Assembly (NCBI RefSeq): GCF_003056055.1
Contig: NZ_PYFP01000001.1
Location: 2,170,001-2,234,000 of the forward strand
DNA from: Glaciimonas sp. PCH181
Lineage (GTDB): Bacteria > Pseudomonadota > Gammaproteobacteria > Burkholderiales > Burkholderiaceae_D
DNA: 64,000 nt
Reading direction: 5' to 3'
A program made the position numbers and the translations under genes. How positions within the stretch are numbered: position 1 is the stretch's first letter; every line of letters starts with the position of its first letter. The notes beneath the pieces are model-generated. The model had not been told where the DNA came from and did no database searches. It saw only the letters and a list, made by a program, of their open reading frames with translations. This document shows positions 1-64,000 of the stretch, in pieces.

Positions 1-75
1 AGGTATTGCCGGGCATGATGATCCTGATTAAATAGGCGGGAAGCAGCAATTTTACCAGTGCACGTCGGGCTACAG
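1..75. other. left-edge non-coding segment, possible start of a further minus-strand gene
   Basis: This lies downstream of the GDYXXLXY gene. On the minus strand an ATG at 16-14 is preceded by an AGGA at about the right distance, so another gene of the same operon may begin here and run off the left edge. Only five codons are visible, so no product can be proposed. Confidence 0.25.
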
Positions 76-648
76 TTAGTCGGGGACCGGTTCTGGGGCC
101 TTTTCCATCATTTTTGGCGAGGTTTTTATCGATACATCGCTTGGCTGGATGCTCTTCATCTGTTCATCCTGCAAACCGATCAATAATGCCTGCCCATCGG
201 GCGCAACCCGAAACTGGCCATAACGCGCCGCTTCAAACGCCCCTCCCTGACCTTCCTGAAAGAAATACGCATCGGAAACCACTTTTATGCGACCGTTGCG
301 CACCCGATATTCGATCAGCGCTTCGTCCGCTGCCAACGGCTTTCCATTGTCAAGGCGCAGAAATGTTGCTGGCGAATTGTCTGGCACCGACAATACCGCC
401 TTGCCCGACTCTGGCAAAGTCTCGCTAGCCGCTTGAATATCGCGCGACAATTGCCAATCCAGCGCCATGTAATCGCCCTGCATCAACGAGCGCGGATCGA
501 CCGGCGCCATCGCCAGCGATACGCTGCGGCCAGTGGAGAGAACCTGTTCTTTATGCCAGATAGCTTGATTAATCGCCGCCAGAATCAGCATTAAGCCAAT
601 AACGATCAAGCCGCCGCGATTATGTTTTACCGTGCTGCGATCAAGCAT
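76..648 (-). CDS. GDYXXLXY-domain membrane-anchored protein
   Basis: 190 residues from the ATG at 648, which has a GGAG Shine-Dalgarno seven bases upstream. A longer TTG-initiated reading frame (to 675) is less likely. One N-terminal membrane segment (about residues 12-30) is followed by a soluble, probably extracytoplasmic domain. The family-defining motif appears as GDYMALDW, so the last aromatic is Trp instead of Tyr. The start overlaps the end of the DUF4401 gene by 8 nt, so the two are probably translationally coupled. GDYXXLXY proteins commonly occur with DUF2157 and DUF4401 membrane proteins, as here. The biochemical function is unknown; the context suggests one membrane complex with its two upstream neighbours. 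Confidence 0.85.
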   Translation of the reverse strand: MLDRSTVKHNRGGLIVIGLMLILAAINQAIWHKEQVLSTGRSVSLAMAPVDPRSLMQGDYMALDWQLSRDIQAASETLPESGKAVLSVPDNSPATFLRLDNGKPLAADEALIEYRVRNGRIKVVSDAYFFQEGQGGAFEAARYGQFRVAPDGQALLIGLQDEQMKSIQPSDVSIKTSPKMMEKAPEPVPD

Positions 649-1783
649 GTTTGATCTCCGTAGACAGGCGACCAAGGATGAAATAGCCTGACAATAAAGC
701 AGCCCCCAACAGCATCAACCCAATTGATTTAATCAGCAAAGTCCATTCCAACGCGTAATAAAACCACGACAAATACCCTAACGACGCAACAATGCCAAGC
801 GACGTTAACATGTGCCGCCCACGGGCAAATCCCAGCAGCATCAACATCGCCCCCAGCACCAGCCCGATAACCCATCCGCCAAGAACAGCCAATATCAGGG
901 CAACGACCAACGCTGCGCAGCGCCGCCCAAACGTCAATGATGATGTCAACTGCAGCACCAGCGACAAAAATATCAAGCCGACCACCACCGGATCGAGCAA
1001 ATATAGCCAGCGATACAGACTATCGCCCAAACCATCAGAGCGATGATCAGCGCCGACTTCCACCAGCAAAGAATAGGGGAACCAGACCGACGTCAGCGCC
1101 AGAGAGAGCAGCGCCAGCGTCAACCCCACTGCAATCGGCAAAAATGCCTGCGGCAATCGCCTTTGCAAGTTGGACTCATCCAACCAGAATAATGCTGCCA
1201 AACCGGCGCAAATCGGCAGCGCCGGGCTAGGCCCCAGCAACATCAGGCAGCCAATATGTAATGCCAGCAATGAAAAGACCGTGCTTAGCACTCTGTGTAA
1301 AAAATTTGGCACCAGCACAATCAACAACAACTGACATAGCGCGATGCCGAAGAAAGGCCACGCGACATTGCCGCCATACGTTGCAAATAGCCAGAAACCC
1401 GCCATGCCTTGTCCGGCCAGACTGAGGGCCAGCGCAAATTGTTGCCGCAAGTCTTGCGCTGCGCCCTTTGTACTCAGTCGATAGATGAGCGCCGCGCATC
1501 CGACCAAAATCAGTCCGGCGGTGATCAAAGTGGCATCTTCGCGCATCAAATGATCGACTAAAAAAATACTAAAAAAAGCCAACAAAAATAAAGCGCCGAC
1601 GCCACCGCAAATACCTAACATCACGCGCACATACCAGGGCGAAGCCGCCGCCTCTATGACTGAGGGCGGCGCATGTTCCGCATCGACATAACCGTCTGCA
1701 TGTAGTTGTTGCCATAGCAAAGATGGTCCCTCACGCGCAACGGCACTTATAGGTCCTTTTTGCAAGGTCGCTTCGTTCTTCAT
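641..1783 (-). CDS. DUF4401-domain integral membrane protein
   Basis: 380 residues from the ATG at 1783. That start makes an ATGA overlap with the stop of the DUF2157 gene (1780-1783), the usual sign of translational coupling, and is preferred over upstream in-frame codons. A soluble N-terminal stretch of about 60 residues is followed by roughly ten hydrophobic segments running nearly to the C terminus. It belongs to the DUF4401 family by its overall pattern and its position between DUF2157 and GDYXXLXY genes. No catalytic motif is visible and the role is unknown. A channel or scaffold in the inner membrane is the most that can be inferred. Confidence 0.8.
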   Translation of the reverse strand: MKNEATLQKGPISAVAREGPSLLWQQLHADGYVDAEHAPPSVIEAAASPWYVRVMLGICGGVGALFLLAFFSIFLVDHLMREDATLITAGLILVGCAALIYRLSTKGAAQDLRQQFALALSLAGQGMAGFWLFATYGGNVAWPFFGIALCQLLLIVLVPNFLHRVLSTVFSLLALHIGCLMLLGPSPALPICAGLAALFWLDESNLQRRLPQAFLPIAVGLTLALLSLALTSVWFPYSLLVEVGADHRSDGLGDSLYRWLYLLDPVVVGLIFLSLVLQLTSSLTFGRRCAALVVALILAVLGGWVIGLVLGAMLMLLGFARGRHMLTSLGIVASLGYLSWFYYALEWTLLIKSIGLMLLGAALLSGYFILGRLSTEIKHA

Positions 1784-2874
1784 GCCAAGCCTTCTTTTTG
1801 CCATCCACGTTGCAGGTTGCGCAACCACAGCGCCGCAGCAGTAGACGCGCTGACTAAAAACAAACCAACAATCATGAAGCCGACAAGCCAGTTAAACCCG
1901 CCGGAAAAAAACATGACAATCAATTGCGCTGCGCCTATCGTGATCAATGCCAGACAACTGCCCGTCAATAGCAATAAATCGCGACGCCTGCGATATAGCA
2001 AGAAAAATCCTGCCAACACGACCAGCATCGCGATAGAACTTACGCGCGGCATGATTGAGCGATCAGCGAAGTATTTCGGCAAAATAATGAACGATAAAAT
2101 ACCGACCGTCAGCACCGCCAACAAAAGCAATCCGGCGAAACGAATAAAGTGGCGATATCTGTTGAGATTGGCTGCAACTTCTGACCGCGGATGGCTACGA
2201 TGCAAGATGATTTCCGCACCTCCCCATACCACCAGATTGAGTCCAAATAGCGACAATGGCAAACGGTTACCAAGCTCCAGCAGATCGAAAAATCCGAGCG
2301 TTACGCGCTCCAGATAAAGCAGTAATCCCAGATTCAGCAACCCTAACCAAAGACACCACGCCGTATTAAGCCGTGAGACGAGTACCCACGGAAAAATCAA
2401 AATACTCCATGTCACAAATAGTTGATAAGGGTCGGCACCGGTTTGATAGGTCTGACCGAAATAGGCCAGCAATGCGCCGCATAACAGCATCGCCGCCAGC
2501 AAAGCGACCTGTCCCTTCAAAGTGTCGAGCGTGAAATGGCGGGCTAGCAATGCAGCGATAATCAAAACGCCTTGCAGCAAACTAAATTTAGCGATGCGCG
2601 GCAATGCCTGCCAGTTAAACGCGAAGAAAAATATCACGCCAGCGACCAGAAACAAGGCGCCGCTAAACAAAAAAACGGTCGTCAGAAACCGCTTCCAATC
2701 TGCGCTGGTCGGCAAATCCCCCGACAACTGCAATGCGCGTTCGGCGGCGCTAGGCGATAGCTGCTTTTCTTGCAGCCAATGCGTAATCACCGGACGTAAC
2801 GATGACGCGACGGGCGACTGGCTAGCTAAAGGCGTTTGTTCACTCTGACCCGCTAACGGCATCATCACTTCCAT
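1780..2874 (-). CDS. DUF2157-domain integral membrane protein
   Basis: 364 residues. The N-terminal 60 or so residues are soluble and contain a short helical region (around HWLQEKQLSP), typical of the DUF2157 head. About ten membrane segments follow. The ATG at 2874 overlaps the end of the MFS-acyltransferase gene by 10 nt; a second ATG three codons later is also possible. With its two downstream neighbours it forms the DUF2157-DUF4401-GDYXXLXY cassette. Function is unknown. Coupling to an upstream lysophospholipid-handling gene hints at an envelope role, but that is inference from position only. Confidence 0.8.
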   Translation of the reverse strand: MEVMMPLAGQSEQTPLASQSPVASSLRPVITHWLQEKQLSPSAAERALQLSGDLPTSADWKRFLTTVFLFSGALFLVAGVIFFFAFNWQALPRIAKFSLLQGVLIIAALLARHFTLDTLKGQVALLAAMLLCGALLAYFGQTYQTGADPYQLFVTWSILIFPWVLVSRLNTAWCLWLGLLNLGLLLYLERVTLGFFDLLELGNRLPLSLFGLNLVVWGGAEIILHRSHPRSEVAANLNRYRHFIRFAGLLLLAVLTVGILSFIILPKYFADRSIMPRVSSIAMLVVLAGFFLLYRRRRDLLLLTGSCLALITIGAAQLIVMFFSGGFNWLVGFMIVGLFLVSASTAAALWLRNLQRGWQKEGLA

Positions 2875-4760
2875 TCACCGCGTAAATCCTGAACTCTCTG
2901 CTGTAAGTATTCCGGCGTTGCATCCGCTGGGGCGACCGATTTCCCTACGGCCAACTCCAGCACCGATAGCGGTCCACGTCTGAATGAGCGGCCAAAAGGA
3001 TTGCCATCGCTATGCGTCAACATGCTGCCCCAGAGACCCCGCAATGCCATCGGAATAACCGGCACTGGCGTGCGCTCGACAATCTTTTTGATTCCACTGC
3101 GGAAAGCGCTAATGTCACCGTTAACCGTCAATTTTCCTTCTGGGAAGATACACACCAAATCGCCATCTTCCAGCGCCGCCGCGATGTCGGCAAAGCCTTT
3201 TTCCATCAACGCAGGATTTTCTTTCGCTGTAGCAATCGGGATGGCTTTGCTGTTTCTAAACAACCACGCCAGCACAGGTATCTTAAAAATTCGGTGATCC
3301 ATGACAAACCGGATCGGTCGAGGGCTAGCTGCCATGATGACGATCGCATCGACGTAGCTGACGTGATTGCACACCAGCACCGCAGCGCCTGTTTCTGGAA
3401 TTCTGCTGATATCAACTGTCCGGATGCGGTGAATGGTATGTATCAATATCCAGGCCATAAACCGCACCAGATATTCTGGTACGACGGAGAAAATATAGAT
3501 GGCGACGATGGCGTTCAGAATTGCCGTGACCATAAAAATCTGCGGAATCGTAAGGCCCATTTTTAGCAACACCATCGCCACCAACGCAGCGACCACCATG
3601 AACAAAGCGTTCATGATATTCATCCCGGCAATCGTGCGCGACAGATGCGCAGGATCGGAACGGGTCTGAATGACGGCGAATAACGGAACGATATACAAAC
3701 CTCCGAATAAGCCGATCATTAGGCAGGCAAACAAAATTCGTCCGCTACCGTGCTGCGCAAAAAAGCCTAAAAAATCCACCATCGTCGTGTTGGTATAGCT
3801 TTGACTTGCCAGAAACAACTCAACTCCAAATACCGACAACCCAATCGCCCCAAACGGGACTAGTCCAATTTCCACTTTGTGGCCCGATAGGCGTTCACAC
3901 AGCAGCGATCCGACACCGACGCCGAGTGAAAATATCGTCAGCAAGAGAACAAAAACACTGTGATCGCCGTGTAGATAGTTTTTTGCGTAGAGGGGAAACT
4001 GGGCCAGCATAATGGCACCATAAAACCAGAACCAGGAATTGCCTAACATTGCCAGAAATACTGGCCGATTTTGGCGCGAGAAACGTAGATTTCGGGCAGT
4101 TTCAGTAATCGGATTCCAATTGATTTTTAAAGTTGGTTCGGGTGCGGGTGTTAGGGGTATGCCACGGCTAAAAAACCAGCCAACGATGGCGATAAAAATC
4201 GTGCCGCCTGCAACCAATTCGATTCCCCATGGTTTGTGTACGACTAACACGGCGCCTAGAATTTCGCCGAGCAGAATGCCGACGAAAGTACCCATTTCGA
4301 TCACGCCATTGCCACCGATCAGTTCGTCTTTGTGTAGTTGTTGCGGGAGATAGGCGTATTTCACCGGGCCGAATAGGGTTGAATGTAGTCCCGTGCCGAC
4401 TACTGCGGCAATCAGCAGCCAGAGGGTGTGCGTCATCCAACCTAGCGCTGCCATTGACATGATGGCGATTTCCAGCACTTTTACGTAACGGGCAATGCGG
4501 GATTTTTCGAATTTGTCGGCGAATTGGCCGGATGTCGCGGAGAACAATACGAATGGCAATATAAACAAACCGGGAATCAGATTATTCAGGAAGCCGGGGT
4601 CCATTGTGGTCCAGCTTAGTGCGTCATAGGTCAGGATTGTTAACAGTGCTGTCTTGAAGACATTGTCGTTGAAAGCGCCGAAAAATTGCGTCCAGAAAAA
4701 TGGCGCGAAGCGGCGTTGGCGCAGGAGCGAGAATTGATTTGGTCGGCTGGATGGTTGCAT
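2865..4760 (-). CDS. fused lysophospholipid transporter (LplT-like MFS) and PlsC-type acyltransferase
   Basis: 631 residues. Residues 1 to about 425 are a major-facilitator domain of the LplT type (FFGAFNDNVFKTAL near the N terminus). Residues about 430-631 are a PlsC/LPLAT acyltransferase with the catalytic HX4D motif in NHVSYVDA, a later FPEG motif and a VPVIPMALRG block. In E. coli, LplT flips lysophospholipid and the separate Aas protein re-acylates it. Here flippase and acyltransferase are one polypeptide, and no acyl-ACP synthetase domain is present, so activated acyl chains must come from elsewhere. First gene of the four-gene overlapping operon. Codons near its 5' end are unusually rich in plus-strand G/T (see the hairpin at 4853-4929). 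Confidence 0.88.
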   Translation of the reverse strand: MQPSSRPNQFSLLRQRRFAPFFWTQFFGAFNDNVFKTALLTILTYDALSWTTMDPGFLNNLIPGLFILPFVLFSATSGQFADKFEKSRIARYVKVLEIAIMSMAALGWMTHTLWLLIAAVVGTGLHSTLFGPVKYAYLPQQLHKDELIGGNGVIEMGTFVGILLGEILGAVLVVHKPWGIELVAGGTIFIAIVGWFFSRGIPLTPAPEPTLKINWNPITETARNLRFSRQNRPVFLAMLGNSWFWFYGAIMLAQFPLYAKNYLHGDHSVFVLLLTIFSLGVGVGSLLCERLSGHKVEIGLVPFGAIGLSVFGVELFLASQSYTNTTMVDFLGFFAQHGSGRILFACLMIGLFGGLYIVPLFAVIQTRSDPAHLSRTIAGMNIMNALFMVVAALVAMVLLKMGLTIPQIFMVTAILNAIVAIYIFSVVPEYLVRFMAWILIHTIHRIRTVDISRIPETGAAVLVCNHVSYVDAIVIMAASPRPIRFVMDHRIFKIPVLAWLFRNSKAIPIATAKENPALMEKGFADIAAALEDGDLVCIFPEGKLTVNGDISAFRSGIKKIVERTPVPVIPMALRGLWGSMLTHSDGNPFGRSFRRGPLSVLELAVGKSVAPADATPEYLQQRVQDLRGEWK

Positions 4761-4852
4761 GAGGGTCGGGGTGGGGAGATTACGACGTTGGCAATTGTAC
4801 GAGAAAAGAGGGTGGATTTTGGTTTGTTTGGTGTAGTTCGGTTTGTTTGTAA

Positions 4853-4929
4853 TTGAAACGGTTTGTGCTCCGTAGAGGCTTTGTCGGAGGTAGCCCGATA
4901 AAGCCTCTACGGAGAAAAACCCGTTTCAA
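4853..4929. repeat. interspersed hairpin element, copy 1 (REP-like)
   Basis: Long imperfect inverted repeat. The core arms 4868-4882 and 4900-4914 are perfect over 15 bp (CTCCGTAGAGGCTTT and its complement), and the match extends imperfectly outward to TTGAAACGG at the left and CCGTTTCAA at the right. The flank CGGTTTGTGCTCCGT (4859-4873) occurs again, inverted, in copy 2 at 16941-16955. The stem pair A-T after CTCCGT is T-A in copy 2. The element lies between the 5' end of the MFS-acyltransferase gene and the 3' end of the CBS gene. It marks a change from G/T-rich to A/C-rich plus strand. No transposase is nearby. Confidence 0.8.
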
Positions 4930-4961
4930 CTAACAACAACCCTAACCAACGCAACATATAT

Positions 4962-5000
4962 AAAAAAACCGCTCACAGCAAATATTTGCCACAAACGGTC
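4962..5000 (-). terminator. probable terminator of the CBS-protein gene
   Basis: Read on the minus strand, a stem formed by the perfect palindrome GCAAATATTTGC (4978-4989), with weak outer ACCG/CGGT pairing, is followed by a run of seven T (A-run at 4962-4968). The stem is irregular, so this is only a probable terminator. Confidence 0.4.
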
Positions 5001-5051
5001 TTAATCTCAGCACTCCCCCAGCAAACATCGCACCACCACAAAAAAACCGAC

Positions 5052-5507
5052 TTAATCGTCTGGCGATGCGCTACTAGAAGGCCAATCCCGAATATACGCC
5101 TTCAACATCTTATTCTCAAACCCCTGCGCATCCAAAACAGCCTTAGCAACATCATAAAACGACATCACACCAAGCAACGTTTTAGCATCCATTACAGGCA
5201 CATACCGCGCATGGCGTTCCAGCATAATCCGCCGTACTTCATTAACCTCAGTATCCGGCGTAATCGTAATCGGACTATCGTCCATATGCTTACGAACAGT
5301 GTTAGTCCCCACCACCCCACCATTCTCATGCACCGCCTTCAACACCTCACGGAAAGTCAACATCCCGACCAACGTGCCAAATTCCATTACGACCAGCGAC
5401 CCGATATCTTTTTCGGCCATCACATTCGTAGCGTCTAATAGCGGCGTTTCCGGTGTCACCGTATAGAGGATGTTGCCTTTGACTTTAAGTATCTCAGAAA
5501 CTTTCAT
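5052..5507 (-). CDS. two-CBS-domain protein
   Basis: 151 residues made almost entirely of two CBS motifs, about residues 5-60 (containing IGSLVVMEFGTLVGMLTFRE) and about 72-130 (containing RYVPVMDAKTLLGVMSFYD), plus a short acidic tail. CBS pairs bind adenine nucleotides and usually sense energy charge or regulate a partner enzyme. The stand-alone form gives no partner. The ATG at 5507 has an AGGA eight bases upstream. It is divergent from metY with a 179-bp shared promoter region. The 3' half is strongly A/C-rich on the plus strand, as part of the composition switch centred on the hairpin at 4853-4929. Confidence 0.85.
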   Translation of the reverse strand: MKVSEILKVKGNILYTVTPETPLLDATNVMAEKDIGSLVVMEFGTLVGMLTFREVLKAVHENGGVVGTNTVRKHMDDSPITITPDTEVNEVRRIMLERHARYVPVMDAKTLLGVMSFYDVAKAVLDAQGFENKMLKAYIRDWPSSSASPDD

Positions 5508-5686
5508 TGGGTCATCCTGCCTTTGCTTGTTATGCTTGTATCTAGAATGTAGCTTAAGCCAGTCGAAAAATCTAGCACTGACTGCCCCACGGGAAATTCA
5601 ACATTTACACAGACTGTTGCATCAACCTTAAGAAACCGTTCTCATCCAATATTAAACCACGCCGATTGATAGGAGAAACCGTCTTC

Positions 5687-7006
5687 ATGAGCACGCCAAA
5701 ATCCCCCGGTTTTGATACTTTATCACTCCACGCTGGCGCTGTCCCCGATCCCACCACAGGGGCCAGAGCGACACCGATTTATCTCAGTTCAGCCTTCGTA
5801 TTCAAAGATTCCGACCATGCCGCGTCGCTATTTAATATGGAGCGCGCCGGTCACGTCTATTCGCGCATCTCAAACCCGACCAACGCCGTATTAGAAGAAC
5901 GTATCGCCGCGCTCGAAGGCGGCGTGGCGGGGATTGCGGTTGCCAGTGGTCAGGCCGCGCTGCATCTGGGACTGGCGACCATTGCCGGGGCCGGATCGCA
6001 TATCGTCGCGTCGCGGGCACTGTACGGCGGTTCGCACAACCTGCTGGCTTATACCTTAAAACGCTTCGGCATCAGCACCACCTTCGTCGATCCTCGCGAT
6101 CTGGATGCCTGGCGTGCGGCGATTCAACCGAATACCAAAGTCTTATTTGGCGAGACGCTGGGCAATCCCGGCCTCGACGTACTGGATATTCCCAGCATCG
6201 CAGCACTGGCACATGAGCACTATTTGCCGCTATTCGTCGATTCCACCTTCACCACGCCGTATTTGCTGCGCCCGTTCGATCATGGCGCAGATCTGGTCTA
6301 TCACTCAGCAACCAAATTTCTCTGCGGCCACGGCACCGCTATCGGCGGCCTGCTGGTGGATGGCGGCACTTTCGATTGGCAACAAGCTTTCGATAAAACC
6401 GGTCATTTCGGCGAATTATGCGCGCCCTATGACGGCTTTCATGGGATGGTTTTTGCTGAGGAATCGACCGTTGCCGCGTTTTCCTTGCGAGCCCGTCGAG
6501 AAGGCTTACGCGACTTTGGCGCAGCCATGAGTCCGCATAATGCCTTTGCCATTTTGCAAGGGGTCGAAACCTTGGCCCTGCGGATGGAAAAGCATGTCGC
6601 CAACGCGCGCGCCGTCGTCGATTTTTTGATGCAGCACGACGCGGTAGAATCGGTTTCTTACCCGGAACTGTCCTCCCATCCCGACTATGCGCTAGCCAAA
6701 CACCTGCTTCCCAAAGGCTGCGGGGCGGTGTTCTCCTTCAATTTGAAAGGAGATCGCGCAGCAGGTATACGCATGGTCGAATCGTTAAAAATATTTTCTC
6801 ATCTGGCCAACGTTGGCGATGCCAAATCGCTGGTCATTCACCCTGCTTCGACCACCCATTTCCGCGTGCCAGCAGATCAACTTGCCGCCTCGGGAATAGG
6901 CGAAGGTACGCTGCGCTTATCAGTAGGACTAGAAAATGTGGCCGATCTGATTGAAGATTTGGCTTACGGCTTAAAAATGGCCCAACGCGCTCCAAAATCA
7001 GCCTAA
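5687..7006 (+). CDS. metY: O-acetylhomoserine sulfhydrylase (MetY-type)
   Basis: 439 residues from the ATG at 5687, which has AGGAG eleven bases upstream; an in-frame ATG at 5666 is a weaker start. This is a PLP-dependent Cys/Met metabolism enzyme that makes homocysteine directly from O-acylhomoserine and sulfide in methionine synthesis. The Schiff-base lysine is in HSATKF (K210). The N-terminal FDTLSLHAG, the YSRISNPT block and the C-terminal LRLSVGLE block are family-typical, and the length suits MetY (about 430) better than MetB/MetC (about 390). Preference for acetyl over succinyl substrate is inferred from family resemblance. An alpha/beta hydrolase follows 13 bp downstream. No SAM riboswitch was recognised in the 179-bp upstream region. 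Confidence 0.88.
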   Translation: MSTPKSPGFDTLSLHAGAVPDPTTGARATPIYLSSAFVFKDSDHAASLFNMERAGHVYSRISNPTNAVLEERIAALEGGVAGIAVASGQAALHLGLATIAGAGSHIVASRALYGGSHNLLAYTLKRFGISTTFVDPRDLDAWRAAIQPNTKVLFGETLGNPGLDVLDIPSIAALAHEHYLPLFVDSTFTTPYLLRPFDHGADLVYHSATKFLCGHGTAIGGLLVDGGTFDWQQAFDKTGHFGELCAPYDGFHGMVFAEESTVAAFSLRARREGLRDFGAAMSPHNAFAILQGVETLALRMEKHVANARAVVDFLMQHDAVESVSYPELSSHPDYALAKHLLPKGCGAVFSFNLKGDRAAGIRMVESLKIFSHLANVGDAKSLVIHPASTTHFRVPADQLAASGIGEGTLRLSVGLENVADLIEDLAYGLKMAQRAPKSA

Positions 7007-7019
7007 AAGGAGGCTCACA

Positions 7020-7880
7020 ATGCTAGTGAACGTTCAAGGCCATGATGCCTATTGCTATACCGGTGGCAAACCTTTCGACATCACGCTTCCAACGGTGGTA
7101 TTTATCCACGGCGCACAAAATGACCATTCAGTCTGGATTTTGCAAACACGCTATTTTGCGCACCATGGATTTAGCGTCCTCGCGGTCGATTTGCCGGGCC
7201 ATGGACGCAGTCAGGGCGCGCCGCTACAGACAGTGGAAGCGATGTCTGGCTGGCTGCTAGCCCTGCTCTTTGCTGCGGGTGTCAGCAAGGCGCTGTTGAT
7301 CGGCCACAGCATGGGTTCGCTAATCGCATTGGAAACCGCCGCCCGCACCTATAGTTCGCTGACCGATAGCACGGATATCACCATTAGCGGCATAGCGATG
7401 GTCGGCAGCGCCTATCCGATGAAAGTATCCGAGGCGCTGCTGGATGCCGCCAACTACGATCAACCGGCCGCCATCGCGATGGTGAATAAATGGTCGCATA
7501 CCGGTTTCGTCCAAAAACCATCCAGCCCCGGCCCCGGTTTCTACGTATTAGGCGGCAGTCAACGTCTGATGGCGCGTTTGACGCAATTAGATCAGCACAA
7601 TCCGGCAAAGCAGGCAAATGCAGACAGCGTTTTTCATAGCGATTTTGTGGCCTGTAATACCTATCAGAGTGGTGAGGCTGCAGCCCAGAGGATCCGTTGT
7701 CCGACACTATTCCTGCTAGGAAAGCGTGATGTCATGACGCCTCCAAAAGCGGCTACTACGTTGATTAACGCCATGCCAGAAGCAAAAGTCACGCTGATCG
7801 ATAGCGGCCATGCGTTAATGGCAGAGCAACCCGATGCGGTGTTGGATCATTTATTCAGTTTCGCGACCAGCATTGAATAA
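7020..7880 (+). CDS. alpha/beta-hydrolase fold protein
   Basis: 286 residues. The oxyanion region is VVFIHGAQNDHS, the nucleophile elbow is GHSMGS (Ser), a late Asp is in LLGKRDVMTPP and the His is in IDSGHALM, giving a complete Ser-Asp-His triad. A very strong Shine-Dalgarno (AAGGAGG) precedes the ATG. It starts 13 bp after metY and is almost certainly co-transcribed. No signal peptide is visible, so it is probably cytoplasmic. The substrate cannot be read from sequence. An ester or thioester connected with sulfur amino acid metabolism is possible, but only by position. Confidence 0.8.
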   Translation: MLVNVQGHDAYCYTGGKPFDITLPTVVFIHGAQNDHSVWILQTRYFAHHGFSVLAVDLPGHGRSQGAPLQTVEAMSGWLLALLFAAGVSKALLIGHSMGSLIALETAARTYSSLTDSTDITISGIAMVGSAYPMKVSEALLDAANYDQPAAIAMVNKWSHTGFVQKPSSPGPGFYVLGGSQRLMARLTQLDQHNPAKQANADSVFHSDFVACNTYQSGEAAAQRIRCPTLFLLGKRDVMTPPKAATTLINAMPEAKVTLIDSGHALMAEQPDAVLDHLFSFATSIE

Positions 7881-7908
7881 GCAAAATAAACACAGCGTGG
7901 ACCGCACA

Positions 7909-7938
7909 AAAAATGATTGCAGTATTGCAATCATTTTT
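7909..7938 (+). terminator. terminator after the metY-hydrolase operon
   Basis: Perfect 13-bp stem (7909-7921 with 7926-7938, outer arms AAAAATGATTGCA) around a GTAT loop, ending in five T. It lies 28 bp after the hydrolase stop codon. The rest of the gap to 8152 holds only the promoter and ribosome-binding region of the next gene (GAGGAG just before 8153). Confidence 0.8.
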
Positions 7939-8152
7939 ACATCTGGCCCATCTTTGCTGCATCATGGGCCATATCGTCTTTAGCCCGATCAAGCCAGCAT
8001 GCGCTAGCGATCGCCTAACGTCATATCGCGTGCTGCCAGCGCCTGGATTGGTGCGGTCATGCAATATTTAAAACGCGTGGCGCTTAAAACGCACTAAACT
8101 CTTCGCCAGCACAGTTAAAAGCCGAAAGAATAAACGCCTTGAGGAGATGTGA

Positions 8153-8470
8153 ATGTCTACCCAAACAGGAAAAAAAGTCGCTTCCTTCGCTGAGTTTTAT
8201 CCCACCTATCTAGCCCAACACGCCAATCGCACTTGCCGTCGCCTGCATTTCATCGGATCAACATTGGCCCTTTTAGCGCTGATCATGCTGGTATTGACCG
8301 GTAATTTTTGGTGGCTCTTAGCCGCGATTCTTTGCGGCTACGGTTTTGCGTGGGTCGGCCATTTTGTCTATGAAAAAAATCGGCCAGCGACCTTTCAACA
8401 GCCGCTCTATTCGCTGATGGGAGATTGGATGATGTATAAACAAATGCTCGAAGGAAAAATATCTTTTTGA
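8153..8470 (+). CDS. DUF962 / Mpo1-like small membrane protein
   Basis: 105 residues. The N-terminal SFAEFYPTYLAQHANRTCRRLH block, with conserved His residues, and the later GHFVYEKNRPATFQQP block are typical of the DUF962 (YGL010w/Mpo1-like) family. There are two hydrophobic segments (about residues 35-70). The yeast member is an iron-dependent dioxygenase in fatty-acid alpha-oxidation; whether bacterial members share that activity is not established. A strong Shine-Dalgarno (GAGGAG) precedes the start. It stands alone between terminated units. Confidence 0.85.
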   Translation: MSTQTGKKVASFAEFYPTYLAQHANRTCRRLHFIGSTLALLALIMLVLTGNFWWLLAAILCGYGFAWVGHFVYEKNRPATFQQPLYSLMGDWMMYKQMLEGKISF

Positions 8471-8756
8471 GCGAAAAACCAGCTGTTTGCGTCCAAATAA
8501 AGATGAAATGAGGCGCTAATCCGCTGAAAAATCGCGTATTTAAGCCAATGCATAAAATAAATTGTTTTTTTTTCATTATTCCCGTCCTCCAAACTGCGCT
8601 GATAGTCGTTAAGGGCTAGGTAGGCGCAGTTATCCGCAAAATAACCGAAAACGATACTGCATCACCTGCAATTAGCGTTGTACTTACGTTCTATCAATGT
8701 ATGTCCTGTAGCAATATTATTTTGATTGGCATTCCAACAACTTCTGGAGAAATACG

Positions 8757-9215
8757 ATGAAAATTACACTCGCGATGATCGCTTTGGCTGCAGGACTCAC
8801 CTTTTCTGCCAGCGGGTTTGCACAAACTGCGGCGCCCGCTGCAGCACCGGCAGGGTCAACTGGAGTTTGTAAGGATGGCTCTTACTCCTCAGCTGCAACA
8901 AATAAGGGCGCTTGCTCAAAACATGGCGGCGTGAAAGATTGGTACGGCAAAGCAGCAGCGGCAGCCCCTGCTGCTGCACCAGCCGCAGCCGCGCCAGCAG
9001 CTTCGGTTTCAGCCATGAAAGCCCCTGCTGAAACGCCTGCCGCAAAACAAGCCGCAGGCGGCGGTGCTGGCAAAGTATGGGTCAACACCAGCTCAAAGAC
9101 TTACCATTGCAGCGGCTCGAAATGGTACGGAAAAACTAAAGCTGGCGAATACATGACAGAAGCTGCGGCCAAAACCGCAGGCAACCATGCTGATCATGGC
9201 AAGGCTTGCTCTTAA
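8757..9215 (+). CDS. secreted DUF3761-domain protein
   Basis: 152 residues with a clear signal peptide (cleavage after SGFAQ). The first domain, TGVCKDGSYSSAATNKGACS plus KHGGVKDWYG, is the DUF3761 motif. An Ala/Pro-rich linker (about residues 65-100) follows. A second Cys-containing module, about 105-152, contains VWVNTSSKTYHCSGSKWYGK and a final HGKACS. The four conserved cysteines could form disulfides in the periplasm. Both modules recur in Burkholderiales small secreted proteins but have no known activity. The gene ends in a strong terminator. The 286-bp gap upstream contains a nine-T run at 8564-8572 and a weak dyad at 8593-8630 but no other gene. Confidence 0.78.
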   Translation: MKITLAMIALAAGLTFSASGFAQTAAPAAAPAGSTGVCKDGSYSSAATNKGACSKHGGVKDWYGKAAAAAPAAAPAAAAPAASVSAMKAPAETPAAKQAAGGGAGKVWVNTSSKTYHCSGSKWYGKTKAGEYMTEAAAKTAGNHADHGKACS

Positions 9216-9245
9216 TTTGCTTTGAAATTCATAAGTTGATCCAAA

Positions 9246-9273
9246 AAAGCGCCCCGCATGTCGGGGCGCTTTT
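9246..9273 (+). terminator. terminator after the DUF3761 gene
   Basis: Perfect 11-bp GC-rich stem (AAAGCGCCCCG and its complement) with loop CATGT, ending in TTTT. It also serves the convergent yihY-type gene poorly, since that gene's stop is at 9346. Confidence 0.85.
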
Positions 9274-9345
9274 ACATTCGACTAGTCGCGTCGGCTAAGC
9301 CGCTTGAAGCGACTTACTCAGCTTATTCAGTGATACTGGGCTGAT

Positions 9346-10623
9346 TTATGTTGGCTGAGTCTGGCTTAAATACATTGCCAGCGATTGGTCCAATCCCGTT
9401 TCAATGACTTCTTCTACCTGCTTCGCCAGAGGCGACACTTCAATCGCGTTTGCCGCCGTATTAAACACAAACAGACGATAAATCTCGGCCAATTTCAAAT
9501 TATCGGGATTCACCAGCAAAGTCCATCGATCCATATTGGATATCGCGTGGCGGTTCCAGCGCAAGCGTTTTGGTAGCACGGTTGTTATGCGACCAACCCA
9601 ACCGACGTCCAACATTTGCTGGAGTAAATTTTCTGACTCATCAAACCCCAGCCGCGTCGCCCGTCGAATCTGGTTCGCACTGACAGCAGAAGAGGCATCA
9701 GCGTGACGCGCCTTATGCAAAACCCGCAAAACCGCCATCGCATCGACGAACGCACTACCGGGGGTAGGCAAATGCCACCAGCGCTCATACTTAATGACCG
9801 GCAGCGCGGCGACCACCAACGCCCCCACCAGTGTGATCATCCACAACATGTAAATCCACAACAAAAAAATTGGCAATGCAGCTAAGGCCCCGTAAATAAC
9901 GGTATAAGTTGGAAATTTAATGACATAGGCCGCAAAAAACCGCTTGGCAACTTCAAATGCAATACCCGCCAGCAGACCACCCCAGATCGCGTCGCGCCAA
10001 TCAACCAATCGATTCGGCACCACGATATACAGCAACGTAAATGCCGCCGTCGTCAACGACACCGACACCGCCGTATAAAACCAGCTACCCAGCCAGCTGA
10101 TGACTAGCCCGTTGGTGGCCTCGGTCAGATACGAAGTCACTGAAATCGAGATACCGATTAACAACGGTCCCAATGTCACCAGCGACCAATACACCAACGC
10201 ACGTTGAATCAATGGCCGTTGGGTTTTTACCCGCCAAATACTATTAAACACCTGATCCACGGTCGACATTGTCATGCCAGTCGTGACGATCAGCGCGACA
10301 CCGCCAACAGCCGACAATCGCGCTGATTTACTAGCAAATTGATTCAAATTATCGAGAATAGTGTTGGCGATCCCCTTCGGCATCAGGTTATGCACGAAGT
10401 AAGCCTCTAGCGATGCCCGAAAAGTACTGAACAGCGGGAACGCGGTAAAAATCGCCAGCGCAATAGTTACCATCGGCACCAGCGCCAAAATCGTCATGAA
10501 AGTCAAACTGCCAGCGACTTGCGGCAAGCGCTCTTCGCTCAGGCGACGTCCGGCAAAACGAAACAGGTCGCCCAGTTCAGTCCATGACAAACCACGCAAA
10601 CGGGAAAATTTAAATGAAAACAT
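9346..10623 (-). CDS. YihY/BrkB-family inner membrane protein
   Basis: 425 residues from the ATG at 10623; a TTG at 10671 could extend it by 16 residues, and neither start has a clear Shine-Dalgarno. Six or so membrane segments lie in the first 300 residues, with the family-typical blocks AGSLTFMTILALVPM and GALAALPIFLLWIYMLWMITLVGA. A soluble C-terminal domain (about 310-425) looks like a winged helix (SANQIRRATRLGFDESEN), a common extension in betaproteobacterial YihY proteins. The family was once called ribonuclease BN in error; its true role is unclear, possibly transport. It is monocistronic. Confidence 0.85.
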   Translation of the reverse strand: MFSFKFSRLRGLSWTELGDLFRFAGRRLSEERLPQVAGSLTFMTILALVPMVTIALAIFTAFPLFSTFRASLEAYFVHNLMPKGIANTILDNLNQFASKSARLSAVGGVALIVTTGMTMSTVDQVFNSIWRVKTQRPLIQRALVYWSLVTLGPLLIGISISVTSYLTEATNGLVISWLGSWFYTAVSVSLTTAAFTLLYIVVPNRLVDWRDAIWGGLLAGIAFEVAKRFFAAYVIKFPTYTVIYGALAALPIFLLWIYMLWMITLVGALVVAALPVIKYERWWHLPTPGSAFVDAMAVLRVLHKARHADASSAVSANQIRRATRLGFDESENLLQQMLDVGWVGRITTVLPKRLRWNRHAISNMDRWTLLVNPDNLKLAEIYRLFVFNTAANAIEVSPLAKQVEEVIETGLDQSLAMYLSQTQPT

Positions 10624-11655
<1,032 letters not shown>

Positions 11656-11668
11656 AAGGGGAAATGAG

Positions 11669-12142
11669 ATGAAAAAAGACGGGATAAAAAAGATGGCTGC
11701 CAATACATCCACACCAACCGCGTTCAAGACCCAGGTTCCGGTTCGCCCAAAACCGCCGCTCTGGCTCTATTTCGGCGCGGCCGGTAGTTTGTTGGCGCTG
11801 ATTGTTCTATGCGTCGCCTGGGAATTATTTCTGGCACCATTGCGTCCGGGAGGATCGTGGATGGTGCTAAAAGTATTGCCGTTGCTGCTGCCGTTACGCG
11901 GGGTGTTGAAACGCGATATTTATACGATGCAATGGTCGTCGATGCTGATATTGATCTATTTCGCCGAAGGCATCGTGCGCGCTACTAGCGACAGCAATCA
12001 TCTGTCCGCCATGCTCGGATGGGGTGAAGTAGCGTTAACCTGTATCTACTTTGTGTGTTCGATCATGTATTTACAGCCCTATAAAAAGGCCGCCAAAGCA
12101 GCGACTAAAGAAGCAATTGAAAAAGCCTCCCGCTCAAGATAA
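11669..12142 (+). CDS. DUF2069 membrane protein
   Basis: 157 residues with three or four hydrophobic segments and the block MLILIYFAEGIVRATSD, characteristic of DUF2069. A Lys-rich N terminus and a basic, Ala-rich C-terminal tail (about residues 140-157) face the cytoplasm by the positive-inside rule. It starts 13 bp after wrbA with an AAGGGG Shine-Dalgarno, so the two are an operon; DUF2069 next to wrbA is common in Burkholderiales. Function is unknown. Confidence 0.82.
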   Translation: MKKDGIKKMAANTSTPTAFKTQVPVRPKPPLWLYFGAAGSLLALIVLCVAWELFLAPLRPGGSWMVLKVLPLLLPLRGVLKRDIYTMQWSSMLILIYFAEGIVRATSDSNHLSAMLGWGEVALTCIYFVCSIMYLQPYKKAAKAATKEAIEKASRSR

Positions 12143-12157
12143 TGACTATTTTCCTCT

Positions 12158-13600
12158 ATGACTATTTCAATTGACGCAACACACTTAGCTGACGTAACTG
12201 ATTTTCTGCAAGGCTGCGAAAAGGTTGTCGGTAGCCCAAATGTCCTTACCAATGCCGCCGACAAATCTGCATTTTTAACCGACCAGCGCCAGCGTTTCAC
12301 TGGCGCTGCCATCGCAGTAGTCAAACCCGGCAACACCGCAGAAGTTGCCGCCATCGTGAAGCTATGCAATCAATTCAAGGTTCCGCTGGTCCCGCAAGGA
12401 GGCAACACCGGCCTCGTTTTGGGCAGCGTACCGGACAGCAGAGGCAATGCGATTGTGTTGTCCTTAGCTCGCCTCAATCAGGTCCGCGCCATTGACCCGA
12501 TCAACCATACCATTACAGTCGAAGCTGGCTGCATCTTGCAGAACGTTCAAGAGGCCGCTTTCGCAGCCGATCGTTTGTTGCCGTTATCGTTAGCCGCAGA
12601 AGGCAGTTGCACCATCGGCGGCAATCTCGCCACGAATGCCGGGGGCACAGCGGTACTGCGCTACGGCAATACCCGTGAGTTGTGTTTGGGATTGGAAGTC
12701 GTGACCGCGCAAGGCGACATCATGCATGGCCTGCGCGGCTTGCGCAAGGACAATACCGGCTACGATTTACGCGACTTGTTCATCGGCGCAGAAGGCACGC
12801 TCGGCATCATCACCGCTGCCGTAATGAAGATATTTCCGCTGCCGAAAGCCCAGCTAACGGCCCTCGTCGCGTTGCAAACGCCGGATCAGGCGCTGCAATT
12901 ACTGACGTTGGCACAAGGACGCTGCGGCGCTGCATTGACCGGGTTTGAGTTGATGTCGGATTTGTGCCTGCAATTGGTGGCTAAGCACATGCCGCAGTTA
13001 ACGTTTCCGTTTTCTGCGCATTATCCCTATTACGTATTAATGGAAATCTCCGACAGCGAATCCGAAGCCCATGCCAGCAACCTGCTAGAAGCGGTGCTGG
13101 CGATGGCTCTGGAAGAGGACATTTGTCAGGATGCGGTGCTGGCAACATCCTCAGCGCAATCGAAAACGCTGTGGCAACTGCGAGAAAGCATTTCTTCGGC
13201 ACAGGCCAAGGAAGGCAAGAATATCAAACATGACGTCTCGATTCCAATTTCTCGCATTGCCGAATTTATCAGCGTGACAGACGGCTTATTACAGCAGCAA
13301 TTTCCCGGTTGCCGCAACGTGACTTTTGGTCATTTGGGCGACGGTAATTTACATTACAACGTCTCCCCCGCAATTGGCGCATCCGTGGAAGCGTTTCTCG
13401 ATCAGCAAACCGCCATCAATCTGGTGGTGCATGACAGCGTACATGCCTTCGGTGGCTCGATCTCTGCCGAGCACGGCATTGGTTCGTTGAAAAGAGAAGA
13501 ATTACTACGCTACAAATCTGCCGTCGAAATGCAACTGATGCGGACGATCAAACAAGCATTGGACCCATTAAATTTAATGAATCCAGGAAAAGTCATCTGA
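12158..13600 (+). CDS. FAD-linked D-2-hydroxyacid dehydrogenase (GlcD / D-2-hydroxyglutarate dehydrogenase type)
   Basis: 480 residues. The N-terminal FAD-binding PCMH domain (about 35-215) has PQGGNTGLVLGSVP and GSCTIGGNLATNAGG. The C-terminal FAD-oxidase cap has NVTFGHLGDGNLHYNV, SAEHGIGSLK and the terminal LNLMNPGKVI. These are the hallmarks of D-lactate, glycolate and D-2-hydroxyglutarate dehydrogenases. Without glcEF neighbours, glycolate oxidase is unlikely, and a single-subunit D-2-hydroxyglutarate or D-lactate dehydrogenase is favoured. It starts 15 bp after the DUF2069 gene with a weak ribosome-binding site, so it is probably the third gene of the wrbA operon. Confidence 0.87.
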   Translation: MTISIDATHLADVTDFLQGCEKVVGSPNVLTNAADKSAFLTDQRQRFTGAAIAVVKPGNTAEVAAIVKLCNQFKVPLVPQGGNTGLVLGSVPDSRGNAIVLSLARLNQVRAIDPINHTITVEAGCILQNVQEAAFAADRLLPLSLAAEGSCTIGGNLATNAGGTAVLRYGNTRELCLGLEVVTAQGDIMHGLRGLRKDNTGYDLRDLFIGAEGTLGIITAAVMKIFPLPKAQLTALVALQTPDQALQLLTLAQGRCGAALTGFELMSDLCLQLVAKHMPQLTFPFSAHYPYYVLMEISDSESEAHASNLLEAVLAMALEEDICQDAVLATSSAQSKTLWQLRESISSAQAKEGKNIKHDVSIPISRIAEFISVTDGLLQQQFPGCRNVTFGHLGDGNLHYNVSPAIGASVEAFLDQQTAINLVVHDSVHAFGGSISAEHGIGSLKREELLRYKSAVEMQLMRTIKQALDPLNLMNPGKVI

Positions 13601-13616
13601 TGGCATCCTGAAGACA

Positions 13617-13697
13617 ACCGGTCCTTGCCCCAAATACAAAGTCACTTTTTAAGACCAAAATCTTGAAGAAATGGATTTTGGTGGGACTTGGACCGGT
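13617..13697. other. two-tier dyad after the FAD dehydrogenase gene
   Basis: Outer arms ACCGGTCC (13617-13624) and GGACCGGT (13690-13697) enclose inner arms ACCAAAATC (13654-13662) and GATTTTGGT (13674-13682). Both are perfect. There is no T-run after the structure, so it is not a classical terminator. The rest of 13601-13891 holds no convincing gene. A small frame at 13671-13919 overlaps the next gene's start and has no family resemblance. Confidence 0.4.
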
Positions 13698-13891
13698 ACG
13701 AATGATGGCAATTTAATTAACGCCTGCGATTTCACCTCCCTCTTTTGTACCCCTTCCTTTTACACTACGTTACATAGCGTTTGTCTACCAAACACGGTCA
13801 GGTACGTTAACCTCACAATACACGCCGTCGATCCAGTTCTGATTCCGATGGTCTTTGTTACTACACGCCTCTTAACCATGCCCGGAATAAG

Positions 13892-15454
13892 ATGTCGATC
13901 ACACAAAAATCTCGTCTGACCTCAACACTTCTTGCGATGCCCCTTTTGTGCTGCACGTTACTGTGTCTGCTTGCGCCAGTGAGCGCAATAGCGGCCTCAA
14001 CTATGCAGCCATTATCGGACAATGAAAAAGCGCTGCATGTGCTGAACCGACTTGCCTATGGCCCACGTCCGGGCGATATCGAGGCGGTCCAACAAATTGG
14101 CGTCAAACACTATATCGATCAACAGCTGAATCCCGATAGCATTCCGCTGCCGCCATCGTTAGTCGTCCAGCTTGCCGATTTGCCTAGCTATCAACTCTCG
14201 ACAACGCAGTTGTATCAACAATATGGCCCACCCTCTTTCCCGCCCAACACTGCAACACCGGAAGAAAAAAATCTCGCCCGCCAGCGTGCCAACAACGAAA
14301 TCACGCTGCAAACGCATGAAGCCCGGCTCTGGCAAGCGACCGAAAGTCCACGTCAATTGCAGGAAGTCATGACCGAATTCTGGTTCAATCACTTCAACGT
14401 TTTTGAAGGAAAAGAATGGGTCAGATATTGGAACGGTGAATATGAAAAAAATGTTCTGCGCCCCAACGCGCTCGGTAATTTCCGCCAGCTTTTGGGTTCG
14501 GTCGCGCATCATCCCGCGATGCTGTATTACCTCGATAACTGGCTAAGCAGCGGCGTCAACACGCAAGAAGCCAAAGGTCGCTTCAAAGGCTTAAACGAAA
14601 ATTATGGCCGTGAACTGCTTGAGCTCCATACGCTCGGCGTGAATGGCGGTTATACCCAAGCGGATGTCATCGCACTGGCGCGCATATTAAGTGGCTGGAC
14701 CATCAATGTAAAAGACATGAAAAACGGTGGCGGTGGCGGTGGCGAGCAACCAACCTTCATTTTTAATCCACGTCGTCATGATACTGGCGACAAAGTTTTC
14801 CTCGGCCAGACGATCAAAGGTCTTGCTGGTCCTGCTGGCGAACAAGAAGGTGAACAAGCACTCGACATCGTCGCCCGGCAACCGGCTACAGCGCGTTTTG
14901 TCTCCACAAAATTAGTACAGTATTTTGTCAGCGACAAACCCGATCCGGTGCTGGTCGAAAAAATGGCGCAACGTTTTTTAAGCAGCAATGGCGATATCAA
15001 AGCGGTACTGCGTACTTTATTCGATAGTCAGCAATTCTGGTCTCGCGCTAATTATCAAACCCAATTTAAAACGCCATATCAGTTTGTAGTTTCGGCCTTG
15101 CGTGCCAGCGCAATCCCGGTCGTGAATGTCAAATCAGTCGATAACGCGTTGAATCAGCTCGGCCAGCCTTTATATGGCTGGCTGACGCCTGAAGGGTATA
15201 AATTCTCAGAAGAAGCATGGCTGAATCCAGATGGGCTACTACGCCGGATTAATTTTTCCAGCAGCTTGAGCAATGGTAAATCGCCGATTAGTATGGCCGC
15301 CCCGCCCGCAACTTTCGCCGCGTTAGATCCACAGCAGTTGATTAAAACACTGTCGCCGATGCTAAACCCAACCAGTACCGACACCATCGCAAAAGCACCG
15401 CCCAATTTGCAAGCCAGCATGATTTTGGGTGGTCCTGATTTTATGAAAAGGTAA
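13892..15454 (+). CDS. DUF1800-domain secreted protein
   Basis: 520 residues with a signal peptide (hydrophobic run around residues 12-32, cleavage near AIAAS). The N-terminal ALHVLNRLAYGPRPGDIE, the central LMTEFWFNHFNVF-like segment, and NYGRELLELHTLGVNGGYTQ define DUF1800. The gene is followed 17 bp later by a DUF1501 gene; the two families almost always occur as a pair, and the pair is exported. Its biochemical role is not established. A run of glycines (about residues 275-282) lies in a loop. The Shine-Dalgarno is weak. It is co-transcribed with the DUF1501 gene. Confidence 0.88.
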   Translation: MSITQKSRLTSTLLAMPLLCCTLLCLLAPVSAIAASTMQPLSDNEKALHVLNRLAYGPRPGDIEAVQQIGVKHYIDQQLNPDSIPLPPSLVVQLADLPSYQLSTTQLYQQYGPPSFPPNTATPEEKNLARQRANNEITLQTHEARLWQATESPRQLQEVMTEFWFNHFNVFEGKEWVRYWNGEYEKNVLRPNALGNFRQLLGSVAHHPAMLYYLDNWLSSGVNTQEAKGRFKGLNENYGRELLELHTLGVNGGYTQADVIALARILSGWTINVKDMKNGGGGGGEQPTFIFNPRRHDTGDKVFLGQTIKGLAGPAGEQEGEQALDIVARQPATARFVSTKLVQYFVSDKPDPVLVEKMAQRFLSSNGDIKAVLRTLFDSQQFWSRANYQTQFKTPYQFVVSALRASAIPVVNVKSVDNALNQLGQPLYGWLTPEGYKFSEEAWLNPDGLLRRINFSSSLSNGKSPISMAAPPATFAALDPQQLIKTLSPMLNPTSTDTIAKAPPNLQASMILGGPDFMKR

Positions 15455-15471
15455 GCCATGAAAGCAATATC

Positions 15472-16809
15472 ATGAAGCGCCGCGATTTTATCCGCAATAT
15501 GCGCAATCTTGGGCTCATTGGAAGCGGTGCGATTCTGATTCCGGTGGGATTGTCTGGCTGTGTGGTCGCCCCGACTACCAAGCCTAACGCAGCCACGCGA
15601 CCGATGGGCGGAAATGCCGATGCACCGCTCGCTTATGGCACACCGTTAAAACGTGCGCGTCTGGCGGGTGATGGCACGCCGCGCATGATTGTAGTGTTTC
15701 TGCGCGGTGCGGTGGATGGTTTAAATGTCGTCGTTCCGCATGGCGATCATCATTATTATCAAGCGCGTCCGACGATTGCCGTGGCACGTCCGGGGGCGAA
15801 CAATGGGGCGATTGACCTGACCGGTTATTTCGGTCTGCATCCAGCCTTACAGCCGCTGAAAGCCTATTGGGATAATGGTCAGTTGGCTTTTATTCATGCG
15901 TCTGGCTCACCGGATATGTCGCGCTCGCATTTCGAGGCGCAAGATTATATGGAAACGGGCACGCCCGGCCAGCACAACACTGCCGATGGGTGGATGAATC
16001 GTTTGCTGACGACGATGCCAGCGAGTGAAGCGCCTATGCAGGCGTTGACGCTGGGCGAATCGGTGCCGCGGATTCTGACTGGCAAAGCGGTGGTCGCGAA
16101 TATGTCTACCGGACGCAATGCGACGCGGCCGACGCAGATTGATCGGCCGGATATTAATGTGGCTTTTAATGCGTTGTATCAGCAGGATCCGACTTTGGGG
16201 AAAGCTTTTCGGGATGGCATGGCGGCGCGCAAAGAGATGTTGATGGATCTGACTAGCACGGAGCAACGGGCGGCGAATAATGGCGCGGCGCTGCCAAATG
16301 GGTTATCGATTGATACTACTCGGTTGGGGCAATTGATGCGGAGCAATCCGGCGATTCGGTTGGGGTTTGTCGCTGTGGGTGGGTGGGATACGCATGCCAA
16401 TCAGGGGAATGGTGCGGGCCAGTTAGCTAATCGGTTGCGGCCGCTGGCGGATGGGTTGACGGCGTTGGCACGAGAACTTGGTCCGGCGTTTAACGATACG
16501 GTGATTGTTGTGATGTCGGAGTTTGGGAGGACTTTTCGGGAAAATGGTAATGGGGGGACTGACCATGGGCATGGCAATGCTATGTGGCTGCTGGGAGGTA
16601 ATGTTCGGGGAGGGGCTATTTATGGGCATTGGCCGGGGATAGATGATAAGTCGCTTAATGAAGGTCGTGACCTTGCTGTGACTACGGATTTTCGGACGGT
16701 GTTAGCGACGCTGGCCGAGAAACATATGCGGGTTGGGGATGCTGCGTTGCAGAAAGTGTTTCCGCAATTTGCGGGGAGTGGTAATCAAAAGTTGAATTTT
16801 TTAATTTAG
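15472..16809 (+). CDS. DUF1501-domain Tat-exported protein
   Basis: 445 residues. The N terminus MKRRDFIRN is a twin-arginine signal, followed by a hydrophobic stretch and a lipobox-like GLSGC, so the protein is probably a Tat-exported lipoprotein. The body has VFLRGAVDGLNVVVPHGD, SHFEAQDYMETGT, VGGWDTHANQG and VVMSEFGRTFRENGNGGTDHGHGNAMWLLG, the sulfatase/alkaline-phosphatase-like core of DUF1501. Partner of the upstream DUF1800 protein. Its last kilobase uses codons ending in G/T far more than its neighbours (16501-16560 on the sense strand: 25 G, 19 T, 12 A, 4 C). This belongs to the composition switch centred on the hairpin near 16924 and is not obviously a sign of transfer. Confidence 0.88.
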   Translation: MKRRDFIRNMRNLGLIGSGAILIPVGLSGCVVAPTTKPNAATRPMGGNADAPLAYGTPLKRARLAGDGTPRMIVVFLRGAVDGLNVVVPHGDHHYYQARPTIAVARPGANNGAIDLTGYFGLHPALQPLKAYWDNGQLAFIHASGSPDMSRSHFEAQDYMETGTPGQHNTADGWMNRLLTTMPASEAPMQALTLGESVPRILTGKAVVANMSTGRNATRPTQIDRPDINVAFNALYQQDPTLGKAFRDGMAARKEMLMDLTSTEQRAANNGAALPNGLSIDTTRLGQLMRSNPAIRLGFVAVGGWDTHANQGNGAGQLANRLRPLADGLTALARELGPAFNDTVIVVMSEFGRTFRENGNGGTDHGHGNAMWLLGGNVRGGAIYGHWPGIDDKSLNEGRDLAVTTDFRTVLATLAEKHMRVGDAALQKVFPQFAGSGNQKLNFLI

Positions 16810-16896
16810 GATTTTTTGTAGGTTTTTTTACTAGATGCCGGCTGGTTTTGAAATTGGTTTAGGCTGTCGTTATTTAAACCGTATGAGCCTGTCGGA

Positions 16897-16955
16897 TTTT
16901 CTCCGTTGAGGCAAGCCGGGCCCGCTCCCGGCTTGCCTCAACGGAGCACAAACCG
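16897..16955. repeat. interspersed hairpin element, copy 2 (inverted relative to copy 1)
   Basis: Perfect 20-bp arms 16901-16920 and 16927-16946 (CTCCGTTGAGGCAAGCCGGG and its complement) with a six-base spacer. On the minus strand the outer flank reads CGGTTTGTGCTCCGT (16955-16941), identical over 15 nt to copy 1, and the other side has CGGAGAAAA as in copy 1. The inner stem sequence differs, but pairing is kept: GTTGAGGC/GCCTCAAC here against GTAGAGGC/GCCTCTAC in copy 1, a compensatory change. It lies between the DUF1501 gene and katE. The region 16810-17205 otherwise holds only the katE leader. Plus-strand composition switches from G/T-rich to A/C-rich across it. Confidence 0.82.
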
Positions 16956-17205
16956 TTGCAATTACCTACAGAAGTTAAACCTTCCCCAAAAGAAATCCCC
17001 CTCCCTTTCCTACATAGAAATCAGGTTTCTTCTGATATCCATTTCCCTCAAAACGTCTAAGCTGCTTTGACCGATCAGCGTTCAACATCTCAAATAAGCG
17101 AACTGAACGCACCGACGGCAACAACAACGTCGGTCGGCTGCATCCGCAATGCCAGCATCACTTGCACTCCCCTCATTCCCAAACATAACAATGCGAGGTC
17201 TCCCC

Positions 17206-19620
17206 ATGGCAACACGCAAAAAAACCCCATCCGCGATTGATGGTGCAGGATCTGTTTTAAGCACAGTCTCAGGGCCCTCCAATGCAGCGCCCCCAGACAG
17301 CATGGGAACTAAAGAAATTGCCCCCACGCAACTGTTAGAAAAAGTAGTCGGCGGCCAGGCCCTCTCCGCCCAAATGCCTCACAACCCCACCAAAGCCAGC
17401 GAATACGGCGACACCAGTCCCACCCCCGAACCCGGCGCAACTGGCAAACCCGCCACCGAATTAGCCACAGCCAGCACCGCAACCGAAACCAACGCATCAC
17501 CCAAAGTAGGCGACGGCCAACCAATCATCGGCGGAAACCCTACCGTCGGCCCACTCGACCGCGTGCGCGTAGACGCCAGCGACCAAACCCTCACCACCAA
17601 CCAAGGCGTCCAAGTCGCCGACAACCAAAGTTCGCTAAAGGTCGGACTGCGCGGCCCAACCGCAATGGAAGACTTCATCCTGCGCGAAAAAATTTCCCAC
17701 TTCGATCATGAACGCATTCCCGAACGCGTCGTCCATGCAAGAGGTTCCGCAGCCCACGGCTATTTCGAATCCTACAAAGATTTAAGTGAACTGACCCGCG
17801 CCGCGCCGTTCGCCCAAGCTGGCAAACGCACGCCCGTTTTCGTACGCTTTTCCACCGTCGCAGGCGAACGTGGATCAGCCGACACCGTGCGCGACGTACG
17901 CGGTTTTGCGGTCAAGTTTTATACTGACGAAGGCAACTGGGATCTGGTCGGGAATAACATGCCGGTCTTTTTCATTCAGGATGCAATGAAATTTCCTGAC
18001 TTGATTCATGCCGTCAAACCGGAAGCCCATAACGCCATTCCCCAAGCCTCCAGCGCACACGATACCTTTTGGGATTTTGTCTCGTTAACCCCCGAATCAA
18101 CACATATGCTGATGTGGCTAATGTCCGATCGGGCGATCCCACGTAGTCTGCGGATGATGCAAGGTTTTGGCGTGCATACGTTCCGGCTGGTCAATACCGA
18201 GGGCGAGTCGATGTTCTGCAAATTCCACTGGCATCCCGTCGCCGGAACGCACTCTCTAATCTGGGATGAGGCGGTAAAGATCGCAGGCGCCGACTGCGAT
18301 TTCCATCGGCGCGATTTATGGGAAGCAATTGAGGCTGGCGCATACCCCGAATGGGAACTCGGCCTGCAAGTTTTCAGTGAAGCAGACGCCGACAAATTTG
18401 GCTTCGACGTGCTGGACCCGACTAAACTTGTTCCTGAAGAAATGGTAGAAGTCATCCCTGTCGGTAAAATGACGCTGAATCGTAATCCTGATAATTTCTT
18501 CGCAGAAACCGAGCAAGTCGCCTTCTGCACAGCCCACGTCATACCCGGTATCGACTTCACTAATGACCCACTGCTGCAAGGTCGCATTCACTCTTATCTC
18601 GATACCCAGATCAGCCGTTTAGGCGGTCCAAATTTCCATGAAATCCCGATCAACTCTCCCGTCGCTGGGGTCTACAACAATCAGCGCGATGGCATGCATC
18701 GGCAGGCTATTCACCGTGGCCGCGCCAGCTACGAACCAAACTCGCTAGGAGGTGGTTGTCCATTTCAGGCTGGCACACAGGGCTACACCAGTTTCCCACA
18801 GCAAATTGCGGCCGATATGGTGCGCGGAAAACCGGAACTATTCGCCGATCATTACTCGCAAGCACGCTTGTTTTGGAACAGCCAAAGCCCTGCCGAGCAA
18901 GGCCATATCGCCTCGGCATTTCGCTTTGAGCTGACCCGCGTGCAAACCCCCGCTGTGCGTATTCGAGTGCTATCCATGCTGGTCAATGTCGACCCGTTGC
19001 TTGCTGCGGATGTGGCGCAGGGATTGGGGCTGGAAATTCCTCCGGCAATGCCGCTGGCATCTGATTTGCTCATGCCAGAATATGCGCCCTCACCCACGCT
19101 TTCAATAATGTTTCGTCCGGGCGAAACCGGCATCCGCACGCGTCGTGTCGCGGTGTTGGTTGCCTCTGGCGTTGATGGCGCAACGGTGCAAGCGATCTAC
19201 GCTTCATTACTGACCGACGGCGCGGTGCCACGCTTAGTGGGCGCACAGCTCGGCAAGGTCGCCACTAGCGATGGCGGTTCACTCGATGTGGAAATATCGC
19301 TGGAAGCCGCACCGTCAGCGCTGTATGACGCGGTAGTCGTGCCGGACTGTTCCGCGACGACAACTGGATGGTTGCGCAACAATCAGGCGCTGGATTTCTT
19401 GCGAGATCAATACCGGCATTGCAAGCCAATGCTGATGTTTGAAAGCGGCGCAGCGTTGCTTGAAAAAGCGGGCATTACGATTGCACCAGAACAAGCCGAT
19501 CCCGGCGTGATTGATACTGAGAATAAAACCTTGGAGCGTGCATTGGCGGCATTCAAATCAGCGCTGGCAGGACATCGCATGCTGATGCGTGAAACCGATC
19601 CGCAGCCAATGCCCGAATGA
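17206..19620 (+). CDS. katE: large-subunit catalase HPII
   Basis: 804 residues from the ATG at 17206 (GAGG eight bases upstream); in-frame ATGs at 17149 and 17191 are less likely. A low-complexity Ala/Pro/Thr-rich N-terminal extension of about 150 residues precedes the catalase core. Active-site His177 is in [13 protein letters not shown], Asn250 in [11 protein letters not shown], and the proximal haem ligand Tyr464 in [16 protein letters not shown]. The C-terminal 150 residues form the flavodoxin/GATase-like domain of clade-2 catalases ([12 protein letters not shown]). It decomposes hydrogen peroxide in the cytoplasm, usually in stationary phase. The E. coli protein is 753 residues; the extra length is all N-terminal, and that part is strikingly C/A-rich in DNA. 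A hemerythrin gene follows 41 bp downstream. Confidence 0.95.
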
Positions 19621-19661
19621 TTTTTTGGCCGTACTTTTCGTTCAACTGAGGAGGAGTCAAC

Positions 19662-20135
19662 ATGGATACCAAAGTTTCATCGCGATTCAAGGATGCCACT
19701 ACGCTGCTGATCCACGATCACGACAGCGTTAAGGCAAAATTTAAAGAATTCGAAGCCATGGGAAATCGCGCCCGTATCGGCAAGAAGAAACTGGCGGATG
19801 CAATCTGTACCGAATTAACCATCCACACGATGATCGAAGAAGACATTTTCTATCCCGCCGTCAAACGTCAGGCGGAGGACGGTCCTGCGATGATCAAGGA
19901 AGCGCTGGCAGAACATGCCGGTGCGAAAGAATTGATTGCGCAACTTAAAGCGATGGCCCCCGATGATGAAAATCTAAACGAGACTGTGATGAAATTATCG
20001 GAAGAAATTGCACAGCATGTTAAAGAGGAGGAACAGGAAATGTTTCCTAAAGTCCGCAGTTCGGGCTTGGATTTGATTGCGCTGCGTGACGAAATGGTGG
20101 AACGAAAACGTACGCTAAGCACAGAAAACTTATGA
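19662..20135 (+). CDS. hemerythrin HHE-domain protein
   Basis: 157 residues, mainly helical. Candidate di-iron ligands are in LLIHDHDSV, IHTMIEEDIFYP, EHAGAKEL and HVKEEEQEMFP, matching the repeated H...HxxxE pattern of HHE cation-binding domains. Such proteins bind O2 or NO or act in oxidative-stress defence. An excellent Shine-Dalgarno (GAGGAGG) precedes the ATG. Placed 41 bp after katE, it is probably in the same transcript, which supports a peroxide or oxygen-related role. Confidence 0.87.
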   Translation: MDTKVSSRFKDATTLLIHDHDSVKAKFKEFEAMGNRARIGKKKLADAICTELTIHTMIEEDIFYPAVKRQAEDGPAMIKEALAEHAGAKELIAQLKAMAPDDENLNETVMKLSEEIAQHVKEEEQEMFPKVRSSGLDLIALRDEMVERKRTLSTENL

Positions 20136-20521
20136 CAAAGTTAATACAGAGCGCAATTTACAACGAGGTTGGTTATTTTCTATGTTTCTATGAGAAAGTA
20201 ACCAACCTTGTCCAAATTTACTTTAAGCAAGTTCGTTTGATCTCCTCCCGCAACTAATCGTGTTGCCCAGCTTGCTTTAGACAGCATTCCTACTTCCCCA
20301 AATAAAGCTAAATTAACAACAAAAACCCCATCGCAGTTAAAAGTCACTACAAAAATGCAAGATCGATGCAAGCCAATCAAGGGCAAAACGCAGGCTTGTT
20401 TTATAATCTAGCGTTAATTCAACGGGAATTAATGCGTAAAGACAGTGTTACACCTGTTTTGTGCTTTTTTTGTTTCCCCGTTATTGCCCGCATTGTTACT
20501 CCCATCACCGAGCTTATTACC
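20136..20521. other. katE-hemerythrin/argH intergenic region with a dyad and a -10-like box
   Basis: 386 bases. An imperfect hairpin spans 20163-20210 (GAGGTTGGTTATTTTCT pairing with AGAAAGTAACCAACCTTG); it lacks a T-run. A TATAAT at 20402-20407 could be the argH -10, but no good -35 lies 16-18 bp upstream. The in-frame codons before 20522 are not conserved-looking and are treated as leader. Confidence 0.4.
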
Positions 20522-21916
20522 ATGACAGAACAATTTTCTAAGAAGGCCGAAGCGTGGTCAGCCCGCTTTTCGGAACCGGTTTCCGACCTGGTTAAACGTT
20601 ATACCGCCTCGGTATTTTTCGATAAACGTCTGGCAGAAGTCGATATTCAAGGCTCGCTCGCCCATGCAGAGATGCTGGCGCACCAAAACATTATCAGCGC
20701 CGACGATCATGCCGCGATTCAAAAAGGCATGACGCAAATTCAAGAAGAAATCACTGCTGGCAAATTTGAATGGTTGCTGGATCTGGAAGACGTGCATCTG
20801 AATATCGAAAAGCGTCTGACCGAGTTGGTCGGTGACGCCGGTAAGCGCTTGCACACCGGCCGCTCACGCAACGATCAGGTTGCCACCGACATCCGCCTGT
20901 ATTTGCGCGGCGCGATTGATGACATTTGCGGCCTGCTGCGCGACCTGCGCTTAGCGTTGCTGACACTGGCAGAGCAACACGCCGACACCATTTTGCCCGG
21001 CTTCACCCACATGCAAGTAGCGCAGCCGATCACTTTCGGTCACCACGTGCTGGCGTATGTCGAAATGTTTGGACGCGACACCGAACGCATGCAGGATTGC
21101 CGCAAACGCGTGAACCGCTTGCCGCTGGGCGCTGCCGCTCTGGCTGGCACGACATTCCCGATTGATCGTCAACGCGTCGCCACGACGTTAGGCTTTGATG
21201 ACGTTTGCCGTAATTCACTGGATGCGGTCTCGGATCGCGATTTCGCCATTGAATTCTGCGCCGCTGCTGCGCTGGTGATGACGCATATCTCGCGCATGTC
21301 GGAAGAATTGGTCATCTGGATGAGCCCACGTGTCGGCTTTATCGATATCGCCGACCGCTTCTGCACCGGCTCGTCGATCATGCCGCAAAAGAAAAACCCT
21401 GACGTGCCAGAGCTGGCACGCGGCAAAACCGGCCGCGTCAACGGCCATTTGATCGCCCTGCTGACCTTGATGAAAGGCCAGCCATTGGCCTACAACAAAG
21501 ACAATCAGGAAGACAAAGAACCGTTGTTCGACACCGTCGATACACTGACCGACACGCTGCGCATCTTCGCTGACATGGCAGGCGGCATCACCGTTAAGCC
21601 AGAAGCGATGCGCGCTGCTGCGTTGCAGGGCTATGCCACGGCAACCGATCTGGCCGATTATCTGGTAAAAAAAGGCTTGCCGTTCCGTGACGCGCACGAA
21701 GCCGTGGCGTTGACCGTGCGTCATTGCGTCGATCAGGGTTACGACTTAAGCGACATGTCATTAGAGCAACTACAAGCGTTTTCCAGTTTGATCGAGGCCG
21801 ATGTATTTGAGGTGTTGACGCTGGAAGGCTCAGTCGCGGCACGCGATCATATCGGCGGCACCGCGCCGCGACAGGTGCGATTGGCAATTGCCCATTTGCG
21901 GGAGCAATTGGGTTAA
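20522..21916 (+). CDS. argH: argininosuccinate lyase
   Basis: 464 residues from the ATG at 20522 ([12 protein letters not shown]). The open frame extends 52 codons further upstream, but the usual family length (about 460) supports this start. It cleaves argininosuccinate to arginine and fumarate, the last step of arginine synthesis. Diagnostic blocks: [31 protein letters not shown], the fumarase-superfamily signature [12 protein letters not shown], and [17 protein letters not shown]. It is monocistronic, ending in a terminator 90 bp downstream. The other arginine gene in the window, argA, is 42 kb away. Confidence 0.97.
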
Positions 21917-22005
21917 ACATGTGCAATAGCATTTTTTTTAAATAAGGTTGTTGTGCAGGTAAGCGCATGCCATTTGCATTTTTGTGTCTGCCAACAATCC
22001 TAATG

Positions 22006-22033
22006 AAAACCGCCACAGCGCTGGCGGTTTTTA
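22006..22033 (+). terminator. argH terminator
   Basis: Perfect 10-bp stem AAAACCGCCA with TGGCGGTTTT around a six-base loop, ending in five to six T. The remaining 255 bases to 22288 are pyrimidine- and A-rich, with no gene seen. Confidence 0.8.
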
Positions 22034-22288
22034 AAACCAATCCCTCAAACCAATCCTTACCGCCCCTTCCCCCGCAAGCCTCTGCATTTTTCAAAACAAA
22101 TCCATCCTCATAACATTTCGACGATGCGCGGTTGATTGCGCTCGACAATTTCTACGCTATGAATAAAGCCGTTGTTGACTTAAAAACCGTTGACGCACTC
22201 CTTATCATTTAAGGATTTCCCCAATTTTCTTTACACCGGATGATCCCTACAATTATTGCTCTATAGCTATAAATTTAAGGAATATCCA

Positions 22289-24952
22289 TTGAAGCCGTCA
22301 AGAAATTTTCTGCACGCGCTGTTTTCTCTCTGCATGCTGACGATGGTCGTCACCTCGCCAGCACAAGCCACCCAAATCAGGGAAAGCACCATCACCACAG
22401 GAGAAATTAACACCATCACCCTGTTTGACATACCTGATGACATCGCCCGGCTTCTGGAGGTACACCAACTCTCTGGCCCACCGTTACAAACGACTATCAA
22501 GAATGGTGATGTCTACGTCTTGGCGCAAGAAGCGGATAACGGTCGCGAGGCCGAACTCTCTCTCAACGGCAATGGGCATCATTACACCCTGCCATTACGC
22601 ATAGAAACCCGGCGTTATATCGGTCCGGCACGATTAACAGAAGTCCCCTCCAGCATGAAAGGCGAAGCACCTGTACCGCATGACGAACGCGCATTTTGGC
22701 TAGAAAACGGCTACACCGATGAAGAGCTGGATTCAGACGAACAGCAAGTGTTTTATCCTGAAGCGTATGCCACGTTAGAGGGCTTAAGTCCCGGGCATTT
22801 GTGGACCCCGGATGTCACTGAAATCAGCATCACGCTACATAATGCGCCAGTGTTATCAATGCGCAAAGAGGATACGAACATTCAAATCCTGAATGATCGG
22901 GTGTTCAATCAATTTTTCTTTGAGTATTTTGATTACGACCCAAAACGTAACCGCTTGACCACCAAACCAGAAAAATTCAAGGAGTTTTACGACCGTCTTC
23001 CAGGTGATCCATTAACGCTCACCTTAAATGGCGACGATGCTAAGGGTCAATTTGCCGGGCACTTTAATTTTATTTTTCAAAAAGCCAGCGCCCACGTCAC
23101 CGGTCGTCTGCTAGACGAAGCAGGCTACACTCTCACCAACCTGTCCGACCGGCAAGTCAGCATTAGCGGCCTGGAAAGCGACATTCGCCAACTATCTACT
23201 GTGGACGTAAACGGAGAATTCATCTTTCCGCTATTGCCTGCCGATGAATACACGCTTTCTCTCGTCGATTTTAATCACCCGACCCAGCAAAAACCTGACT
23301 ATTCGCTGATCATAGGAGAAGACTCAGGCGACATCCACGTTGATCTGGTTCTCCCTCAAGCACTCACCGGCCCCGTTACTTACAAAGGCAAACCCATAGA
23401 AAGTAGCACCAGAGGCAACACCGGTGGCATTCTCAAAGTGATCCAGGAAGAACGTGATGAACAAGAACGCAGAGCACGCAACGCATCCAGACAGGCCGCC
23501 CCGCAATGCACACGGGCAGCCGATGGCAGCACCATCATGGCCGTGGGCGGCAAACAAAACGTTCCGTCTATTTGCACTATCGCCTACCAGGTACCGCAAG
23601 GTGTGGCGTCAGTCCAGATAGATGTCACAGTACAAAGTGATGAAGCACTCTACTGGACCGGTAGACAAAGCCCATTCAATGATTATTGGGCGTATGAATT
23701 ACATGGCTTGCCAGAAAACTGGTCCGCCAGTGGTAACGTCAACAATACGCATGTTGGCAGAACAGAAATAACCCGCAGTCAATGTATCAATATTAGCCCG
23801 CAAACCCGTGACGGCCCGTTGTCTATTACGGGAAAACTCACTACCACCAACATCGGCGGTGAAATCAGGCCGACCCGAGTCAGTGCGCGTTTTAAAAACG
23901 GTTGCGGCGATATACGCATCACCGAGATCACAGCAAAAACCGAAAATGCAAAAAAACACAAAATTTTTCATCCCAGAAAAATTGGCACAAATGAACTGAC
24001 CAATCGGCGTGGCTCGTACATTAGTTTGCCACATGCGGGTACGGCAGCATCCCATGCTGCGTGGGGTTTTCCTGTTGACATAAAGTATGAACCTGAGGAT
24101 GCCGTGATCGAGGCCGTCCATGCGCAAATCGTCCTCAACGACAATATATTCACGCTTCCCGGCAACCTGATCGATCAAGCCAGCACTACAACAGCTGGAG
24201 AAATAAATTTTGCAGATTTAAAACTCCCCACCGCCTCCTTACCTCCTGGTTGTAACCCCGTGCAAATTCAGTTCATGCTCAAAGGAAAAAATGGCGACAA
24301 TGCCGGGGAATCCAACTTTATGGCAATGAAAGCCTCTGGTATTAAAAATTTCAAACCACTGTATTTAGCCGCCACCATCGCTCCCCACTTAACCAGACGA
24401 CGCTATGGTATGCGCGACTTGGGTGGAGATGCCTGGGCCATGGCAGGCACTATCAATTGGCTACTCAGCAAACCGTTTTACTTCGATGACATTTCAGGGC
24501 TGCATATCCCGCAAAATGGAAAAAATAACTCAGCGCTCGGCCATACCGGCCACAGCGACGGGCAGCAGATAGATTTACGCTATGACGACGGGACAGGTAA
24601 CTACACCGGCGCGTTAAATGGACAAGGCGATGGTGCAGCGATTAAGAAACTCGCGATTGCCGCCAAAAAAGAAGTCACTACCAATCTGGAAGCAAAGCTA
24701 AACCTGGAAAAACTCCGCAACTGGATTGCTAGAAATCGTGCCATGTTAACGACCGAAGCCAATGCTCCCCATGTGCGTGTCGTCTATATCGGTGTGACCT
24801 GGATGGATAATCTTATTAGCAAAGGTCAGTTTAGCGACAGCACGCCGATTCCCGGCGTACCTGCCTGGAAAAAACCAACGACACTAAGTAAAGCAAACCT
24901 GCACTACAGCCATTGGCACATGTCGCTGATAGCGGACGCATTTTGCCGTTAG
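22289..24952 (+). CDS. large secreted protein with C-terminal LAS-type metallopeptidase-like domain
   Basis: 887 residues if translation starts at the TTG at 22289, which has AAGGA (22277-22281) seven bases upstream and gives an ideal signal peptide (MKPSRNFLHALFSLCML, cleavage after AQA). A further TTG at 22256 lacks a ribosome site. Residues about 25-340 are not recognised. About 270-350 resembles a carboxypeptidase-regulatory/SdrD-B-like beta fold (VDVNGEFIFPLLPADEYTLS). Residues about 400-560 are Cys-containing and beta-rich. The last 190 residues contain H755-SDGQQI-D762 (HX6D) and a terminal H875-W-H877 (HXH), the zinc-ligand pattern of LAS peptidases such as MepA. That suggests a periplasmic or secreted peptidoglycan endopeptidase or related hydrolase. 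The gene stands alone. The overall architecture is unfamiliar to me. Confidence 0.6.
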   Translation: MKPSRNFLHALFSLCMLTMVVTSPAQATQIRESTITTGEINTITLFDIPDDIARLLEVHQLSGPPLQTTIKNGDVYVLAQEADNGREAELSLNGNGHHYTLPLRIETRRYIGPARLTEVPSSMKGEAPVPHDERAFWLENGYTDEELDSDEQQVFYPEAYATLEGLSPGHLWTPDVTEISITLHNAPVLSMRKEDTNIQILNDRVFNQFFFEYFDYDPKRNRLTTKPEKFKEFYDRLPGDPLTLTLNGDDAKGQFAGHFNFIFQKASAHVTGRLLDEAGYTLTNLSDRQVSISGLESDIRQLSTVDVNGEFIFPLLPADEYTLSLVDFNHPTQQKPDYSLIIGEDSGDIHVDLVLPQALTGPVTYKGKPIESSTRGNTGGILKVIQEERDEQERRARNASRQAAPQCTRAADGSTIMAVGGKQNVPSICTIAYQVPQGVASVQIDVTVQSDEALYWTGRQSPFNDYWAYELHGLPENWSASGNVNNTHVGRTEITRSQCINISPQTRDGPLSITGKLTTTNIGGEIRPTRVSARFKNGCGDIRITEITAKTENAKKHKIFHPRKIGTNELTNRRGSYISLPHAGTAASHAAWGFPVDIKYEPEDAVIEAVHAQIVLNDNIFTLPGNLIDQASTTTAGEINFADLKLPTASLPPGCNPVQIQFMLKGKNGDNAGESNFMAMKASGIKNFKPLYLAATIAPHLTRRRYGMRDLGGDAWAMAGTINWLLSKPFYFDDISGLHIPQNGKNNSALGHTGHSDGQQIDLRYDDGTGNYTGALNGQGDGAAIKKLAIAAKKEVTTNLEAKLNLEKLRNWIARNRAMLTTEANAPHVRVVYIGVTWMDNLISKGQFSDSTPIPGVPAWKKPTTLSKANLHYSHWHMSLIADAFCR

Positions 24953-25288
24953 TCATGCTGAAATAGCTATTTCAATTGATTTTGAAAAAACTGGCCAGCT
25001 AAGTTGGTGATTGCTGCTATCTGGCGTGGCCAGATAAAAGTTCGGCCACTCCCTGAAAGGTCTGGTTGTCATGTGTAAAACGCAAAAAATACGCTAATTC
25101 TTATTATCATTTGTATCTCTCCGCTACCTTTGAACCTTCGTCCCAGCATGGCCGCCCTCGGCCCACTGTTGTTCATAAACTTAAGGAAAAGTCCTTTATA
25201 ATCCTCCCACCGTGGAAAAATCTTATTGCAACCATGGAACTTATACGTAAAAAAGTTTAAAAATTAGCATCATAAGGGAGAACTCAGA
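24953..25288. other. intergenic region before the branched-chain amino acid transporter
   Basis: 336 bases. A perfect 8-bp dyad (TATCTGGC and GCCAGATA around GTG, 25018-25036) follows the LAS-protein gene and may help end its transcript. A TATAAT lies at 25197-25202, about 87 bp before the binding-protein gene, without a good -35. A 64-codon frame at 25066-25260 shows no coding character. Confidence 0.4.
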
Positions 25289-26446
25289 ATGAAATTTTCA
25301 TCCACGCTGACAACAATGACGGCACTGGTACTAGCCGCGACATTAGCGCAATCTGCATTAGCCGCAGACGTCAAACTTGGCTTGGCTGCCGCTCTTACCG
25401 GTCCAGCCGCCAAATATGGCGTCGCCATCAAAAACGGTTTTACGCTAGCAACTGAAGAAGTCAACGCCAAGGGAGGTGTTAACGGTAACAAGCTAGTGCT
25501 GATGGTTGAAGACGAGCAAGGCAAAAAAGAAGACGCGATTAACGTCTTCAAAAAACTAATTTTCCAAGATAAAGCGTTGCTGGTATTCGGCCCAACGTTG
25601 TCGAATTCTGCTTTTGCCGCTGATCCGATTGCCAATGCAGCGAAAGTTGTGGCTTTTGGTACGAGTAATACTGCTGACGGTATCACTGCAATGGGCCCTT
25701 TCACTTTCCGTAACTCGGTCATGGAAGCGGACGTTTTACCAGTCACGACACGCGCTGCGGTGAAGCATTTCGGCATCAAGAAAGTCGCCATTATTTATGG
25801 TAACGACGATGCGTTCACCAAAAGCGGTTACGACGTTTTCAAAGCTACGCTTGCTAAACAGAACATCCCTGTAACGACCACTGAAGCGTATGCCAAAGGC
25901 GACGTGGATTTCAAGGCGCAGCTGACCAAAATTAAAGCGTCCAATCCGGATGCTATCGTCTGCTCTTGCCTCACAGAAGAAGCCGCGAATATCATTCTGC
26001 AAACCCGTACACTGGGCATGAAGCAACCGTTCATCGGCGGCAATGGTTTGAATTCGCCAAAGCTGTTTGAGATTGCTAAAAATGCCGGTGACGACACCAT
26101 CATGGGCAGCCCTTGGTCGGCGGAAAATCTGACGCCTGCCAACAAAGCTTTCATTGCCGCATACAAAGCTAAGTTTGGTAGCGATCCAGATCAGTTTGCC
26201 GCGCAAGCTTACGACGCGTTGTACATCGTCGCAGCCGCACTTAAAACGGTCAAATTGACTGGCGCGTTACCGGCTGACCGCGTCGCTTTGCGCGATGCAT
26301 TGCCAGCAGTCAAAATTGAAGGTGCAACCGGCGATTTCACTTTCCGCAAAGCACCGGAAGCTGGCGGCAAGCCAGTCGGCTATGATGCGCAACAAGAAGC
26401 GATTGTGAACATTGCTAAAGGCGGCAAATTCGTTCTGCTGAAGTAA
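25289..26446 (+). CDS. branched-chain amino acid ABC transporter, periplasmic binding protein
   Basis: 385 residues with a signal peptide (cleavage after QSALA). The mature N terminus DVKLGLAAALTGPAAKYG, and later VEDEQGKKEDAINVFKKLI and AAQAYDALYIVAAALK, are typical of the Leu/Ile/Val-binding (Peripla_BP_6) family. It captures the amino acid in the periplasm and delivers it to the LivHM permease. GGGAG precedes the start. A hairpin 70 bp downstream separates it from livHMGF, which would allow the binding protein to be made in excess. Exact substrate (Leu/Ile/Val, or a relative such as urea or short amides) cannot be read. Confidence 0.88.
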   Translation: MKFSSTLTTMTALVLAATLAQSALAADVKLGLAAALTGPAAKYGVAIKNGFTLATEEVNAKGGVNGNKLVLMVEDEQGKKEDAINVFKKLIFQDKALLVFGPTLSNSAFAADPIANAAKVVAFGTSNTADGITAMGPFTFRNSVMEADVLPVTTRAAVKHFGIKKVAIIYGNDDAFTKSGYDVFKATLAKQNIPVTTTEAYAKGDVDFKAQLTKIKASNPDAIVCSCLTEEAANIILQTRTLGMKQPFIGGNGLNSPKLFEIAKNAGDDTIMGSPWSAENLTPANKAFIAAYKAKFGSDPDQFAAQAYDALYIVAAALKTVKLTGALPADRVALRDALPAVKIEGATGDFTFRKAPEAGGKPVGYDAQQEAIVNIAKGGKFVLLK

Positions 26447-26514
26447 ATTAGTCCGCTGCACATTCGATGCAATTTTGCGTGAACGTGCGGCAAAACAAGG
26501 AAGCGTTAAACTCC

Positions 26515-26547
26515 AAAGGCACACCGATAAATCATCGGCGTGCCTTT
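26515..26547 (+). terminator. intra-operon hairpin between the binding protein and livH
   Basis: 14-bp stem with one mismatch (AAAGGCACACCGAT against ATCGGCGTGCCTTT), five-base loop, followed by only short T-runs. It is likely a partial terminator or a 3' mRNA-stabilising hairpin, giving higher levels of binding protein than of membrane components. Confidence 0.6.
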
Positions 26548-26619
26548 CGCTTTAGCTTTAGCTTCGGCTTACCTTTTGATTCTCATTTTGCAGTCGGTTC
26601 CACATAAAGAGTTTTCCCT

Positions 26620-27501
26620 ATGCTCGAACAACAACTTATTAACGCCCTCACGCTAGGCAGTGTGTACGCCCTGTTTGCGTTAGGTTTCACGCTGGTATTC
26701 GGCGTATTGGGCGTGATCAATTTATCGCACGGTGCGATTTTCATGCTCGGCAGCTATGTCGCGTTAATGCTGGTCGAACAGTTAGCGCTGCCGCTTTGGC
26801 TGGCGATGCTGGTGGCAATGCTGGCCTCGGGCGCGATCGGTCTGGCGGTCGACTATCTGGTCCTGCGACCTCTGCGCAAGCGCAACGCGCCGCATCTGGC
26901 CCCCATGATTGCCACCATTGGCGTAGCAATTATTTTGACCAATCTGGCGCAAGGTTTATTTGGCGCAGAAAACAAACGTTTTCCACAAGGGATCATTCCC
27001 GAAAATAGTTTTACCTTCGGTAGCATCCATATCACCGCGGTCCAGATCGGCATCGTCGTGATTTCATTTGTATTGATGCTGGTATTGCTGGCGGTCATGC
27101 GCCGTACGCAATTAGGACGCGCATTACGCGCAATTGCTGAATCGCCAAAAGCCGCATATCTGCTTGGCATTAATGTTGAAGGTTTGTTTTATCTGACCTC
27201 ATTTGCCGCCGCAGCCCTGGGCGGCGCAGCGGGCGTGCTGGTCGGCCTGTCATTCAACGCGATTACGCCGTTTATGGGACAACCGATGCTGCACAAAGGT
27301 ATCGCCGTCATTATTTTAGGCGGCATGGGCGATATTCGTGGCGCCATGATCGCCGGTCTGTTTTTAGGGTTCGCCGAGGTATTGACGGTGGCCTATATTT
27401 CGAGTGATTTCCGCGATGCGGTTGGATTCGGTTTGCTATTTTTGATATTGCTAGTCAAGCCGTCAGGCATGTTCGGCAAAGTGCTGGAAAGAAAGGCGTA
27501 A
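26620..27501 (+). CDS. livH: branched-chain amino acid ABC transporter permease LivH
   Basis: 293 residues, about eight membrane segments. The N-terminal LINALTLGSVYALFALGFTL and the LSHGAIFMLGSYVAL block are LivH-typical. The cytoplasmic EAA-like loop containing GRALRAIAESPKAAYLLGIN contacts the ATPases. It forms the translocation pore with LivM. First of four tightly packed genes (livHMGF, gaps of +4, -1 and -1 nt). Confidence 0.93.
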   Translation: MLEQQLINALTLGSVYALFALGFTLVFGVLGVINLSHGAIFMLGSYVALMLVEQLALPLWLAMLVAMLASGAIGLAVDYLVLRPLRKRNAPHLAPMIATIGVAIILTNLAQGLFGAENKRFPQGIIPENSFTFGSIHITAVQIGIVVISFVLMLVLLAVMRRTQLGRALRAIAESPKAAYLLGINVEGLFYLTSFAAAALGGAAGVLVGLSFNAITPFMGQPMLHKGIAVIILGGMGDIRGAMIAGLFLGFAEVLTVAYISSDFRDAVGFGLLFLILLVKPSGMFGKVLERKA

Positions 27502-27505
27502 TCAG

Positions 27506-28393
27506 ATGGGATTCATGGAGTGGTGGGATGGATTTTGGGCAACCTATAACACCGTCGTTTTCAGTATCGGCGTCAACGCCATGCTGGCCCTATCGATTTA
27601 CGTCACGCTGTCGTGCGGCTTGCTGTCGCTGGCGAATGCCGCGTTCATGGGAATCGGCGCTTATGCCGCAGCCCTGATTAGTATGAATACCGGCTTACCG
27701 TTTCCGGTGGCGCTGGCAGTTGGCGGTGCATTACCAGCGCTGGTTGCGCTGATTATCGGGATTCCAACGCTGCGCTTGTCGGGCGTTTATCTGGCGATGG
27801 CCACACTGGGCTTTGGCGAGGTGGTCCGTGTCGTCGTGCTGAATATGGACATTACCGGCGGCCCGATGGGACTCAATGGTATTCCGCCAATTACAGAATG
27901 GTGGCATATCGTACTGCTGCTGGCGATCACGCTATATGTTTTAGCGCGCATCAGACGCTCTAAAATCGGCCGTGCCTTTGAGGCTATCAAAGAAGATGAA
28001 ATCGCCGCACGCCTGATGGGTGTGAATGTCGCCGGTTATAAATTGCTGGCGTTCGTCATCGGCGCAACCATCGCTGGCGTAGCGGGTGCATTAAACGCGC
28101 ATTACACCTTTACGATCGGACCGGGAAATTACGCTTTCGAAAATGCCGTAGACATCCTCACCATGGCGGTTTTCGGCGGCACCAGCAATCTGATTGGACC
28201 AACTATCGGGGCGACTTTGTTGACATTATTGCCCGAAGTGCTGCGTCACTTTAAGGACTTCCGGTTAGCGGCTAACGGGATCATTCTGGTGCTGGTGATT
28301 CTCTATTTGCCTAAGGGCATTTGGGACCCAAGACGGATACGCCAATTATTCGGGAAAAAGAAACAATCTCAGCAGACAGGAAAGGTGGGCTGA
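27506..28393 (+). CDS. livM: branched-chain amino acid ABC transporter permease LivM
   Basis: 295 residues, about eight to ten membrane segments. Blocks: LSCGLLSLANAAFMGIGAYAAAL, GVYLAMATLGFGEVVRVV, the coupling loop KIGRAFEAIKEDEIAARLMGVN and GGTSNLIGPTIGA. It pairs with LivH in the inner membrane. Its TGA overlaps the livG start (TGATG). Confidence 0.93.
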   Translation: MGFMEWWDGFWATYNTVVFSIGVNAMLALSIYVTLSCGLLSLANAAFMGIGAYAAALISMNTGLPFPVALAVGGALPALVALIIGIPTLRLSGVYLAMATLGFGEVVRVVVLNMDITGGPMGLNGIPPITEWWHIVLLLAITLYVLARIRRSKIGRAFEAIKEDEIAARLMGVNVAGYKLLAFVIGATIAGVAGALNAHYTFTIGPGNYAFENAVDILTMAVFGGTSNLIGPTIGATLLTLLPEVLRHFKDFRLAANGIILVLVILYLPKGIWDPRRIRQLFGKKKQSQQTGKVG

Positions 28394-29151
28394 TGTTAAA
28401 ACTTACCAATCTCAGCAAAAACTTTGGCGGCCTGCAAGTATTGCAAGACGTGAATCTAAACGTCCCACAGGGTGGGATTTTCGGCCTGATCGGCCCTAAC
28501 GGCGCTGGCAAAACGACGGTATTTAATCTCATTACCGGCTTGCTGCGCGCCTCTGGCGGCAGCATCGCCTTCAATGATCAGGATATCGGCAAAGTCGCAC
28601 CGCATAAAATTACCGAGCGTGGAATCGCCCGTACTTTCCAGAACATCCGGGTATTCAAGGAAATGACGCTGTTGGAAAACGTCGTGGTCGGTATGCACGA
28701 TCATATGAACTACAGCCTCGCCGGACTGCTGCTGAACCTGCCCAGCTATCGTAATATAGAAGCAAAAGCACGCGAACGCGCACTGGAATTACTCTCATGG
28801 GTCCGCCTGGATCACAAAGCCCAATTTCTGGCAGATAGCTTGTCCTACGGCGAACAACGCAAGTTGGAATTTGCCCGCGCACTTGCCACCAAACCAAAAT
28901 TATTATTGCTCGATGAGCCAGTGGCCGGGATGAATCCTTCCGAGAAAACTGAATTGATGCGTGAAATTTTGAACATCAAGGAACGCGGCTTCAGTATTTT
29001 CATGATCGAGCACGATATGCGTTTTGTAATGGGCCTGTGCGACCGCATCGCGGTACTGAACTTCGGCCGCATCATCGCCGAAGGCACGCCGGATCAAATC
29101 AAAAATAATCAGGAAGTGATCGAAGCGTATCTAGGCAAGGAAGAAGCGTAA
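28393..29151 (+). CDS. livG: branched-chain amino acid ABC transporter ATPase LivG
   Basis: 252 residues from the ATG at 28393, which overlaps the livM stop; an upstream in-frame ATG at 28321 lies inside livM and is not used. Walker A is GPNGAGKTT, the signature region is LSYGEQRKLEFARAL, Walker B is LLLLDEPVAGMNP and the switch His is in IEHDM. The C-terminal helix with IKNNQEVIEAYLG is typical of the LivG subfamily. It drives LivHM with LivF. Confidence 0.94.
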   Translation: MLKLTNLSKNFGGLQVLQDVNLNVPQGGIFGLIGPNGAGKTTVFNLITGLLRASGGSIAFNDQDIGKVAPHKITERGIARTFQNIRVFKEMTLLENVVVGMHDHMNYSLAGLLLNLPSYRNIEAKARERALELLSWVRLDHKAQFLADSLSYGEQRKLEFARALATKPKLLLLDEPVAGMNPSEKTELMREILNIKERGFSIFMIEHDMRFVMGLCDRIAVLNFGRIIAEGTPDQIKNNQEVIEAYLGKEEA

Positions 29152-29873
29152 TGAAGCCCAGCAATCCCATCTTAAGCGTGCAAGATCTGGCAGTGTCGTA
29201 CGGACATATCGAAGCCGTCAAAGGCATCACCCTGAGCCTCAACGAAGGCGAAATTACCGCCTTGGTCGGTGCCAATGGCGCTGGCAAAAGTACCGCACTG
29301 CTAGCCATCTCCGGCTTGCTAAAACCGACTCGCGGTAAAGTATTGCTGGACGACCGCGACCTGACCAAATTATCGCCGCACAAAATCGTCCAGAGCGGCG
29401 TAGTTCAGGTAGCTGAAGGCCGCGCTATTTTGACCACCCTGACCATCGCAGAAAACCTGGCGTTAGGCGCGTACACCCGCAACGATAAAACACAAGTCGC
29501 CAAGGATCTGGAATGGGTCTATTCGCTCTTTCCAGTATTAGGGCAGCGCAAAGAAGGTTTGGCAGGAAACCTCTCCGGCGGCGAGCAACAAATGCTAGCC
29601 ATCGGCCGCGCATTAATGGCAAAACCACGCGTCCTGCTGCTGGACGAACCCTCGATGGGCCTCGCCCCATTGATGATTCAAGAAATTTTTCGCATAGTCC
29701 AGGAAATCAACCGCACTGGCTTAACGATCTTGCTAGTTGAACAGAACGTACGGCAGGCATTGCGGATTGCGCAACGTGGATATGTGCTGGAAACGGGAAA
29801 AATTGTACTGGCTGATACTGGGGTTAATTTGCTGCACAATCCAAAGGTATTGGAAGCTTATTTAGGCGGTTGA
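29151..29873 (+). CDS. livF: branched-chain amino acid ABC transporter ATPase LivF
   Basis: 240 residues. Walker A is GANGAGKST, signature NLSGGEQQMLAIGRAL, Walker B VLLLDEPSMGLAP, switch region LVEQNVRQAL. The start overlaps the livG stop by one base (TAATG). The C-terminal NPKVLEAYLGG matches the LivF tail. Last gene of the transporter operon. Confidence 0.94.
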   Translation: MKPSNPILSVQDLAVSYGHIEAVKGITLSLNEGEITALVGANGAGKSTALLAISGLLKPTRGKVLLDDRDLTKLSPHKIVQSGVVQVAEGRAILTTLTIAENLALGAYTRNDKTQVAKDLEWVYSLFPVLGQRKEGLAGNLSGGEQQMLAIGRALMAKPRVLLLDEPSMGLAPLMIQEIFRIVQEINRTGLTILLVEQNVRQALRIAQRGYVLETGKIVLADTGVNLLHNPKVLEAYLGG

Positions 29874-29885
29874 TCAACCAAAAAA

Positions 29886-29950
29886 GTAGATACTTTGTAT
29901 CTACAATTAACTCTTAACAATCCAAAAATAGTTTCTGCAATGTAGATACA
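29886..29950. repeat. three GTAGATAC boxes after livF
   Basis: GTAGATAC at 29886-29893 and its perfect complement at 29897-29904 form a dyad with a three-base spacer. A third box, TGTAGATACA, is at 29941-29950. There is no T-run, so this looks more like a protein-binding site than a terminator. It is the only feature in this gap besides the long hairpin at 30001. Confidence 0.35.
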
Positions 29951-30000
29951 TTTAGATGATGCGCTTGCGCGTCTTCAGGCGATTTTAGACTAAGAAAGAT

Positions 30001-30056
30001 TAAATGCCGTTAGCGTCGAAAATGGACGTTCCATTCTCGACGCTAACGGCATTTTA
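30001..30056. terminator. long near-perfect hairpin between convergent livF and pmbA
   Basis: Arms of about 25 bp (30001-30025 and 30031-30056; AAATGCCGTTAGCGTCGA and complement, with one mismatch and one extra base) around a five-base loop. A/T tracts at both ends allow bidirectional termination. The stem is longer than ordinary terminators and does not belong to the 4853/16897 family. Confidence 0.6.
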
Positions 30057-30087
30057 GTTTCTACAAACCAACAGACTAATTAATTAG

Positions 30088-31452
30088 TTAATTCCCCGCC
30101 ACAGTCATACTCTCAATCAAAATCGACCCGGTCTGCGCAGTCCCTCGCGTCAACGTGTCCGCGCCAATTGCCACAATCTGCGCCAACATATCTTTCATAT
30201 TCCCGGCAATCGTAATTTCTTCCACCGGATACTGAATCACGCCCTTCTCTACCCAATATCCCGAAGCGCCGCGCGAATAATCGCCAGTGACGTAATTGAC
30301 GCCTTGCCCCATCAATTCAGTGACTAATAGCCCTGTATCCAGCTTTTTCAACATCGCATTAAAGTCATCGGTCGCTTGCGTCAACGAAGAAACAATCTTT
30401 AAATTATGCGCACCACCTGCATTGCCGGTAGTCGTCATTCCTAACTTGCGGGCAGAATAAGTCGACAAGAAATATCCCTGCACAACGCCATCCTTCACGA
30501 CATCGCGCCGCTGTGTTTTGACGCCTTCATCATCAAATGGCGCTGAGCCAACCGCACCAACTACATGCGGATCTTCGACAATCTGAATGTGCGGCGCAAA
30601 TACAGATTTACCTAACGTATCTAGCAAGAAAGTCGACTTGCGATACAGCGCTCCGCCCGACACGGCCTGCACAAAAGCACCCAGCAAACCTGTCGCCAAA
30701 GGCGCTTCAAACAACACCGGGCATTTACGCGTATCCAGCTGGCGTGCGTTTAAACGCGCCAATGCGCGCTCGGCAGCGTAACGACCAATGGCTTCCGGCT
30801 TCGCTAATTTCGCAGCATCGCGTACCGATGAATACCAGCTGTCGCGCTGCATTTTTCCGCCTTTACCAGCGATAGGCGACACCGATAACGTATGACGCGA
30901 GAACGGATAACCACCCATAAAACCACGCGAATTGGCGCTGACAAAATGCGATTGCTGCACATAGACGCCAGCACCCTCGCTGTTAGTAATGCGCTTGTCG
31001 ACCGCAAACGCTGCCGCTTCACAACGCTTCGCCAGCGCTACTGCTTCCTCGGCTGAGATCAACCATGGCGTACATAATTGCAGATCTAGCGGATTCATTT
31101 CCAGCATGTCTTCATCCGGCAATCCGGCGCAATCATCTTCCGCCGTAAAACGCGCAATGTTATATGCCGCATCGACCGTATCTTTCAGCGACTGCGCCGA
31201 GAAATCAGAGGTGCTGGCGTTGCCGCGTCGCGTATGCCGTTCCTCGCCCAAGTACACGGTAACGCCCATGCCCTTGTCTTTATTTTGTTCGATAGTTTCG
31301 ATGCTGCCTTTGCGTACACCGACAGACAAGCCGCTGCCTTCGCTGATATCGACCGCGGCGTTAGAAGCGCCTTTTTCGCGGGCATAACGCAAAACATCCT
31401 GCGCAAGTTGTTGTAATTGGTCCTGAGTATGGATAAATACGGATGCGCTCAT
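30088..31452 (-). CDS. pmbA: metalloprotease PmbA/TldE
   Basis: 454 residues of the TldD/PmbA family, the E subunit of the TldD-TldE protease. It acts in maturation of modified peptides such as microcins and in antitoxin turnover. Family blocks: ALARLNARQLDTRKCPVLFEAP, GAVGSAPFDDEGVKTQRRDVV, LMGQGVNYVTGDYSRGASGYWVE and a terminal SILIESMTVAGN. In E. coli the catalytic zinc site is in TldD; tldD is not in this window. Divergent from darP, as in many proteobacteria. Confidence 0.94.
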   Translation of the reverse strand: MSASVFIHTQDQLQQLAQDVLRYAREKGASNAAVDISEGSGLSVGVRKGSIETIEQNKDKGMGVTVYLGEERHTRRGNASTSDFSAQSLKDTVDAAYNIARFTAEDDCAGLPDEDMLEMNPLDLQLCTPWLISAEEAVALAKRCEAAAFAVDKRITNSEGAGVYVQQSHFVSANSRGFMGGYPFSRHTLSVSPIAGKGGKMQRDSWYSSVRDAAKLAKPEAIGRYAAERALARLNARQLDTRKCPVLFEAPLATGLLGAFVQAVSGGALYRKSTFLLDTLGKSVFAPHIQIVEDPHVVGAVGSAPFDDEGVKTQRRDVVKDGVVQGYFLSTYSARKLGMTTTGNAGGAHNLKIVSSLTQATDDFNAMLKKLDTGLLVTELMGQGVNYVTGDYSRGASGYWVEKGVIQYPVEEITIAGNMKDMLAQIVAIGADTLTRGTAQTGSILIESMTVAGN

Positions 31453-31987
31453 GTGCGATTTTCTTTAGTGAACGGTGGTGGTTGGAGAACGCCGATGCAG
31501 CTAGCAGGCATACCGCCGGGGGGCAGTTTTGCGCAAGGCCTAAGTTTAACTCACTCTTTCCGATAACTAATCTACAGCGTGAAAAAGTCGATTCAAAAGA
31601 CGATGCGGACCGTCTTATTTGCTGGCATTTTCAGTCACTTCTATCCATCGTCGATAAAACGGCGATTGAAATCGACATAACCATTTATACTTTTGTTATC
31701 AATTTACAACATTTAGTCACTAATTTTCAATAACGACAGCAATGCACCGTTATCAAGAACGAAAAAGACAAGAACTAAATCTTGTCGATGTACCGGGATA
31801 AGCGATAAGCCCGGCAGCCTGGCGCTAGCCTGCAGGCTAAAATTCAAGGAAATTCCCGACAATTCAAAGGCTTAGCCGATGTTTGTGGTATGTATCTGCC
31901 CACAAAACAGGCGAATGAGCGACAACGCCTGAGGCTAAAACGGTTATCATAGCAATCGTTTAAAGAGAATGGTTTCACCCCTACATC
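31453..31987. other. pmbA/darP divergent intergenic region
   Basis: 535 bases without a convincing gene. Weak dyads are present (GCCTGCAGGC near 31830; CAGGCG with CGCCTG at 31908-31931), and the central part 31660-31740 is AT-rich and probably carries the promoters. A 96-codon frame at 31443-31733 overlaps the pmbA start and looks non-coding. Confidence 0.4.
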
Positions 31988-32587
31988 ATGCCAAATCCAA
32001 ATCGCGGCTCTTGTGGCTTCCAGTCCACCGAGTTCGAACAAGAATACGACCGCCCGTCCAAGTCCCAGCTAAAGCGTGAAATGACTGCGCTGCAAAAGCT
32101 CGGAGAAGAATTGATCGCCGAATCGCGCGACCGCGTTAAGCGCGTGCCGATGCCAGAAGATGTGCGCGATGCCATCCTGGAATGTCAGCAAATCAAAGAT
32201 CATGAAGGCCGCCGTCGCCAGACCCAATATGTCGGCAAAAAAATGCGCACGCTGGAACCGCACGAAATTGCCGATATTCAGAAAACTCTGGATAGCTGGA
32301 GAGGTTTGTCGAAAGCCGATACCGCGGCCATGCACGCGCTGGAACGTCATCGCGATCGCTTGCTGAAAGACGACAATGCGCTGACCAGCTTGCTGGCGCT
32401 GCATCCTGATCTGGATGTGCAACATACCCGCACATTGATTCGGAATGCACGCAAAGAACAAGCGGAAAACAAGCCACCAAAAGCTTATCGGGAGATTTTC
32501 CAACTGCTGAAGCAATTGCAAAAACCGAGCGCCGATGAAGGCGATCATGAAGATAGCGACGAAGACGATGAGCGTGACGACTTCTAA
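31988..32587 (+). CDS. darP: ribosome-associated protein DarP (YjgA/DUF615)
   Basis: 199 residues, highly charged, with the DUF615 blocks KSQLKREMTALQKLGEELI and RRRQTQYVGKKMRTLEPHEI. DarP binds late 50S ribosomal precursors and helps assembly. The acidic C-terminal tail (about residues 182-199) is an added feature. The gene overlaps the start of mogA by 20 nt. Confidence 0.93.
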   Translation: MPNPNRGSCGFQSTEFEQEYDRPSKSQLKREMTALQKLGEELIAESRDRVKRVPMPEDVRDAILECQQIKDHEGRRRQTQYVGKKMRTLEPHEIADIQKTLDSWRGLSKADTAAMHALERHRDRLLKDDNALTSLLALHPDLDVQHTRTLIRNARKEQAENKPPKAYREIFQLLKQLQKPSADEGDHEDSDEDDERDDF

Positions 32588-33224
32588 TACCGCCACTCAG
32601 ATTGATGCTGAGGTTGCAGCCGTTCCACGCCCATTAAAAATAGGGCTGGTATCAATCTCGGATCGGGCCAGCACTGGCGTGTATCAGGATCAGGGAATTC
32701 CGGCTTTGCAAGGCTGGTTTAGCGCTGCGCTGACCAGTCCGTGGGAAATCGAAACCCGCCTGATAGCAGACGAGCAAAGCATTATCGAACAAACCCTGAT
32801 TGCGTTGGTAGATCAACATCATTGCGATCTGGTGCTTACCACAGGCGGAACTGGCCCGGCGCGGCGCGATGTAACGCCCGAAGCGACGATGGCTGTGGCA
32901 ACCAAGGAAATGCCAGGTTTTGGTGAACAAATGCGGCAAATCAGCCTGCAATTTGTCCCCACCGCGATTCTGTCGCGCCAGGTCGCCGTCATCCGCGAAA
33001 CCGACAATCACGCTGCGCTCATTCTGAACCTGCCGGGACAACCGAAATCGATCAAAGAAACGCTGGAAGGGCTAAAAGACGCCGATGGTGCGCAAATAGT
33101 CTCCGGCATTTTCGCAGCCGTCCCCTACTGTATCGATCTGATCGGCGGTCCGTATATCGAGACCGACGCCGCTGTTTGTAAGGTATTTCGACCAAAATCG
33201 GCCATTCGTCCGCCTGTCGCCTGA
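32568..33224 (+). CDS. mogA: molybdopterin adenylyltransferase MogA
   Basis: 218 residues from the ATG at 32568, inside the end of darP; upstream in-frame ATGs at 32547 and 32535 overlap darP even more and are less favoured. It adenylates molybdopterin before molybdenum insertion. Family blocks: IGLVSISDRASTGVYQDQGIPAL, VLTTGGTGPARRDVTPEA and LILNLPGQPKSIKETL. Translational coupling to darP is likely. XdhC, needed for maturation of molybdenum enzymes, is 29 kb away in the same window. Confidence 0.92.
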   Translation: MSVTTSNTATQIDAEVAAVPRPLKIGLVSISDRASTGVYQDQGIPALQGWFSAALTSPWEIETRLIADEQSIIEQTLIALVDQHHCDLVLTTGGTGPARRDVTPEATMAVATKEMPGFGEQMRQISLQFVPTAILSRQVAVIRETDNHAALILNLPGQPKSIKETLEGLKDADGAQIVSGIFAAVPYCIDLIGGPYIETDAAVCKVFRPKSAIRPPVA

Positions 33225-33249
33225 TTACTCCAACTTCACTTTCCGCACT

Positions 33250-33921
33250 ATGACCACTGCCCTGTTACCTACGCAAGAAATTACAACTTCGGCCACACCT
33301 GCTGCCAGCGTCATTTGGATGCATGGTCTGGGCGCAGACGGCTCAGATTTTGTGCCGATCGTTAAAGAACTCGACCTGAGTGGCTGCCCCGGCATTCGCT
33401 TCGTGTTCCCAGATGCACCGACTATCCCGGTGACCATTAATAATGGCCATGTGATGCCAGCCTGGTACGATATTTTTACGCCTGATCTGGTGAAACGCGA
33501 GGACGAAGCCGGTCTGCGCAAGTCACAAGCGCAAATCGATCTGTTAATTGCGCAAGAAATTGCGCGTGGCGTTCCCGCCAATAAAATCGTCATCGCCGGA
33601 TTCTCGCAAGGTTGCGCCATGGCGCTGCAAACCGGTTTGCGTTATCCGGAAAAACTAGCCGGCTTGATGTGTTTGTCGGGTTATTTACCGCTGAGCGAAA
33701 AGACAGAAGCTGAACGTTCCAGCGCCAATCAAAACACGCCGATTTTTATGGCGCACGGCAGCGCGGACCCGGTAGTGGTACTGAGTCGGGCACAGCACTC
33801 GCGTGAAGTATTGAAACAGCTTGGTTACGACGTTGAATGGCATGAATATCGGATGCAGCATTCAGTCTGCGCAGAAGAAGTCGCGGATATCGGTAATTGG
33901 CTGCGCAAGGTCTTGTCTTAA
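33250..33921 (+). CDS. carboxylesterase / phospholipase of the EstB type (alpha/beta hydrolase)
   Basis: 223 residues. The oxyanion block is VIWMHGLGADGSDF, the nucleophile elbow GFSQGCAMAL (Ser), the Asp is in AHGSADPVV and the His in EYRMQHSVC. This is the complete triad of the phospholipase/carboxylesterase family (Pseudomonas carboxylesterase 2, eukaryotic acyl-protein thioesterase relatives). It lacks a signal peptide. It starts 25 bp after mogA and may share its transcript. Confidence 0.9.
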   Translation: MTTALLPTQEITTSATPAASVIWMHGLGADGSDFVPIVKELDLSGCPGIRFVFPDAPTIPVTINNGHVMPAWYDIFTPDLVKREDEAGLRKSQAQIDLLIAQEIARGVPANKIVIAGFSQGCAMALQTGLRYPEKLAGLMCLSGYLPLSEKTEAERSSANQNTPIFMAHGSADPVVVLSRAQHSREVLKQLGYDVEWHEYRMQHSVCAEEVADIGNWLRKVLS

Positions 33922-33993
33922 GATTTATTGCCGTCAACTTAGTTGTAGGCTTTATTACCGTAAGTTTTATTGTTGTAAGTCTTATCCAAAAAC

Positions 33994-34025
33994 AAAATCG
34001 CACGCTGTCACCAGCGTGCGATTTT
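33994..34025. terminator. bidirectional terminator between the esterase and copZ
   Basis: Perfect 14-bp stem (AAAATCGCACGCTG and its complement) with a four-base loop and T-runs on both strands, placed between convergent genes. Confidence 0.85.
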
Positions 34026-34045
34026 TCGTTAGTCTTTCTACTTTT

Positions 34046-34258
34046 CTAGGCTAGAACAGGGCTATAACCGGCATCCAGCATCGCCGCAACCAGCTTTTCA
34101 ACTCCCATCCCACTCTGAATCGAGACCTTTCTGTCGGGAACGCTAGTCTCTACTTTGGCCTGCGGATCAAGTGCATTGATCGCCTCGGTGATACGTCCGA
34201 CGCAATGACCACAGGTCATATCTTGCACATTAAATTTGCGTACATTCAATTCAGTCAT
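34046..34258 (-). CDS. copZ: CopZ-like copper chaperone (HMA domain)
   Basis: 70 residues from the ATG at 34258, with AAAGG seven bases upstream; a longer frame to 34306 would run through the promoter. One heavy-metal-associated domain with the Cu(I) motif in VQDMTCGHCVGRI (MxCxxC). It carries cytoplasmic Cu(I) to the CopA ATPase. Transcribed divergently from copA under a CueR-type promoter. Confidence 0.92.
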   Translation of the reverse strand: MTELNVRKFNVQDMTCGHCVGRITEAINALDPQAKVETSVPDRKVSIQSGMGVEKLVAAMLDAGYSPVLA

Positions 34259-34286
34259 CTTTAGCCTTTCTAGTGTGAACCCTTGC

Positions 34287-34317
34287 ACTATGCCCCATCC
34301 CACCATGGGAAGGTCAA
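34287..34317 (-). promoter_or_regulatory. CueR-type promoter of copZ
   Basis: On the minus strand, TTGACC (34317-34312) and CATAGT (34292-34287) are separated by exactly 19 bp. The over-long spacer is diagnostic of MerR-family activation. The spacer contains the half site ACCTTCC and a CATGG centre; the right half (GGGATGG) is degenerate. Confidence 0.72.
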
Positions 34318-34352
34318 GTCCTGCTCAATAAAAATTTGCTGAGAAATTTATC

Positions 34353-34383
34353 TTGACCTTACCATGATAGGAAGGTGCATTAT
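34353..34383 (+). promoter_or_regulatory. CueR-type promoter of copA
   Basis: TTGACC (34353-34358) and CATTAT (34378-34383) are separated by 19 bp. The spacer holds a dyad beginning ACCTTAC and ending GGAAGGT around CATGATA, matching CueR/MerR operators. The two -35 boxes of copZ and copA lie 35 bp apart, back to back. Confidence 0.78.
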
Positions 34384-34417
34384 CTAGTCATTCCCAGTGT
34401 TTCAGCGGACTTTCACT

Positions 34418-36910
34418 ATGAGCAGCACCATTAGCATTACGAGTCTCAGCGAATTCCAACTGCCGATTGAGGGCATGAGTTGCGCTTCGTGTGTGACCCA
34501 TGTGGAAAAAGCATTGGCTAAGGTCGCTGGCGTCAAACACGTCAGCGTCAATCTGGCGACAGAATTAGCGACTATTTCATCCGATCAAACGACCGCCGTC
34601 GCCACCTTAGTGGCGGCGGTAGAAAAAGCTGGCTATCAGGTTAAGCATCGGGAAATCACGCTAGTCATCACTGGGATGAGTTGCGCCTCGTGCAGCGGCA
34701 GAGTGGAAAAAGCGCTTCTGAAAGTTGCTGGCGTACAGGCCGTTTCGGTCAATCTGGCGACCGAATTGGCAACAATCGAGACCGTCGGCGCGATTCCAGC
34801 CGAACAACTCATAGCAGCCGTTGTTGCAGCCGGTTATGCGGCGACATTGCCAGCCGCCCAAGCGTCGAACGCCAACGCAACGCCTAGCCCACGGTGGCCT
34901 AGTTGGTGGCCAGTCGCTGTGGCTGCGTTACTCACCATCCCGTTAGTCTTGCCGATGCTGCTAATGGTGTTTGGCAGCGAATGGCAGTTGTCCGGCTGGT
35001 GGCAATTGGCGCTTGCAACGCCTGTGCAATTCTGGCTGGGCGGACGCTTCTATCGCGCTGGCTGGCGTGCATTGAAAGCCAGAACCGGCAATATGGATTT
35101 GCTGGTGGCACTGGGGACTAGCGCGGCCTTCGGCTTATCGCTATATCAATTATTTGTACCCAATGCCCATGCTATGGGTCACTTTTATTTTGAGGCCTCG
35201 GCAGCGGTCATCACCTTGGTGCTGCTCGGAAAATGGTTGGAAACACGGGCCAAACGCCAGACTGCAGACGCGATTAATGCATTAAACGCATTGCGTCCGG
35301 AACATGCGACCGTGCGACGCGACGGCATCGATCATCAAGTCGGGATCGACGCACTGCGGATGCATGACATCGTCGTCGTCAGCGCAGGTGAACGTATCGC
35401 GGTCGATGGCAAAGTGCTGGAAGGACGCAGCCACGTTGATGAGTCAATGTTGACCGGCGAAAGTCTGCCCGTAGCAAAACAGCAGGACGATCACGTCAGC
35501 GCAGGGGCCATCAATGGCGAAGGCCTGTTGTTGATCAACACGACTGCCACCGGCGCTGAAACCACGTTGGCGCGCATCATCCGGATGGTCGAACACGCAC
35601 AGGCAGCAAAGGCACCCATCCAACGTTTGGTCGATAAAGTCAGCGCGGTCTTTGTGCCGGTTGTATTACTGATCGCTTTATTGACTTTGCTAGGCTGGGG
35701 TCTGGCGAACGGCAATTGGGAGCAGGCAATCCTGAACGCTGTCGCCGTGTTGGTCATCGCCTGCCCCTGCGCACTGGGATTGGCAACGCCCACCGCCATC
35801 ATGGTCGGTACCGGCGTGGCAGCGCGCTATGGGATTCTGATAAAAGATGCGGAGGCGCTTGAAATGGCGCATCGCATTAACGTAATTGCGTTCGATAAAA
35901 CCGGCACACTGACTATTGGCCAGCCAACGCTGGTCGCTTGTCAGGCTAGCGCTGATGATCCTAATGCTGAGGCCGATAAAAACAGCCTCACTGATGATGG
36001 ATTGCTGGCGCTAGCCGCCGCCGTTCAACGCAATAGTGAGCATCCATTAGCAAGGGCAATCATCAATGCGATCACTGAGAAAAAATGCGAGTTTCCCTTT
36101 GCGACCGAAGTAAACACCGTGGCAGGTCGCGGGATACAAGCCAATGTCGCGCAACAAATTTGCTATCTCGGCAGCTCTCGCTGGATGCGCGAACTTGGCG
36201 CTGATCTGGGTCTTCTCGCGGCTCGGGCGCTTGCCCTGGAAGCCGATGGCCGCACCATTTCGTGGCTGGCAACTGCACCGCTTGAGGCGGCGGGTACGCC
36301 GGTTATCCGTGGCTTGCTGGCATTCGGGGATAGCGTAAAACCTTCCGCCAAGTTGGTAATTGAACGCTTGCAACAGCTATCTATCCGCGTCGCCATGTTA
36401 AGCGGCGACAATTGGGGCAGCGCGAATGCCATTGGCAAACAATTGAACATCGCTGAAATACATGCCGAAATTCTGCCCGCAGACAAAGCCAAAACAATCA
36501 ACGATCTGCAAAAAGATGGCGCTACGGTGGCGATGGTCGGCGATGGGATCAACGACGCACCCGCGCTGGCCGCAGCCGATGTCGGGATCGCCATGTCCAC
36601 CGGCACTGATGTCGCGATGCATACAGCCGGAATCACGCTGATGCGCGGCGATCCGGCCCTGGTGGCAGATGCGATCACTATTTCACGTCGGACGTATCAT
36701 AAAATCCGACAAAATCTGTTCTGGGCATTTGTCTATAATGTGGTCGGTATTCCGCTGGCAGCACTCGGATTTTTAAACCCTGTGCTGGCGGGTGCGGCGA
36801 TGGCATTTAGCAGCGTCAGCGTCGTCAGCAATGCCCTGCTGTTACGCCGCTGGAAACCTGAACAAACACCGCCCCTCAACGCATCAGAAAGGCCACCACA
36901 TGCACACTGA
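34418..36910 (+). CDS. copA: Cu(I)-translocating P1B-type ATPase CopA
   Basis: 830 residues from the ATG at 34418. Two N-terminal HMA domains (GMSCASC at about residues 21-27 and again at about 86-92) precede eight membrane segments. The intramembrane copper site is C449-P-C451. The phosphorylated Asp493 is in [14 protein letters not shown] lies in the nucleotide-binding domain, and the hinge is [16 protein letters not shown]. It exports cytoplasmic Cu(I) to the periplasm. Regulated by the adjacent CueR through the 19-bp-spacer promoter. Its last 11 nt overlap cueR. Confidence 0.97.
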
Positions 36911-37304
36911 GCGCATCAATATCGGGAGCGCTGCGCAAGCGTCAGGCGTCTCCGCCAAAATGATCCGGCATTACGAAGAAATCGGCCTGATTCCACCAGC
37001 CAGCCGCACCGATGCAGGCTATCGCACTTACAGCGAACGCGATGTGCATTTGCTGCGCTTTATTCGACAAAGCCGGGTGTTGGGATTTTCAATGAAACAA
37101 ATCACCGCACTCATCGGTCTATGGCTGGACCAATCCCGTCCAAGTAGCAAAGTTAAGCTACTGGCGCAGGAGCATTTACGTGAACTCGATGAGAGGATCA
37201 ATGAATTGCAGGCCATGAAGATAACGCTTGAACGGCTAGCGAATAGTTGCCATGGCGATGCACGACCTGAATGTCCAATTCTGGATGGCTTGGCGCAACA
37301 TTGA
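36900..37304 (+). CDS. cueR: Cu(I)-responsive MerR-family regulator CueR
   Basis: 134 residues. A MerR winged helix ([36 protein letters not shown]), a dimerisation coiled coil and a C-terminal loop, [12 protein letters not shown]. The CX7C spacing and surrounding residues match the Cu(I) site of CueR (C112/C120 in E. coli). The ATG at 36900 lies within the copA end; longer frames into copA are not used. It should activate both copA and copZ, so copper turns on its own export. Confidence 0.94.
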
Positions 37305-37360
37305 GCGCATCCGTTCACACTCTAAAATTTTGTAGCCCTTATTAAATCATCAGGAATCTC

Positions 37361-37861
37361 ATGAAAACTGCACGCTTTATATTGCCCGCATTACTACTCA
37401 GCGCGCTGACGATGACCGGCCTCGTGCATGCAGATGGCGCCCATCAGCACGCGGACGCCACAGCAACAGCAGGCGCACCGGGCAAGGCTAGCGCGATCAC
37501 TCGCACTATCAATATTGCGATGGGCGACGACATGCGTTTTAGCCCTGCGAACGTCACCGTCAAGCAAGGCGAGACGATCAAATTCATCGTTGCCAACAAT
37601 GGCAAACTGAAACATGAAATGGTGATTGGCAGCGCAGCAGAGTTGGCGAAGCATGCTGAGGCTATGCGGCAAATGCCGGGAATGCAACATCAAGATGCTA
37701 ATCAAGTCACGGTCGAACCCGGCAAAAGTGCCGAATTGCTGTGGCGTTTTAGCAAAGCGATGACCGTTGATTTTGCCTGTCTTGAGCCGGGACATTTTGA
37801 AGCTGGAATGAAAGGAAGCGTCAGCGTGGTGAAGTCAAATAAAGCCGCTACTGGCAAATAA
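37361..37861 (+). CDS. periplasmic cupredoxin-domain protein
   Basis: 166 residues with a signal peptide (cleavage after LVHA) and a His-rich N-terminal stretch (DGAHQHAD). The plastocyanin/azurin-like fold has a type-1 copper ligand set: His in GKLKHEMVIG, then Cys, His and Met in CLEPGHFEAGM. AGGA precedes the ATG. It probably binds or oxidises copper in the periplasm, and is co-transcribed with copA-cueR and the DUF411 gene. Confidence 0.88.
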   Translation: MKTARFILPALLLSALTMTGLVHADGAHQHADATATAGAPGKASAITRTINIAMGDDMRFSPANVTVKQGETIKFIVANNGKLKHEMVIGSAAELAKHAEAMRQMPGMQHQDANQVTVEPGKSAELLWRFSKAMTVDFACLEPGHFEAGMKGSVSVVKSNKAATGK

Positions 37862-37908
37862 GTAGTGCATTGCGCACCAATTCATTCATTTCAATCAAGG
37901 AAAATCCA

Positions 37909-38364
37909 ATGCATCGTCGCCATGCCCTCTCATCCCTTGCAATGTTATTGCTAACCGTCGGTATCAGCGCCCCGGTATTTGCCGCAAAACCTGTCATTGA
38001 CGTATTCAAAGATGCAAATTGCGGCTGCTGTACTGGCTGGATCAAACATCTGCAGGACAACGGTTTCTCCGTCAACGCCACCAATGTCGCCGATACATCA
38101 ACCTATCGTAAAAAATTCCAGATACCAGATGCATTGGGATCGTGCCACACCGCAACTGTGGGCGGCTATTCCATCGAAGGCCATGTTCCTGCGCAAGATA
38201 TCCAGCGGTTATTAAAAGAACGTCCTCAGGCGATTGGATTAGCGGTGCCGGGAATGCCTGCCGGTTCGCCGGGGATGGAAGGGCCGCGCAAAATGGCCTA
38301 TGACGTCATTCTGGTAAAAACTGATGGCAAGCAGACGGTCTATCATCACTATGCAGGTAGTTGA
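37909..38364 (+). CDS. DUF411 metal-binding periplasmic protein
   Basis: 151 residues from the ATG at 37909 (CAAGG upstream), with a signal peptide (cleavage after PVFA). The core VFKDANCGCCTGWIKHL carries the CxCC copper motif of DUF411. GSCHTATVGGYSIEGHVP is the second conserved block, and TVYHHY is near the end. DUF411 proteins accompany copper and silver resistance genes. It follows the cupredoxin by 47 bp. Confidence 0.9.
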   Translation: MHRRHALSSLAMLLLTVGISAPVFAAKPVIDVFKDANCGCCTGWIKHLQDNGFSVNATNVADTSTYRKKFQIPDALGSCHTATVGGYSIEGHVPAQDIQRLLKERPQAIGLAVPGMPAGSPGMEGPRKMAYDVILVKTDGKQTVYHHYAGS

Positions 38365-38695
38365 TTCAATAGAAATACGCTGTGTGCATTTATTAATAAC
38401 GCGCCATTAAGTATAGGGTTTTAATAAGTGGGCATTAATAAGTAGTAGTTGTCATTGATTTAAAACTCTTCCCTCGCAGAAATAATTGTGAATAGTTTAA
38501 TGTTGTCGATATTACGTAACGAGCTGTAAAAACGGTATATTTTTTCTCGTGAGTAACCGAATATCGATAACTTAACAATATTTATAGCGTTACCGAAAAT
38601 CACGAAAGTCGCAACATATAAATTTATACAACAGATGGCAATGGATGCTTGCATCGGACAACACCGGCATTGCCCTCTCATAGAAAGGAACTTTA
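38365..38695. other. AT-rich gap before the CusF-like gene
   Basis: 331 bases, visibly richer in A/T than the surroundings, with no gene. No CueR-like dyad was found. An AAGGAA ribosome site ends at 38690. The change in base composition continues into the CusF-like gene. Confidence 0.4.
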
Positions 38696-39067
38696 ATGAT
38701 GAGCCACCTATATCTATTAAGCAATTTAATGGTGATTGTAACGACGTTACTCATAGGCGTGCCATTAAGCAGCATGGCCAGCACCAAAGTAGATACATCG
38801 GATAGCAAAACAGAATTCACTGAACCAAATGACAACTATGAATTACCTTTAGTTGATGGCGAGATCGTTAAAGTCGATCCATTAGTAAATGCCATTACCA
38901 TTAAACATAATCAAATCCCCAATTTTGGTATGCCTGCGATGACGATGGCATTTAATGTCAGTGATACCGAAATGCTTCATCAGTTTAAGGCTGGCGATGC
39001 TGTTAAATTTTCAATCAGCAAATGCAATGGCGCACTGACCATTATGAGTTTGGAAATGAATTCGTAA
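38696..39067 (+). CDS. CusF-like periplasmic copper-binding protein
   Basis: 123 residues, signal peptide at residues 1-29 (cleavage near SMA). The start is ATG 38696 or, with better spacing from AAGGAA, the next codon, ATG 38699. The OB-fold core has IKHNQIPNFGMPAMTMAFNV, matching the CusF H...WxxMTM copper site except that the cation-pi Trp is replaced by Met, a variant common in stand-alone CusF-like proteins. It would shuttle Cu(I)/Ag(I) in the periplasm. The gene is A/T-richer than its neighbours, and no cusCBA is nearby, so it may be a later addition to the island. Confidence 0.82.
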   Translation: MMSHLYLLSNLMVIVTTLLIGVPLSSMASTKVDTSDSKTEFTEPNDNYELPLVDGEIVKVDPLVNAITIKHNQIPNFGMPAMTMAFNVSDTEMLHQFKAGDAVKFSISKCNGALTIMSLEMNS

Positions 39068-39093
39068 AGAATTGTTATGCTCTAATAGAAAAA

Positions 39094-39123
39094 AACAGGA
39101 ACACAATGTGTTCCTATTTTTTT
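39094..39123 (+). terminator. terminator after the CusF-like gene
   Basis: Stem AGGAACAC with GTGTTCCT around AAT, followed by A and then a seven-T run, with an A-run on the other side. It ends the copper island. Confidence 0.8.
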
Positions 39124-39202
39124 ATCTGTCGTCTCCCGAGAATCTGATCGGGAATCAATCATCGTATCGCAGCGCCGGAATAAACCACGCCTTCTGCGCC
39201 GC

Positions 39203-40072
39203 TTATTTGAAAACCACTGTTTTATGACCGTTAAGCAAAATGCGATGTTCTACAAACCATTTCACCGCACGCGCTAATACAACCGACTCAACATCACGAC
39301 CGATTGCGGTCAAAGAGTCTGGCCCCATCGCATGATCGACGCGCGCCACATCCTGCTCAATAATCGGACCTTCATCCAAATCCCCGGTCACAAAATGCGC
39401 CGTCGCACCGATTAACTTCACCCCGCGATCATGCGCCTGATAGTAAGGCTTGGCACCTTTAAAACTAGGCAGAAATGAGTGGTGAATATTAATCGCCCGT
39501 CCCTTTAGCGCCGTGCACAACGTTGGCGACAAAATCTGCATATAACGCGCCAGCACGACCAAATCGATGTTATTTGCTTCGATGATCTCCAGAATACGTG
39601 CTTCTTGCGCCAGCTTGGCGTCGGCCGATGCGCCATTCACCAACGGCAAATGATGAAAAGGAATGTTGTAGCTGGCCGCTAACTGATAGAAATCGGTGTG
39701 ATTCGACACAATCGCCGGAATATCGACCGCCAACAAACCACTCTTATAGCGGAACAACAAATCATTAAGGCAATGACCGATCTTGGAAACCATCAACAAC
39801 ATGCGCGGTTTCTTGGCTGCGTCATTCAGTTGCCAGGTCATTTGCATCGTGCCTGCTAGCGCGGTAAATGCAGCGCGCAACACGTCATCGGGAAAAGTGG
39901 GATTTTCGGCAGCAAAGTGTACCCGCATAAAAAACAGGTTTGACTGCGCATCGCCAAACTGCGCCGAGTCAATAATATTGCAGCCATATTCGGCTAGAAA
40001 ACCCGATACGCGATGGACAATACCGCGTTGATCGAGGCATGACAAAGTAAGAATATATTCTGGATGACTCAT
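39203..40072 (-). CDS. purU: formyltetrahydrofolate deformylase
   Basis: 289 residues from the ATG at 40072. The longer frame to 40177 would run through a strong terminator and is rejected. An N-terminal ACT domain (about 5-80, YILTLSCLDQRGIVHRVSGF) precedes the formyltransferase-like catalytic domain with HHLPLVNG, INIHHSFLPSFKGAKPYYQA and GDLDEGPIIEQDV. It hydrolyses 10-formyl-THF to THF and formate, balancing one-carbon pools. Single gene. Confidence 0.95.
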   Translation of the reverse strand: MSHPEYILTLSCLDQRGIVHRVSGFLAEYGCNIIDSAQFGDAQSNLFFMRVHFAAENPTFPDDVLRAAFTALAGTMQMTWQLNDAAKKPRMLLMVSKIGHCLNDLLFRYKSGLLAVDIPAIVSNHTDFYQLAASYNIPFHHLPLVNGASADAKLAQEARILEIIEANNIDLVVLARYMQILSPTLCTALKGRAINIHHSFLPSFKGAKPYYQAHDRGVKLIGATAHFVTGDLDEGPIIEQDVARVDHAMGPDSLTAIGRDVESVVLARAVKWFVEHRILLNGHKTVVFK

Positions 40073-40164
40073 GATTTTTTTGTTGGGATGGGCATCGGTC
40101 CGCACCAAACCGACATTGGCTTTAGGCGAAAACAGCCATTGTCGCATGCCTTCAGCAGACAAAC

Positions 40165-40200
40165 AAAACCCGGCCATACTTTAAGGTATGGCCGGGTTTT
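40165..40200 (-). terminator. terminator after the bactofilin gene
   Basis: Perfect 15-bp stem AAAACCCGGCCATAC with its complement, six-base loop, T-runs on both strands. It lies between the bactofilin stop (40302) and the purU start, so it insulates purU. Confidence 0.85.
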
Positions 40201-40301
40201 ATAAGATGTAAAGCATTGCTGGTGATGTGCAGGATCAATCCGAGATATGCTGGATGGCAACTAGAAATAAATCGAAAGTTACCAGCACTTCAACCCGCTA
40301 T

Positions 40302-40856
40302 TTAAACGCTGGTAGATGCAGCGACCGCTACCGGTGGCGCGACTACTGCTGCAGGCTTACCGCCGACCTGGACTTCGCCGACCAATTGACCGCCTTCTTC
40401 GACCACCAGTTTGCCATAACGAATCTTGCCAGTTACGACGCCTGTTGCGTGAATGATCAGGGTTTCGCGTACAGTCAAATTACCTTCGAAATTACCATGA
40501 ATTTCAGCTTTGTCGATTTCTGCAGAGCCTTTAAAAGTACCCTTTTCGGCAATATGAATAACCCGTGAATTCATCGTCGCTTCAACACGGCCTTCGACAA
40601 CTAACGTGTCGCAATCGGTAATTTCAACGCCTTTGAGCTTTATATTTGGACCGACTATCAATTTGCTGCCGCCTTCGGTAGTGCTGGATATGTTTGCATT
40701 TTGGGAAGAAAGACCTGAATTGCCAGATGAGATATTTTGACTGCCTGGTTTAGGAAAGCTGGAAGGGCTATTCGACGACAAACTGTTGCTTGCGGAAAGA
40801 GGTGAATTCGGTGTTGGTGTTTCGCGCTTACCAAAAAGCGTTTCTGAACGAAGCAT
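40302..40856 (-). CDS. bactofilin family polymer-forming protein
   Basis: 184 residues. A Ser/Asn/Pro-rich disordered head (1-65) precedes the beta-helical DUF583 core with regular hydrophobic repeats (about 70-160: LIVGPNIKLKGVEITDCDTL, VEGRVEATMNSRVIHIAEKG, GSAEIDKAEIHGNFEGNLTV). A Val/Ala-rich tail follows. Bactofilins polymerise without nucleotide and act as local scaffolds for cell-wall or envelope enzymes. AGGAG lies five bases before the ATG. No adjacent M23 peptidase, which is a frequent partner, is seen. Confidence 0.92.
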   Translation of the reverse strand: MLRSETLFGKRETPTPNSPLSASNSLSSNSPSSFPKPGSQNISSGNSGLSSQNANISSTTEGGSKLIVGPNIKLKGVEITDCDTLVVEGRVEATMNSRVIHIAEKGTFKGSAEIDKAEIHGNFEGNLTVRETLIIHATGVVTGKIRYGKLVVEEGGQLVGEVQVGGKPAAVVAPPVAVAASTSV

Positions 40857-41390
40857 GGTATCTCCTGAAGATGGTACGCACTATACGCTTTACGCGTGTA
40901 ATGGCGTACTGATAAAAAAATAATAAAACTCGATTGATCCAGTCACCGGAGGGAACAACAAACAGACGTTAACTATGCTTGATGCCGCGTAAGGTACTTC
41001 GTTTTCATCCGGCCAACTCATTATAAAAAGTCAACTTTTTGAATGTCGAAATAATTTGCCGGGTCAAAAGATGCTTGCTTGAGATAGGGAAAATTCCTAA
41101 AAAGTTCATGTTTTCAGGCATTCATTTGTAACAGTAGCTTAAGTATTCTCCGCTAATCTCAATTTAGCACGCGCTTACCGCTTGCGTATTCTCATTTTGC
41201 ATTGAATACGCAATTTTTAATTATCGGTTGGCCAACATCCCCATCTCACATCGATAGTAGACGCGCATTTATCGCAACAATGACGAGTTTAACGAACTTA
41301 AATTTGCTTCAGTCGCTATACTGAGCGATCCCCATAAAATAGAGGCTGCACGGCACTTTTAGCCATGTAGTGAGCCGGAGCGAAACTACC
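40857..41390. other. bactofilin/thyA divergent region with an orphan terminator
   Basis: 534 bases without an open reading frame of substance. Besides the promoters it holds a plus-strand terminator-like hairpin (41182-41217) that no annotated gene needs, and a short dyad AAAAAGT/ACTTTTT at 41025-41040. A TATAAA lies at 41022-41027. A small RNA or a thyA leader attenuator could explain the terminator. Confidence 0.4.
41182..41217 (+). terminator. orphan rho-independent terminator upstream of thyA
   Basis: Perfect 10-bp stem TTGCGTATTC with GAATACGCAA, twelve-base loop, followed by TTTTT on the plus strand only. It is about 175 bp before thyA, with no plus-strand gene upstream within 1.8 kb (the nearest ends at 39067 with its own terminator). 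Confidence 0.55.
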
Positions 41391-42365
41391 ATGAAGCAAT
41401 ATCTCGACCTCGTAAAGATGGTCCTTGACAACGGAAGCTGGCAAGAAAATCGGACCGGCATCAGAACCATTAGCATGCCCGGCGCAATGATGCGCTTTGA
41501 CCTTCAGAAAGACGGCTTTCCTGCCGTGACTACTAAAAGACTGGCCTTTAAATCAGTCGTCGGCGAGCTGGTCGGTTTTTTGCGCGCATCCCGCAGTGCT
41601 GCTGATTTTCGGGCGTTGGGCTGCAAAGTATGGGATCAAAATGCCAATGAAAACGCTGCATGGCGTGCCAATCCGTATCGATTGGGCGAAGACGATTTAG
41701 GTCCGGTATATGGCGTCCAATGGCGCGCATGGCCGGCCTACAAGTTGCTTGAAACGCACCAGAGCGCGCAAATCAAAGATGCGCAGGAGCGCGGATTTAA
41801 ACTGATATCGACCGTGGATGACGATGGCAAAGAGAAAGTGCTTCTCTACAAAGCCATCGACCAATTGCGCGAATGCCTGGATACCATCATGGAAAATCCG
41901 GGGAGTCGGCGGATATTATTTCATGGTTGGAATTGCGCCGAACTGGACGCAATTGCGCTTCCGGCATGCCATCTTTTGTACCAGTTTCTGCCGAATGCAT
42001 CGACCAAAGAAATCTCGCTTTGTCTGTACATCAGAAGCAACGATGTCGGTTTAGGCACGCCGTTCAATCTGGCCGAGGGTGCTGCACTGCTGCATCTAGT
42101 GGCGCGTCTGACTGGTTATACGCCACGCTGGTTTACGTATTTTATTGGCGACGCGCATATTTATGAGAACCATCTCAGCATGCTGGAAGAGCAAGTAAAA
42201 CGCGCGCCCTATCCTGCCCCGCAATTGCGTTTGTCGGATCGCATTCCCGACTATGCAAAAACCGGCGTGTACGCACCGGAATGGCTGGAGAAAATCGAAC
42301 CGAGTGATTTCTCATTAGAAGATTACCAACATCACGCGCCACTAACTGCGCCGATGGCGGTATAA
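41391..42365 (+). CDS. thyA: thymidylate synthase
   Basis: 324 residues from the ATG at 41391 (GGAG ten bases upstream). It methylates dUMP to dTMP with methylene-THF. The catalytic Cys is in [10 protein letters not shown]; folate and dUMP-binding blocks are [21 protein letters not shown] and GDAHIYENH. The protein is about 60 residues longer than the 264-residue E. coli enzyme, mainly through an insertion around residues 115-150 ([20 protein letters not shown]), as in several Burkholderiales. folA is 8 kb away and not in the same unit. Confidence 0.94.
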
Positions 42366-42400
42366 CAGGATTGATCGATTTTGCGCGGTAAGCGCAGGCA

Positions 42401-42439
42401 AAAAAAAGCGTCGACGTATTTCACGTCGACGCTTTTTTT
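42401..42439. terminator. bidirectional terminator between thyA and the outer-membrane factor gene
   Basis: Perfect 17-bp stem (AAAAAAAGCGTCGACGT and its complement) around ATTTC, with seven-base A/T runs at both ends, between convergent genes. Confidence 0.9.
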
Positions 42440-42471
42440 ATCAAACCCAGGCCAGCAGCTCAAGCTAACAT

Positions 42472-43938
42472 TTAACCACCCTTAGCAGTCTTCCGGCTAG
42501 CATCATCCTGCCAGCCGCCGCCAAGCGCTTTATATAACGATACCGTGGCCTGCAAACGCTTCAATTTCAGCTTACCCAATTCGTTCTGCACGTCCGATAA
42601 CGCACGCTGCGTATCCAGCACCGTCATCAAATCTTCAGCGCCGACCTTATAACGTATTTCGGACAAATTAAACGCAAAACGCGCCTGTTCCATCTCCGTC
42701 GTTTTCAATACCCGCTGCTCATCCAGACTGCGAATCTGGCCCAACACGGTATCGACTTCAGACAACGCTGCAATCACAGTCGAGCGGTAGACCTGCACTA
42801 ACTCTTGCTTTTGTGCGATGGCGTAATCACGCTGACTTTTTAACAGACCAGCGTCAAAAATCGGTGCAACAAGCGATGCGCCGACGTTCGCGAGTAAATT
42901 CGGGCCATTAAATAAAGACAGCAAAGCACTACTTTGCGCGCCAGTCGAACCGGTCAATCGGATACTCGGAAACAAGGCCGCACGTGCTACCGCAACATTC
43001 GCATTGGCAGCAGCGAGTTGCGCCTCAGCGCGTCGAATATCAGGTCGCCGTGACAACAACTCAGACGGTAAGCCCGGCGTCACATCCGGCAAGCTGATCG
43101 TATCCAACCCGTGGTTGCCGACCTTAAAGTTTTGGGATGATCGTCCCAGCAAAATGGCCAATGCGGACTGCGCTTCCCGCTCTTGCTGCATTAAATCCGG
43201 GAGCGACGCTTTCTGCCCGGCGACGGCCGAACGTTGACGCGCCAGATCCAGCGGCGATGCGGCACCGGCACTGCTTTGCGCCTCAACCAACGCCAGCACG
43301 CGCTCTGCATTTGCCACGTTTTCACGGGCGATGTTAAGACGATCATGCAGCGACAGCACTTGTAAATAGGTCGACACGATGCCGCTGGTCACTGTCAATG
43401 CAACGGTTTGACGATCGTAAATATTCGCTTTTAACGAAGCTTCCGCGGCAGCCAGACTAGCCTTATTCTTACCCCAAAAATCAATCTCATAGCTCACCTG
43501 CAACAAGCCGCTGGCAGAGGTATTCGCTGTGCCGTTACGACCCAATGGCACATCGCGATTGCCGCCTGTAGAAAAATCGGCAGTCGGTAACAGCGGCGCG
43601 CCAGCAATCCTTGCCTGCGCCTCAGCCTGTCGCACCCGAGACAATGCCGCCGCGATTTCAAGATTGCTCTTCTGACCTTCGTCTACCAACCCGGTCAATT
43701 CGCTACTACCAAAACGCTGCCACCAATCGTTATCAGGCCATTCCTGATTACCTGCTTTGCCGCTTAAGGTCCAGCCAGCAGGCATGTCCACTACTGGCGG
43801 TGGTTCCGATATAGGGATTTTGTGCGCACACCCGGCTAAGGCCAGACAAATCAGGCCGAGGGCTAGTGAAGAGGAGGATGAACGCGATAACAATTTCGGG
43901 GAGGAAAAAACAGATAAACGGCGCATGTAACGTCCCAT
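42472..43938 (-). CDS. outer-membrane efflux lipoprotein, NodT/OprM family
   Basis: 488 residues. A signal peptide ends in a lipobox (LALAGC at about residues 31-36 of the full frame; a second ATG at 43926 is possible), so it is a lipoprotein. The TolC-type fold shows duplicated blocks: DWWQRFGSSELTGLVDEGQKSNLEIAAAL, the LPSELLSRRPDIRRAEAQLAAANANVAVARAALFPSI signature, and the C-terminal RYKVGAEDLMTVLDTQRAL. It forms the outer-membrane channel of a tripartite pump. Its start overlaps the adaptor gene stop (TAATG), so the two are one operon. Confidence 0.93.
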   Translation of the reverse strand: MGRYMRRLSVFSSPKLLSRSSSSSLALGLICLALAGCAHKIPISEPPPVVDMPAGWTLSGKAGNQEWPDNDWWQRFGSSELTGLVDEGQKSNLEIAAALSRVRQAEAQARIAGAPLLPTADFSTGGNRDVPLGRNGTANTSASGLLQVSYEIDFWGKNKASLAAAEASLKANIYDRQTVALTVTSGIVSTYLQVLSLHDRLNIARENVANAERVLALVEAQSSAGAASPLDLARQRSAVAGQKASLPDLMQQEREAQSALAILLGRSSQNFKVGNHGLDTISLPDVTPGLPSELLSRRPDIRRAEAQLAAANANVAVARAALFPSIRLTGSTGAQSSALLSLFNGPNLLANVGASLVAPIFDAGLLKSQRDYAIAQKQELVQVYRSTVIAALSEVDTVLGQIRSLDEQRVLKTTEMEQARFAFNLSEIRYKVGAEDLMTVLDTQRALSDVQNELGKLKLKRLQATVSLYKALGGGWQDDASRKTAKGG

Positions 43939-45335
43939 TAGCGCGTTACCGATGCTGCGTTAGCGCTGCCCGCTGCGCCACCGGAAGGAGCGGCACTTTT
44001 AGCAGGCGGCAGCAAGGTTGAAAATGCTGCCGCTGCCGGGGTGACGACCGGCGCTGGCTTGGCGGCTGGCGTACTGGCAACGGTTTCTGCGGCGGCCGCC
44101 ACTGGAGTTGGTGGCTTGAGTAATACCGCTGGCACAGATCCCACCAGTAATTGCTCGCCCACTTTCAGGCCAGATAAAACTTGTACTTGTTTGTCATCGC
44201 GTATGCCAATTTTCAGCTTACGTTGACTGAGTTGCTGCTGCGCATCCAGCACATTGACGCTGTATAAACCGTCCGCGTCAGGTCTGCCCAATAGCTTTAT
44301 CGGCAACAATACCGCGTCTTGTGCCTGCGCCACAATAAACTGCACTTGCGTGCTCATGCCGCTCATCAACTCTTGTTCTGCATTGTCGACTTCGAACAAA
44401 ACGTTATAAAAAGTCTGCTTGCCTTGCTCGCCAGTACCATCCGCTGGCACCGGAATAACCTGACGCAATTTTCCAGACCATTGTTTGCCGGGATAACCGG
44501 GCGTGGTGAAATTGGCGACCATGCCGCGCCGCAATCGGGTCACGTCAATTTCGGCGACACGCGCTTGCACAGTCATTTTTGACAAATCGGCAATGCGCAT
44601 CAACGACAAGGCCGGTTGCGTGGTCCCTACCATTTGACCGGGACGCGCATTCAGCGCCACCACAGTGCCCGAAATTGGCGCTAATACTTGCGTGTGCTGA
44701 CGACTTTCATCGTCCAATTTCAAGGTTGCTTCAACCTGCCGAATTTGTGCATTAATCGCGTCCACCCGCGCACTGGCAGAAGACATACTCATACGGCTGG
44801 ATTCAAAGGATTCTTCGCGGGTGGCGTTTTGCGCTTTTAGTTGCGTTTGCCGTTTGAATTGCAACTCTGCAAAATCCATTTGCGCGCGCTGGTCTGCCAG
44901 TTCCGCCTGCAAGCGCGCCATTTGCGCCCGATTGGTTTCCACCTTCGCGGGCTGCAACGTTGGTTCAATTTCAACCACCATTTTTCCAGCCTTGACAGTA
45001 TCGCCAACGCTCACCAAAACATCCTTGATTTGCCCAATTACCTGCGCGTTCGCATCCGCATATTTATACAGTTGCAATTTTCCGGCAGCATCAACGGTCT
45101 GTTGGATATCGCCGCGCTGAACGGTCACGGTATCGAATTTAATTGGCGCAGGCGGCCCAACCATTTCCGGCGATCCGCTCGCTGGCGATTTCGGTTGCTG
45201 CAATACTTGCGCAAGAACAACACCTGCGCTGAGGACGATCAGCAGCAATACAGCGGCAGCTGCGCCGGTACGCCGAAATGTGCGGGACGCAGCTTTCGGC
45301 ACGGGGGGGGGCGATTTAATCTGATCTACGGTCAT
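43938..45335 (-). CDS. macA: MacA-like periplasmic adaptor of a tripartite efflux pump
   Basis: 465 residues from the ATG at 45335; an upstream in-frame start at 45404 has no support. One N-terminal membrane anchor (about 27-47), then lipoyl and coiled-coil hairpin halves (GQIKDVLVSVGDTVKAGKMV, a helical hairpin, LAPISGTVVALNARPGQMVG) and beta-barrel/membrane-proximal domains, as in MacA. An Ala/Pro-rich C-terminal tail of about 60 residues is unusual. An eight-G run (45303-45310) encodes part of the Pro-rich N terminus and could be slippage-prone. The inner-membrane ATPase MacB, normally between macA and the outer-membrane gene, is absent. Confidence 0.88.
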   Translation of the reverse strand: MTVDQIKSPPPVPKAASRTFRRTGAAAAVLLLIVLSAGVVLAQVLQQPKSPASGSPEMVGPPAPIKFDTVTVQRGDIQQTVDAAGKLQLYKYADANAQVIGQIKDVLVSVGDTVKAGKMVVEIEPTLQPAKVETNRAQMARLQAELADQRAQMDFAELQFKRQTQLKAQNATREESFESSRMSMSSASARVDAINAQIRQVEATLKLDDESRQHTQVLAPISGTVVALNARPGQMVGTTQPALSLMRIADLSKMTVQARVAEIDVTRLRRGMVANFTTPGYPGKQWSGKLRQVIPVPADGTGEQGKQTFYNVLFEVDNAEQELMSGMSTQVQFIVAQAQDAVLLPIKLLGRPDADGLYSVNVLDAQQQLSQRKLKIGIRDDKQVQVLSGLKVGEQLLVGSVPAVLLKPPTPVAAAAETVASTPAAKPAPVVTPAAAAFSTLLPPAKSAAPSGGAAGSANAASVTR

Positions 45336-45747
45336 CGGGATAGCACGTCGAAAATAAACAAACATAAGCAAACATAAACAGCGTGTTCGGATCGCTTCAA
45401 GCACTTGATGCGGACAGCAGCACTAAGCGATCAATTGAGTGGGACAAATCTCTGGCTAAACTATATTTTTGCAAACCTTGGTACTTAATCAAGTATCAGG
45501 CAATTATTTAAGCAACAACCCGCCGCCATTTAAAAACATAGGCTGTATTTTAGACGGAATAACAGAATTACTCTGCAGTGCAGCAGAATAGATTGGTAAC
45601 AGTTGTTACCAAGCCCACAATTAAATGCTAGCCATGAAATTATGGGCTGTGGATATCTGAATGTGCAGTCCTGATCATCGCCAATGTAATTGACACACCA
45701 ACAACCGACCACGCATCTTCATCGAGACTACAGAAAACTATTAACTA
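45336..45747. other. region between mdoH and macA with a perfect operator-like palindrome
   Basis: 412 bases without a gene. A perfect 9-2-9 palindrome, TTGGTAACA-GT-TGTTACCAA, lies at 45593-45612, about 260 bp upstream of the macA start, and a second small dyad (TCTGC...GCAGA) lies at 45571-45586. This resembles a repressor operator, for example of a TetR-type regulator, but no regulator gene is adjacent. Confidence 0.45.
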
Positions 45748-48432
45748 TTAGCCAATAGCTGTGCCAGGGACCACAAACGCTTGCCATTGCCGATTGGCAT
45801 CGGGCGAACTCCATACCGCCAAATGCAATTGCGACAACATCAGCGGATTGTCCAACAAGGCACTTTTCTGCTTTGGCGATAAGTTATCAGGACCGTCTGT
45901 TAATGCTGTGCGCACCAACGCGGCATGCGCCGTCAAACTCGCAGCAGGAACCGCCGGACGGGCGGTTACCGAGGCGCATACCAGCGCATTGATAGTCGGA
46001 TCGACCACCGCCTCGACAAAGCCAGCTAAACGTTTACCGGCTTCGTTATAAGCAGTCGTCGCAGCCAGTTCAGGCGGCAAATCCACCTCTTCCGGAATAA
46101 CGAATAAGCGGGCATGACGAAAGCTACGACCCAACGACACCCGACTGGAAAATACCGACAAAGGAATCGACAACACCAGCGAACCGACAATCGGCAGCAA
46201 CCACCACAGGAATGCAGGTTCCAGCAAAAACACACCAGTACCCCATCCCAAACCCAAAACGGTATGCCAGCCGTGACGCCGACAGGCTTCTTCCCAAGTT
46301 GTTTCGGTATCTTCACGCGGCGGCGATTTCCAGCTAATCGCCCAACCCAGAAATGCGCCGATCACAAAACGGGTATGAAATAACATTCTGACCGGTGCCA
46401 GCAACATCGAAAATAACAATTCGATCAGCATGCTAATAGTAAGCCGCATGGCACCGCCAAATTCACGCGCACCTTTGGCCCAGATCAAGATAACGCTCAG
46501 AATTTTTGGCAAAAACAATAAAGTCGCCGTGGCGCTGAATAACGCCAAGGCCTGTTCCGGATGCCATTCCGGCCACACTGGAAATAACTGGCCCGGCCTT
46601 ACAAAATACTCCGGCACCATCAACGTGTGCATCGCCAGCAACACTGTCGATAACACTAAAAATCCGAACCACAGCGGCGCCGATATATAGGCCATCACAC
46701 CGGTCACAAACACCGCACGATGGACACCGTGCATGCCCCGCGCAAGGAACAACCGGAAATTCATCAGATTGCCCTGACACCAGCGCCGATCACGCTTCAG
46801 TTCGTCCAGTAAATTAGGCGGCATTTCCTCAAAACTTCCCGCCAGATCGTAAGCAATCCAGACGCCCCAGCCAGCCCTTCGCATCAGCGCCGCTTCGACA
46901 AAGTCATGCGACAGAATTTCGCCTGCAAGCGAGCCTTCGCCCGGTAACGGTGCCAAGGCGCAATGCTCCATAAAAGGGGCCAGTCGAATAATCGCGTTGT
47001 GCCCCCAATAATGCGATTCTCCCAGTTGCCAGTAATGCAAACCGGCAGTAAATAACGGACCGTAGACCCGTGTCGAAAACTGTTGAATGCGCGCATATAA
47101 AGTATCGCGACCAGCCGCACGCGGCGCAGTCTGAATAATGCCAGCGCTGGGATTGGCTTCCATCAAGCGCACTAGCGTCGTCAGGCAAGTGCCGCTCATC
47201 ACGCTATCGGCATCCAACACGATCATATAGTCGTAGTTGGCACCCCAACGCCGACAGAAATCGTCGATATTGCCGCTTTTGCGCTTGACCCGACGCCGAC
47301 GGTGCCGATAAAAAATACGTCCAAACGCGCCCAGCGTGCGCGACAAATTGACCCACGCATCCAGCTCCGCCGTGCAGATATCAGGATCGCCGCTGTCGCT
47401 CAACACAAAAAAATCAAAACGTCCCAGCTCACCGCTTTGCATCACAGATTCATACGTCGCCCGCAAACCGGCAAATACCCGTGTCACGTCTTCATTACAG
47501 ATCGGCATCACGATCGCCGTTCTGGCGTTGGCCGGAATCGGGCCGGGGGCCGCATCTTCACGCGAAATCACATAGCGATCCGTGCCGCGCATCAACACCA
47601 GAAACCCCGCCATCGCCGTCCAGAATCCCGCCGAAACCCAGCAAAACAGGATCGCAAACAGCGCCAATGTCAGCATTTCCATCGGTTTAGCACCGTGATA
47701 AGGCAACACCGTACTCATGAAATAGGTCGCCAGCACCGTCTGTGCAAGCATCAGCGTGATCAGGACGATACGCCGCAAATTGCCATTGTGCCGCCAGATG
47801 CCACGCGGATCATGCGCGTCGGTTGGCTTAACATGCTGCTCAACACTATTCTGTTGCGCACTTTCCTGCGCGCTCTTGCGTCTTCGCGATTTAAGGCTAG
47901 GCCGACGATCAAAGGCGTGATTGGCATTTTCAATCCAGCGCACCAACGGATTCAGCGTGCCCCAAGGCCGCGCAACGATAGGCGTACGGTTTAACGGCGT
48001 GGCAATGCTGATGCGGGTACGCCCGCTGGCGTCTTTAACAATCTCGGGAGTAGCGCCGGCAGTATGACTGCTATGGCTGCTGATATTGCTGATGCTAGCG
48101 CTATTAGCTGCACGCGCATCAGCTGGTGCAGGATTGCCATCCGGCGGCATCCCGTAAACCAATTGCAGACGATTTGCAATCGATGCGTAGGCAGGATTCT
48201 CGCGGGCAAACTCATCATCCACGGCATCATCAATTTCAGCCAGAGCCAGATGCAAAGCCGCCATCTCCTCGGCCGAGTTGGTAATTACCTCGCCCTGCAT
48301 CCTTTCGGACAGCAACGCACGCTGCCGCGATGACAGAGGAAGGCGCTCTAGATAACAGTCACCCGGCGTCGGATCATCAAACGCCGGCGAGACCGGTTTG
48401 TGCGCTAGTTGGGCGGTAATATGTAACTCCAC
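45748..48432 (-). CDS. mdoH: glucans biosynthesis glucosyltransferase H
   Basis: 894 residues. A long N-terminal cytoplasmic region (to about 220), then membrane segments around a GT2 glycosyltransferase domain. Catalytic Asp residues are visible in [11 protein letters not shown] and [10 protein letters not shown], and the Q/RxxRW element is RDRRWCQGN. Six or so further membrane segments follow. It polymerises beta-1,2-linked glucose from UDP-glucose and exports it for osmoregulated periplasmic glucans. The start overlaps the mdoG end by 28 nt. Somewhat longer than the 847-residue E. coli OpgH. Confidence 0.95.
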
Positions 48433-49964
48433 GTTTCAGATAAGGTTGTATTGCCACCGCGCAAGAAACCACGCAGTTCGACTGGTTTATTATCCTCATT
48501 GCGACGCAATTTGATATGCATGCGCCAACCGCCGGTCGCTTCATTGCGGACCGCATCGCTACTCAACAGTTTAGCGTTATCGTCCACACTGACAATCGCA
48601 TCGAGCTTCATAGTGGATGCTAATTTCTTAAACACCGGGCCTTCGAAATCTACCAATAAATTGATACTGTCGTCCGGCTTGAGTTGAAAACCGCTACCAC
48701 GACGGGTCTGTGTTACAGACGACAACGGCGAACTCTTTTCGCCATCCTTTTGCCATAACAATGTGTACGCGATATTAAACGGTTGCCCCACTTTCGGCGG
48801 CGTATCGGGCACCCAATAAGCGACGATATTGTCATTTGTTTCATCCGGCGTCGGGATTTGCACCAACTCTACGCGTCCTGCACCCCAACGCCCTTTCGGC
48901 TGAACCCAGGCACTCGGCCGCTTCTCGTAACGCGCATCCAGATCCTGATAACTGGCGAAATTTCGCTCACGCTGCATCAAACCAAAACCAACCGGATTGC
49001 TCGTCGTGTAAGACGTTACCAGCAAGCGTTTTGGATTCACTAGCGGTCGCCAAATCCATTCCCCCGTCCCGGACGCGACCAACAAGCCGTCTGAATCATG
49101 CACTTCAGGACGATAATCTTCGGTTTGCGAGCGTTGATTTTTACCATAGAAAAACATACTAGTCAGCGGTGCGATGCCCAATTTAGTCACGTTCTCACGC
49201 AAATATAGCTGCGCTTTTACTTCGACTGCCGTATCAACGCCAGGCTTCATGATAAAACTATACGCCCCAGTCACACGTCGCGAATTGAGCAAAGCGTAAA
49301 TCGTGATCTGTTTGTCGCCCGCTTTTGGCCGGTCTATCCAGAACTCCACAAATTGCGGGAATTCTTCACCCGAATTCAATGCCGTATCCACCGCCAGCCC
49401 ACGCGCAGACAAGCCATATTGCTGATCTTTGCCTAAACCACGGAAGTAACTAGCGCCCAAAAACGACAGCACCTCATCCTTGTAACTACTACTGTTGAGC
49501 GGATAATGCACCCGAAATCCGGCAAATCCAAGCGTGCGCATCTTACGCGGATCAATTTTATTCGCGCCATAGTTGAAATCATTCGGATCGAAACGAAGAT
49601 CGCGCACACTATCGCCAACGATTTCGTGCATTTTCACGGGCTGATCAAATAGATGGCCTTCGTGAAAGAAGGCCAGATCGTAGGGTAACTTAGCATTTCG
49701 CCAAGGAGATTTTTCAGGTTTAAATCGAATATCTTTATATTGCTCGAAAGTCAGATCATCAATCTCTTTCGGTAAATTGCTAGCCGGTTTAACGAATGCC
49801 TTGCCAGATAATTCTTTAGCACGCTGCGCAACATCATTAAAACCAAATGCAGACGCCTGCACGCTAGTGAGCAAACAAGCCATCGCCACTAAGAAGGGCG
49901 CTAAAAGAGGACGGGCTGACGTCGAAATAAAATATCTCACCGAATAAAAAGCCTTTAATAACAT
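48405..49964 (-). CDS. mdoG: glucan biosynthesis protein G (periplasmic)
   Basis: 519 residues with a signal peptide (cleavage after VQASA). Family blocks: [62 protein letters not shown] and SPEDGEW-like RPLVNPKRL. MdoG works with MdoH to branch and shape osmoregulated periplasmic glucans. First gene of the mdoGH operon. Confidence 0.95.
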
Positions 49965-50437
49965 TGGATTCCCAGTTAATACTGCTTGATGTGCGAATTT
50001 GACAATAGTAACGATAGTTCGTCTTACCTTCCCACTTATCGCCCTACTTTACATGCGCTATTGTTAGTTGCCTAAAGAAACATTTCCACGCTAAAACGAG
50101 AAATTCTATCGAGATGTCATCGTTGATGACAAGAATATTCCTAAATACAGCTATTACAGGGGAGTTATTCTTAGGATAGAAATTTCTGAATTGCGAATTG
50201 ACTGGGTTAAGAACAGTGACAGCAAGCAAAGTTCCTCTCCCCATTTATAGTAAGATTACCGACTTTCCGGATGACCGCATTTTTTGAACGTCGGAATAGG
50301 GCGGAAATACGGCGACTTTTATACCACCTGGAACACATCGTAAGGTTAAGCATGCTGCAAGCGGTGACATTGCATTCCTGCCATCGCCCATCCTATACTT
50401 CATCTAACGTCCGTTAATTGATAACAAACTGCACCTT
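49965..50437. other. mdoG/folA divergent region
   Basis: 473 bases without a gene. It contains the mdoG leader at the left and the folA promoter at the right (50370-50399). A 66-codon minus-strand frame at 50044-50244 shows no family features and no ribosome site. Confidence 0.4.
50370..50399 (+). promoter_or_regulatory. candidate sigma-70 promoter of folA
   Basis: TTGCAT (50370-50375) and TATACT (50394-50399) with an 18-bp spacer, about 39 bp before the folA ATG. Confidence 0.45.
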
Positions 50438-50947
50438 ATGCCTTCGATTCTTACTATCATTGTCGCCACGGACGCCAACAATGGCATCGGCATCCGCAAT
50501 ACCTTGCCCTGGCATTTGCCGGAAGATCTGGCACATTTCAAGCGCACCACTTCGGGTCATCCGATCATTATGGGGCGCAAAACATTCGAATCCATAGGTC
50601 GGCCATTACCGAATCGCCGCAATATTGTCATCACTCGCAATCCCGATTGGCAGCACGAAGGCGTAGAAACGGTGACCTCAGTCGAAGCGGCGGCGGCATT
50701 AATCAACGGCAGCGAAAATCCCACTGATGGTGAAAAAGAAGCCTTCATCATCGGCGGTGCAGAAATTTATACTACCGCCCTGCCCCTGTGTAACCGCATG
50801 ATCGTCACCGAGATCGATAAAATCTTTGACTGCGATGCTTTCTTTCCCGCCCGCGATCCGCAACAATGGCAAGAAATATCACGCGCATCCCACCATTCCA
50901 GTACCCACAATTTTGCCTATGCTTTTGTCGTGTATCAAAGACGCTAA
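50438..50947 (+). CDS. folA: dihydrofolate reductase
   Basis: 169 residues. Blocks: IGIRNTLPWHLPEDLAHFKR (with the catalytic acid and substrate-binding residues), HPIIMGRKTFESIGRPLPNR (cofactor binding) and FIIGGAEIYTTAL. It reduces dihydrofolate to THF, regenerating the folate oxidised by ThyA. Usual length for bacterial chromosomal DHFR. Single gene. Confidence 0.96.
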   Translation: MPSILTIIVATDANNGIGIRNTLPWHLPEDLAHFKRTTSGHPIIMGRKTFESIGRPLPNRRNIVITRNPDWQHEGVETVTSVEAAAALINGSENPTDGEKEAFIIGGAEIYTTALPLCNRMIVTEIDKIFDCDAFFPARDPQQWQEISRASHHSSTHNFAYAFVVYQRR

Positions 50948-51135
50948 CATTAGTCCAGCCAAAACCTGTTGTAATCAGCAAATGTATTAAGCAAGTTTTA
51001 GACCATTTTCGCCACCAATTTCCGCATATCTGCGAGAATTCGACTTTCTACTTTTGGTGCAATTCATTTGACCTATGCTCAAAGTAGAACGCCTGATTGT
51101 TGTCATTGACATGTCATAAAAATGCCATTGATTAG

Positions 51136-51171
51136 CCAGCAAGCGCCCCAAAATGCGGGGCGTATTGCTGG
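51136..51171 (+). promoter_or_regulatory. GC-rich hairpin in the decarboxylase leader
   Basis: Stem CCAGCAA with TTGCTGG enclosing GCGCCCC with GGGGCG. It is followed by a broken T-run (TTGTTCTTGTT). It sits 40 bp before the decarboxylase ATG, and could be either a folA terminator or an attenuator/5' structure of the decarboxylase transcript. Confidence 0.5.
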
Positions 51172-51210
51172 TTGTTCTTGTTATCCACCTCCCCGTCTCT
51201 TGGAGACCGC

Positions 51211-53475
51211 ATGAAATTCCGCTTCCCGATCGTCATCATTGACGAAGATTTCCGCTCAGAAAACACCTCCGGCCTCGGCATCCGCGCACTCGCCGATGCA
51301 ATGGAAAAGGAAGGCATGGAAGTTCTGGGCGTCACCAGTTACGGTGACCTGTCCCAATTCGCGCAGCAGCAATCGCGCGCGTCGGCGTTTATTTTATCGA
51401 TAGACGATGAAGAATTCGGCGCGGGCTCTTTTGAAGAGACCGACCATGCGCTGAAATCGCTGCGCGCTTTTGTCGAAGAAATTCGCTATAAAAACGCCGA
51501 TATCCCAATTTATTTATACGGTGAAACCCGCACTTCGCGCCATATCCCCAACGATATCTTGCGCGAATTGCATGGCTTTATTCACATGTTTGAAGACACG
51601 CCGGAGTTCGTGGCGCGTCATATCATCCGCGAAGCAAAAGCCTATCTGGACGGTCTCTCGCCGCCGTTCTTCCGCGCCCTGGTCCATTACGCGCAAGACG
51701 GCTCTTATTCGTGGCACTGCCCCGGCCACTCTGGCGGCGTTGCCTTCTTAAAATCGCCTATCGGCCAGATGTTTCATCAATTCTTTGGTGAAAACATGTT
51801 GCGCGCTGACGTCTGCAACGCGGTCGAAGAGCTCGGTCAATTACTCGACCATACCGGCCCCATCGCCGAATCCGAACGCAATGCAGCCCGCATCTACAAC
51901 GCTGATCACTGCTATTTCGTCACCAACGGCACCTCAACGTCGAACAAAATGGTCTGGCATTCGACGGTTGCCCCGGGCGATATCGTTGTCGTCGATCGTA
52001 ATTGCCACAAATCGATCCTGCATTCCATCATCATGACTGGCGCAATTCCCGTGTTTCTGATGCCGACCCGCAATCACCTCGGTATCATCGGCCCGATTCC
52101 GCTGGAAGAATTCACGATGGAAAGCATCCGTAGAAAAATCGAAGCCAATCCATTTGCGCGGGAAGCACTCAACAAAAAACCACGCATTCTGACGATTACT
52201 CAATCGACTTACGACGGTGTGCTTTATAACGTTGAAACCTTGCAAAACATGCTCGACGGCGAAATCGATACGCTGCATTTTGATGAAGCATGGCTGCCGC
52301 ACGCCACATTCCATGACTTCTACAAAGACATGCACGCCATCGGAAAAGACCGTCCGCGTGCCAAGAAATCGATGATTTTCTCGACCCAATCCACGCACAA
52401 ATTGCTAGCTGGCCTGTCGCAAGCGTCGCAAGTGCTGGTGCGCGAATCGGAAACAGTGCAACTCGATCAGGATGCCTTCAACGAAGCGTATCTGATGCAC
52501 ACTTCAACCTCGCCGCAATACTCCATCATCGCCTCTTGCGATGTCGCAGCCGCAATGATGGAAGCGCCGGGCGGCACTGCATTAGTAGAAGAAAGCATTC
52601 TGGAAGCGCTGGATTTCCGCCGCGCCATGAAGAAAATCGATCAGGAATGGGGCAAAGACTGGTGGTTTCAGGTCTGGGGACCAAACTCGTTCTCGGAAGA
52701 TGGCATCGGCTCACGTGAAGACTGGGTCATCAAAGCAGAAGACGACTGGCATGGCTTCGGCAATCTGGCCCCCAACTTCAACATGCTGGACCCGATCAAA
52801 GCCACCATCGTCACGCCCGGTTTATCGCTAGAAGGCAAATTCAGTGATAGCGGTATTCCCGCATCGATCGTGACTAAATATCTGGCAGAACACGGCGTTA
52901 TCGTTGAAAAATGCGGCCTGTATTCGTTCTTTATCATGTTCACCATCGGCATTACCAAAGGCCGCTGGAATACATTGCTGACAGCATTGCAGCAATTTAA
53001 AGACGATTACGACAAAAACCAACCAATCTGGCGCATCCTGCCCGAATTCGCGCGCGCGAATAACGGCAAGAATTCCCGCTACGAACGCTTGGGATTGCGC
53101 GATTTATGCCAGCAAATTCATGAAACCTACAAAGCCTACGACATTGCACGTCTGACAACTGAAATGTATCTTTCAGCCATGCAACCGGCGATGAAGCCAT
53201 CGGACGCATTCGCCAAAATGGCCCATCGGGAAATCGATCGTGTACCGATTGACCAACTGGAAGGCCGCGTTACGTCCATCCTGCTAACCCCTTATCCACC
53301 GGGCATCCCATTGCTGATTCCAGGCGAACGTTTCAACAAGACTATCGTTGATTACCTGAAATTTGCCCGTAATTTCAATGAGAAATTCCCCGGCTTTGAA
53401 ACAGATGTACATGGATTGGTGAAACGGGAAGTGAATGGCAAACGTGATTACTTTGTTGATTGCGTGCGGCAATAA
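51211..53475 (+). CDS. biodegradative Orn/Lys/Arg decarboxylase (probably arginine)
   Basis: 754 residues from the ATG at 51211 (GGAG six bases upstream). Domains: N-terminal wing/response-regulator-like (1-135), PLP-binding core with Schiff-base Lys397 in STQSTHKLLAGLSQASQ and the Asp in HFDEAWLPH, and C-terminal domain (LTPYPPGIPLLIPGERF). Length equals that of E. coli AdiA (755-756), which favours arginine over lysine or ornithine. The product would be agmatine, for acid resistance or polyamine synthesis. No antiporter gene is adjacent, so a metabolic role is possible. Confidence 0.88.
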   Translation: MKFRFPIVIIDEDFRSENTSGLGIRALADAMEKEGMEVLGVTSYGDLSQFAQQQSRASAFILSIDDEEFGAGSFEETDHALKSLRAFVEEIRYKNADIPIYLYGETRTSRHIPNDILRELHGFIHMFEDTPEFVARHIIREAKAYLDGLSPPFFRALVHYAQDGSYSWHCPGHSGGVAFLKSPIGQMFHQFFGENMLRADVCNAVEELGQLLDHTGPIAESERNAARIYNADHCYFVTNGTSTSNKMVWHSTVAPGDIVVVDRNCHKSILHSIIMTGAIPVFLMPTRNHLGIIGPIPLEEFTMESIRRKIEANPFAREALNKKPRILTITQSTYDGVLYNVETLQNMLDGEIDTLHFDEAWLPHATFHDFYKDMHAIGKDRPRAKKSMIFSTQSTHKLLAGLSQASQVLVRESETVQLDQDAFNEAYLMHTSTSPQYSIIASCDVAAAMMEAPGGTALVEESILEALDFRRAMKKIDQEWGKDWWFQVWGPNSFSEDGIGSREDWVIKAEDDWHGFGNLAPNFNMLDPIKATIVTPGLSLEGKFSDSGIPASIVTKYLAEHGVIVEKCGLYSFFIMFTIGITKGRWNTLLTALQQFKDDYDKNQPIWRILPEFARANNGKNSRYERLGLRDLCQQIHETYKAYDIARLTTEMYLSAMQPAMKPSDAFAKMAHREIDRVPIDQLEGRVTSILLTPYPPGIPLLIPGERFNKTIVDYLKFARNFNEKFPGFETDVHGLVKREVNGKRDYFVDCVRQ

Positions 53476-53504
53476 TAGATCGTTGCAAACTCGTTAATGT
53501 AAAT

Positions 53505-53542
53505 AAAATGCCCTGTAGTCGTGATGACTTACAGGGCATTTT
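53505..53542. terminator. bidirectional terminator between the decarboxylase and dcd
   Basis: Stem AAAATGCCCTGTA with TACAGGGCATTTT, further paired inside (GTC/GAC), T-runs at both ends, between convergent genes. Confidence 0.88.
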
Positions 53543-53558
53543 TATGTCAATCCGAATC

Positions 53559-54125
53559 TTAAGCCTTAGGCAAAGTCACGCCCTGCTGTCCCTGATACTT
53601 ACCGCCACGGTCTTTATACGAAGTTTCGCAAACCTCATCGCTTTCAAAGAACAGCACTTGCGCACAGCCTTCACCGGCGTAAATTTTTGCCGGCAAGGGC
53701 GTGGTATTCGAGAATTCCAGCGTTACATAGCCTTCCCACTCTGGCTCAAACGGCGTCACATTGACAATAATCCCGCAGCGGGCGTAAGTCGATTTACCCA
53801 GGCAGATAGTCAATACGCTGCGTGGAATACGGAAATATTCCATCGTGCGAGCCAGTGCGAAAGAGTTTGGCGGGATGATGCAGACATCGCCCTTAAAATC
53901 GACGAATGACTTTTCGTCAAAGTTCTTTGGGTCAACAATGGTCGAATTGATATTGGTAAAAATCTTAAATTCGTTGGCGCAACGAATATCGTAGCCGTAG
54001 GACGAGGTGCCGTAAGACACAATTTTGTTGCCATTTTCTTCACGCACCTGACCGGGTGAAAATGGCTCAATCATGCCGGTTTCCTGCGCCATACGACGGA
54101 TCCATTTATCGGATTTGATAGCCAT
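53559..54125 (-). CDS. dcd: dCTP deaminase
   Basis: 188 residues from the ATG at 54125, the standard length; the open frame upstream to 54233 is not used. It converts dCTP to dUTP for thymidylate synthesis. Blocks: [40 protein letters not shown] (catalytic Glu in PFEPEWEG) and [12 protein letters not shown]. Single gene, upstream of hrpA's end on the same strand. Confidence 0.95.
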
Positions 54126-54263
54126 AGTGTTCTCTTCTTCGTAAAGGGGAATGCAAATAAAACGGGATTTGCGCAATTTTACGCGAATCGACTCGGGTCT
54201 TAGCAGACAAACTGCACTGGCAAGACAAACCAAGAGATTTGTCTATACCAGCCTTATAGCGGT

Positions 54264-57200
54264 TTAGCGCTGCATCGTCTCCCACACTTTCTGCAACCGC
54301 TTAACCGATACCGGCATCGGCGTCTTAAGCTCCTGCGCAAACAACGACACTCTCAGCTCTTCTAGCAACCAGCGAAATTCCTGCATCTTTGGATCGCCTT
54401 TGCCGTGACGATCTTTTTGCGAACGTTGCCATGGCGTCGCCACCAATGTCCACTCTGCCAGAGAGCGCACATCGCGACTCGGCTCGGCACGCATTTTTTC
54501 CAACCGGACGTTGATTGCCTTCAGATAACGCGGGAAATGCGTCAGATTGGCATAATCGTTTTCGGCAATAAAGCGTTTGCTGACCAAGCCCGACATTTGC
54601 GTCTGAATATCCGCCACCGCTGCCGTCTGCGCCTTAGCGCCCTGCAACTTCTTCGGCAGACCATGATATTCCGCCAATATCAACGCCGCCAATCTTGCCA
54701 ATTCGTTACACAGCAAACCTAAACGCGACTTGCCTTCGTCCTTGCGTTGATTGAATTGCGCAGCATTCGTTGGCAACGGCGCTTGCAAACAGGCCCGCTC
54801 CAAACCCGCAGAAATAATCTGATCCCGCAACTCTTCCTGCGAGCCCAGCGCCATGAACTGCATCCCCATTTGCTGTAGACCGGGAATATTTTTTTCCAAA
54901 AATTTCAACTGTTCTTTTAATTGCAGCGCAAACAACCGCCGCAAACCCAGCCGATGTATCCGTGCCGCCTCGTTCGGATCGTCAAAAACTTCCAGATCGC
55001 AATAAGTGGTCTTATCGACTAGTGCCGGAAAACCGATCAACGTTTGCTTACCCTGTTGAATTTCTAACAGCTCCGGCAACTCGCCAAACGTCCAGCTCGT
55101 CAGATTACACAAATTGCTATTTGCGCCCACGCTGCTAGCACTGCGAATAGATTGTCCTGGCGTATTGCCAGTATTAGCAGTGACCAATTTACCGGGCGCA
55201 AGGGATGCAGACGGGCGATGAGGGACCGCTCCTTGCACCGTTGCTATTTCATTGGCGACAGCGCCTGTTTTTTCCGCCAGTTTCTGGAAACTTTCCCGCG
55301 CCTGGCCGCCCAACTCAGCCTGTAACACGGCAAGGTTGCGCCCCATATCGAGTTGACGACCATGCTCATCGATCACCTTAAAGTTCATCGAATGATGCGC
55401 TGGCAAGGTTTCCAGTTTGAAGTCGGGTATCCGCACCGCTACCGTTGTTTCTGATCGCACATCGGCAATCAATGCATCCAGCAAATTACCGTGACCAAAC
55501 ACGTTGCGCGCCTGGATCCGCTCACAAAAACCGGCCGCGTAGTCCGGCAAAGGCACGCAATTTCGACGTATTTTTTGCGGTAACGATTTCAGTAACAAAT
55601 GGACTTTTTCTTTCAACATCCCCGTTACCAGCCATTCGCAACGATCCACGTAGACTTGATTGAGCGCGTACAACGGCACCGTCAGTGTAACGCCATCACG
55701 CGGCGTGCCCGGCTCAAAGTGATACGACAAACCCATCTCGATACCGGCCACGCGCATGACTTTTGGAAACAATTCCGTCGTCACGCCAGCCGCCTCATGC
55801 CGCATCAAATCATCACGATTCAGATACAGCAATGTCGGATTTTTTGGCAGCGTATCCTTCAACCATTTTTCAAAAGTAATGCCATTGCAAATCGTCGGCG
55901 GAATCAACTTATCGTAAAACGCTGCAATCAATTCTTCATCAACCAGCACATCCAGCCGCCGCGATTTATGTTCGAGATTTTCAATCTCGCGAATCAGTTT
56001 TTGATTGTGTGCAAAAAACGGCGAACGGGTATCGTATTCACCGCCCACCAACGCATCGCGAATAAAAATTTCCCGCGCTTCGGTCGGATTGATCAAACCG
56101 AAATTGATACGGCGCTGGCTATACACCACCAGACCGTATAACGTAGCGCGCTCTGATGCAGAAACCTGCGCCGTGCGCTTTTCCCAGCGCGGTTCACCAT
56201 AAGTTTTTTTGAGTAAATGGGCACCGACTTTTTCCAGCCATTCCGGCTGAATCTGGGCAACGCAACGCGCATACAAACGCGTCGTATCGACCAACTCTGC
56301 CGCCATTACCCACTTGCCCGCTTTCTTTGACAACGACGATCCGGGCCAGATATGAAACTTGATGCCACGTGCGCCCAGATAATGCGGCTCGTCATCAGCT
56401 TTAAAACCAACGTTGCCAAGCAGACCCGTCAGCAACGCATTATGCAGATTCTCGTAAGTCGCTGGCGCTTCATTCAACCGCCAGCCCTGCTCGCGAACAA
56501 TCGTCAGCAATTGCGAATGCACATCCCGCCATTCGCGCAAACGTAATTGCGACAAGAAATTAGCGCGACAATTATCTTGCAACTGACGATTGGTTTTCTT
56601 ATGCTCAATCGCGTCTTCAAACCATTTCCAGATTTTTAAATAACTTTGAAATTCCGATTTTTCATCGGCAAATTTCTTGTGCGCCAAATCTGCCGCACTC
56701 TGCGCATCCATCGGCCGGTCACGCGGATCTTGCACCGATACAGCAGCAGCAATAATCAGCATTTCGGTCAGGCAAACGTTTTCCAGCGCGGCCAAAATCA
56801 TGCGACCGACACGCGGATCAAGCGGCAGTTTAGCCAATTCCCGACCGGTTTTAGTCAGCTGATTATTATCGTCAACCGCACCCAACTCTTGCAGCAATTG
56901 ATAGCCGTCGGCAATCGCCCGTCCCGGCGGTGGCTCGATAAAAGGAAACGTCTCCACGTCCGTCAAATGTAGCGATTTCATCCGCAAAATGACCGACGCC
57001 AGTGACGAACGCATGATTTCCGGCTCGGTAAATTTGGGCCGTTGCAAATAATCTTTTTCGTCGTATAAGCGGATACACACACCCGCCGCAACCCGGCCGC
57101 AACGCCCTGCGCGTTGGTTGGCAGCCGATTGCGCAATCGGCTCTATTTGTAACTGTTCAACCTTATTCCGATAGCTATAACGCTTAACGCGGGCGAGACC

Positions 57201-58445
57201 GGCATCGACCACATAACGAATCCCCGGCACCGTCAGCGAGGTCTCGGCAACGTTGGTCGCCAACACAATTCGGCGCGCATTCGATGTCTTGAATACCCGC
57301 TCTTGTTCTTGCGCCGACAAGCGCGCAAATAACGGCAAAATCTCGACATGCGGCGGATGATGTTTACGCAAGGCTTCAGCGGCGTCACGAATCTCGCGTT
57401 CACCGGGCAAAAACACCAGCACATCGCCCGAACCGACTCGCGCCAGCTCATCCACGGCATCCACCACAGCGTCCATCAAATCGCGCTGATCGCGATCTCT
57501 CTGGGCTGCATTCGGCGCATTCGCGGGCTTGCTTACCGATGGCGTTGCGGGATTAATACCACTGCGATCCGCGTTATCCACTGGGCGGTAACGCACTTCA
57601 ACTTCGTATAAGCGTCCCGAGACTTCGATCACCGGCGCGAGTTTTCCGCCCTCGCCAAAATGCCGGGCGAAGCGATCTGCATCGATCGTCGCGGAGGTGA
57701 TAATCAGCTTTAAATCAGGCCGCTTGGGCAACAACTGCTTCAGATAGCCCAGCAAAAAATCGATGTTCAGACTGCGCTCGTGCGCCTCATCGATGATGAT
57801 CGTGTCGTATTGCCATAACATCGGATCGGTCTGGGTTTCGGCCAGCAAAATCCCGTCGGTCATCAACTTGACCCAGGCACCCTTGGTCAGCGTGTCGTTA
57901 AAACGTACTTTAAACCCGACATGCTCCCCCAGCGGCGATCCCAGCTCTTGCGCAATCCGCTTGGCAGTGGACGATGCAGCGATCCGGCGCGGCTGGGTAT
58001 GACCGATCAAGCCATTCAGACCACGTCCTAATTCGAGGCAGATTTTGGGTAATTGCGTGGTTTTGCCTGAACCGGTTTCACCGCAGACAATGATGACCTG
58101 ATTGGCTTGCAACGCTTTGGCAATTTCATTACGTCTGCCAGATACCGGCAAATCTTCGGGAAATACAATTGGCGGCAACGGATTACGTTCAGGCGGCAAA
58201 CGTGGTCTGGAAGTGCGCGGCGTACGCCCATCAGCCCGCCCCGAAGGGGTTGAAGCCGCAGCGGATCGCGCTGCGTTCGCCGGGCGCCGATCATTCTGCG
58301 CCGCATCGCGTGGTGGGTGCGGCTGGCGTGGCTGGCGCGACGGCTCCTGCCGGGCAGGTTTTTCCGTGCGCGGCGCGGCCTCTGAAGACGGCGGTTGGCC
58401 CGCATCTGCGGGGCCTGATGGTAGTTTGGATTCTGGTTCTGACAT
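54264..58445 (-). CDS. hrpA: ATP-dependent RNA helicase HrpA
   Basis: 1393 residues. A Pro/Arg/Ala-rich low-complexity head (1-90), then the DEAH-box motor: Walker A GETGSGKTTQ (122-131), DEAH in IIIDEAHERSLNIDF, SAT in LIITSATIDADRF, and QRAGRCGRVAAG. Then the HA2 and OB-fold domains, and the long DUF3418 C-terminal region typical of HrpA. HrpA unwinds mRNA structures and rescues stalled ribosomes. A poorly conserved Ser/Ala linker lies around 1085-1130. Single gene. Confidence 0.96.
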   Translation of the reverse strand: MSEPESKLPSGPADAGQPPSSEAAPRTEKPARQEPSRQPRQPHPPRDAAQNDRRPANAARSAAASTPSGRADGRTPRTSRPRLPPERNPLPPIVFPEDLPVSGRRNEIAKALQANQVIIVCGETGSGKTTQLPKICLELGRGLNGLIGHTQPRRIAASSTAKRIAQELGSPLGEHVGFKVRFNDTLTKGAWVKLMTDGILLAETQTDPMLWQYDTIIIDEAHERSLNIDFLLGYLKQLLPKRPDLKLIITSATIDADRFARHFGEGGKLAPVIEVSGRLYEVEVRYRPVDNADRSGINPATPSVSKPANAPNAAQRDRDQRDLMDAVVDAVDELARVGSGDVLVFLPGEREIRDAAEALRKHHPPHVEILPLFARLSAQEQERVFKTSNARRIVLATNVAETSLTVPGIRYVVDAGLARVKRYSYRNKVEQLQIEPIAQSAANQRAGRCGRVAAGVCIRLYDEKDYLQRPKFTEPEIMRSSLASVILRMKSLHLTDVETFPFIEPPPGRAIADGYQLLQELGAVDDNNQLTKTGRELAKLPLDPRVGRMILAALENVCLTEMLIIAAAVSVQDPRDRPMDAQSAADLAHKKFADEKSEFQSYLKIWKWFEDAIEHKKTNRQLQDNCRANFLSQLRLREWRDVHSQLLTIVREQGWRLNEAPATYENLHNALLTGLLGNVGFKADDEPHYLGARGIKFHIWPGSSLSKKAGKWVMAAELVDTTRLYARCVAQIQPEWLEKVGAHLLKKTYGEPRWEKRTAQVSASERATLYGLVVYSQRRINFGLINPTEAREIFIRDALVGGEYDTRSPFFAHNQKLIREIENLEHKSRRLDVLVDEELIAAFYDKLIPPTICNGITFEKWLKDTLPKNPTLLYLNRDDLMRHEAAGVTTELFPKVMRVAGIEMGLSYHFEPGTPRDGVTLTVPLYALNQVYVDRCEWLVTGMLKEKVHLLLKSLPQKIRRNCVPLPDYAAGFCERIQARNVFGHGNLLDALIADVRSETTVAVRIPDFKLETLPAHHSMNFKVIDEHGRQLDMGRNLAVLQAELGGQARESFQKLAEKTGAVANEIATVQGAVPHRPSASLAPGKLVTANTGNTPGQSIRSASSVGANSNLCNLTSWTFGELPELLEIQQGKQTLIGFPALVDKTTYCDLEVFDDPNEAARIHRLGLRRLFALQLKEQLKFLEKNIPGLQQMGMQFMALGSQEELRDQIISAGLERACLQAPLPTNAAQFNQRKDEGKSRLGLLCNELARLAALILAEYHGLPKKLQGAKAQTAAVADIQTQMSGLVSKRFIAENDYANLTHFPRYLKAINVRLEKMRAEPSRDVRSLAEWTLVATPWQRSQKDRHGKGDPKMQEFRWLLEELRVSLFAQELKTPMPVSVKRLQKVWETMQR

Positions 58446-58611
58446 GGGGAAAGAATTATACAGAGCGCAGCAGGGTCACGCCGCTACTGGGACAGGAAAG
58501 ACGAGGACGAATGCCCTAAAACAGTTATAAGTTATACATGCTTTATAGAATAAACACGTGCTGCCTGCTACAAAAGCATAATTTCAGCCGACATATTATC
58601 TAAACAAACAC

Positions 58612-58641
58612 AAAAAAGGGGAATGCATGCGTGCATTCCCC
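58612..58641 (-). terminator. terminator after the S8-type protease gene
   Basis: Perfect 10-bp stem GGGGAATGCA with TGCATTCCCC around TGCG, followed on the minus strand by six T. It lies 60 bp after the protease stop. The remainder of 58446-58700 holds only the hrpA leader. Confidence 0.82.
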
Positions 58642-58700
58642 TCCGTTCCTGTCTCAACGCATCGTCAAGTTACGACGCGTTGCTGCTACGTATCGCAGAC

Positions 58701-61700
58701 TTATTTACAAACACCGTTATCCTTCCACGGCTCGCCAGTCCAGCCGCTGGAACCTGGCACGTGATGGCTTTCCGCATACCATTTCGCTGTATAACTGCGC
58801 CCGTTTCTTTGAATCTCGATACCACCTTTATAGGATTTAGCCTCCCATTGCGGAATATTGCACGCGGTTTCGACCACTTTATGCACCAGCACAGAATGAC
58901 TTTTCTCAGCCATCAGATTGCCTTCCCTCACAGAAACCGTAAAGGTATAGATCTTATCCAGCGGCGATTTCGGTGCGGTGAACATCACTTTCGCGCCATT
59001 GGCATTGAAGGGCAATTGCGGTGACACTTTCCAGTCATACCGCAAAGCTCCGCCGCCACTAGCGCTTGAGCCCGCAGCACTCAGCGTCACAGAAGCACCC
59101 GCCTCGACTGACCGGGGGCCGGTTACTACGGCGACTGGCGGCGTGATTTCAGCTTTCTTTTCCACAACAATACTGCGCTGCGCTGTCGCTTTACGTCCGC
59201 CATGTGGACTGGATACATCAACCGTGGCCTGATAATTTCCTGCCCTCAAGCCTGACAAGCTTAAGTGCTGCTGAGAACCTTGCAGGACTTCAACACCGCT
59301 AGCGTTGCGTACTTTCCAGCTATAGGCGGGAGCACTGCCGCCAACACCGGCAAAGTTTGCCTGCGCTTTCAGGTCCGCTGTCTGTCCTTCAACAATCGAA
59401 GCTGGGCCGGAAATGGTGGCATTGGTAGCGACGGCAGAAACGTTAACAGTCGAACTATGCTGCTTGCCATCTTTGTCAGTGACCGTCAGTTGATAGACGC
59501 TGACGCCAGTTTGATTTTTCCCCACTATCGCTTCTGCAATGGCTTTATCAGCATTGCGCAAACTAAATGGGCCGCTTAATTTCTTCCATTCGTACTTGGC
59601 CGCACGCAGACTTTTACTGCCATCGAGCTTATACGCAAAACCAGAACTAGTTGTCGTCACGACAGTAATATTGCCGCCCACAATCGCTTGCGGTGGCGTC
59701 CCTGGCAGCGGTTTGATTTCAACAACCCCGGCATCCTTCTTGAAGACTTTCACGGTATGCATAACCGTTGCATCGGTAGCACCATTGCTGACTTTGACAC
59801 CGAACAGAAACGTTTGATCGGCATTCAATGCTGGCGCAACAAAGCGCAGTAATGGCCCTTTTTTCTCAGCTTGAATACCGGCAGGGATTTGCCATTCATA
59901 TGTCAATGGTTTCCCATCAGGATCTTTCGAGGCCTCGGCAGTCAGCACGATATTGTCATTCGCTTTAGCCGTGGCAGGACCATTCAGTGCGGCGACCGGC
60001 GCGTCGAAATCCTCGACAACCGTCATTGTGTGATGCGCAACGCTGGTTCTCTCGCCATCGCTGACGTTAACAGTCAGCGTGTAAGAAGTGCCGACATCAG
60101 CATAAGGCACAATGAACAACATGTTTTGTCCGCCCGTGGTCGGATTACTCATGATATTTTTTTCCGGCAGGCCTTGACCGCTCCAGTCATAGGACAATAC
60201 AGCGCCTTCTGGACCCGTGGATTGAATCGCCGACAAAGGCACATAACTGCCAGCAATGACCCTGTTTTCACCACCGATACGCGCCGTCAAGGGTGCCATT
60301 TGGCCATTTTGTGGCTTAACATTCACTGTATGCGTGCGGATATCGGATGCGTGCGCATTGCTGACTTCAAGTGTAATCGTCACCATTACAGGAACAGTAA
60401 CATCTGTAGGCGCAATAAATTGGACTTGCGCGTGATCTGTCGGATCGACCAGAATCGTGCCAGCTGAAGTCCGCCATTGATACGTCACGCCGTCTTTGGA
60501 ACCGTTTGCATTGCTGGACAAACCGGCACTGAGCATCAAAGTCTGACCTGCAAGCACTTCCTTGCTGCCGTCAACGTGGGCCACTGGCGCCAGCGGGCTG
60601 TCAGGATCGAGAATATGTTTGATGGCGACGTTCAAATCAGGCTGCACACCAATCAATTGGTTACCATCGACCGTCGAATAACCTGATTTCGTCAGCAGGT
60701 TTCGCAAGCCGATTGGACCGATCGGCTGCATCCCATGTTCAATCGCGACACTTTGCAATACGGCTGCCGCGCCTGCCACGATGGGACTAGCACCGGACGT
60801 GCCGCCGAATTTAAACGTATAGCCGTTGAGTTTTCCCGACTCCAAATAACCGGTAGTCACAATTTCACTACCCCAGCTAAATGTATCGACCCGGCTGCCA
60901 TAGTTGGAAGTTCCAATCCGATTACCGGTGCGTGGATCAACCGCTCCCACATAAATTGCACCGGAATCAAAGTGGTTACGATCAAATACCCCATAAAACC
61001 CCGGCGCATCAAGATTAATCCCGCCATTTCCCGCAGCGATGACCACATGAATACCTTTTTCATGCGTCAGATATTTCAACACGTCGCGCGTGGCAGCATG
61101 ATATTCAATCGGTACTAAACAAGTATTGTAACAACCCGGCACTGCGGACAAGTTATAAGCGCCCATTTGCAGACTCATCTGAATCAAATCGCCCCGCACC
61201 AAAAACTTGCCCAGATCGAACAACTGGGCCGGTCCACGAGCTCGGGAGTAACCCATGTCTGCGGCGTAAGCGATCCCGGTCGTACCAAAACCATTACGCT
61301 GCGACACCATGATGCCGGCGGAGTTAGTCGCATGCTCGGCAGGATGATGTGCAGAAAGGTTCCAATGCTTCAAAAAAGGTTGCGGCAGATCGTCATGGGT
61401 AAGCGACCAATGGCCGGGCTCGCTGAGGACAATCCGACTATTCTTCCCATCACCGCCGGGAATATCCCAGGCCGCAAGTGCATTCACGCCACCGATTTTA
61501 TAGTCGGCAGTGACAAGCGGTGCGCGGCTATCCTGCAAATAATATTGGCGTCCTTGATAGTCGGGAAAAGAACTTACATCGCCAATGTTTTTGATGGCTT
61601 TATTTACGTCATTGACCATCATCGAAGGCGCAGGGGCAACAGCTTTTCCTTCAAGATAAGCTTCTTCTACCAATGGATTTTTTTGAATTTCTTTCAGCAA

Positions 61701-62027
61701 GGCCTCGGCCTGCTCCACGGATTGGTTACTGATATCGACGTGGTAATAGCGGCTTAACCGATAAAGCGCCAGTTTCGCGTTTTCTTCCGCAGACCGTACT
61801 GCCGGAAAGGTAAACAAGCTGTTCAAAGAAGGAGCGGTATTTTTTAACTGCGAGAGATTATCGGTCATGCTACGTGTAAGATTTTTTTTATCTTCCACAT
61901 TGCTTTTAAGACGGACTACCAAATCAACATATTCTTTTTTTAAAGAATCCTGCGCCATGACAAGAGAAGAAGTTCCCAGACACGCGATAGCGCCAAGAAC
62001 TGCCCAAAGGGATTTCTTAATTTTCAT
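58701..62027 (-). CDS. secreted S8-like serine peptidase with PKD-like repeats and a chitin-binding tail
   Basis: 1108 residues from the ATG at 62027 (CGGA upstream; the ATG at 62036 is an alternative), with a signal peptide (cleavage after LVMA). A propeptide-like region (25-170) precedes a subtilisin-like domain: His232 in EHATNSAGI, oxyanion Asn in IAAGNGG, and Ser411 in GTSGASP. At the position of the catalytic Asp the sequence is RIVLSEPGHW, with Ser/Glu in place of Asp. About five to six PKD/Ig-like modules follow (for example PVAALNGPATAKANDNIVLT). The last 55 residues (PQWEAKSYKGGIEIQRNGRS, then YTAKWYAES) are a CBM5/12 chitin-binding domain. Probably secreted for attack on chitin-containing surfaces. 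Single gene. Confidence 0.85.
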   Translation of the reverse strand: MKIKKSLWAVLGAIACLGTSSLVMAQDSLKKEYVDLVVRLKSNVEDKKNLTRSMTDNLSQLKNTAPSLNSLFTFPAVRSAEENAKLALYRLSRYYHVDISNQSVEQAEALLKEIQKNPLVEEAYLEGKAVAPAPSMMVNDVNKAIKNIGDVSSFPDYQGRQYYLQDSRAPLVTADYKIGGVNALAAWDIPGGDGKNSRIVLSEPGHWSLTHDDLPQPFLKHWNLSAHHPAEHATNSAGIMVSQRNGFGTTGIAYAADMGYSRARGPAQLFDLGKFLVRGDLIQMSLQMGAYNLSAVPGCYNTCLVPIEYHAATRDVLKYLTHEKGIHVVIAAGNGGINLDAPGFYGVFDRNHFDSGAIYVGAVDPRTGNRIGTSNYGSRVDTFSWGSEIVTTGYLESGKLNGYTFKFGGTSGASPIVAGAAAVLQSVAIEHGMQPIGPIGLRNLLTKSGYSTVDGNQLIGVQPDLNVAIKHILDPDSPLAPVAHVDGSKEVLAGQTLMLSAGLSSNANGSKDGVTYQWRTSAGTILVDPTDHAQVQFIAPTDVTVPVMVTITLEVSNAHASDIRTHTVNVKPQNGQMAPLTARIGGENRVIAGSYVPLSAIQSTGPEGAVLSYDWSGQGLPEKNIMSNPTTGGQNMLFIVPYADVGTSYTLTVNVSDGERTSVAHHTMTVVEDFDAPVAALNGPATAKANDNIVLTAEASKDPDGKPLTYEWQIPAGIQAEKKGPLLRFVAPALNADQTFLFGVKVSNGATDATVMHTVKVFKKDAGVVEIKPLPGTPPQAIVGGNITVVTTTSSGFAYKLDGSKSLRAAKYEWKKLSGPFSLRNADKAIAEAIVGKNQTGVSVYQLTVTDKDGKQHSSTVNVSAVATNATISGPASIVEGQTADLKAQANFAGVGGSAPAYSWKVRNASGVEVLQGSQQHLSLSGLRAGNYQATVDVSSPHGGRKATAQRSIVVEKKAEITPPVAVVTGPRSVEAGASVTLSAAGSSASGGGALRYDWKVSPQLPFNANGAKVMFTAPKSPLDKIYTFTVSVREGNLMAEKSHSVLVHKVVETACNIPQWEAKSYKGGIEIQRNGRSYTAKWYAESHHVPGSSGWTGEPWKDNGVCK

Positions 62028-62392
62028 ATTAAACATTCCGACTAGTGTTCGGCCCAAAAAATCGATAGCTGAAAATAGATGTGCGCTATTTCCTCTATCG
62101 ACGAAGAACAAGAATGGTCACCGAAAAGGACAAATCGTACTATGAGAGATCCACTATTTCTACGCGAGAATGTTCTATAAATAAGCAGGTTATCTTCAGA
62201 AAATGAACAGACGCACACATCCCGTTAATGGCAAAGGTTGGCGTTGATAGAAAGGAGTGGGAAAGAGGAGTGACGCTATGCGGACTGCATTAGCCAAAAG
62301 CTAAGCAAAAGCATGTAACGGGGGATCTATTGCAAGCAAGTTAAGCAGAATTGGTCTGCGCTGGCATTAAATGCGCAGGCAGCCCAAAAGTA
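62028..62392. other. intergenic region between xdhC and the protease
   Basis: 365 bases without a gene. An A/T-rich part near 62100-62200 probably carries the protease promoter. A good ribosome-site-like AGAGGAG at 62255-62261 precedes only an eight-codon frame. Confidence 0.35.
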
Positions 62393-63418
62393 TTACACCG
62401 CTGCACCCACCGCACAAGTAGACGCGTTGCCAGATACGACCCCATGATTACGCAACGCGATCAATTCTGCCAGTACTGAGACCGCGATCTCAGCTGGTGA
62501 ACGGCTAAAAATCGGTAGACCAATCGGCGCGTGTAAACGATCAACCTCAGCCTGCGTCACATCCAGCGTCAATAAACGTTCTTTACGTGCGTTAGTACTT
62601 GCCATAGAACCAATCGCGCCAACATAAAACGCATCAGTCTTCAACGCCTCCATCAGCGCCATATCGTCAACCTTGGGATCATGACTCAGCGCGACAATTA
62701 CGGTGCGCTGATCGGGTGCGAAGGCGCGCACGGCATCGTCCGGCATACCTTCTAGCCATTCAACAGCATCGGCAATATTCGCTGGCATATTGCTTTGATT
62801 ATTGCCACGTCCGTTGAGTTGCCAGTTACGCCGTTGCTCTTCCCGCGGATCGTTCAGATAGACCGAGAAATCCAGCGCCGGGGCCATCTGCGCCAAATAT
62901 TCTGAAACCTGACCCGCACCAATAATCAACAAGCGCCAGCGCGGACCAAATACCTGTATCAGCTCATCACTGTTCAACCGCATGTTAACGTCACCCGTTG
63001 CCGATTCAATCAGCGTCTCTCCACTATGCAAATTCAAGCGGCGTTGCACCAAACGGCGCGCAGCGATCGCCTCTAGCAATGCGGTCAACGCTGTCCGATC
63101 TGTCAGCGGTTGCACCAGCAATTCCAGCGTACCGCCGCACGGCAAACCAAAACGGCGCACCTGTTCGGCGGTAATCCCATACTGAACCATCTCAATTTTG
63201 TCCGGGAATGCCGCGCCAAAACGCAGCATCAAGTCATCCTCAACACAACCGCCAGATACCGAACCGGTAAAATCGCCATCCGCCGTAATCGCAAACAACG
63301 AACCCAGCGGACGCGGCGCAGAACCCCACGTGCGCACTACCGTCACCAGTACCACCTGCTTGCCTTGCCGCAACCAATTGTCTGCGCTATTTAAAACCTG
63401 ATAATCGACCGCATTCAT
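62393..63418 (-). CDS. xdhC: XdhC-family molybdenum cofactor insertion protein
   Basis: 341 residues from the ATG at 63418 (GAGG five bases upstream); the longer frame to 63583 crosses a terminator-like hairpin and is rejected. The N-terminal XdhC/CoxI domain has VVRTWGSAPRPLGSLFAI and GSVSGGCVEDDLM. A C-terminal Rossmann-like domain has LLIIGAGQVSEYLAQ and FYVGAIGSMASTNARK. It binds molybdenum cofactor and helps insert its sulfurated form into xanthine dehydrogenase-type enzymes. No xdhAB genes are adjacent. mogA, upstream in the same pathway, is in this window. Confidence 0.92.
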   Translation of the reverse strand: MNAVDYQVLNSADNWLRQGKQVVLVTVVRTWGSAPRPLGSLFAITADGDFTGSVSGGCVEDDLMLRFGAAFPDKIEMVQYGITAEQVRRFGLPCGGTLELLVQPLTDRTALTALLEAIAARRLVQRRLNLHSGETLIESATGDVNMRLNSDELIQVFGPRWRLLIIGAGQVSEYLAQMAPALDFSVYLNDPREEQRRNWQLNGRGNNQSNMPANIADAVEWLEGMPDDAVRAFAPDQRTVIVALSHDPKVDDMALMEALKTDAFYVGAIGSMASTNARKERLLTLDVTQAEVDRLHAPIGLPIFSRSPAEIAVSVLAELIALRNHGVVSGNASTCAVGAAV

Positions 63419-63452
63419 TTTTGCCTCAATTTTTTTGCAAGTGTTGCGTTTG

Positions 63453-63487
63453 AAAAAGCCCATAGCGCCGCTATTGCGCCATGGGCT
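63453..63487 (-). terminator. terminator-like hairpin in the xdhC leader
   Basis: On the minus strand, AGCCCAT (63487-63481) pairs with ATGGGCT (63463-63457), with an inner GCGC/GCGC pairing, followed by five T. It lies 35 bp before the xdhC start, with no minus-strand gene upstream in the window. It may be an attenuator of xdhC. Confidence 0.5.
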
Positions 63488-63634
63488 CTCAATCAAACAT
63501 TTTTGTTCCGCGCCGGAGTTATTGCCATCATAGCAATGATTAGCGTTGCGCACCTGGCACGCCCGATTAATTAGAGGGCGCATCTTCAGCAGTCGTTAGT
63601 ACCGTCTTGCATGGTCATGTATATAATGCTCACC

Positions 63635-64000
63635 ATGGAAAACACCTCAGAATTCGTCCAGTGGCTGCGCTCAGTCGCGCCCTACATCCATGCCTTTCGC
63701 GGTAAGACCTTTGTCATCGCCTTTCCCGGCGAATTAGTCATGGCGGGCGCTCTGCCCGTTCTGGCGCAAGATCTGTCACTGCTGCACGCGTTAGGCATCA
63801 AAATCGTGATTGTGCACGGCTCGCGACCGCAAGTTGAAGAACAATTGGCGCTGCGAAATGTTGAAACCCGCTTCCACAACGGCCTGCGCATCACCGACAT
63901 CGCTGCCCTGGAATGTGCCAAAGAAGCCGCTGGCGAATTGCGTCTGGATATCGAAGCCGCCTTCAGCCAGGGTTTGCCGAACACGCCCATGGCACACGCT
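63635..64000 (+). CDS. argA: N-acetylglutamate synthase, N-terminal part (cut by window edge)
   Basis: The first 122 codons, open at the right edge. The start ATG at 63635 gives MENTSEFVQWLRSVAPYIHA, the usual ArgA beginning; in-frame ATGs also lie at 63617 and 63626. The amino-acid-kinase-like domain is visible: FVIAFPGELVMAG, IKIVIVHGSRPQVEEQL and RITDIAALECAKEAAGELRL. ArgA acetylates glutamate, the first step of arginine synthesis, and this domain carries arginine feedback inhibition. A TATAAT at 63622-63627 overlaps the possible upstream starts, favouring ATG 63635. It is divergent from xdhC. Confidence 0.92.
   Translation, partial: MENTSEFVQWLRSVAPYIHAFRGKTFVIAFPGELVMAGALPVLAQDLSLLHALGIKIVIVHGSRPQVEEQLALRNVETRFHNGLRITDIAALECAKEAAGELRLDIEAAFSQGLPNTPMAHA

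Follow-up and report, generated by a model that had tools for sequence, protein, structure and literature searches.

The region described here is a window of 64,000 nucleotides from contig NZ_PYFP01000001.1 of the soil bacterium Glaciimonas sp. PCH181 (GCF_003056055.1), the genome surveyed in this work, with genes called by the longest-ORF rule. A DUF1501 gene and a gene for a katE-type catalase, both on the plus strand, flank a hairpin which, taken with its surroundings (91 nt), has a predicted folding energy of -48.7 kcal/mol compared with -24.5 for shuffled sequences (Table 1). A preliminary description of this DNA had reported that the plus strand is G/T-rich to the left of the hairpin, A/C-rich to its right and normal beyond; its three base counts were exact on recount and the switch was confirmed. 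Keto skew was defined as (G+T-A-C)/n on the plus strand, and the step as the left-to-right switch across 400-base flanks. At 16902 the skew changes from +0.32 to -0.23, a step of 0.55, and composition is normal outside approximately 15530 to 17820. A second copy of the structure, at 4893, shows a change from approximately +0.22 to -0.33 over flanks of the same length.

Table 1. Features of the window around the two element copies (window coordinates).
Feature	Position	Strand	Details
Element copy 1	4853..4929	+	Hairpin between terminal repeats 4853-4873 (+) and 4909-4929 (-)
Copy 1 left footprint	4480..4852	+	
Copy 1 right footprint	4930..5475	-	
DUF1501 gene (PF07394)	15472..16809	+	About 85% G/T at third codon positions in its second half
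Copy 2 left footprint	15530..16886	+	Plus strand G/T-rich, peaking in the final 600 bases and patchy before 16030; spans most of the DUF1501 gene
Element copy 2	16887..16961	-	Right-end terminal repeat 16941-16961 (minus), degenerate left one at about 16893-16906, hairpin between
Copy 2 hairpin	16901..16946	.	20-bp perfect stem 16901-16920/16927-16946, 6-nt loop
Copy 2 right footprint	16962..17820	-	Minus strand G/T-rich (plus strand A/C-rich); spans the katE start
katE-type catalase gene (PF00199, PF06628, PF18011)	17206..19620	+	Start codon chosen by the analyst; longest ORF from 17149

The copy 2 hairpin proved to belong to a larger element, dispersed in the genome and carrying terminal repeats, which the preliminary description had overlooked. 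Matches to the terminal repeat (TTGAAACGGTTTGTGCTCCGT, up to three mismatches) numbered 41, at 34 loci, seven of which carried two facing matches spanning 75-330 bp. A profile scan of 44 loci gave 30 two-ended and 16 one-ended sites (31 and 17 rows, as contig 2 sites 1211844 and 1213372 are duplicated in the profile table); the matches that trained the profile are among those it scored, and elements less than 800 bases from a locus end were left out (one was noticed, L263 504). The arms were compared in copies whose two arms already agreed at 13 of 18 bases. The element is a dispersed, hairpin-forming and apparently non-coding sequence bounded by inward-facing terminal repeats. A half-element also occurs in loci of Collimonas, another member of the Oxalobacteraceae. 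Rfam returned nothing at gathering level; the top sub-threshold family was PK-repBA (E = 3e-5, 33 of 45 bits), followed by hairpin microRNA families. A plasmid search with one sister element gave no match, and the open-licence literature, judged by title and the start of the abstract, contained no description of this element or of such flank footprints in bacteria.

Like bacterial MITEs, the element is short, multi-copy and has terminal inverted repeats, and some copies contain an internal minisatellite, as reported for one Porphyromonas MITE (PMC4596501). It differs from them in having no identified parent transposon or target duplication: no two of the 41 matches faced inward at a spacing of 0.5-5 kb, as the ends of a transposase-bearing unit would, and sister genomes carry the flanking genes without the element, at junctions too diverged to give a clean insertion point. 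The listings of the MITE literature mention no scars in the flanks. The element also resembles REP/BIME sequences, which are dispersed extragenic palindromes at gene ends, although its structure is longer and modular. A REP/BIME system with a linked RAYT was ruled out, as there is no element near the PF01797 (RAYT) gene. That gene occurs once per genome, is above cut-off in four of the five genomes of the genus and adjoins a glutamate-synthase-like gene; its HxH motif is altered in four of five cases. Within 1.5 kb of the PF01797 genes blocks A, B and C were absent, and the sole trace was an 11-base block with one mismatch, in two of them.

The compositional switch recurs with the element throughout the genome. 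A switch above 0.2 was present at 33 of the 34 terminal-repeat loci and decayed over approximately 1-1.5 kb; over 500 bases, left flanks were positive at all 34 and right flanks negative at 32. Mean skew adjoining the element was 0.29 on the left and -0.25 on the right, falling to 0.04 and -0.07 at 1-1.25 kb (34 loci), and 28 of the 30 two-ended sites were convergent. The motif occurs in seven exact copies, six strongly skewed on both flanks and one (L004) on the left only. Grid positions away from elements (n = 6999, in 764 kb of this genome) had a mean step of 0.000 (sd 0.087), and 0.16% of them had a step of at least 0.36. Steps of 0.36 or more, running from plus on the left to minus on the right, numbered 13 in the 764-kb sample, which takes in the present window, itself picked for its switch; steps as large in the other direction were absent. 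Six of the 13 lay at a terminal-repeat match and one at an element remnant (L234), two were weak (0.36-0.38) and four (0.44-0.51) had no recognisable element. The preliminary description had named switches of equal strength without hairpins among the findings that would count against it, and these four are of that kind, although at one of them (L014, 14885) sister matches end approximately 70 bases away. In 120 kb of sister genome G002, steps of at least 0.36 occurred with both signs (four and two), none at an element; in 958 kb from other genera (80 loci, one of them from Glaciimonas soli) there were two steps of at least 0.4, none of opposite sign and none at an element match. Within the DUF1501 gene of PCH181, third-position skew starts at +0.22 (first sixth) and reaches about +0.70 over the final three sixths; in its orthologues (18 of 80 loci) it stays between -0.48 and +0.38.

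The hairpin itself had been proposed as the source. Each of the seven exact copies does have at least one strongly skewed flank, but among 30 further hairpins, each with an exact stem of 13 bp or more, the mean step was 0.02 and none reached 0.36, which rules out any strong hairpin as the cause within the range covered (the longest of six inspected was 17 bp against 20 in the element stem, and very long hairpins fall outside it). The source is therefore this element family, and an element-specific factor is needed.

Strand bias could also arise from transcription, by convergent transcription into a terminator or through R-loops. The setting of the 34 elements would suit this: 11 lie between convergent ORFs, 21 between tandem and two between divergent ones, so 32 of 34 adjoin at least one gene 3' end. 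However, left flanks were G/T-rich whether they held plus-strand (0.51, n = 19) or minus-strand genes (0.35, n = 12), right flanks were A/C-rich with both gene directions (-0.34, n = 10; -0.41, n = 22), and 62 element-free convergent junctions had a mean step of 0.065 with none of at least 0.36. Nor does the copy 2 hairpin have a terminator-like site: no intrinsic terminator (G+C-rich hairpin plus T run) was found at 16887-16961 on either strand, and the two terminator-like sites found were at 17194-17243. On flank signs and element-free junctions gene direction and transcription were rejected, as the preliminary description had argued, and we regard a transcriptional origin as very improbable.

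Polar replication arrest, with stalled forks giving rise to lagging-strand gaps where they enter the element, is a further reading, which we consider unlikely. In its favour, the sign of the local switch matches a replication terminus, the leading strand of this genome being G/T-rich, and for 16 two-ended elements on contig 1 skew was stronger on the entry than on the exit side (0.251 versus 0.171, p = 0.02; by replichore, p = 0.016 for seven elements and p = 0.36 for the other nine). This gap of 0.08 is, however, about the size of the replichore background (+0.049 in nine stretches, -0.033 in 15), which speaks against fork direction, and there are scars on both sides of sites that are each normally replicated from one side. 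As at the ter/dif asymmetry flip, the G/T-rich strand heads to the switch point from both sides; the element pattern differs in its kilobase scale, its dozens of copies, its tie to a repeat and not to the fork, and a skew approximately six times as strong (0.25-0.29 versus 0.03-0.05). A ter/dif-type switch, expected at a single location, was ruled out: the chromosomal switch lies on contig 1 at approximately 0.7-0.85 Mb and element switches are spread across contigs 1-3.

Sister species were used to polarise the changes, the ancestral base being that common to G002 and G004 under an assumed branching order of the five species. Neither sister has a recognisable element within the compared regions, and a gain of the element in this lineage and its loss in both sisters are equivalent in this comparison. 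At the DUF1501-katE locus the skew is absent from two element-free sister species. This bears on the idea that the element lands where composition already switches, and sister sites of both copy 1 and copy 2 lack the switch. One of the five loci with retrieved orthologues does fit that idea, and is at odds with the preliminary reading: at L014 the left flank of the element-free sisters is already G/T-rich (+0.26 and +0.20 over 400 bases). Over all five, however, the bias is an acquisition of this lineage, and steps away from elements are rare, as given above. The sister sites of the two window copies and the polarised changes of the five loci rule out pre-existing switches as targets, leaving insertion preference barely credible.

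In the last 154 alignment codons of the DUF1501 gene, 38 of the 42 third-position C residues on which the two element-free sisters agree have been replaced in PCH181 (21 by T, 15 by G and 2 by A), as have seven of 12 A residues but only seven of 30 G or T residues. Oriented spectra from five of the 34 loci gave the same picture within 400 bases of the element: C>T 0.180 versus G>A 0.042, C>G 0.082 versus G>C 0.004, and A>G 0.110 versus T>C 0.028. The excess of C>T, C>G and A>G is on the strand whose 3' end points towards the element, with left and right flanks in agreement. Near the element every one of the six changes yielding G or T is more frequent, and every one of the six yielding A or C less frequent; between 800 and 2000 bases a clear bias persists for C>T, C>G and A>G alone, and by 2-3 kb rates are symmetric. 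The rise is spread across every neighbour context, ruling out a deaminase with a sequence preference. Total change was 0.149 near and 0.143 far at all sites, and 0.52 (0-800 bases) and 0.45 (1500-3000) at four-fold sites. There is, then, a substitution bias of this spectrum and gradient that is centred on the element and specific to strand and lineage; it is two-sided and distance-dependent, as in break-induced mutagenesis. The directional footprint put forward in the preliminary description is borne out, with both transitions, C>T and A>G, on the strand that it had predicted for each side; what it had not foreseen is C>G, which is as strong as the transitions.

Such a bias could reflect fixation as well as mutation. 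Selection or conversion bias might favour G/T on the strand pointing to the element, for instance where RecA, a polar DNA translocase or a Chi-like signal requires it. A model of this kind with a single parameter (S about 1.5-1.8) describes the 12 substitution rates about as closely as the mutation model does, and the uniform direction of all 12 near the element is in its favour. With assumed free-site shares of 0.33, 0.4 and 0.5, the selection model was equal or 4 to 11 log units better over all sites, being favoured at two of the three settings. The lowered changes into A/C also count against a mutational reading, whose model underpredicts this effect, fitting G>A at 0.12 where 0.06 was seen. 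At four-fold sites (437 near, 792 far), however, the mutation model, which raises C>T, C>G and A>G on a single strand, was 85 log units above the null and beat keto-selection by 5 AIC units, the latter missing C>G (0.42 seen, 0.27 fitted). Nor did any k-mer of 5-8 bases stand out against its sub-word expectation in 54 kb of flanks (the 54 of 68 with skew above 0.1): the largest z was 4.1, for non-keto words, and GCTGGTGG and GGGNAGGG occurred six and five times respectively, ruling out a specific motif as the driver. The bias crosses genes and intergenic DNA alike, and weak selection would have to act on hundreds of sites in dozens of places. Biased fixation is a minority reading, which we hold to be unlikely, though less so than the replicative one, and we infer that the cause is mutation.

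The explanation we favour, at just under even confidence, is that the footprint is a mutational scar left by recurrent single-strand exposure at the element ends and error-prone repair. The flanking duplex would repeatedly be opened or cut at the ends of the element, leaving single the strand with its 3' end towards it, as after removal of the 5' end from a nick or break at a terminal repeat. Cytosines and adenines in the exposed strand would be damaged and then copied by an error-prone polymerase, and C>T, C>G and A>G changes would over evolutionary time produce G/T-rich DNA towards the element on both sides. An opened tract of variable length would make the effect fade over approximately 1-1.5 kb. 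In this reading single-strandedness is the probable cause of the bias, and a nick or break at the element ends its putative origin. DnaE2 is a candidate for the polymerase; the family (NF004225) is above cut-off in all five genomes of the genus. A point against the reading concerns SbcCD, a hairpin-cleaving nuclease of the Mre11-Rad50 type: its SbcC subunit (TIGR00618) is above cut-off in none of the five (best 24.5 bits), in a search with a model that passes in just one of 14 control genomes, so a divergent SbcC could be missed. The start of dnaE2 adjoins an element copy (L038). In three sister genomes the flanks of that copy lie far apart, at two separate locations, as expected of a fragile site.

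Sites with one recognisable terminal repeat had the skew on that side in all 16 cases and were inconsistent on the other. The far side was G/T-rich on the same strand at nine of the 16 (including L260, +0.52; L046, +0.25; and both L009 copies) and convergent or near zero at the remainder, so that a footprint running strictly outward from each terminal repeat is only partly borne out. The 16 probably include some two-ended copies whose second end has become worn. Two-ended elements with a single skewed side also occur, at the L008 site of sister G001 and at L037 of PCH181. The same-strand pattern of some one-ended copies, together with a gradient around the element, would be produced if the element were an uptake or mobilisation signal and one flank strand were re-imported as damaged single-stranded DNA. 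Under such import two-ended copies should cancel, yet nearly all are convergent, and we give strand-specific import little credence.

Precedents for a mutational scar come from other organisms. Inverted repeats in yeast induce breaks and, by way of resection and Pol zeta, mutations to either side (PMC3681665). That system shares with ours a hairpin-forming repeat and two-sided, distance-dependent mutation, and there a translesion polymerase acts and G.C>C.G is among the raised changes, in a replication-defective strain; it is described as a laboratory construct with 320-bp or 1.3-kb repeats and a reach of up to 8 kb (PMC3681665). The present elements are, by contrast, short, natural and bacterial, with a reach of approximately 1 kb and a genome-fixed footprint that has strand polarity. 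Repeat-directed mutation also spills into flanks in RIP leakage in fungi, RIP being C>T change in duplicated DNA at mating. The footprint described here differs in that C>G and A>G accompany C>T and in its strand polarity.

More generally, it is possible, and we propose it tentatively, that small bacterial repeats act as built-in, sequence-specific and polar sources of single-stranded DNA, a factor at each terminal repeat causing strand-specific hypermutation of the adjoining kilobase and reshaping the codon use of neighbouring genes; the footprint would then be a fossil record of present and past elements and of chromosome rearrangements. If this is true, short natural repeats in bacteria make kilobase zones in which mutation is strand-specific and which are legible in the sequence itself, even for organisms without experiments. 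Such zones would record in vivo, across the whole genome, the places where single-stranded DNA arises, how long it is and with which polarity, and what errors its repair introduces. A strong C>G component is unusual for bacteria, and it would point to a specific repair polymerase. Whether local mutation rates and the codon use of adjoining genes are governed by mobile repeats could then also be tested.

The window is positions 2170001-2234000 of contig 1 in the 5.3 Mb genome of Glaciimonas sp. PCH181 (6 contigs). The second of its two copies of a dispersed hairpin-forming repeat (the element) lies at a composition switch with a DUF1501 gene on one side and a katE-type catalase gene on the other, both on the + strand; the base counts quoted for it in a preliminary description were exact on recount. 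Keto skew was taken as (G+T-A-C)/n on the + strand, and the step as the left minus the right skew over 400 bases each side; this was 0.55 at each of the window's two hairpins. Across 764 kb of the same genome (the window plus 35 stretches of 20 kb), background steps away from elements had a mean of 0.000 and a standard deviation of 0.087 (6999 grid positions), 13 left-plus steps and none of the opposite sign reached at least 0.36, and the 12 matches to the element's terminal repeat gave steps of 0.23 to 0.73. The switch is a real, strong and general feature. In scans of sister genomes of the genus, left-plus and opposite steps of this size numbered 1 and 0 in G003 (140 kb), 0 and 0 in G004 (140 kb), and G002 had 4 and 2 of the two signs (120 kb); none was located at an element.

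The 21-base terminal repeat, allowing up to three mismatches, gave 41 matches at 34 loci, seven of which carry two matches facing each other as terminal inverted repeats. Strong skew flanks all seven exact copies of a 15-base motif in this genome: both sides are affected in six, and in one (L004) the left alone. The 500-base flanks were positive on the left at 34/34 loci and negative on the right at 32/34, with mean skew per 250-base bin declining outward from 0.287 through 0.208, 0.164 and 0.113 to 0.039 on the left, and through -0.252, -0.181, -0.140, -0.118 and -0.065 on the right. Among 18 of the 27 matches in sister species (17 regions), 14 were convergent, with the G/T-rich strand pointing at the element from both sides, over the first 250 bases (means 0.185 and -0.234); the second bin averaged 0.005 and -0.102, so the footprint reaches farthest in the window's genome. 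The exceptions were L151, L163, a single row of L162, and L155, this last apparently a chance match.

Third-position skew kept its sign whether genes ran towards or away from the element, and gene direction is not its source, as had been argued at the outset. Fork direction added little beyond the replichore background; the asymmetry flip listed in the table probably marks the replication terminus. Convergent gene ends (0/62 reaching 0.36) and tandem gene ends (1/175 of one tandem class at or above 0.36) were likewise rejected, and none of 30 other hairpins, all with perfect stems of 13 bp or more, reached that size. Of the initial proposal that the hairpin is the source, hairpins in general thus fell away, and the source is narrowed to one element family.

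By profile, 28 of 30 two-ended sites were convergent, and where just one terminal repeat could be recognised (16 sites) the repeat's side was skewed every time, with the same strand G/T-rich on the far side in nine. One such copy (L260, L268) appears to occupy the same position, ahead of a permease-like gene, in both this genome and G002. A remnant in L234 with the AAACATGTTTGAGCG block alone still shows a strong two-sided switch (0.62). The expectation that sharp switches coincide with the hairpin was borne out in part: six of the 13 steps lie at a terminal-repeat match and one at a remnant, four (0.44-0.51) have no recognisable element and two are weak. At the element-free switch in L014, sister-genome matches end at 14813, and the flanks of L038 sit apart in three sister genomes; such cases, the other three element-free switches included, are possibly lost elements and rearrangement joints.

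Locations of the element copies and associated features (L, fetched locus; C1 and C6, contigs of the window's genome)
Feature	Location	Strand	Remark
Copy 1	window 4853..4929	+	hairpin 4868-4914
Copy 2	window 16887..16961	-	hairpin 16901-16946
L038 element	C1, from about 355341; region to 355488		
dnaE2	C1:352178-355318	minus	starts beside L038 element
Element remnant	L234 15387-15437		
Element-free switch	L235 5366		
Element-free switch	L224 1442		
Element-free switch	L014 14885		
Element-free switch	L024 551		
Minisatellite	L268 7600-7960	reverse	between inner block and flank; unit ~36 bases, judged by eye
RAYT-like gene	C6:118780-119025		also at L185-L189
Flip of chromosomal strand asymmetry	C1 about 0.7-0.85 Mb		

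A long form of the element (L270, in G002) carries three parts at both ends: terminal repeat, hairpin block (around GAAGCAAGAAAAAGTGACT) and inner block (around AACTCGCTGCGCTCAAACATG). In the one-ended L260, L261 and L268 the inner block is followed by a repetitive stretch, a plain minisatellite in L268 and less regular in the other two. Hairpin arms match within each window copy and differ between copies, as if copied from one another or as if the structure had been preserved. Matches to the inner block number 20, 10, 11, 6 and 3 in the five genus genomes from G000, the window's genome, to G004, and the terminal repeat was found in four of them; outside the genus, one of 55 genomes had a single match with three mismatches. 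Half-element relatives lie ~3.3 kb upstream of a DUF1501 match in four Collimonas genomes (L063, L064, L070 and L080, the last a weak likeness, E = 0.002), so the family probably predates Glaciimonas. Each genus genome also has one RAYT-like gene adjoining a glutamate-synthase-like gene; its HxH motif is altered in all but one of the five species (MGNQIQLL or MGNQVQML; G003 has MPNHFHLL), yet the frame is still open, pointing to a non-catalytic, domesticated protein.

In G002 and G004 DUF1501 and katE also adjoin, but neither the element nor the skew is there. Insertion into ready-made switches is excluded at copies 1 and 2, where sister sites show no switch. There are counter-cases to the lineage-specific footprint: the left flank of L014 is already G/T-rich in element-free sisters (+0.26, +0.20), and at the L008 site the two-ended element of G001 is skewed on one side only. 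Approaching the element, third-position skew in the DUF1501 gene climbs from +0.22 to about +0.70, and third-position identity drops from 0.57 to 0.35 (G002) and 0.55 to 0.32 (G004), with no trend against G003 (0.31-0.59) and no fall at codon positions 1 and 2. With ancestral states taken at third positions where G002 and G004 agree, own-lineage changes in the last 154 alignment codons affected 38/42 C and 7/12 A versus 7/30 G or T.

Spectra polarised at five loci (copy 1, copy 2, L014, L008 and L038), with the element set at the 3' end, gave within 400 bases C>T 0.180 versus G>A 0.042, C>G 0.082 versus G>C 0.004, and A>G 0.110 versus T>C 0.028; 2-3 kb out each pair was about equal. Left and right sides agreed, and the predicted C>T and A>G changes were found on the predicted strand each side. 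At four-fold sites near the element C>G was 0.42 versus 0.03 for G>C. The G002 and G004 lineages lean the opposite way near junctions (G002: C>T 0.053, G>A 0.101), we infer because the comparison is conditioned on the skewed sequence of the window's genome; neither sister showed a recognisable element in the regions compared.

Near the element every change into G or T (six kinds) was more frequent and every change into A or C (also six) less frequent, and total change was barely higher (0.149 near, 0.143 far). We compared added one-strand mutation (three parameters) with fixation bias modelled as keto selection (one parameter). Over all sites, keto selection equalled the mutation model with one third of sites assumed free and beat it by 4 and 11 log units at free shares of 0.4 and 0.5; it fell 5 AIC units behind at four-fold sites, which require no assumption of this kind. 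Farther out, where saturation is weaker, clear bias was confined to C>T, C>G and A>G. No enriched motif was found in element flanks and, partly for this reason, mutation seems the more likely cause and fixation bias the less likely.

G and T are gained, left and right alike, by the strand with its 3' end facing the element, which upholds the directional footprint originally described. Were 5' ends removed from a nick or break there, this strand would be left single; deamination of the exposed strand would then yield C>T and A>G, and a translesion polymerase copying past lost bases would yield C>G, both being established chemistry. Each of the five genus genomes has a gene for DnaE2, and in the window's genome the coding DNA of dnaE2 itself lies within the footprint of the L038 element. 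Passages of a yeast study (PMC3681665) describe inverted repeats raising mutation on both sides via breaks, resection and Pol zeta, and increased G.C>C.G in a replication-defective strain. A break at the element is a plausible, if unproven, origin of the footprint. SbcC was not detected in the genus genomes, so hairpin cutting in the E. coli manner is probably not the cause; given that other hairpins are silent, a factor that recognises the element itself is likely to act.
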